The notes beneath the pieces were generated by a model. That model was not told where the DNA came from and searched no databases. It saw only the letters and a program-made list of their open reading frames with translations. Of a stretch of 32,006 nt of DNA, positions 1-32,006 are shown one piece after another. The stretch is taken from NCBI GenBank assembly GCA_021848775.1, contig JAJZTR010000008.1, positions 1 through 32,006 of the forward strand. Reading direction: 5' to 3'. Every line of letters begins with the position of its first letter. The stretch's first letter is position 1. Source of the stretch: Chloroflexota bacterium (GTDB lineage Bacteria; Chloroflexota; Anaerolineae; Anaerolineales; Anaerolineaceae). Made by a program: the position numbers and the translations under genes.

Positions 1-282
1 TGGTCAGGCGTGGATGCAGATTGCGGCGTGCAGCTCGCAGTGAAGATCAGAGCAACCACCATGATACATGGGAAAGGATTGAGGACCAATTTCATCATTG
101 AGGTTCCGTTCTTATGGATCAGGCCATGGATGAAAAGGACTGATTTGGCGAAAACCGATACTCATTCTATGAGTATAAGATCAATCATCAAAACCGTGTA
201 GTGATGAAAGTAATCGGTTAAACAGCTACCGCGTGGCTAATGCCGCCTGATTCATAAGAAAGGTAACGAGTGCAAAGCTGGC

Positions 283-311
283 TTGACTTTACGGTTCACC
301 AGGTTTAGAAT
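283..311 (+). promoter_or_regulatory. Sigma70-like promoter (TTGACT-N17-TAGAAT) for riboswitch-btuFCD transcript
   Basis: TTGACT at 283-288, 17-nt spacer, TAGAAT at 306-311; sits just upstream of the B12 riboswitch core. Confidence 0.7.
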
Positions 312-324
312 CAAACAGACAATT

Positions 325-450
325 GAATGAGTGCCACTTGAGTGCCTTGCTCCCCGGATGGAAAGGCTTCAAGGCGAAACCGGTGAAAGTCCGGTGCTGT
401 CGCGCAACTGTGATGAGGGAAATCCTCTAAGCCAGGTCGCCCGCTCAACA
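325..450 (+). promoter_or_regulatory. Cobalamin (AdoCbl-type) riboswitch aptamer
   Basis: B12-box-like core gaaaccggtgaaagtccggtgctgtcgcgcaactgtga followed by aagccaggtcgcc; located upstream of a BtuF/BtuC/BtuD-type transporter. Exact borders are estimated. Confidence 0.88.
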
Positions 451-520
451 GGCGTTCACCACGCTCTCGCTGAAAGGAGGTGGGGACTTTGGTCTGGCAA
501 CAGCAAAGCTGCATTTCTCA

Positions 521-553
521 CCTCCCTGGCATTACCGCAGGGAGGTTTTGTTG
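521..553 (+). terminator. Intrinsic terminator, expression platform of the cobalamin riboswitch
   Basis: Perfect 8-bp stem CCTCCCTG (521-528)/CAGGGAGG (538-545) followed by TTTTGTTG. Confidence 0.75.
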
Positions 554-629
554 TCAGGGTCAAATCAAGCCGAAGATTTGAGGATATGGGTAAAAAATAG
601 TCAATGAACTTTCAATCTAAAATAACACT

Positions 630-1565
630 GTGAGGTACATTGTGAAACGTCTCTCTTTAATCCTTATTATTTTGATCGGCCTGGTTGCCGGCTTGTCAGC
701 CTGCACCCCCTTGACCACTGCCCCGGAAAGCGTCCCGGTCGTCGTTACCGACGGTCTGGGGCGTGAGGTTCGTCTTGAAACAACTCCGCAGCGCATTGTT
801 TCCATGGCACCTTCAACCACCGAGATTCTTTATGCCGTGGGGGCTGGCGGGCAGCTGGTTGGACGGGATGAGTTTAGCAACTACCCCGAGGAAGCGTCGG
901 CGTTGCCAAGTGTGGGCGGTTCGATGGGTGATTACAACCTCGAACAAATCGTCAGCCTCAAGCCTGACCTGGTGCTGGCGGCTGAGATCAACACGCCGGA
1001 ACAGGTGAAGGCCCTGGAGGACCTGAAAATTACCGTTTATTACCTCAGCAATCCGGCTGATGTTGAAGGGGTCTTTGAATTACTGACCACGGTTGGCGAA
1101 TTGACCGGTCACTCGGATGAGGCTAAAGCCCAGGTTGAAGTTCTGGTAGAGCGTGTGGACGCAGTCAAGGCAAAAGTTGCCAAGGCGAAATCCACCCCCA
1201 AAGTGTTCTACGAATTGGACGGTTCCGACCCGGCCAAACCCTGGACGGCTGGATCCGGCACCTTCATCGACCAGCTCATTCGATTGGCTGGCGGGGAAAA
1301 TGTAGCCGCGTCGATGGAAGGATCCTGGGGGCAGTTCAGCCAGGAAGCGCTCATCGTAGCCAACCCTGATTTCATCCTGCTGGGCGATGCCGCTTATGGC
1401 ACCACCGCCGAACAGGTTGATGCCCGCCCCGGCTGGGGGTCGATCGAGGCGGTGAAAACCGGGCAGGTACTTCCGTTCGATGATGACACCGTCAGCCGCC
1501 CTGGTCCGCGGTTGGTGGACGCATTGGAAGAGCTGGTGCGCCTGCTTCATCCGGAAGTGCAATAA
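630..1565 (+). CDS. btuF: Cobalamin/corrinoid ABC transporter substrate-binding lipoprotein (BtuF-like)
   Basis: Signal peptide with lipobox LSAC; PBP motifs TDGLGREVRL, PQRIVSMAPSTTEILYAVGAG, YNLEQIVSLKPDLVLA; downstream of B12 riboswitch. GTG start; alternative GTG at 642. Confidence 0.88.
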   Translation: MRYIVKRLSLILIILIGLVAGLSACTPLTTAPESVPVVVTDGLGREVRLETTPQRIVSMAPSTTEILYAVGAGGQLVGRDEFSNYPEEASALPSVGGSMGDYNLEQIVSLKPDLVLAAEINTPEQVKALEDLKITVYYLSNPADVEGVFELLTTVGELTGHSDEAKAQVEVLVERVDAVKAKVAKAKSTPKVFYELDGSDPAKPWTAGSGTFIDQLIRLAGGENVAASMEGSWGQFSQEALIVANPDFILLGDAAYGTTAEQVDARPGWGSIEAVKTGQVLPFDDDTVSRPGPRLVDALEELVRLLHPEVQ

Positions 1566-1570
1566 AACTG

Positions 1571-2581
1571 ATGGAAACCAAGCGCGCTTCCCGCCCTTAC
1601 TGGACCGCCTTTCTGGCGATGGCGGCAGCCTTGCTGCTCAGCATTATGGTGGGAAGCGTGCCGATAACCCCAGCCGAGGTCTGGCAAGCGATAAAAACTG
1701 GCGGTGAAACTACCGCGGGGACCATCCTTGGGTCACTGCGTTTGCCGCGTACGATCCTGATCGCCATGACCGGCGCGGCATTGGCGGGAAGCGGAACTGC
1801 CTATCAAGGATTGTTCCGCAACCCGCTGGCAGATCCGTACCTGATTGGGGTCGCAGCCGGTGCCGGGCTGGGCGCGGTGGCGGCGATGAGCCTGAACTGG
1901 CCCTACACCACCCTGGGTTTATTGGCAGTGCCGTTGGCAGCATTCGCGGTAGGATTGCTGACTGTGGTTATCGTCTATTATTTAGCCAGGGTGGGCAAGG
2001 CGCTGCCGGCATCCAACCTGATTTTGGCTGGCGTCGCGGTGAGTTCCTTCGCCACCGCATTAACCTCATTTTTGATGCTGCGCGCCGATGGTGAGCTGCG
2101 GCGGGCTCTGGCCTGGTTGTTGGGCGGTGCCACCATGTCCGGCTGGCAGCCGGTACTTGCGATGCTGCCTTACTGGCTGATTGGTCTGGGCATCCTGCTG
2201 ACACTGGGTCATGCGCTCAATGTGCTGCAATTCGGTGACGAACAGGCCCAACAGTTGGGTTTGCCGGTCACTCGCGTGAGGTGGCTGGTCATCGCGGCCG
2301 CATCCGTCACCACAGCCGCTGCTGTTTCGTTTGCCGGAATTATCGGATTTGTGGGGCTAATCGTTCCGCATATTTTACGGCTAAGGGTCGGACCCGATTA
2401 CCGCCGCCTGCTGCCGTTGTCGCTGGTGGGGGGTGCGGCGCTGCTGCTGGCGGCGGATGTTCTTGCCCGGGTGCTGATTGCACCGCAAGAGCTGCCGGTC
2501 GGGATTGTTACCGCCCTGGCAGGCGCCCCGTTCTTCCTTTGGATCCTGCGGCGCAGCCGTCAGGCCAGTTTTTGGAGCTGA
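1571..2581 (+). CDS. btuC: FecCD/BtuC-family ABC transporter permease
   Basis: Multi-TM protein with family motifs RLPRTILIAMTGAALAGSGTAYQGLFRNPLADPYLIGVAAGAGLGAV and GFVGLIVPHILRL. Confidence 0.9.
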   Translation: METKRASRPYWTAFLAMAAALLLSIMVGSVPITPAEVWQAIKTGGETTAGTILGSLRLPRTILIAMTGAALAGSGTAYQGLFRNPLADPYLIGVAAGAGLGAVAAMSLNWPYTTLGLLAVPLAAFAVGLLTVVIVYYLARVGKALPASNLILAGVAVSSFATALTSFLMLRADGELRRALAWLLGGATMSGWQPVLAMLPYWLIGLGILLTLGHALNVLQFGDEQAQQLGLPVTRVRWLVIAAASVTTAAAVSFAGIIGFVGLIVPHILRLRVGPDYRRLLPLSLVGGAALLLAADVLARVLIAPQELPVGIVTALAGAPFFLWILRRSRQASFWS

Positions 2582-2582
2582 A

Positions 2583-3386
2583 ATGCTTGAAGTTGTCGAT
2601 GTGAGTGTTGGTTATGGGGCAAAAGTAGTGCTGCAGGAATTAACTTTTAGCCTGAAACCTGGCGAGATTCTGGCAGTCATCGGGCCAAACGGGGCGGGAA
2701 AATCAACCCTGGTGCGCGCCTTGAGCGGGGTGATTCCGCTCGGTTCAGGCAAGGTGACCTTCAAAGGACAGGATTTAAACAGCCTGCCGCCGCATGAAAG
2801 AGCGCGGTTGATCGCCGTGGTTCCGCAGGCGCGCAGCATCCCGCCGGCTTACACAGCCTGGCAGGTCGTCATGCTGGGGCGTACCCCCTATCTCAACTGG
2901 TTCGGGCAGACATCGCAGGCGGATGAAGATTTGGTCCGGCAGGCGATGGAGCGCACCCGCACCCTGGAACTAGCGCCGCGCCTCGTTAGCGAGCTTTCTG
3001 GCGGCGAACTGCAGCGGGTGCTGCTGGCGCGGGCGCTGGTGCAAACCACACCCGTACTGCTGCTGGATGAACCAACCACCCATCTCGACCTGCAATATCA
3101 AATTAACCTGTTGAACCAGGTGCAGGGATTGGTACACCAGCCGGAGCGGTGGGCGCAGGCTAATGGACATGGCGCACCCGGTGCGCTGGTGGTTTTGCAT
3201 GACCTGAACCTGGTTTCCCGCTATGCGGACAGGGTAATGCTGCTGGTTGATGGGCACATTCGCGCCCTGGGGACTCGCGACGAAGTACTGCAGTCTGGCA
3301 TGCTGTCCGAAGCCTTTGGCATCGGGTTGGATATCGTGAAAAATCCGGCCGGTCCGCATCCACTGGTGGTACCGCGTTACCATTGA
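2583..3386 (+). CDS. btuD: ABC transporter ATP-binding protein (BtuD/FepC family)
   Basis: Walker A GPNGAGKS, signature LSGGELQRV, Walker B LLLDEPTTHLD; ATG at 2583 is preferred over the extended ORF start at 2478, which overlaps btuC. Confidence 0.9.
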   Translation: MLEVVDVSVGYGAKVVLQELTFSLKPGEILAVIGPNGAGKSTLVRALSGVIPLGSGKVTFKGQDLNSLPPHERARLIAVVPQARSIPPAYTAWQVVMLGRTPYLNWFGQTSQADEDLVRQAMERTRTLELAPRLVSELSGGELQRVLLARALVQTTPVLLLDEPTTHLDLQYQINLLNQVQGLVHQPERWAQANGHGAPGALVVLHDLNLVSRYADRVMLLVDGHIRALGTRDEVLQSGMLSEAFGIGLDIVKNPAGPHPLVVPRYH

Positions 3387-3502
3387 CTTCTATGAAAAGC
3401 GCAGCGATGAACTATACTGGGTGTGTGAATACTTTATAAACCGAATTTTGTTGGATGTAAAAAAAGAGACGGGTACTACCAGCCCCACCAAATCGGTAAT
3501 AG

Positions 3503-3781
3503 ATGCCAATAAATCTCTATGCTACTTTCCATGTGATCGCCGGGGTGCGGTCTCTCAATATCGACCTGCCGGTTGGAATCACCGCGCGGCAAATGGTCGC
3601 GTGTGTATTGGACCAGCTGCCCGTTCTGCGTCTGCATTGGGTCAATGAGAAGGGGGAAATTCATGCCCATGTCCATGGTTTCATCAATGGACAGGAAATA
3701 CCCACCCTGCCGTTGGGGTGGAACACGCCGCTTCAGGCAGCCGATATACTGGATTTCATCCCGCCAGTGGCAGGCGGATAA
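3503..3781 (+). CDS. MoaD/ThiS-family ubiquitin-like small protein ending in Gly-Gly
   Basis: 92 aa, beta-grasp-like pattern, C-terminus DFIPPVAGG typical of MoaD/SAMP-like sulfur carriers or modifiers. Confidence 0.7.
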   Translation: MPINLYATFHVIAGVRSLNIDLPVGITARQMVACVLDQLPVLRLHWVNEKGEIHAHVHGFINGQEIPTLPLGWNTPLQAADILDFIPPVAGG

Positions 3782-3783
3782 GA

Positions 3784-4206
3784 TTACCGGATTTCGGGCT
3801 CTACCACCACGGTTCTGATCTCGAATTCTGGTGGATGTTCCATGTGTTTCTTCACCGCGCATTGATCGGCGGAGCGGATTAACGCGTCGTAATATTTTTC
3901 CGGGAAGCTGGGCGGAACCTGGATATCCATTTCTATCTTGCCTACCATACCGGTCATCGGGTTGTTCTGCATCCGTTGAATGATGCGAATCCCATCTGTT
4001 GAAAGACCGCGGTTACGGCAGAAACCGAGCACATAGATCCCGGCGCAAGTTCCCATCGATGCCAAAAATGTGGCAAATGGTGTGGGTGCAGATCCATCGC
4101 CGCCGCCCATTGGGGGTTGATCCGTTTTAACTGTAAATTGGCCAAAATGCGCATCCACGCGGGCACCGCCTGGAAAATCTACGATCATCTCCATGTCGCC
4201 ATTCAC
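3784..4206 (-). CDS. OsmC family protein
   Basis: 140 aa; motifs PTPFATFLASMGTCAGIYVLGFCRNRGL and DQCAVKKHMEHPPEFEI match the OsmC/YhfA pattern with two conserved Cys. Confidence 0.8.
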   Translation of the reverse strand: MNGDMEMIVDFPGGARVDAHFGQFTVKTDQPPMGGGDGSAPTPFATFLASMGTCAGIYVLGFCRNRGLSTDGIRIIQRMQNNPMTGMVGKIEMDIQVPPSFPEKYYDALIRSADQCAVKKHMEHPPEFEIRTVVVEPEIR

Positions 4207-4238
4207 TCCATCCCATTAAGATAAACAGTCATAAAGAT

Positions 4239-5528
4239 TTAGATGGATTCTGGCGTAAAAGGTTGCATTTTTTTATGACGGTCCGCGTACCAGAAATACC
4301 GCCAGTACATGTAGATGGCGATGATATAGAGCATGATCGTGGAGGCGAAAGCGGGATCGAAGCCGTAATTGACCTGCATCCACCCGCTCACCTGAGGACT
4401 GAACGCCCAGCCGACGTTGTTCGCCATGCTCACCAGACTGGCGACCGTAGCCCTCGCCGAAGGATCGACCCGCTCCATGACGAAAGTCTGGTAGACAGGA
4501 CCGCTCATGTTCATCAAGGCCAATCGAATGTAATAAGCTGCTGCGCTGAGCACATAGTATGGCGAAAAACCCATCAGGAATAGGAAGGGGATGGAGAGTG
4601 CCTGAGTGACGACCACCACCTGGATCTTGCCATAGCGGTCGGCGATAGGCGGGGCGATCAACAAGCCGACGCCCATTGCCAGAGAACCCCAGGCGAACAT
4701 CGACCCGATCACCGGGTCAGGCTGGTGATGCACCTGACGGTAAAACACATTCAGGAAGGGCATGATCAATCCAGCACCGAGGGAGGTGATGAGCATTGGC
4801 AAAATTAATCGCCCGAGCAGCCGTTTGTTGTTGCCAAAGAATTTAATTGGGGCAAACATCGAGCGTTGTTCGTGGGAGAGCGTGGTCGGCCGAAGAAAGA
4901 ACAGCGGGACAATTCCTGCCGCAGCCGATACGGCGATTATTCCGACTGACCAGCCGTACGCCAAAGTGCTGGTTGGCGCAACGCCATGCAGACTTGCCAT
5001 CCAGGTGGGTAAATACCCGCCAATCCAGTTTCCGATGAACCCGGATGCCATGGTGAGCCCTGAGGAGAAGCTGAATAGATAGGTGCGTTCTTTTTCGCCG
5101 CTGTTTTCCATCAGGAAAGGACCCATCGCCACGCCATTAAGACTTTGTCCCAGCCCGAGGATAACGCTCATGGCAACCAACATCCCGGCGGATGGAAAAA
5201 GCACCATAAATCCAATGGCAATGACCATGCAGGACGCGCCGTAGATCAACGCGCGTTTTTGTCCGATGATATCGATCAGGTAGCCCATCGGTAGAGCCGA
5301 AATAAGCGCGGTCAGGCTGCTGGTGGTGATTAATGTACCCAGCAAGGCTTCGTTGTACCCTAAGCTAAGCACAAAGAAATTAAAAAGCAGCCGGTACACC
5401 CCCAGTGCGGCGCCAGTAAAAATAACACTTGTCAAGTACAACCGCGCATTGGGGCTAAAGGCCCTGACATGGTCGGCGTAATTGGCAAGACCTCTTTTCA
5501 CCCTGGGTAAGGTTCCCGTTGATTTCAA
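4239..5528 (-). CDS. MFS transporter
   Basis: 429 aa with about 12 hydrophobic segments; MFS loop motif GYLIDIIGQKRALIYG. Confidence 0.85.
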   Translation of the reverse strand: MKSTGTLPRVKRGLANYADHVRAFSPNARLYLTSVIFTGAALGVYRLLFNFFVLSLGYNEALLGTLITTSSLTALISALPMGYLIDIIGQKRALIYGASCMVIAIGFMVLFPSAGMLVAMSVILGLGQSLNGVAMGPFLMENSGEKERTYLFSFSSGLTMASGFIGNWIGGYLPTWMASLHGVAPTSTLAYGWSVGIIAVSAAAGIVPLFFLRPTTLSHEQRSMFAPIKFFGNNKRLLGRLILPMLITSLGAGLIMPFLNVFYRQVHHQPDPVIGSMFAWGSLAMGVGLLIAPPIADRYGKIQVVVVTQALSIPFLFLMGFSPYYVLSAAAYYIRLALMNMSGPVYQTFVMERVDPSARATVASLVSMANNVGWAFSPQVSGWMQVNYGFDPAFASTIMLYIIAIYMYWRYFWYADRHKKMQPFTPESI

Positions 5529-5765
5529 ACTGGCATCCTGACAGCTAACGATTTAAGAACGATCAAGCTTGTGAGATATTTTTCCAAAACACATCCTATT
5601 CTAAAGGACGTATTTATAGTTGACCACCTTTTGATGTCATAAATTAGTCCTAAATATGTCATAAATCCGGATTATCAACGGCTAAAAAAACGGGCACCGA
5701 TGACCAGCGAAATAATGATGTTTGATACTTTGAAGATGGTGCCAGTATAAATTAATATTAGGACA

Positions 5766-6266
5766 ATGTTGAGAGATGGTCCGCAGGATGTTGCTATTTT
5801 TCGCGACTTCTCCGAATCCGAGCTGATAACGCTGGATTCGGCTTTTGAGGTTTTTGATTATCCTCAGGGTACACATATATTCGAACAGGGTGATGCCGCC
5901 CATTACTTGTACATTTTGACCGCTGGTAAGGTTATAATTCGGTATAAGCCCTATGACGGTCCTCAATTGACCGTAGCGGCTATCAATCCGGGTGGGGTGT
6001 TCGGGTGGTCAGCGGCAATCGGCCGGTCGATGTATTCATCCGGGGCGTTGACAGTGGAAGACAGCCAGGGGTACCGCATTAGCAAGGCGCGATTGACTGT
6101 GTTGTGTGCTGAGCACCCCGAAACAAGCGCTGTCTTACTTAAACACCTGGCAACCATGGTTAACAATCCGACAGACCCCGCGCATGCAGAGGTCTTAAAA
6201 ATTCTTCATCATAGCCTGAAGAAGAATAATAATTGTGACCAAAGGATGAGTCAAAATGGTAGATGA
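5766..6266 (+). CDS. Cyclic nucleotide-binding (CRP/FNR effector) domain protein without obvious HTH
   Basis: FRDFSESELITLDSAFEVFDYPQGTHIFEQGDAAHYLYILTAGKVIIRYKPYDG...VAAINPGGVFGWSAAIGRSMYSSGALTVEDSQGYRI is a cNMP-BD fold; the C-terminus is too short for the CRP HTH. Confidence 0.8.
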   Translation: MLRDGPQDVAIFRDFSESELITLDSAFEVFDYPQGTHIFEQGDAAHYLYILTAGKVIIRYKPYDGPQLTVAAINPGGVFGWSAAIGRSMYSSGALTVEDSQGYRISKARLTVLCAEHPETSAVLLKHLATMVNNPTDPAHAEVLKILHHSLKKNNNCDQRMSQNGR

Positions 6267-6507
6267 GATCCCCGCATATAGTATCAACGACCAGCTTCGC
6301 GGTCTGGTGGAGCAATTGAGCGCGTATATCGAAACGTATCACGGCGGCGAAGTCGAATTCATTGATTTTGACGGCAAGATTGTCACAGTGAAATTAGGAG
6401 GGGCCTGCCTTGGCTGCCCGCTCTCCCCGGTGACTGTAAAAGGCTGGGTCGAGGGGACAGTAAAGCAGTTTTTCCCCGAGGTTGAGGGCGTAAAGGCAAT
6501 TGAGTAG
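6256..6507 (+). CDS. NifU C-terminal domain (Fe-S scaffold-like) protein
   Basis: 83 aa; GGEVEFIDFDGKIVTVKLGGACLGCPLSPVTVKGWVEGTVKQFFPEVEGV contains the NifU-C CxxC motif; overlaps the upstream CDS by 11 nt. Confidence 0.85.
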   Translation: MVDEIPAYSINDQLRGLVEQLSAYIETYHGGEVEFIDFDGKIVTVKLGGACLGCPLSPVTVKGWVEGTVKQFFPEVEGVKAIE

Positions 6508-6524
6508 CACGGTTCGAGAAAATG

Positions 6525-6553
6525 AAAGACCGGAAATATTCCGGTCTTTTTCT
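6525..6553 (+). terminator. Intrinsic terminator after the nifU-like gene
   Basis: Perfect 10-bp stem AAAGACCGGA/TCCGGTCTTT followed by TTTCT. Confidence 0.85.
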
Positions 6554-6663
6554 AATTTAACACTCCAGGCGATTAATTTCAATTTACCTTATCGGGAAAG
6601 AGCATGACCGCGTCTAAACAGACCGGGTGAGGGTCGTCTCCTTCAACTTCGAAAGTCAGTGAG

Positions 6664-7071
6664 TCACTCCAGCAGAACCTCAACGTGTTCCTGGTCCCCA
6701 TCATTGTAAACATCCAGGATTTGACCGACTTCTCCATCCCGAATGGCGTTCAGGATTTCGCTCATTTGTTCGGTCCCCAACTCGGGTGAAAATTTGGCAC
6801 CCATCTTTACACCAGCATTTAAAACCGTGACCGGCAATCGCACATTGACACGGGTCTTCCCGGTGGAAGTGTCGGTTACCCGCACCCGCAGCCAGCGCGG
6901 GCCGCCTGGTGCCATGGGCGGCGGCGGCGGCGGAATCACAGGTTGAATCAATGGAGATCGCGGAGGAAGGCTCTTGGTTAACGCTTCCAGTAAGCGAATG
7001 CCTTCCTGAGGGGTAATTTTTCCCTCCTGCACCAAAGTGAGGATTTTTAATCTTTCTTCCGAGGTAACCAA
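6664..7071 (-). CDS. SHOCT-like (YvlB/LiaX N-terminal-type) domain protein
   Basis: TSEERLKILTLVQEGKITPQEGIRLLEAL is a SHOCT-like helical module, followed by a poly-Pro linker and conserved VRVTDTSTGKTRVNVRLPVTVLNAGVKMGAKFSPEL. TTG start at 7071 with AAAGGG upstream is suggested. Confidence 0.7.
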   Translation of the reverse strand: MVTSEERLKILTLVQEGKITPQEGIRLLEALTKSLPPRSPLIQPVIPPPPPPMAPGGPRWLRVRVTDTSTGKTRVNVRLPVTVLNAGVKMGAKFSPELGTEQMSEILNAIRDGEVGQILDVYNDGDQEHVEVLLE

Positions 7072-7204
7072 ACCGCAACCCTTTCTTGATTCTTGGCTTA
7101 TTTTCAAGTATCTTTATTTTACCTGTAAAGCTTAACCTGTGCACAGAAAAACATTCTGGCAGCAACCAGGCTGCTCTTCTCACCCCCCCGATAGGAGGTT
7201 CAGA

Positions 7205-7726
7205 TTGGTCAACCTTTGGAATTTGTTTTTACTATTTTTAAAGGTTAATTTATTGACGACTTCTGGCCCGGCATCCGTTGGATTGTTGTATGAGGAAGCG
7301 GTTGGCAAGCTGATGGATGAGGCCCAGTTTGTAGAGGCGGTTGGATTTTCGAGTGTTTTGCCCGGCAGCGATGCCTTACAGTTGGCAATGTTTGTTGGGT
7401 ATTCAGCCGGAGGTGTGCCTGGCGCTCTGGTCGCCCTGTTAGGGTCCATTCTGCCGCCTACAGTCATCATGCTGCTCGTTGTTTCGCTGCTCAAATTTAT
7501 CAGCGGCGAGGTATGGGTTGGTAATTTTGTGCGGGGGTTAGCCCCTGCGGTAGCGGTACTGATGGTGCTGGTAGCGCTCAAAGTATTTCGCGGTGAAACC
7601 GGTCAGCCCATTGGATTGGTATCGATTTTAATTGGCATAGGCAGCCTGGCAGCTTTACTATTAAAAGTTCCGGCACCGCTAGTACTGCTGGTTGCTGGAA
7701 TTGCGGGGATCATTTTTTTGCGATGA
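7205..7726 (+). CDS. Chromate transporter (CHR) family, single module
   Basis: FLKVNLLTTSGPASVGLLYEEAVGKLMDEAQFVEAVGFSSVLPGSDALQLAMFVGYSAGGVPGALVALLGSILPP; TTG start preceded by ATAGGAGG. Confidence 0.8.
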   Translation: MVNLWNLFLLFLKVNLLTTSGPASVGLLYEEAVGKLMDEAQFVEAVGFSSVLPGSDALQLAMFVGYSAGGVPGALVALLGSILPPTVIMLLVVSLLKFISGEVWVGNFVRGLAPAVAVLMVLVALKVFRGETGQPIGLVSILIGIGSLAALLLKVPAPLVLLVAGIAGIIFLR

Positions 7727-8589
7727 ATACTTACCGGGAAATAGTCATTTGCTTACAGTCCGGATTGCAAGAATACCCGGAGTTGGATTATGGGGTCAAG
7801 CTGGCCGGTTTGCTGGGTGCTTCTGTCAAGTTTATTTGCGTGCAACAACGCGGCCCGACCGCCAAACTTAAGCAGGCAGTCGAGGCTGGAGCGGAAGAAC
7901 TTAAAGCAAAGGGGTTATCCTCTGAGGTGGAATGGGCCCCTGGGTCTTTGGTCGAGGCTATGGAACGGGCGGTACTTGGGCATCCACAGGCGCTGGCGTT
8001 GTTTAGCGACCGTTTCGGTTCCACCTGGCAGCGGCTGCTGCGAACAATTCGATTTCGCCACCTTATGGCGGAAGTCAGCGGCCCACTGCTGCGGGTGCGC
8101 GATACCTGCTGGCCTTTAAAGGAGATTCTGGTATGCAGCGGCGGGTTTGCTTATACGATCCGGCTCGAAAAGCTGGCGATCCACCTGGCACAGGCAGCCG
8201 GTGCAAAATTGACCATCCTGCATGTTGTCGAGCCGGTTACCCTGGACTATTCATTGGCACGCGAGGTCCACGACCATTGGGCGAACCTCATCGAAACCGA
8301 TACTCCCCAGGCACAGCATCTGCAAAAAGTGTTGACCGCGGCGAAAGCAGCCGGTGTGGAAGCGCATGTGCAGATACGCCACGGCCAGGTTGTGGATGAA
8401 ATTGTCAGCGAAGTCCAAACAGGGAACTACGACATGGTGGGTCTGGGTTCGGTATACAGTTCGCACTCCCTGCGCGGTTTATATCGGCCTGATGTCACCG
8501 CGCTGGTCTCGGCAGCGATTTCATGCCCCATACTAACCATGCGGGGCCAATTGTCGGATACTTTTGATCAATTCGCGGATACTTTCTGA
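7723..8589 (+). CDS. Universal stress protein-like protein with two Usp domains
   Basis: Second half ILVCSGGFAYTIRLEKLAIHLAQAAGAKLTILHVVEP...YDMVGLGSVYSSHSLRGL...CPILTMRG is Usp-like; degenerate N-terminal copy; 4-nt overlap with upstream CDS. Confidence 0.75.
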   Translation: MNTYREIVICLQSGLQEYPELDYGVKLAGLLGASVKFICVQQRGPTAKLKQAVEAGAEELKAKGLSSEVEWAPGSLVEAMERAVLGHPQALALFSDRFGSTWQRLLRTIRFRHLMAEVSGPLLRVRDTCWPLKEILVCSGGFAYTIRLEKLAIHLAQAAGAKLTILHVVEPVTLDYSLAREVHDHWANLIETDTPQAQHLQKVLTAAKAAGVEAHVQIRHGQVVDEIVSEVQTGNYDMVGLGSVYSSHSLRGLYRPDVTALVSAAISCPILTMRGQLSDTFDQFADTF

Positions 8590-8628
8590 TTGATCGACGG
8601 TCATCTACCGGAAAATATGGGGTGTGCC

Positions 8629-9324
8629 TTAGCTTATTCCGCCAGAATCTTCCCAGCGGCTGACGGCAGCTTTAATCACGCTCTTGATTCCTTCATCGGT
8701 TACGCTGTCGACCCCGATATATTTTTGAGCGCCAACCCACACCACCACACCGTGCTCCAACTCTTCACCAAGGTGAATGTTCTGACCGGCGTAGTCTGTG
8801 TTCGGCAGCATCTCCTGTAGAATTTCTTCGATTTGACCAACCATCGTACGCGCGCGCGGTTTTTCAATTGGGTCAGAGCGGACGGCAGACCCAACCGTGA
8901 CAGGCGGGAGGGCTTCCGGTTGCGGCGCAGGGATTACCGGTGCCGGCATCTGGACCGGGGTTGGCGCGGGGGTTGGGGCAGGCGCTGAGATGCCTAACCA
9001 TGCCTGCCAACTGCGCGAAGCTTCCTGCAGGATTTGCAGTTGATCCGCGGGGATTGTGTTGTGCGTTAAATGAACCTTGCCTTTGACATCCGTCACAATT
9101 TTGCCGCTGTTCTTCTCACGGTAGATATGAACGATACTATCGAACCGCTCTTCTGGCAGGACCGGCAATTCTGGTAAGGTCAGCGTTCCCAGGTCAGGAT
9201 TGTCTTCGCCTTCTTTTTCTTTATTTTTTGTCCGGTCTGAAAACAGGATCATAACCAGGATTCCTACCAGGAATCCAACAGCGGAAAAAATAAGCGCAGG
9301 AACCAGTATATTATTGGATAACAT
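8629..9324 (-). CDS. Membrane-anchored hypothetical protein (N-terminal TM, Pro/Ala linker, small C-terminal domain)
   Basis: MLSNNILVPALIFSAVGFLVGILVMILFSD TM anchor; PAPTPAPTPVQMPAPVIPAPQPEALPPV linker; the start at 9324 avoids overlap with the fpg stop. Confidence 0.65.
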   Translation of the reverse strand: MLSNNILVPALIFSAVGFLVGILVMILFSDRTKNKEKEGEDNPDLGTLTLPELPVLPEERFDSIVHIYREKNSGKIVTDVKGKVHLTHNTIPADQLQILQEASRSWQAWLGISAPAPTPAPTPVQMPAPVIPAPQPEALPPVTVGSAVRSDPIEKPRARTMVGQIEEILQEMLPNTDYAGQNIHLGEELEHGVVVWVGAQKYIGVDSVTDEGIKSVIKAAVSRWEDSGGIS

Positions 9325-9328
9325 CTTA

Positions 9329-10183
9329 TCAACCTCGCTTTCCAGGTGGCGGTGGTTGGCAGGTTGGACAATAATGCGTTCCACGCTGCCCGATGACGGT
9401 TTTTGTTATCAAAGTGCCGCAAACGGGGCAAGGCTGACCGCTGCGGCCGTAAACGCGAAAATAGTTTTGAAAGTCACCACCGCGGTATACCCAGTCGATG
9501 CTGGCACCATTCCGCCGGATTCCTTCCTTGAGCACACTTTGAATGGCAAGCCAGAGATGCTCGATGTCAGCGGTGGTTAGCTGGTCTGGCCTGGCTAATG
9601 GATGAATCCTGGCCAGATGCAAGGCTTCATCCGTATATATATTCCCCATACCGGCCAGAACGGTTTGATCCATCAACAAAGATTTAATGCCGCGCTGTCG
9701 TTTTGACAGCAATGCTCCCAGCCTCTCGGCGCTGAATTCATGGTCCAACGGTTCCGGCCCCAGAGTGGACAGCACAACCGCCGGATCGCGCACCAACCAG
9801 GCACGGGCAAATTTTCGGGTGTCGTTGAGCGCCAGCCTGAGGCCATTCTCAAAATAAAGCAGCAAACGGTCGTGGCGCGGCAGCGGGTGATCAACCTCAT
9901 CCTCGGCCCGGGCGGAATCGACACGAATATCACCGCTCATCCGCAAATGTATAAGCAGGGTATCATCGCTCAGATTCAGGCTGATGAACTTGCCCCGGCG
10001 CGTGACATCCATTACCTTCTGACCTGTCAACCGCTGCGAAAATAGAGCGGCCGGGGGATTGGCCAGTGTTTTCACCCAAAGCACTTTTCCGCCTGTCAAA
10101 ACGCAGTCGATCACCGGCGGCTCCTGGCGTCCACCGAACTTCAATGCGCGGACAATGGTCTCGACTTCAGGCAGTTCAGGCAT
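9329..10183 (-). CDS. mutM: Formamidopyrimidine-DNA glycosylase
   Basis: N-terminal MPELPEVETIVRAL; C-terminal zinc finger CPVCGTLITKTVIGQRGTHYCPTCQ. Confidence 0.97.
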   Translation of the reverse strand: MPELPEVETIVRALKFGGRQEPPVIDCVLTGGKVLWVKTLANPPAALFSQRLTGQKVMDVTRRGKFISLNLSDDTLLIHLRMSGDIRVDSARAEDEVDHPLPRHDRLLLYFENGLRLALNDTRKFARAWLVRDPAVVLSTLGPEPLDHEFSAERLGALLSKRQRGIKSLLMDQTVLAGMGNIYTDEALHLARIHPLARPDQLTTADIEHLWLAIQSVLKEGIRRNGASIDWVYRGGDFQNYFRVYGRSGQPCPVCGTLITKTVIGQRGTHYCPTCQPPPPGKRG

Positions 10184-10202
10184 AATTTTTCAAGGAAATT
10201 GG

Positions 10203-11198
10203 TTATTCGTTGAACAATTCTCCAACGCTGCGCCCTTCATTAGCCCGGTGGATGACTTCGCCGAGCAGTGGAGCAATCGTCAGTACCTTGAGGCGGTCGC
10301 CGAATAATTCTAATTTCTCAGGGGGGATGGGGATCGTGTCGGTAGTGACATATTGAGTAACCGGCAGAGCTGCCAGCCTTGGAGCGGCGTCAGCAGAAAA
10401 TACCGGGTGAACAAAGGACATATACACGTTGCGGGCGCCAGTGTCTTTGATGAGATTGACGGCATTTACCATCGATCCGCCTGTATCTACCTCATCATCG
10501 ACGAGAATCACATCCCGGTCGTATACATCGCCGATGAGTGTCAGCGCTTCTGCGCGGGCATTGTTGGCCAGACGGCGTTTTTCAATAAAGGCGAGCGGCA
10601 GCTGCATGGTAGCAGCATAATTGCGAGCTTTTTTTGCGAAACCCAGGTCTGCTGTTACCACCACCGGGGAGTGGAGATTCGGCTGGATGGATTTGAAGTA
10701 GTCTGTCAGCGCATAGAATGCGGTAAGAACATCCCCGGGGATCGAGAAGAAACCCTGTATCTGACCTGCGTGCAAATCCATGGTGATGTAGCGGTCAGCG
10801 CCCGCCACCTCGATCATATCCGCAACCAGGCGTGCGGTAATGGGAACGCGCGGCTGGTCTTTCTTGTCAGAACGGGCATAACACAAAAATGGGATGACCG
10901 CAGTGATCCGTGCAGCTGAATCCAGCCGTAAGGTTTGAATCATTATCAGCAGTTCCATCAGGTTGCGGTGAACCGGCGCAGGTGTGGTTTGTATTACGTA
11001 ACAGTCCTGCCCGCGAACGCTGCCGTGTAGTTTGACGAACAGGTTGTCATTCGGAAAGGTGATGACATCGCGGCCGCACAGGGGAAGTTCCAGGTAGTCG
11101 GCAATCTTTTGCGCCAGGTCCGGGCTGGCTGTTCCTGCGTACAGCCTGATTTCGCCATATTTCATCCCATCGTGCCGCACATGATTGTGTAGGGGCAT
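10203..11198 (-). CDS. prs: Ribose-phosphate pyrophosphokinase
   Basis: PRPP synthetase pattern: NDNLFVKLHGSVRGQDCYVIQTT, PFLCYARSDKKDQPR, VDDEVDTGGS; start may be the internal Met at 11165. Confidence 0.9.
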   Translation of the reverse strand: MPLHNHVRHDGMKYGEIRLYAGTASPDLAQKIADYLELPLCGRDVITFPNDNLFVKLHGSVRGQDCYVIQTTPAPVHRNLMELLIMIQTLRLDSAARITAVIPFLCYARSDKKDQPRVPITARLVADMIEVAGADRYITMDLHAGQIQGFFSIPGDVLTAFYALTDYFKSIQPNLHSPVVVTADLGFAKKARNYAATMQLPLAFIEKRRLANNARAEALTLIGDVYDRDVILVDDEVDTGGSMVNAVNLIKDTGARNVYMSFVHPVFSADAAPRLAALPVTQYVTTDTIPIPPEKLELFGDRLKVLTIAPLLGEVIHRANEGRSVGELFNE

Positions 11199-11285
11199 GT
11201 TAATCGTATCCTTTGGTCAGTTCTCTCAGCCTACCATTTATTGTACCGTTTAATCGATAAACTATGAAACGATCCCGTCTTTGAA

Positions 11286-12605
11286 TCAGGGATTCAATCG
11301 ATTGGGACCGCGGAAGAGGAAAACTGCTTCGCGAATGTTTGGGAGGTTAAGCATGACCATCAGCAGCCGTGAAAGACCCATACCGAATCCACCATGAGGA
11401 GGGCAGCCGTAGCGGAAGAAATCCAGGTAGAACTGGATTGATTCAAGGCTAAGACCTTTTTCCAGGGCCTGCTTCGCCAGAACGTCATAGCGATGCTCGC
11501 GCTGCGCCCCGGTGACAATTTCGGTGCCGCCGGCAATCAAGTCGAAACTCCTGGTCAATTCCGGTCGGTCAGCATGACGCATATGGTAGAAAGGGCGCAC
11601 CGCGATGGGCCAATCGGTTAAATAAAAGAAGTCGTGGTCGTAATTTTTCTTTACCCAGTCCGCCAGTTTTCGTTCACCACCCGGATCGATATCACCTTTT
11701 TTCTCAGGAGGGAGCTGATACCCTTCGGCTTTGAGGATTTCCACTGCCTGAGACATGGGGATGCGCGGGAAGGGGGTGGCGGGCACTACCAGATCCACGC
11801 CAAACATTTCATTGATCTGTTCATTGTGAACCTCTTTTACCCGTTGATACACATACTGCAGCATGTTCTCAAGATAAACCATCACATCTTCATGAGAATC
11901 GATGTAGGAAATCTCGCTGTCGATGCCGGTGAACTCGGTCATGTGGCGTGAAGTGAAGGACGGATCGGCGCGGAAAACAGGTCCGATTTCAAAAATACGT
12001 TCAAAACCGGCTGCCATCGCCATCTGTTTATAGAACTGAGGCGACTGAGCCAGGTAGGCTTTGGTTTCGAAATACTGAACCTCGAACAGCTCCGCTCCGC
12101 TCTCGCTTGGAGAACCCATCAGCTTGGGAGAATGAATTTCCATGAATTGGTGCTGGTGCCAGTATTCGCGGAAGGCCAGTTCCGCGGTGGTTTGCACCTG
12201 AAAGATCGCTGCAACCTGCGGGCGGCGCATATCCAGATAGCGCCAATCCAGGCGGAAATCGATGGAAGGAATGGTCTCGGCGAAAGGATCGAGCGCCAGC
12301 GGTGATTCAGCTGGACCTTCTACCTGGAGCGTTTCGAGCTGAATCTCCAGACCACCCAGCTTGACGATGGGGTTGTCCACCACGGTACCGGTAATCTTCA
12401 CGATCGTTTCTGCGGTTAGTGTCGAAATTTTATCCGCCAGTTCAAGGTCGTTCGCTTTCCAGAAGGCTGTTTGCACCAGGCCGGTTAGATCGCGGACAAT
12501 AAGAAACTGCATCTTCTTCTGGTCGCGAAGCGTTTGCAGGAACCCTTGAATTTGAACTTGCTCTCCGATGTGGTTTCGCAACTCTCCAATATTAATGCGT
12601 TGCAT
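11286..12605 (-). CDS. aspS: Aspartyl-tRNA synthetase of archaeal/non-discriminating type (aspartate--tRNA(Asn) ligase-like)
   Basis: Class II aaRS motifs (FRADPSFTSRHMTEFTGIDSEISY; GGFGMGLSRLLMVMLNLPNIREAVFLFRGPNRLNP). At 439 aa it is too short to hold the bacterial GAD insertion. Confidence 0.9.
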   Translation of the reverse strand: MQRINIGELRNHIGEQVQIQGFLQTLRDQKKMQFLIVRDLTGLVQTAFWKANDLELADKISTLTAETIVKITGTVVDNPIVKLGGLEIQLETLQVEGPAESPLALDPFAETIPSIDFRLDWRYLDMRRPQVAAIFQVQTTAELAFREYWHQHQFMEIHSPKLMGSPSESGAELFEVQYFETKAYLAQSPQFYKQMAMAAGFERIFEIGPVFRADPSFTSRHMTEFTGIDSEISYIDSHEDVMVYLENMLQYVYQRVKEVHNEQINEMFGVDLVVPATPFPRIPMSQAVEILKAEGYQLPPEKKGDIDPGGERKLADWVKKNYDHDFFYLTDWPIAVRPFYHMRHADRPELTRSFDLIAGGTEIVTGAQREHRYDVLAKQALEKGLSLESIQFYLDFFRYGCPPHGGFGMGLSRLLMVMLNLPNIREAVFLFRGPNRLNP

Positions 12606-12682
12606 GGTCTTCTTCTCCTTGGCTTAGCGGTGTCCGGTTTTTGAACCGGTAAAGGCGTGTGACTGGCAGTGCAAAAAATTTA

Positions 12683-13693
12683 TTATTCCTCGAGGACAAC
12701 CAGGTGAGACTGCGTCAACCTTTTGGCTGCCTGAAGCGGCGAAATTTGGCGGGATTCCAATTCAGCGAGCGTCTGATTGTACAGCCCGGCAGGGATTTTG
12801 GCACGCCACTGGCTGGTCAGTTCAGTCTGGATCAGGCTTTCCAGCTCGGACTGCAAGCGAATGCGGTCGCGGATTTGCCAGGCGCCGGTCTCCCGCAGGT
12901 GGCGGGCGTGATCGTCGATGGCATTCACCAGTTCGGATATCCCTTCCGCCCGGGTGGCGACGGTTTGCAGCACGGGTGGAATCCACAGCGGCGTTGATGC
13001 CGACTGCGCATCGTGGTGGCGGGTAGGATGCCCGAGTTCCAGCATGGCGCGGAGCGCGCGGACGGTGCTTTCCAGGCCCGGGTAGTCGGCTTTGTTGATG
13101 ACCAGAATATCGGCGATCTCCAGGATACCGGCTTTGATAGCCTGGATATCGTCACCCATGCCGGGGGCTTCGATCACCAGGGTAGTATGCGCCAGGCGGG
13201 CGATATCCACCTCGGACTGCCCGGCACCAACGGTTTCGACCATGATAACATCGAAACCGGCAGCATCCAACACCTGCACAACATTCGCGGTGGCACGCGC
13301 CAGTCCACCCAGCGCGCCGCGAGTTGCCATGGAGCGGATAAAAATTCCCGGGTCGCCGGCAAGGTCGCGCATGCGAACCCGGTCACCGAGAACCGCGCCG
13401 CCGGTAAAAGGGGAGGTGGGGTCAACCGCGACAACTGCCAGGGTGAGCGCGGGTCGATCAGCGGAGGGCTGGCGCATTTTGAGGGCGATCTGATTAACCA
13501 GGGATGATTTGCCGGCTCCAGGTGAGCCGGTTACGCCAATCAAGTGGGCATGCCCGGTGTGCGTATAAAGCTGGTCGAGCGCGACCTGTCCCTCCGGTGC
13601 ATTATTTTCCACCAGAGTCAACAAGCGGGCCAGCGCCAGTCGCTTGCCATTTAATACACCCGTAACCAGATCCAAAATTTCAGTCACAGGCAA
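12683..13693 (-). CDS. meaB: Methylmalonyl-CoA mutase-associated GTPase MeaB
   Basis: HLIGVTGSPGAGKSSLVNQIA, VAVDPTSPFTGGAVLGDRVRM, FIRSMATRGALGGLA, VETVGAGQSEVDIA. Confidence 0.95.
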   Translation of the reverse strand: MPVTEILDLVTGVLNGKRLALARLLTLVENNAPEGQVALDQLYTHTGHAHLIGVTGSPGAGKSSLVNQIALKMRQPSADRPALTLAVVAVDPTSPFTGGAVLGDRVRMRDLAGDPGIFIRSMATRGALGGLARATANVVQVLDAAGFDVIMVETVGAGQSEVDIARLAHTTLVIEAPGMGDDIQAIKAGILEIADILVINKADYPGLESTVRALRAMLELGHPTRHHDAQSASTPLWIPPVLQTVATRAEGISELVNAIDDHARHLRETGAWQIRDRIRLQSELESLIQTELTSQWRAKIPAGLYNQTLAELESRQISPLQAAKRLTQSHLVVLEE

Positions 13694-13696
13694 ATT

Positions 13697-14119
13697 TCAC
13701 CCATGAGGTTTTGAAAGAATTGTACGCTTGAAATCTTCAACCACCTGGGTGGTTGGCGTCCCAGGTCCGTAGACGGCTTTTACCCCGGCGGCTATCAGAG
13801 CCGGGATATCGTTTTCGGGAATGATGCCGCCGACAAACACCTCCACATCGTTTTGCCCATTGGCTCGCAGCAATTCTATAACACGCGGAACCAATGCCAT
13901 GTGAGCTCCAGACAATATGGAAACCCCGACAGCGTCCACATCTTCCTGTAATGCAGCCTCGGCGATCATTTCTGGGGTCTGGCGCAGGCCGGTATAAATG
14001 ACCTCCATTCCGGCGTCGCGCAAGGCACGGGCAACCACTTTTGCTCCCCGGTCATGGCCGTCCAAACCAGGTTTTGCGATCAAGACCCGAATTTTTCTTT
14101 CCGTCATGCGGTTCTCCAA
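13697..14119 (-). CDS. Methylmalonyl-CoA mutase small subunit / cobalamin-binding domain
   Basis: [43 protein letters not shown] with the DGHDRG B12-binding motif; SILSGAH; adjacent to meaB. Confidence 0.95.
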
Positions 14120-14308
14120 AAAGAATGGTTAACTTGCTGATAAATTATACCGCTTCCCGCGCTTTGACGCTCAGAAGGCAAATGTCATGAGTCGGACAGA
14201 AAAATGACCTGGCTTTGTCAAACCCGCGAAGATGATGAATAAAGATCATTAGGAGGGAAAAAATAGACCGCATATAGAGGAAAGTTGACCTGATTTTAAG
14301 GATATCCC

Positions 14309-14336
14309 TTGTATTTTCGGTGGATAACTGTATAAT
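14309..14336 (+). promoter_or_regulatory. Sigma70-like promoter TTGTAT-N16-TATAAT
   Basis: TTGTAT 14309-14314, 16-nt spacer, TATAAT 14331-14336; the -10 overlaps the two upstream candidate start codons of the next CDS. Confidence 0.55.
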
Positions 14337-14343
14337 GACAAAT

Positions 14344-15303
14344 ATGAAGAGTGCTATACGCATTGTTTTTTCCGTCTTAATAATTATTTTATTAGGCGCT
14401 ATTACCAACCCGGGCCATACGCAGACCAGCGTAGTGGGCGAGGATTTTGGAACGGGCCATTTTGTGCGTGGCGTCTTCCTTGAACAATACACGAGCATTG
14501 ACAACCCGTTGGATATTTACGGTCTGCCGATCACCAGCGAATTCGAAGGTATGTCGGCGTACGGCATCACGACGGTGCAGTATTTCACCAAAACCCGCTT
14601 CGACCTGGTAAAAGGTCCCAATGGTGAAGACCAGGTGGTAGTAGCCAACCTGGGCGAGCTTCTTTATCCTGGCCCCGGGCCTTTGGCTCCGGTTTCCTCT
14701 GACGGACCGACCTGCCGCAAATTTCCGAACACCGGCAAGAGCGTATGCTACGCCTTCCTGCAGTTCTATGATGGCAATAATGGTGTAGAAAATTTTGGCG
14801 ATCCCATATCGGATCTGGAAATTCGCGAGGGACGCTATGTGCAATACTTCGAAAAAGCACGCATGGAATGGATGCCTGAACTGGACTCCGACAGCCATGT
14901 CATTTTGACCGACCTGGGCAAGCGCTATTTCGATTTTGTGGTGGGTGATCCCGACAGGCTCAAGCCGCAGGGCAGTTCGATCCCCGGCAAACCACGCAAG
15001 CCGCAGGCTTACGCCTTTGTCTCACACCCGCTCATATCCGCTGGCAGCCTGCAGACCCTGAACGTGATCGTAGTCGACATGTATCACCAGCCAGTGGCAG
15101 ATGCCCAGGTGTGGGTCTTTACGATGACACCGGACGGCCGCCGCGATCCCTACCGCGCACCCGATACCAGCGTTGATGGCATTACCTCGCTGCAATTCCC
15201 GGTTGGACGGCTTGCTCCAACGGCCATCGTGGAGCTGGAGGTCAAGGTTTCTGCGAACGGCGAGGAGACCACCGCCAAATCCTGGTTTCGCGTGTGGTAT
15301 TAG
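14344..15303 (+). CDS. Secreted protein with LGFP-like repeats and a C-terminal Ig-like domain
   Basis: Signal peptide; two copies of the pattern NPLDIYGLPITSEFEG...VQYFTKTRFDL and VENFGDPISDLEIREGRYVQYFEKARMEWMPE; C-terminal beta-rich domain. Confidence 0.6.
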   Translation: MKSAIRIVFSVLIIILLGAITNPGHTQTSVVGEDFGTGHFVRGVFLEQYTSIDNPLDIYGLPITSEFEGMSAYGITTVQYFTKTRFDLVKGPNGEDQVVVANLGELLYPGPGPLAPVSSDGPTCRKFPNTGKSVCYAFLQFYDGNNGVENFGDPISDLEIREGRYVQYFEKARMEWMPELDSDSHVILTDLGKRYFDFVVGDPDRLKPQGSSIPGKPRKPQAYAFVSHPLISAGSLQTLNVIVVDMYHQPVADAQVWVFTMTPDGRRDPYRAPDTSVDGITSLQFPVGRLAPTAIVELEVKVSANGEETTAKSWFRVWY

Positions 15304-15328
15304 ACGGACTACCCATGACTATTTCTGG

Positions 15329-15360
15329 CTCCGGGTCTTCACGCCGAACCCGGAGTTTTT
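15329..15360 (+). terminator. Intrinsic terminator
   Basis: CTCCGGGT (15329-15336)/ACCCGGAG (15348-15355) followed by TTTTT. Confidence 0.8.
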
Positions 15361-15497
15361 AATTAACCGGCGAATCTTAACAAACCAATTCCGCTCAAAT
15401 ACTTTAAGAGTTGTCTAAGGGGTCACAGAATTTTGGCATGCTATAATCATTTTCATCTGCCCAGCCTTTTCAGAAATTTTTTATTGTTGATGCGTCC

Positions 15498-18400
15498 ATG
15501 ACCTTTGCCCATCTGCATGTTCATACTCAATATTCCTTGCTGGACGGCTTCTCGAACATCAAGAAGCTGGTGCAGCGCGTAAAGGAGATGAACATGCCGG
15601 CGGTTGCCATCACCGACCATGGCACCATGTTCGGCGTCATCGAGTTTTTTAATGCGGCTAAAGCTGCCGGGGTCAAACCGATCATCGGCGTGGAGGCTTA
15701 CCTGGCAGCTCACGGCATGAACGACCGCGATTCCCGCCAGGATAAGACCTCTTCACACTTGCTGCTGCTGGCCGAAAATGACACAGGGTACCGGAATCTG
15801 CTTAAGATTGCCAGCGCCGCTCAGTTGGAGGGGTTTTATTATTTCCCGCGCATCGATCACGACTTTTTGGCGGCGCATTCAGAGGGATTGATTGCTACCT
15901 CAGGGTGTATGGCAGCCGAAATCCCGCGCACGATTATGGATAAAGGCGCTGAGGCCGCCCGTCAAAAACTGGATTGGTACTACGACGTCTTCGGGCAGAA
16001 CAACTTTTTCCTCGAGCTTCAGCAGCATAACATCGCTGATTTGCAGACGATCAATAAAACCTTGTTGGACCTCGGATCGCGGTATCAAGCCCGCTACGTT
16101 GCCACCAATGATGTGCATTATATCGAACCGGAGGATTGGCGCTACCAGGACATCCTGCTCGCCATCCAGACCGGATCGTTGATTACGGAGCCTAATCGCT
16201 TCCGCATGTCTGATGATACCTACTATCTACGCACGCCCGAGGAAATGGCGCGGCTGTTCGCCGAAGTACCTGAGGCGCTGTCCAACACCCTGCTGATCGC
16301 AGACCGCGCTAATGTGGACCTGTCTTTCAAGGGTTACCATTTGCCGTTATTTGACGTGCCTGAGGGGCATACCCCTGATACTTATCTGCGGCAATTGTGC
16401 GAGGTTGGAATGGAGCTGCGCTACGGCAGCCAGGCACATGACCCGAAGGTCCGGTCTCAACTTGAATATGAGTTAAAAGTCATTCACGATATGGGCTTCG
16501 ATGCCTATTTCCTGATCGTGTGGGATTTGTGCCGCTATGCCCGCGCGAACGGCATCTGGTACAACACGCGCGGCTCAGCTGCTGCCTCAATCGTGGCTTA
16601 CACTTTACAAATCACGAATGTCGAACCACTGGCGCATGGTCTGATCTTCGAGCGCTTCCTCAATCCGGGACGTATCTCGATGCCGGATATCGACCTGGAT
16701 TTCCAGGACGATATGCGGGCAAAGATGATGGAATACACAGCCCAAAAGTACGGCAGCGACCGCGTGGCGCAAATAATCACCTTTGGTACGCTGGGAGCGC
16801 GAGGCGCGGTCCGTGATGTCGGACGGGTGATGGATATCCCACTTAACGAAGTCGACCGTGTCAGCAAACTTATTCCGAACATCCCCAGCAACCCGCTGAC
16901 GGTTACAGAAGCCCTGGAGGTTACCCCGGAATTAAAGGCGGTGTATAACCAGGCCCCTTACCTGAAGGAATTAATTGACACTGCCGCCCATATGGAAGGT
17001 GCGGTGCGCAGCGCAGGGACGCATGCGGCTGGCGTGATTATCACCGACAAGCCAATCCTGGAATATATTCCGCTGCACCGACCAACCAGCGGTTCAGAAG
17101 AATCGCCGATTAAGACCGTGACCCAGTTCGAAATGTCGATTATCGATTCGCTCGGGCTGCTCAAAGTTGACTTCCTGGGGCTGGCGACTTTGACGATCAT
17201 GCAGCGTGCCTGTGATTTAATCGAATCCCGCCATGGGATGAGGTTAAATCTTGGCAATATTCCGGTCGATGACCCGGCAACGTACGAGTTCCTTGGCTCC
17301 GGTCACACGGCGGGTGTTTTCCAGTTGGAAGGCACAGGCATGACGCGCTATATCATGCAGATGAAGCCTAATTCGCTGGAGAATGTCATCGCCATGGTGG
17401 CACTTTACCGTCCTGGACCATTGCAGTTTATTCCGCAGTACATTCGCCGTATGCACGGTGAAGAAGACGTGGAATATCTCGATCCGTCGATGGAGCCGAT
17501 TTTCAAAGAAACCTACGGCATCCCTATTTACCAGGAACAGCTGATGCGAGCCGCGGTTGAATTGGGCGGATACACCCTGCCGGAAGCCGATGAACTGCGC
17601 AAGGTAATTTCAAAAAAGCAAAAAGACAAGCTGGAAAAACAACGCGCAAAGTTTATCAAGGGAGCTTGTGAAAAAGGACTGACCAGGAAAACGGCTGAGG
17701 CTATCTTTGCCAACTGGGAGCAATTTGCCAATTACGGATTTAACAAATCCCATGCGGCAGATTACGGCATTATTGCGGTACAGACAGCCTACCTCAAAGC
17801 GCATTACACGGTTGAATACATGACCGCGCTCCTCTCGGCTTCGAAGAATGATATCGAGAAGGTGGCTTTCTATGTCGCGGACAGCCGCTCCATGGGCATC
17901 GAAGTGCTTCCGCCTGATATTAACTCCAGTCAGTATGATTTCTCCATCGAAGACCGTGAAGGTCAGGCGCCGGCGATTCGCTTTGGACTGGGAGCGGTAA
18001 AAAATGTCGGGCAGACACCCGTTGAAATAATTTTAGATGCGCGCAAGAATGGACCTTTCGCTGACCTGAAGGATCTGGCCTTCCGCGCCGATTTACAAAA
18101 AATTGGGAAACGCTCGTTGGAGTGTCTGGTGAGGGTGGGGGCGCTCGACCGTTTCGGTTCGCGCAAAGCTTTGCTGGCGGGATTGGATCAATTCATCTCG
18201 GTCAGCGCCAGTCATTTCCGCGCGCTCAACAGCGGTCAGTTGAGCTTCTTTGGCACCATCGCGGGTGTCGAGGAAGAAATAAGGCTGCCAATCTCGCCAG
18301 CGCTCGACCGCCGCGAACAGTTGGAATGGGAACGCGAACTGATCGGGTTGTACGTCTCTGACCATCCGCTGACACCTTATTTGCCCACATTGCATCGCAA

Positions 18401-19418
18401 AATAACCCATTTCTCAGCAGCACTACCGGATGTGCCCCATAAAGACAGGGTGGTTGTAGCCGGGCTGGTGACACGCTTTCGCAGCCACCAGACTAAAAAA
18501 GGCGACATGATGGGGTTTGTCACGCTGGAAGACATTCAGGGTTCGATCGAATTGTTGCTGTTCCCCCGGGCATGGTCTCAATTTTCTGGTATGGTGGTCA
18601 TGGACCGTGTCTTGATGACAGAAGGCCGCCTGGATAACGAAAATGGAGATCCAAAGGTGCTGGTGGACCGGCTGTCCGAGGTCTTCATCGATGGGGAAGG
18701 TCAAGATCAATCCCAGGAAATCGATCCATATCTGAGTTATCTGCCGGACGAAGAAAACGAATCCTCCCAGGGAGATTTCAGCTTTATGGTCAATGACCAC
18801 GGCATCAAGCCAAACCGCGCCGCCAGCCCACCACCTGCCGAAGGGGATGAATGGGGAGGTGTGGTGCCGCCCCCGCCGCCTGATCCTGACGACTGGCATT
18901 TAAACGAGTATGCCGGTTTCACGGTAGCCGCAGCGGAGCGAAAAGCTCCGTCTGCCAAACCTGAACCCGAAAAAGACCAACCTGAGGGTGAAGTAGCTGC
19001 GTCCTCTCCTGCTGTACCCGTTGAGAAGACACCTGCCGCACCTGACTCCGCTGCCAGAGTATATGATCGTATCCCACAACCTCCCGCGGAACCGCCTGTT
19101 CAGCCTTCACCGATGCGCTACCTGGTGTCGCCTCAGACGGAAGCCGGTGATGTTCCCGGCGAGATCCGCATGATTAAAGTGATTTTACGTTCCACCGGCG
19201 ATAAACGGCGGGATGTCCTGAGGCTGCGCCGGGTCCACGGTATGCTGCGTTCGGTACCCGGTAGAGATAAATTCGCTCTGCTGGTGTTCGAGGGCGGAAG
19301 CCGCTTCCTGATGGAGTTTCCCAACGAAACGACTGGCATCAGCACAGACCTATTGCGCGCGTTAACCGCCATGGTTGGTGAAGGCAGCGTGCTGGTTGAG
19401 ACCATAAAGCTACAATAG
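15498..19418 (+). CDS. dnaE: DNA polymerase III subunit alpha
   Basis: 1306 aa; PHP domain HLHVHTQYSLLDG...AITDHGTMFG; catalytic PDIDLDFQDDMR; ALYRPGPL; NKSHAADYG; OB-fold. Confidence 0.97.
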   Translation: MTFAHLHVHTQYSLLDGFSNIKKLVQRVKEMNMPAVAITDHGTMFGVIEFFNAAKAAGVKPIIGVEAYLAAHGMNDRDSRQDKTSSHLLLLAENDTGYRNLLKIASAAQLEGFYYFPRIDHDFLAAHSEGLIATSGCMAAEIPRTIMDKGAEAARQKLDWYYDVFGQNNFFLELQQHNIADLQTINKTLLDLGSRYQARYVATNDVHYIEPEDWRYQDILLAIQTGSLITEPNRFRMSDDTYYLRTPEEMARLFAEVPEALSNTLLIADRANVDLSFKGYHLPLFDVPEGHTPDTYLRQLCEVGMELRYGSQAHDPKVRSQLEYELKVIHDMGFDAYFLIVWDLCRYARANGIWYNTRGSAAASIVAYTLQITNVEPLAHGLIFERFLNPGRISMPDIDLDFQDDMRAKMMEYTAQKYGSDRVAQIITFGTLGARGAVRDVGRVMDIPLNEVDRVSKLIPNIPSNPLTVTEALEVTPELKAVYNQAPYLKELIDTAAHMEGAVRSAGTHAAGVIITDKPILEYIPLHRPTSGSEESPIKTVTQFEMSIIDSLGLLKVDFLGLATLTIMQRACDLIESRHGMRLNLGNIPVDDPATYEFLGSGHTAGVFQLEGTGMTRYIMQMKPNSLENVIAMVALYRPGPLQFIPQYIRRMHGEEDVEYLDPSMEPIFKETYGIPIYQEQLMRAAVELGGYTLPEADELRKVISKKQKDKLEKQRAKFIKGACEKGLTRKTAEAIFANWEQFANYGFNKSHAADYGIIAVQTAYLKAHYTVEYMTALLSASKNDIEKVAFYVADSRSMGIEVLPPDINSSQYDFSIEDREGQAPAIRFGLGAVKNVGQTPVEIILDARKNGPFADLKDLAFRADLQKIGKRSLECLVRVGALDRFGSRKALLAGLDQFISVSASHFRALNSGQLSFFGTIAGVEEEIRLPISPALDRREQLEWERELIGLYVSDHPLTPYLPTLHRKITHFSAALPDVPHKDRVVVAGLVTRFRSHQTKKGDMMGFVTLEDIQGSIELLLFPRAWSQFSGMVVMDRVLMTEGRLDNENGDPKVLVDRLSEVFIDGEGQDQSQEIDPYLSYLPDEENESSQGDFSFMVNDHGIKPNRAASPPPAEGDEWGGVVPPPPPDPDDWHLNEYAGFTVAAAERKAPSAKPEPEKDQPEGEVAASSPAVPVEKTPAAPDSAARVYDRIPQPPAEPPVQPSPMRYLVSPQTEAGDVPGEIRMIKVILRSTGDKRRDVLRLRRVHGMLRSVPGRDKFALLVFEGGSRFLMEFPNETTGISTDLLRALTAMVGEGSVLVETIKLQ

Positions 19419-19437
19419 AAAAGCGGAAGAAAGTCAA

Positions 19438-20421
19438 ATGACAGAAGACCATCCTATTAAGACGATTGGTTTGTTAACTTCTGGCGGCGATGCGCCGGGT
19501 ATGAACCCATGTATTCGTGCAGTTGTTCGGGCTGGATTGGCGCGCGGATTGAATGTGATTGGTATTGAAGATGGATTCGAGGGGCTGATCAAAGGCCGTT
19601 TTCGTCCGCTCGGCGCGCGTGATGTGGGTGGCATTCTGCAGCGCGGCGGCACAATTTTGCAGACTGCGCGCTGCGACGAATTCATGCAGCCGCAAAGCCA
19701 GCGTGAGGCAATTCGGATGATCAACGACGCGGAGATCGACGGCGTGGTGGTCATCGGTGGTGATGGCAGTCTGCGCGGGGCGCAAATCCTGGCGGAACGG
19801 GGGATTACCGTGGTGGGTATTCCCGCCAGCATCGACAACGATGTCTTTGGTACCGATATTTGTATCGGCGTCGATACCGCGTTAAACACGATTGTAGATG
19901 CCATCGACAAATTGCGAGACACGGCTTCATCGAATAACCGTGCCTTCCTGGTGGAGACCATGGGCCGCCTGTCAGGTTATCTGGCGATGCAGGCGGGGAT
20001 TGTTACCGGGGCGGAACTGGTCCTGGTCCCTGAAGTGCCGACCGACGTCGAGGGGGTGGTTCACACGATGGAAGCAGCCTATCAACGCGGCAAAAGCCAT
20101 TGCATTGTGGTTGTGGCGGAGGGGGCCAACCCGCCGATCAGCGAACTGGCGGCATTGATCAACTCACGCGAGCTTGGTTTCTCAACGAGAGTTACTATTC
20201 TGGGCCATATTCAACGCGGCGGGAAACCCTCAGCTTTTGATCGTTTGCTGGCATCGCGCTTTGGCAGCAAAGCTGTGGAATTTCTGACTGAAGGAAAAAC
20301 CGGTGTTATGACCGGTTTACATGGCAGCGAGGTTGAGGCGATTCCATTGAGCGTTGTTTTTTCTCAGAGTAAATCGCTGCCCATGGATCAGTACGAGATG
20401 GCGCAAATGCTGGCGCGGTAG
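19438..20421 (+). CDS. pfkA: 6-phosphofructokinase
   Basis: LTSGGDAPGMNPCIRAVVR, GGDGSLRGAQ, PASIDNDVFGTD, ETMGRLSGYLA, LGHIQRGGKPSAFDR. Confidence 0.93.
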   Translation: MTEDHPIKTIGLLTSGGDAPGMNPCIRAVVRAGLARGLNVIGIEDGFEGLIKGRFRPLGARDVGGILQRGGTILQTARCDEFMQPQSQREAIRMINDAEIDGVVVIGGDGSLRGAQILAERGITVVGIPASIDNDVFGTDICIGVDTALNTIVDAIDKLRDTASSNNRAFLVETMGRLSGYLAMQAGIVTGAELVLVPEVPTDVEGVVHTMEAAYQRGKSHCIVVVAEGANPPISELAALINSRELGFSTRVTILGHIQRGGKPSAFDRLLASRFGSKAVEFLTEGKTGVMTGLHGSEVEAIPLSVVFSQSKSLPMDQYEMAQMLAR

Positions 20422-20429
20422 GAAGGGAA

Positions 20430-20516
20430 ATAAAGGCCGCCCTGTATCAGGTTGATCCGTTCACCAATATTCTGGGGCAGGCGGTGACGATCTTCGAGGG
20501 ACGGCTGGAGATTTAA
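20430..20516 (+). pseudogene. Probable internally deleted phzF-like remnant
   Basis: Reading from ATA at 20430: (I)KAALYQVDPFTNILGQAVTIFEGRLEI-stop; resembles the PhzF N-terminus (YQVDAFT) joined to its C-terminus (GGxAVxxxEGxL). Confidence 0.5.
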
Positions 20517-21943
20517 TGCTCGCTGCGGGTCTTACGGGCGGGTGGTTTTCGAACAGCTGGCGCTGATCCAGCCAGGTAAGCCGGGGCGGTGATCGCGTAA
20601 ATGATGCACAGTCGTTTATCCAGCATGCGGCTGCGCACACGAGGATCGATTTCGTCCAACCGCTGGGCAGTTGTGATCACGGTGGGCAGCTTGGCGTTAT
20701 AGCGGTGATTGAGCAGCTGGTAGAGCTTCTCCCGCGCCCACGGCGTGGCAGATTGCGTTCCCAAATCGTCCAGGATCAATAATGAGGCAGTGCGGACTTC
20801 CTCGAAAAGCCGGTCGTAAGAGACGGAACTGGAGGGGCTGAAGGTGGCGCGCAGGTGGTCGAGCAGATCGGGAACGACCACAAAAATGGGATCTTCACCC
20901 ATAGCTTTTCGGTAGTTGCCAATGGCAGCCGCCAGATGAGTCTTGCCGCTGCCGTAGCTGCCCATTAAAACCAGCCAGCCCTGAGGTTCAACAGCGTACT
21001 CATGGGCGGCTTTAAAGGCTTTCTGCAGGCTTTGCTGTTCATCGGCAGGCAATTTCTCGTATTCGCGCAGCGAGAATGAACCGAAGGTGCGGTCTCCCAA
21101 GAGGGTCAGCGATGAGACAACCGAACGGCGTTCATCCGAGACCGGTGAGCGGTAATCCGGAGCGGTGATCTCCAGCAGGGTGACCAGGTCGGGATCCTGC
21201 AGGCGGGAGGTGATGCGACCGTCGATCTCGTTGAGCAAGAGATTGGTGGTCACCACCATCGGCAGCTTGTTGACATAGCGGTGGTTGATGATCTGGTACA
21301 GTTTTTCCTCAGCCCAGGGAGTGGCGTTTTGCGTTCCCAGATCGTCCAGCACCAGGAGGTTAATGCTGCGGATTTCTTCCAGCCGTTGTTCCAGAGAGGA
21401 CTCATCGCTTTCGAAGGAAAAACGCAGCCAGTCCAGCAGATCAGGGACGGTCAGGAATAAGGTTGGACCACCCAATTCCACCACCTGATTGGCAATGGCT
21501 GCCGCCAGGTGTGTTTTTCCGGTGCCGTAGCCGCCCATCATTAATAACCAGCCTTGCGGATTGTTGGCGAATTGCTGCGCCTGGTTGAAGGCAAACTGAA
21601 GGGATCGTACCTGCTGGTCGCCAAGCCCCAGCCGGCCCTGTACCTTGAAACTCTCGAAGGTCATCCCGCTGAAAGCATCGAGGTTGCTCAAACGGTACAG
21701 GCGTCTGCGCTCCGTGCGGGAAACCTCTTTCTGGCGGCAAACACACACGGATAACTTGCCGAAATCCGGGTGATCGACGGGCAGGTCATGGCGCACAAAG
21801 CCGATTCCGCCGCAAATCGGGCAGTTTGGATCGCCGCGGAATGGCTGCGGGGTGTCGCCGGTATCAGTGCTCGATGAATTCACCGAATTCTCCTTCGACG
21901 TACCGCCGGCGATCTTTTTCAGTTTTTCCTCGAGTGGCTCCAT
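20513..21943 (-). CDS. Tandem DnaC/DnaI/IstB-like AAA+ ATPase (two helicase-loader domains in one polypeptide, N-terminal Cys4 cluster)
   Basis: Two Walker A motifs (GGYGTGKTHLAAAI, GSYGSGKTHLAAAI), two Walker B motifs (LLVLDDLGTQNATPWAEEKLYQIINHRY, LLILDDLGTQSATPWAREKLYQLLNHRY), N-terminal CPICGG/CVCR. Start at 21943 has GGAAAGGG upstream. Confidence 0.9.
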   Translation of the reverse strand: MEPLEEKLKKIAGGTSKENSVNSSSTDTGDTPQPFRGDPNCPICGGIGFVRHDLPVDHPDFGKLSVCVCRQKEVSRTERRRLYRLSNLDAFSGMTFESFKVQGRLGLGDQQVRSLQFAFNQAQQFANNPQGWLLMMGGYGTGKTHLAAAIANQVVELGGPTLFLTVPDLLDWLRFSFESDESSLEQRLEEIRSINLLVLDDLGTQNATPWAEEKLYQIINHRYVNKLPMVVTTNLLLNEIDGRITSRLQDPDLVTLLEITAPDYRSPVSDERRSVVSSLTLLGDRTFGSFSLREYEKLPADEQQSLQKAFKAAHEYAVEPQGWLVLMGSYGSGKTHLAAAIGNYRKAMGEDPIFVVVPDLLDHLRATFSPSSSVSYDRLFEEVRTASLLILDDLGTQSATPWAREKLYQLLNHRYNAKLPTVITTAQRLDEIDPRVRSRMLDKRLCIIYAITAPAYLAGSAPAVRKPPARKTRSEH

Positions 21944-22568
21944 TGGGTTCCCTTTCCATGCGGGAGCGTAAAATTGCTTCAATATACCGCCAACGGCGGA
22001 CGTTGCTTTCGACCGCAGCGCGAATTGCCTCGTTTATCCATTCCATCGGGTAATTTGCCTCGGCTTCGCGCAACGCTTCCGCAATCATTGGCGTCAGCGG
22101 GCCAATATTCTGTTCGTACAGCCGATAGATATTGGGCCGTTCCAACTCCAGTGAAAGTTCAGGCCGGGCAACATCTTCGGGTGACCATTCACCTTTTTCC
22201 AGTGCGGCGATAGCCGCCTCGCCGCGCGGCGTATTGAGAAAAAACAATACACCTGTCTGGGGGTCATCACCCTGTTGGACGCGCAGCAAGCTGCCGCGTT
22301 GGACCGCACGTTCAAGCGCGTCCATCAATGCAGCAGCGGCTGTTTCCGGTGAACGCGCGAGCCCTTCGAGCAAGCGGCTGTCATTTGAAAAATCCTGGTA
22401 GCGTAAAAACCGTAAATCGCCTTCCAGTCGTTCCAAAAACCAGAATGCGTACAGCGTCACCTTAAGCTCGCCCAGATGGTCAATTTCGGGGAGCAGGTCG
22501 GAAAAAAAGGCGGCAGGCAGGCGGGTTAGCCGCGATTTTCCTGCGGGAAAACCGTCAAAGCGTGCCAT
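21864..22568 (-). CDS. DnaD-domain replication protein
   Basis: C-terminal NIYRLYEQNIGPLTPMIAEALREAEANYPMEWINEAIRAAVESNVRRWRYIEAILRSRMERE matches the DnaD/DnaB_2 domain pattern. Confidence 0.88.
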   Translation of the reverse strand: MARFDGFPAGKSRLTRLPAAFFSDLLPEIDHLGELKVTLYAFWFLERLEGDLRFLRYQDFSNDSRLLEGLARSPETAAAALMDALERAVQRGSLLRVQQGDDPQTGVLFFLNTPRGEAAIAALEKGEWSPEDVARPELSLELERPNIYRLYEQNIGPLTPMIAEALREAEANYPMEWINEAIRAAVESNVRRWRYIEAILRSRMEREPNGATRGKTEKDRRRYVEGEFGEFIEH

Positions 22569-22574
22569 TGCGTC

Positions 22575-23966
22575 TTATCCCACTCCACCGGGGATGAACT
22601 TTTCGGTGGCAGCATTATCGAACCGCGCCAGGTTGCTGCGGAATATCAGTTCGATGCCGGAATGGGTCGGACCATTACGATGTTTCGCAACGATCAGCCG
22701 GGCCACATCCTGTTTGGGATGATCTTTGTCCAGCGCGTCCGGCCGGTGGATGAACATGACGATATCAGCGTCCTGTTCCAGACTCCCTGACTCGCGCAAG
22801 TCGGAAAGTATGGGTTGTTTATCAGCGCGCTGCTCCACCGCACGCGAGAGCTGGGCTGCTGCCAACACCGGAACGTTGAGTTCGCGCGCCAGCACTTTGA
22901 GATTGCGCGAGATGTAAGACACTTCCTGAACGCGGTTATCGTTCCGTGAATCTCCTGACATAAGCTGCAGGTAATCCACCAGGATCAAATCCAGCTGGTG
23001 TTCCATATGCAGGCGGCGGCACTTCGTGCGTAATTGCAGCGGTGTTATGGCAGGCGTATCGTCCAGCCAAATGTGCGTCCCTGATAGGACCTCGATGGCG
23101 TGGGTGAAGAGCAGCCATTCCTCGTCCTTGAGTTTGCCGGTGCGCAACCGTTGCGATTCGATGCCAGTCTCCTGAGAGATCAAACGCTGCACCAGTTGCT
23201 CAGCGGACATTTCGAGGGAGAACATTGCCACATGTTTTTTATGTTTCTGGGCTGCATTTTTGGCAACCGAAAGGAGGAAACCGGTTTTACCCATACCGGG
23301 GCGCCCGGCGACGATGAGTAAATCCGATTTTTGCAGACCACCCAGCAAGCGGTCCAGGTCGTGCAGACCCGTAGGCACGCCAAAAATCTCTTCATCCCGC
23401 TTTGAAAGTTCATCGATCCGGTCGTAATAACTGCTGATGACGGTGTTGATGGACTGCAGATCATGCTGTAAACGGCGGTCGCTCAGGCCAAAGACTTCTT
23501 TTTCAGCTTCGCCGATCAAGGTGTCAATATCCCGGTGCTGGTCAAAAGCCAGGCGGGCCATGTCGTTTGCCGCTGCCAGCATCCTCCGCCGAAGCGAAGT
23601 CTCTTCAACGATCCGCGCGTAGGCTTCAGCATGCAATGAGGTTGGTGTCTGGGTTATCAGGGAAGTAAGGTAAGCCGCGCCACCGATCTCGAAAAGCTGC
23701 CCTTTTTGTTCCAGCTCATTTTCGACGGTCAAATAATCAATGGGGACGCGGCGCTCATTCAGGCTTACAAAGACCTCCCACACCCAGCGGTTGCGCACGA
23801 TGTAGAAATCATCCGGGCGCAGTATATGAGAGATATCGTAATAAACTTCCGGGTTGACGAAAACTGCCCCAAGGACAGCCTCCTCAGCTGCACGGTCATG
23901 AGGTTGGGCTGGTTCCATCGTGGAACTGCTATTATCAAATGGAGGGGAAAAATCGCTCATTGTCAC
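22575..23966 (-). CDS. dnaB: Replicative DNA helicase
   Basis: PHDRAAEEAVLGAVFVNPEVYYDISHILRPDDFY; Walker A AGRPGMGKT; DLILVDYLQLMSG; FIHRPDALDKDHPKQDVARLIVAKHRNGPTH. Confidence 0.97.
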   Translation of the reverse strand: MTMSDFSPPFDNSSSTMEPAQPHDRAAEEAVLGAVFVNPEVYYDISHILRPDDFYIVRNRWVWEVFVSLNERRVPIDYLTVENELEQKGQLFEIGGAAYLTSLITQTPTSLHAEAYARIVEETSLRRRMLAAANDMARLAFDQHRDIDTLIGEAEKEVFGLSDRRLQHDLQSINTVISSYYDRIDELSKRDEEIFGVPTGLHDLDRLLGGLQKSDLLIVAGRPGMGKTGFLLSVAKNAAQKHKKHVAMFSLEMSAEQLVQRLISQETGIESQRLRTGKLKDEEWLLFTHAIEVLSGTHIWLDDTPAITPLQLRTKCRRLHMEHQLDLILVDYLQLMSGDSRNDNRVQEVSYISRNLKVLARELNVPVLAAAQLSRAVEQRADKQPILSDLRESGSLEQDADIVMFIHRPDALDKDHPKQDVARLIVAKHRNGPTHSGIELIFRSNLARFDNAATEKFIPGGVG

Positions 23967-24034
23967 CAGAATTTTTGGGGAGTGGGTGGAAAGAAAAAAT
24001 GGTAAACGGGGTTTCCCCCAGAAAAGATTTAAGC

Positions 24035-24065
24035 GAAAAAACCGGGGCTGCTGTGCTCCCCCAGG
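24035..24065 (-). terminator. Intrinsic terminator downstream of the BFN gene (minus strand)
   Basis: On the minus strand CCTGGGGG...CCCCGG (24042-24065, one bulge) followed by TTTTTT. Confidence 0.6.
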
Positions 24066-24077
24066 CTTTTTCAGCTG

Positions 24078-24674
24078 CTAAGTGGGTTTTTGAGGTCCGC
24101 CTTTGTCCGGGTCCTGATCCCCCTCACCGGTGTCCTCGGAAAGGTCATCGATATTTAAATTTTTCAAAAAATCCTTAAAGACCGAAAGCCGTTCATCCGT
24201 TTCACCCTCTTCGTGGGCAGCAGTGCTTTGGTTGACGCCCGGTATTTCCGCGGACTGGATTTCCTGTTCGGGGATGATCCCAGCCGAATCCATCACCTCG
24301 CGTGAAACCAGGATAGGTACATGGGCTCGCACTGCAAGTGCCAGAGCATCAGACGGGCGCGTGTCGATGTCGAGCATCTGTCCGTTGTAATCGATGATCA
24401 AACTACCAAAGAACACATCGTCGCGCAGTGCAACCACCTCCACCCGTACCAAACGTGCATTGAGGTTATTCATGATATTTCTGATCAGGTCGTGGGTTTG
24501 CGGTCTGGCAACTTCGATTTCCTGAAGTGCAATCGTGATCGATTCAGCCTCGTATGGACCAATCCATATCGGCAGGTAACGTTCAGCGTTAACCTCGCGT
24601 AAGACAACGATGCGCTGTTGATTGGTTAAGCTGACTCGTACACTGTCGATAACGACCTCGACCATTTTTGGCAT
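24078..24674 (-). CDS. Bifunctional nuclease (BFN/DUF151) family protein
   Basis: VLREVNAERYLPIWIGPYEAESITIALQ...RPQTHDLIRNIMNNLNA...RPSDALALAVRAHVPILVSREVMDSAG. Confidence 0.9.
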   Translation of the reverse strand: MPKMVEVVIDSVRVSLTNQQRIVVLREVNAERYLPIWIGPYEAESITIALQEIEVARPQTHDLIRNIMNNLNARLVRVEVVALRDDVFFGSLIIDYNGQMLDIDTRPSDALALAVRAHVPILVSREVMDSAGIIPEQEIQSAEIPGVNQSTAAHEEGETDERLSVFKDFLKNLNIDDLSEDTGEGDQDPDKGGPQKPT

Positions 24675-25190
24675 AATGCATCCTTAATAGTTGCAAATTA
24701 CCATGGATCGGTGAAAGGATTTTCACTTTCCCGCAGAATCTTTACGAACAAGTGTTGGATTTATTCTAACACGGGCAAAGATTGGATGCAACCGCGATGG
24801 GCGCACTAGCTGAAACACAAAATTATTTGATGTGTCGTAACGAAGGACCTTACATTTCGCTTTCATCAATCCGTATCAAATAGGGATTCACAAATTTCAC
24901 AAGCAATGTTAACAATTCTAAACAGGTTTGATTTGTTAAGTTTTGGTATAATTGAAAATGTTCTGCTCCTGTTGAACCTATAGAGCTTAAACGGTTAAAA
25001 GTTTGTATCCCGGAATCCACCTCGGAAACAGCTGGTTTAGTGGTCAGATCGGGATGTCTTTATTGCGGATACCCTGTGCAGACCGGGGGGGTAAAACTAT
25101 CTATATAGCAGCCCCAATTAAAAGTTGACGATTTGTTGGAAGTCTTGCCATTCTTTTATGAACTCAGGGAAGGGATCAGGAAAGAGCACA

Positions 25191-25859
25191 ATGCAGACGA
25201 AAGCCAAAATATTGTTGGTGGAAGGAAAACGATCTGACCGGGCATCTTTCCAGGGTGGATTATCCAATAAGTTGTTCATGGTGAATTCGGTTTCCAGCGG
25301 CAGCGCCGGGGTTGCTCAAATGGCTGAGTTCGAGCCCGACATCATTATCGTCGATGCCGCATCGCTGAGGAGCAGCGGGAAACGCATTTGTTCGACACTG
25401 CATGCTGAAGCCCCAAAAATACCGATGATTTTAATCATTGAGTCAAGTGCCAACGCGGGGATTGAGTCATGTGCAAATGTAATTTTGCATATGCCATTTA
25501 CGTTACAAAAATTACTCAACCGCTTGAAACCATTTCTTCCGCAGGATCCAAAAAACGGTACGTCCATTGGTCCCATTACCCTGGACAAGGATACGCACTC
25601 GGTTCGCTGCCTCGATCGTCAGGCATCATTGACTCCGCGATTGGCTGCGTTACTTGAGATGCTTATGGACCATGCTGGCAAGGTGATTCCCCGGGAGACA
25701 TTATTCAGCAAGGTTTGGGAAACGGAATACACTGGCGACACCCGCACCCTCGATGTGCATATCAGCTGGCTGCGTCAGGCAATCGAAGATGATCCACGCC
25801 ATCCACGGTTTATCAAGACACTGCGCGGCGTGGGCTACCGCCTGGATGTAGAAAAGTAA
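25191..25859 (+). CDS. OmpR/PhoB-type response regulator with degenerate receiver domain
   Basis: C-terminal winged helix LTPRLAALLEMLMDHAGKVIPRETLFSKVWETEYTGDTRTLDVHISWLRQAIEDDPRHPRFIKTLRGVGYRL; start MQTKAKILLVEG at 25191. Confidence 0.85.
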   Translation: MQTKAKILLVEGKRSDRASFQGGLSNKLFMVNSVSSGSAGVAQMAEFEPDIIIVDAASLRSSGKRICSTLHAEAPKIPMILIIESSANAGIESCANVILHMPFTLQKLLNRLKPFLPQDPKNGTSIGPITLDKDTHSVRCLDRQASLTPRLAALLEMLMDHAGKVIPRETLFSKVWETEYTGDTRTLDVHISWLRQAIEDDPRHPRFIKTLRGVGYRLDVEK

Positions 25860-25863
25860 GGAT

Positions 25864-25895
25864 AAATAAATCCTCCCGATCGGGAGGATTTATTT
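25864..25895. terminator. Perfect 32-bp palindrome, bidirectional terminator between convergent genes
   Basis: AAATAAATCCTCCCGATCGGGAGGATTTATTT reads identically on both strands; A-rich and T-rich flanks; lies between a plus-strand and a minus-strand stop codon. Confidence 0.85.
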
Positions 25896-25913
25896 TGTGA
25901 TTTCAAACCCGGG

Positions 25914-27035
25914 TTAGATCAGCCCAACAACCAGAGCGAAGAGCAAGCTTCCGGCTACGACGCTGGCAAGCTGCCCGGCTGTGTTGGATCCCATGGCATG
26001 CATGAGGATGAAATTATTCGGGTCCTCTTCCAAAGCTACCTGAGCCGATAAACGGCCGGACATTGGGAAGGCCGAAATACCGCAAGCGCCAACCAGCGGG
26101 TTGATCTTGCCTTTGGTGATGACTGCCAGAAGTTTGCCGAAAAGCAAACCGCCGACTGAATCCAGGACAAAGGCAAACAAACCCAGGACGAGGATGAGCA
26201 AAGTGTCCAGGCGAATAAAGGATTCGGCGGTCATGGTTGCGCCGACAGTCAGACCCAGGAATAAGGTTGAAATGTTGATGAGCTCGTTCTGCGCCGATTT
26301 ACTCAAGCGTTCCACCACGCCGGATTCGCGAAGCAGATTGCCAAGCATGAGCGAGGCGATTAGAGGAGCTGCATCGGGCGCGATTAGCGCAACCAGCACT
26401 GTCACGACAATCGGGAAGACGATCATGACACGGTCAGAGATTTGGTGCTGGGCATATTCCATGCGGATCATGCGCTCTTTCCGGGTAGTCAGGGCTTTCA
26501 TGATCGGCGGTTGGATGATCGGGACCAGGCTCATGTAGGAGTAGGCCGCCACAGCGATCGGGCCGAGCATTTCAGGCGCCAGCCGCGAGGTCACAAAAAT
26601 GGCGGTTGGACCGTCGATGGTGCCGATGGCGGCGATGGATGCCGCTTCGTTAAGTTCAAAGCCCAACAAAGCAGCTAAAATCAGGGTTGCGTAGATACCG
26701 AAATGACCGGCTGCGCCAAGCATTGCCATACTGGGCATGGATAGCAGGGGGCGAAAGTCGAGCATGGCACCAACGCCGATAAAGATCAGCAGGGGAAACA
26801 GCTCAGTCTCGATGCCAGCTTTGTAAAGAATACCAAGGAAGTTATCTTCATAGGCAGACATGCCCACATTGGCCAGAATACAGCCAATGCCTATCGGCAG
26901 CAGCAGCATGGGTTCGTATTCTTTGAACACGGCTAGCGCAATTAAAGTGCCGCCCACCACAATCATGACTGCATTTTGCCATGTGAAGCTGGCTAAACCT
27001 TGCGTGAGGATGTTAAAGACTTCGGATAAGTCCAT
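25914..27035 (-). CDS. Sodium ion-translocating decarboxylase beta subunit (OadB/MmdB/GcdB)
   Basis: Polytopic protein with LLIFIGVGAMLDFRPLL, GTIDGPTAIFVTSRLAPEMLGPIAVAAYSYM, NPLVGACGISAFPMSGR, MHAMGSNTAGQLASVVAGS. Confidence 0.93.
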   Translation of the reverse strand: MDLSEVFNILTQGLASFTWQNAVMIVVGGTLIALAVFKEYEPMLLLPIGIGCILANVGMSAYEDNFLGILYKAGIETELFPLLIFIGVGAMLDFRPLLSMPSMAMLGAAGHFGIYATLILAALLGFELNEAASIAAIGTIDGPTAIFVTSRLAPEMLGPIAVAAYSYMSLVPIIQPPIMKALTTRKERMIRMEYAQHQISDRVMIVFPIVVTVLVALIAPDAAPLIASLMLGNLLRESGVVERLSKSAQNELINISTLFLGLTVGATMTAESFIRLDTLLILVLGLFAFVLDSVGGLLFGKLLAVITKGKINPLVGACGISAFPMSGRLSAQVALEEDPNNFILMHAMGSNTAGQLASVVAGSLLFALVVGLI

Positions 27036-27048
27036 TAGACATCACTCC

Positions 27049-27495
27049 TTAATCGCCAATCTCGATGAGGGCCTGACCGTGCCTGACTTGATCTCCAGGA
27101 TGAACGTGGATCGCAACAACTTTACCGGCGCGCGGTGAGCGGATGGAGTTCTTCATTTTCATCGCCTCCAGCTTGAGCACTTCCTGACCCTGCGTGACGG
27201 AAACACCTTCCTTGACCAGGATGCTGTCGACTGTGCCGGGTAATGGGGCGACAATGACCGATCCGCCTGTTGTTGATACAACAGCGGCAGCCGCAGGAGC
27301 AGCAGCAACCGGTCGGGCAGCCGGAGCGGGCGGAGGAGCAGCGGGAGAAGCGGCGATGGTTGGCGCAGGAGCAGTTATTTCTTCCGGGAGAATTTCGAAG
27401 GTCTCGCCATCGATGGTCGCCAGGATGGGGCGGCTGTCCAGGTCTCCCACCTCTACATCATAGGTTACATCATTGATTTTCACAGTTAGTTTCAT
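27049..27495 (-). CDS. Biotin carboxyl carrier subunit of decarboxylase
   Basis: Ala/Pro linker then APLPGTVDSILVKEGVSVTQGQEVLKLEAMKMKNSIRSPRAGKVVAIHVHPGDQV with the biotinylation motif EAMKMKN; start at 27495 (MKLTVKI). Confidence 0.93.
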   Translation of the reverse strand: MKLTVKINDVTYDVEVGDLDSRPILATIDGETFEILPEEITAPAPTIAASPAAPPPAPAARPVAAAPAAAAVVSTTGGSVIVAPLPGTVDSILVKEGVSVTQGQEVLKLEAMKMKNSIRSPRAGKVVAIHVHPGDQVRHGQALIEIGD

Positions 27496-27506
27496 AAGAC
27501 CGATCC

Positions 27507-27866
27507 TCATTTGTGGGAAATAATCTGGTTGCGCCGGCTAATTTGATCCGCCCGTTGGGCAGCCTGCCAGGGAGTGGAAGTGATGCCGCTGGGTTTCGGA
27601 ATAAACCGCGCGCTCGTTTTGCGCAGCGCCAGAGCAACAGCAACCGCTAAAGCCGCGGCTTTGGCTTTATCAGCGATGCCTTCCTGAGGAACAATGGCAG
27701 CGGCTGGGGTTTCGGGGATATTTCCTTCGGCTGCCACAGGTACTTTAGATTTTTGATCAGGAATTCGGGCCATTAGGGCCATGATCCCCCAGATTACCGC
27801 CATGGAGGCGAACAGAAGGACGAGGCTGATGGCTGAAATCCATAAAGCTTGATCAAGAGTGGACAT
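27507..27866 (-). CDS. OadG-like small membrane subunit of decarboxylase
   Basis: 119 aa, single N-terminal TM, Pro/Ala-rich tail; sits between alpha and biotin-carrier genes as in known Na+-decarboxylase operons. Confidence 0.7.
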   Translation of the reverse strand: MSTLDQALWISAISLVLLFASMAVIWGIMALMARIPDQKSKVPVAAEGNIPETPAAAIVPQEGIADKAKAAALAVAVALALRKTSARFIPKPSGITSTPWQAAQRADQISRRNQIISHK

Positions 27867-27877
27867 TACACTCTCCT

Positions 27878-29428
27878 TTACAGCGGGATGTTGCCGTGTT
27901 TTTTGGCCGGGGTTACTTCAGTTTTTTCCCGCAGGGCGATGAGGGCGGCAATTACGCGTTTGCGGGTCTCGCGAGGTTCGATTACATCATCGATGTAACC
28001 ATCGGCGGCAGCAGAATAGGGATTGAGGAAGGACTTGCGGAATTCTTCCACCATTTTTGCGCGTTCAGCAGCCTTGTCTTCCGCGGCTTCGATCTGCCGG
28101 CGGTAAACGACATTGGCGGCGCCTTCAGGTCCCATGACCGCAATTTCGGCACTTGGCCAGGCAAAGGCAATGTCAGCACCCAGTAATTTCGAGCTCATGA
28201 CGATGTACGCACCACCGTAGCCTTTGCGGGTAGTGATCTGAATCTTTGGAACGGTGGCTTCGGAGTAGGCAAACAGCACTTTTGCTCCGTGACGGATCAC
28301 GCCGTTATGCTCCGAAGAGACACCGGGCAGGAAGCCGGGCGAGTCACAGAAGGTGACCAGCGGGATGTTGAAGGCATCGCAGAAACGCACGAAGCGGGCG
28401 ATCTTATCCGCTGAGTTCATTTCCATTGCCCCGGCCATAACCGAAGGCTCCTGGGCAACAATACCCACGGTATAACCGCCCATGCGGGACAGGCCGATGA
28501 TCGCATTGGTGGCGAAGGTCGCCTGCAATTCAACAAAGGTGCCGCGGTCGACGATGTGGTCAATAACCTCGTGCATGTTGTAAGATTCGGTGTTGCTCTC
28601 CGGGACGATGTGATTGAGTTCCTCGTCCATGCGGTCGGGGTCGTCGCCGGTATCGACGTACGGCGGATTTTCGGTGTTGTTGGATGGCAGGTAGCTCAGG
28701 ATGCGGCGCGCCAGGGCGATCGCATCTTTGTCACTTGGGGCAGTCAAATGAGCGGTACCGCTGGTACCCAGATGAACCGCAGCGCCGCCCAGGCTTTCCA
28801 TGTCGATAACCTCTCCGGTGACCGATTTGATGACTTCAGGGCCGGTGAGGAACATGAAAGACTGCTTCTCGACCATGATGATCATGTCGGTGACGGTTGG
28901 GGAGTAAGCTGCACCACCAGCACACGGTCCCATGACCAGGCTGATCTGCGGGATCACACCCGAGTATAAGGTATTGCGGCGGAAAATCTGGGCATAGCCC
29001 CACAGACTGCGGGTACCTTCATGGATGCGGGCGCCGCCTGAGTCGATCATGCCAATGACCGGTGAACCGGTCTGGGCTGCCAGATCCATCAGGCGAGCAA
29101 TTTTTCGTCCGTGAATCTCACCCAGTGAACCGCCCATGACGGTGAAATCCTGGGCATAGACATAAATGGTTCGCCCTTCAAGGGTACCCCAACCGGTGAT
29201 AACGCCGTCTGTATCAATCCGCTCGCCAACGCCAAAATCTTCACTTCTGTGGGATGAGTACAGTTCAACTTCATTGAACGATCCGGCATCAAGCAGTTCT
29301 AGGATTCTTTCGCGGGCGGTCAGTTTGCCTTTTGCTTTATACTTGGCAATCCGATCTTCTCCGCCCGCCTTCTGAGCATTTGCGCGCCTTTCACGCAATT
29401 CAAGAATTCGGGGATCTTCGTCAGCCAT
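27878..29428 (-). CDS. Acyl-CoA carboxyltransferase, probably methylmalonyl-CoA decarboxylase alpha subunit (MmdA/PccB family)
   Basis: GKLTARERILELLDAGSFNEVE, DFTVMGGSLGEIHGRKI, IDSGGARIHEG, GPCAGGAAYSPTVTDMIIMV, TRKGYGGAYIVMSSKLLGAD. Confidence 0.92.
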   Translation of the reverse strand: MADEDPRILELRERRANAQKAGGEDRIAKYKAKGKLTARERILELLDAGSFNEVELYSSHRSEDFGVGERIDTDGVITGWGTLEGRTIYVYAQDFTVMGGSLGEIHGRKIARLMDLAAQTGSPVIGMIDSGGARIHEGTRSLWGYAQIFRRNTLYSGVIPQISLVMGPCAGGAAYSPTVTDMIIMVEKQSFMFLTGPEVIKSVTGEVIDMESLGGAAVHLGTSGTAHLTAPSDKDAIALARRILSYLPSNNTENPPYVDTGDDPDRMDEELNHIVPESNTESYNMHEVIDHIVDRGTFVELQATFATNAIIGLSRMGGYTVGIVAQEPSVMAGAMEMNSADKIARFVRFCDAFNIPLVTFCDSPGFLPGVSSEHNGVIRHGAKVLFAYSEATVPKIQITTRKGYGGAYIVMSSKLLGADIAFAWPSAEIAVMGPEGAANVVYRRQIEAAEDKAAERAKMVEEFRKSFLNPYSAAADGYIDDVIEPRETRKRVIAALIALREKTEVTPAKKHGNIPL

Positions 29429-29642
29429 GCGATTTCCTCACTTGGTAAATTATGATTTGGAAAAGAACACAAAAAGGTCACACAATGTCATTAAAAAAAA
29501 TTTAATGACCTTTGTATTCCCCTTCTTATTGTAGGTGTTTCAAAGTTGGATTCAAACGAGGAATGTACCCAATACCTCCCTGATATTCATCCTTTGTTTT
29601 AATCAATTGTCAGTGGTCTGATGATTACCATCAGCATGGTCA

Positions 29643-30890
29643 TTATTCAGTAATGGTTGCTGCCACAGGTTGTTTTTCTCCGTTTTTCAATTGGAAAAGC
29701 AGCAGGGGAAGCACCGGTAACAGCAGGAACACCGAACCTAAAAGTCCGTTGCGGATTCCGTAACGCCGGGCGATTAATCCCAGCAGCGGTCCGCTGGCAA
29801 TTTGACCAATCGAGTCTACCTGCCCGGACATCGATAGAACGGTCGCCCTGACGCTGGAATCCAACCGCTGATTGACCCAGGCGATGTACAGAGGCCAGAT
29901 CAGGCTGCGCACCACACCAATCGCGATGACCGCGGTCAATGCCAGCCAGAGGTTGCCCGCCAGTGAAAAAATCAGCAGGCTGCCGATTAAAGCCGCGCTG
30001 AGAACAGTCAAACCGCGCACTAACTGGGATGTCTGGCTGGTATCGGCGCGTTTTTCGACCTGACCAACCGCCAGAATGGTGAGCACCTGTTGAATCGCTT
30101 CGATGATGCCGAACCAGGTGATCATTTTCAGGCCTGGAAGTGTCGGAAAGGTGAATTGTTCCAGAAGGTGCGCATTCCACAAACGGTCATACCCTTCCGA
30201 ATATAACCCAAGGAATAACCCGATGAGCAGGATACTGACCAGAGCTGGCCGGATTCGCAGCATGCCGAACCCATCCCGCAGGGTTTGGCCCATCTGCTGC
30301 CAGGTGGACTGGTCTTGGCGGGGGTTCAGTTTGAAGCCGGTTTCGGGCATAAAACGAATTAAATAGATTCCCAGCAACCAGAATAAAACACCGCTGACCA
30401 TGATCGGGGTGGCAAGATTGTTCTGCGCCAGCAGGATGCTGACGGGTATGGCGGCCAGGGCGCCGTACTGGCTCACTTTAGTTCCGTGCAAAAAAACTGC
30501 TCCGGCCTTTTCTTCACCGACTTCATCGCTGATCCAGGCATCCAGGGCGCCGCTGGTAAAGGTATAACCCAACCCCCAGATGACCTGCGCGATCAGAATT
30601 GAGGTGAAGACCGGAATATAGCCAGAGAGGAAGGTCCCTATTCCCATCAGGAACACGCCCAGGATGACGGATAATCGCCGGGAGATCGTATCGGCTACAA
30701 TGCCGGTGGGAATTTCGAAGACCAGGATGGATGCTTCTAAAGCGGTACCGACCAGTATCAGCTGCAGCGGGTCGAGTTTGGCAACGGTGACGAAGTACAC
30801 CATATTCACGGTAAATGCCAGAGCAAACAAAGCCGAAACAAAGATGTTATAGACGGTATATACTGTTTCAGCTTTATGCCGCTTGCCCAT
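29643..30890 (-). CDS. MFS transporter
   Basis: 415 aa, about 12 hydrophobic segments; FEIPTGIVADTISRRLSVILG. Confidence 0.85.
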   Translation of the reverse strand: MGKRHKAETVYTVYNIFVSALFALAFTVNMVYFVTVAKLDPLQLILVGTALEASILVFEIPTGIVADTISRRLSVILGVFLMGIGTFLSGYIPVFTSILIAQVIWGLGYTFTSGALDAWISDEVGEEKAGAVFLHGTKVSQYGALAAIPVSILLAQNNLATPIMVSGVLFWLLGIYLIRFMPETGFKLNPRQDQSTWQQMGQTLRDGFGMLRIRPALVSILLIGLFLGLYSEGYDRLWNAHLLEQFTFPTLPGLKMITWFGIIEAIQQVLTILAVGQVEKRADTSQTSQLVRGLTVLSAALIGSLLIFSLAGNLWLALTAVIAIGVVRSLIWPLYIAWVNQRLDSSVRATVLSMSGQVDSIGQIASGPLLGLIARRYGIRNGLLGSVFLLLPVLPLLLFQLKNGEKQPVAATITE

Positions 30891-30908
30891 GAATATCCTG
30901 CTCAGAGC

Positions 30909-31763
30909 TTAAATTCCGAAGGCGACCGCTAAAATGAATGCAGCCAGAGCCCCGCTGATTGCGCAAATCCAATTGACCCCATCGTTATTCAACCAGGTCC
31001 AGCCGCGTATTTGACGAGTCTCGCTGCCGCAACTGTGTTGCGGGTGACGCTCCGTTTCCTTGTCGCATTTCGGGCAATAATAAATAGCCTGCACGGTAGC
31101 GCCCAAAAGGGAATCGACCAGGGAACCGGCCAATCCGGCCAAGGTGATCATCACCAGCCGGATGGGAGCAGCACCCAGGCTGGCACCCCCGGCATAATCA
31201 GGCCAGACAAGAATCGCCAGCACCCCGATACTCGCCGCACCACCCAGTGCCGCCAGAGTACCAGTCCAGCTGATAGCGCCGGATGTCCCTTTTTCAACTT
31301 CTTTGCCATTGGTGATCAGGCGCGGGTTAACCTTGCTCAAAATGCCAAGTTCTGTAGCCCAGGTGTCAGCGTTGACTGCTGCCAGCGTCCCGGCAGCTGC
31401 GGCCCAAAGAAAACCGGCTGATGGGAATAACGCTTGCGTGAGAGCCAGCAAACCTGCAACTCCTCCGTTCGCCAGCACTTGACCGGCATCGCGGCGGCTG
31501 CCTTTGGAAAATTTTTCAACCACTCCCGCCTTACGGCGCTTGAACATTCGCGATAACGCCGAGGAAGACACAAAAAAGCCGACCAGCAGGACAGCCCAGG
31601 CGAACCCCCCCAGACCGAAAACCGCGGTCCCCAAAAGTGCAGCGGCAATCGCTCCCGAGATCGATAGACTGCGGGCTGCGTATGCGGCCAGAGAGATCAA
31701 AGCAGCAAGGCCGAAGCCTGCTGCCAGTTGGTACCACGAGAAATCAGGCGTAAATGCATTCAT
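30909..31763 (-). CDS. DUF92 family (TMEM19-like) membrane protein
   Basis: AADTWATELGI-type motif (AAVNADTWATELGILSKVNPRLITNGKEVEKGTSGAISWTGTLAALGGA) and GSLVDSLLGATVQAIYYCPKC. Confidence 0.85.
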   Translation of the reverse strand: MNAFTPDFSWYQLAAGFGLAALISLAAYAARSLSISGAIAAALLGTAVFGLGGFAWAVLLVGFFVSSSALSRMFKRRKAGVVEKFSKGSRRDAGQVLANGGVAGLLALTQALFPSAGFLWAAAAGTLAAVNADTWATELGILSKVNPRLITNGKEVEKGTSGAISWTGTLAALGGAASIGVLAILVWPDYAGGASLGAAPIRLVMITLAGLAGSLVDSLLGATVQAIYYCPKCDKETERHPQHSCGSETRQIRGWTWLNNDGVNWICAISGALAAFILAVAFGI

Positions 31764-31787
31764 GCGCGGGGGTTCAGAATAGAAAAA

Positions 31788-32006
31788 TTAAAGGATAAGG
31801 ATGGTCGCCAGAATTAATAGCGTTGGCGTAAAAGCAGAACTGATCCAGAGGATAAACGCAACCGGCCGGTCAGCGGACCGGCGGTAGAAAAAAAGGCCAG
31901 CGCTGAGGTTGGCAATGAATGCGAAAATTCCCAGCACCGCCAATAGTAAAAGCTGCTGGGCGGGAACCGGCTCCAGCGGCAAACCCTGCGCATCGAAACC
32001 CAGGGA
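31788..32006 (-). CDS. C-terminal part of a membrane protein running off the window edge
   Basis: The frame is open through 32006 (SLGFDAQGLPLEPVPAQQLLLLAVLGIF...); the track start at 31982 is an internal TTG. Confidence 0.5.
   Translation of the reverse strand, partial: SLGFDAQGLPLEPVPAQQLLLLAVLGIFAFIANLSAGLFFYRRSADRPVAFILWISSAFTPTLLILATILIL

Follow-up and report, generated by a model that had tools for sequence, protein, structure and literature searches.

A tandem protein of the DnaC/DnaI helicase-loader family with two unequal AAA+ domains in Chloroflexota

Gene neighbourhood and domain layout of the loader

The window, by which we mean the whole stretch of 32,006 nucleotides that was analysed, contains a trio of reverse-strand genes that encode the replicative helicase DnaB, a DnaD-domain protein and a tandem DnaC/DnaI-type helicase loader (Table 1). 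The 3′ end of the dnaD-like gene overlaps the start of the loader gene by 80 bp, and the DnaB of the operon is presumed to be the client of the loader. The genes for DNA polymerase III alpha (dnaE) and phosphofructokinase converge on this operon (15498-20421). Elsewhere in the window lie genes for the alpha, biotin carrier and beta components of a sodium-pumping methylmalonyl-CoA decarboxylase (25914-29428) and for MeaB and a B12-binding protein (12683-14119), which together suggest a methylmalonyl-CoA pathway.

Table 1. Positions in the window of the genes, domains and motifs discussed in the text
Feature	Position	Strand	Basis or conservation
DnaB, replicative helicase gene	22575..23966	-	TIGR00665, 538 bits; first of the trio
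DnaD-domain (DnaB_2) protein gene	21864..22568	-	upstream of loader; Pfam PF07261 40 bits, TIGR01446 39 bits
Shine-Dalgarno-like AAAGGG	21950..21955	-	read from sequence; six bases 5′ of the loader ATG
Tandem DnaC/DnaI-type helicase loader ORF	20513..21943	-	476 aa, intact; ATG at 21943, stop at 20513
N-terminal helix, residues 4-14, candidate helicase-binding helix	21902..21934	-	AF2 model, moderate confidence
Cys4 knuckle C41-x2-C44...C67-x-C69 (CPIC...CVC, residues 41-69)	21737..21823	-	conservation
AAA+ domain 1 (D1), residues 76-268, predicted catalytic	21140..21718	-	profiles, conservation, pLDDT mostly >90
Walker A, D1, GGYGTGKT, residues 137-144	21512..21535	-	K143 in 225/225
Walker B acidic pair D200-D201, D1	21341..21346	-	D200 225/225, D201 224/225
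Sensor 1 Asn234, D1	21242..21244	-	N in 216/225
Arg-coupler R243 and Arg-finger R247, D1 (RxxxR)	21203..21217	-	R243 220/225, R247 219/225
Sensor 2 Arg265, D1	21149..21151	-	R in 220/225, other 5 gaps
AAA+ domain 2 (D2), residues 279-461, predicted ATP-holding/structural	20561..21109	-	profiles, conservation, pLDDT mostly >90
Walker A, D2, GSYGSGKT, residues 328-335	20939..20962	-	K334 in 220/225, remaining 5 gaps
Walker B acidic pair D392-D393, D2	20765..20770	-	D392 218/225, D393 213/225
Degenerate sensor 1 Ala426, D2	20666..20668	-	A/S/T/V/R replaces Asn in nearly all class members
Arg-coupler R435 and Arg-finger R439, D2	20627..20641	-	R435 212/225, R439 222/225
Degenerate sensor 2 Leu457, D2	20573..20575	-	R in only 123/225

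From its N-terminus the loader consists of a helix, a disordered stretch, a Cys4 knuckle and the AAA+ domains D1 and D2. The MxxIxExLK start region is conserved, and by analogy with α1 of DnaC the helix may bind the helicase. The cysteine cluster, already noted in the original prediction that was made from the sequence alone, is invariant or nearly so (C41, C44 and C67 in 104/104 aligned tandems, C69 in 101/104) and is the probable zinc site of the N-terminal domain. D1 and D2 share 51% identity over 181 aligned aa (E=4e-63), far beyond chance. The original prediction of two homologous modules 191 aa apart in one ORF was thus borne out, and the Walker A motifs are intact in both domains at the positions that it had given. 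The profile search that it proposed gave two matches to Pfam IstB_IS21 (PF01695; 130 bits in total, E=1e-37) and a PRK08116 (NCBIfam) match over two stretches (244 bits, cut-off 189); the DnaI, DnaC and IstB profiles likewise each matched twice. The DnaA equivalog profile scored 85 against a cut-off of 344, below the level of a full DnaA. The AF2 model (pLDDT 90, pTM 0.77) was confident for the domains, and its closest structure in Foldseek was E. coli DnaC in the DnaBC-ssDNA complex (6QEM).

Catalytic residues of the two domains

Residue counts refer to 225 tandem proteins from the class of the window organism, Anaerolineae, unless stated otherwise, and the DnaC residues tested in PMC8213410 served as the motif reference. 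Walker B reads LDD in both domains of the window loader. The RxxxR coupler-finger motif is present in both domains in about 94% or more of the class members, and those without R243 or R247 in D1 are nearly all gaps in the alignment. The RxxxR of D1 was matched to R216/R220 of DnaC (motif assignment after PMC8213410). A first register, which placed DnaC R216 on R247 and left D1 without a finger, was dropped because the spacing of R243/R247 and R435/R439 equals that of R216/R220 in DnaC and R281/R285 in DnaA. The ssDNA-binding tetrad, equivalent to K143, F146, S177 and Y179 in DnaC, is R, F/Y, T/S and W in both D1 and D2.

The two domains differ at the sensors. Sensor 1 of the window loader reads VTTN in D1 and ITTA in D2, as the original prediction had pointed out (VVTTN versus VITTA), and only D1 combines the sensor-1 Asn with the sensor-2 Arg. 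The difference extends across the class, where both residues occur together in D1 of 216/225 proteins and in D2 of 2/225, and D2 is thus a divergent copy. In DnaC, N203A in sensor 1 and R237D in sensor 2 each eliminate the ATPase activity (PMC8213410). Two fully canonical domains were found in only 2/260 tandems (L048, and L317 with a doubtful alignment), as against one canonical domain in 29/32 single-domain Chloroflexota loaders, and the sequences in such counts share descent and hence are not independent events. Of the three non-canonical single loaders, two have D2 alone and the third is a broken gene. The main new result is that nearly every tandem has one compromised site in its pair.

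In 14 of the 35 tandems from outside the class, D1 lacked both sensors and D2 the sensor-1 Asn; another 8 combined a D1 without sensor 2 with a fully canonical D2; the sensor-2 alignment is weak in these D1 domains, from which the segment is often absent. The Dehalococcoides-like tandems had mostly lost the sensor-1 Asn from both domains. Because this pattern differs and other lineages degrade D1, the identity of the degenerate domain varies by lineage, and a catalytic D1 with a structural D2 cannot be a general rule. The D2 domains of L196, L198, L200, L201, L203, L204, L221 and L224 have Arg at the sensor-1 position and have lost the Arg-coupler. This is the case for 8/9 of the Dehalococcoides-like D2 domains with a sensor-1 Arg, as if the arginine had moved.

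Proposed arrangement on the DnaB hexamer

The reading that we favour, and consider fairly probable, is that the protein is the chromosomal DnaB loader, a domesticated DnaC/DnaI AAA+ protein built as a covalent asymmetric dimer in which one site is catalytic and the other holds ATP. The N-terminal helix and the Cys4 knuckle would dock on DnaB. D1 and D2 are both predicted to bind ATP and to line the DNA path, because both keep the residues for ATP binding, the Arg finger and the ssDNA-contacting residues. In Anaerolineae, D1 would hydrolyse ATP, since only D1 keeps both sensors, and D2 would be a structural partner that holds ATP without efficient turnover and donates its finger to a D1 site. 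The original prediction had proposed that an internal duplication gave rise to a covalent asymmetric loader dimer; the domain copies and their asymmetry agree with it, but the duplication occurs well beyond this genome and the degenerate domain varies by lineage.

The favoured arrangement would place three chains on each DnaB hexamer, with D1 and D2 alternating around a single ring. Such a ring would hard-wire the trimer of asymmetric dimers that Bacillus DnaI forms on DnaB6 (PMC3791466). Not every loader acts as a dimer: E. coli DnaC uses six individual chains, 6:6 with DnaB, arranged in a spiral (PMC9912922). Covariation between D1 and D2 (mean-field DCA, Neff 190) was at the level of noise. 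That each DnaB hexamer is served, in Anaerolineae and Dehalococcoides-like bacteria, by three covalent pairs of asymmetric AAA+ domains, in which sites that hydrolyse ATP alternate with sites that do not, is offered tentatively, as somewhat less likely than not. If it is true, no more than three ATP molecules would have to be hydrolysed for loading, and the member of the pair that was silenced would differ among Chloroflexota lineages. In DnaC/DnaI homo-oligomers a mutation hits every subunit, which makes the subunit number and the ATP requirement per DnaB hexamer hard to test; in a naturally fused asymmetric loader each position can be mutated separately within one chain.

Six chains could instead form two stacked rings on the DnaB hexamer, one of D1 and one of D2, like those of p97 and other type II AAA+ proteins, with the second ring as a degenerate layer that stabilises the complex or grips DNA. 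Each domain retains its own Arg finger and DNA tetrad, six N-terminal domains would fit the 6:6 DnaB:DnaC complex, and the sensor-1 Arg with coupler loss in Dehalococcoides-like D2 domains (8/9) could reflect a contact between D2 neighbours. However, Foldseek superposition on p97-type chains was poor (rmsd mostly 9-20 Å, TM about 0.4), so the domain arrangement in the model is not p97-like, and Bacillus DnaI is already dimeric on DnaB. We consider the stacked rings unlikely, though the strongest competitor of the alternating ring.

Cellular role, spread and relation to known systems

The gene order dnaB-dnaD-loader was found for 131/143 class tandems. In other Chloroflexota families a dnaD gene adjoins most of the single-domain loaders as well, and the single and tandem forms therefore share one slot. 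Firmicute phages carry the same dnaD-dnaC gene pair, consistent with domestication of phage dna[CI] genes, for which one Chloroflexi case has been reported, in a main text that does not mention a tandem (PMC5109545). The loader gene is chromosomal and single copy, a search of the source genome found no second loader, and the sole other AAA+ match of DnaC/DnaI type was DnaA (G000:C204). DciA, which is mutually exclusive with dna[CI] (PMC5109545; PMC9912922), was found in 0/41 relatives bearing the loader and in 0/16 sampled loader-bearing genomes elsewhere in Chloroflexota, and in 18/22 Chloroflexota without the loader. The near-complete Chloroflexota genomes G244, G256 and G273 (family f73) had no match to DciA or to an AAA+ loader. 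From the distribution of DciA, the operon context, the absence of a second loader from the source genome and the fold match to E. coli DnaC, we infer, strongly but short of a demonstration, that the tandem protein is very probably the chromosomal DnaB loader. Such a role adds to the picture of how Chloroflexota, including organohalide-respiring bioremediation bacteria, start replication without DciA.

The family also includes the IstB transposition helpers and is kin to DnaA, so that an AAA+ protein with a part in restart or regulation, such as a factor akin to IstB or a modulator of DnaA, could be envisaged in place of the main chromosomal loader. We regard this as improbable, given the class-wide operon with dnaB and dnaD, the mutual exclusion with DciA and the single chromosomal copy. 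No IstA transposase gene lies near the loader, whose neighbours are dnaB and dnaD, and both domains have the Arg-coupler, which is found in DnaC, DnaI and DnaA but not in IstB (PMC8213410); with no adjoining IstA and with the coupler present, the protein does not resemble an IstB transposition helper. It is slightly less probable still that D2 is a neutral decaying relic and that D1 and the N-terminal domain load DnaB alone. Both sensors of D2 are lost in most of the class, and related families manage with single-domain loaders, but the Walker A Lys, the Arg finger and the tetrad Arg and Trp of D2 are almost invariant in the 225 class proteins, the frame stays open class-wide, and some other lineages have preserved D2 better than D1.

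In total, 260 distinct tandem proteins were recovered from Anaerolineae, Dehalococcoides/Dehalogenimonas-like genomes and other Chloroflexota families, and full-length homologues of the window loader occur in most genomes of the class and many of the phylum. The sources include cultured type strains, and named records with the tandem are Bellilinea caldifistulae, Levilinea saccharolytica, Longilinea arvoryzae and Pelolinea submarina (a complete chromosome). The window genome is a 253-contig draft, but the idea that assembly or binning duplicated a gene with one domain is refuted by the shared layout of the 260 homologues, complete genomes among them, and by a D1-D2 identity of 51%; the original prediction had named an assembly duplication as a possible refutation. 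Nor did its other possible refutation, tandem loaders that are already characterised, materialise: in open-access papers on Chloroflexi/Dehalococcoides/Anaerolinea or tandem AAA+ loaders we found no description of this architecture, which does not prove novelty. The Dehalococcoides/Dehalogenimonas-like genomes with the tandem were recognised in part by their 24-53 reductive-dehalogenase matches. One genome has a broken second tandem copy in two overlapping frames (L228:1234-2618) beside an intact one (G030:C161). The phage and plasmid matches listed were all single-domain. On a 103-kb viral contig (L352) two distinct loader genes lie side by side, an unfused analogue of the tandem: the first (1563-2522) includes an N-terminal region with Cys residues, and the second (2550-3110) is AAA+ only.

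The original prediction had also called for a phylogeny of D1 versus D2 across Chloroflexota. The D2 domains from all lineages clustered together, and the D1 domains and single loaders fell outside this group, near phage and plasmid outgroups. Constraining D2 to one clade gave a better likelihood (+5.1 lnL), and an independent duplication within the class was rejected (p-AU 0.014), on the basis of a quick tree with AU tests; the single loaders may be ancestral or may have lost D2. The duplication is ancient within Chloroflexota and not peculiar to the source genome. Single loaders of two families have a D2-type AAA+ domain joined straight to the Cys knuckle (L191:5997-6863 and L192:5773-6690), which indicates probable loss of D1; a D2-type domain can therefore be the sole AAA+ domain of a chain. 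In the canonical single loader L213:2181-3809 a low-complexity Pro/Ala-rich stretch of ~300 aa precedes the Cys knuckle, and L217:5838-7550 has a shorter one at the same place.

Among known systems, Bacillus subtilis DnaI (4M4W, PMC3791466) shares the AAA+ fold, the Cys/zinc N-terminal domain and a DnaD partner in the pathway, and it works as dimers on DnaB6, which resembles the proposed fused dimer. In contrast to the window loader, it has one AAA+ domain per chain and its dimer is non-covalent with identical subunits. E. coli DnaC (6QEL/6QEM) is the best fold match, has an N-terminal helix and conserves Walker A and B, the RxxxR coupler-finger and the ssDNA tetrad in position, but each of its six identical chains has a single AAA+ domain with both sensors, and its N-terminal domain has no Cys cluster. 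The single-domain Chloroflexota loaders (e.g. L174-L187) and PRK08116-type phage and plasmid loaders share the slot after dnaD, the Cys knuckle and an AAA+ core up to about 60% identical to the window domains, but have only one, canonical AAA+ domain. The IS21 helper ATPase IstB belongs to the same Pfam family (PF01695) and to the AAA+ initiator clade, but it has one domain, no Arg-coupler and the IstA transposase as its partner. In type II AAA+ proteins (p97/VCP, Cdc48) each chain likewise has two AAA+ modules, which often differ in activity, but these proteins belong to another AAA+ clade, form stacked rings, unfold proteins and superpose poorly. With two AAA+ domains per chain, the window loader is a variant of the DnaC/DnaI family and not a standard member.
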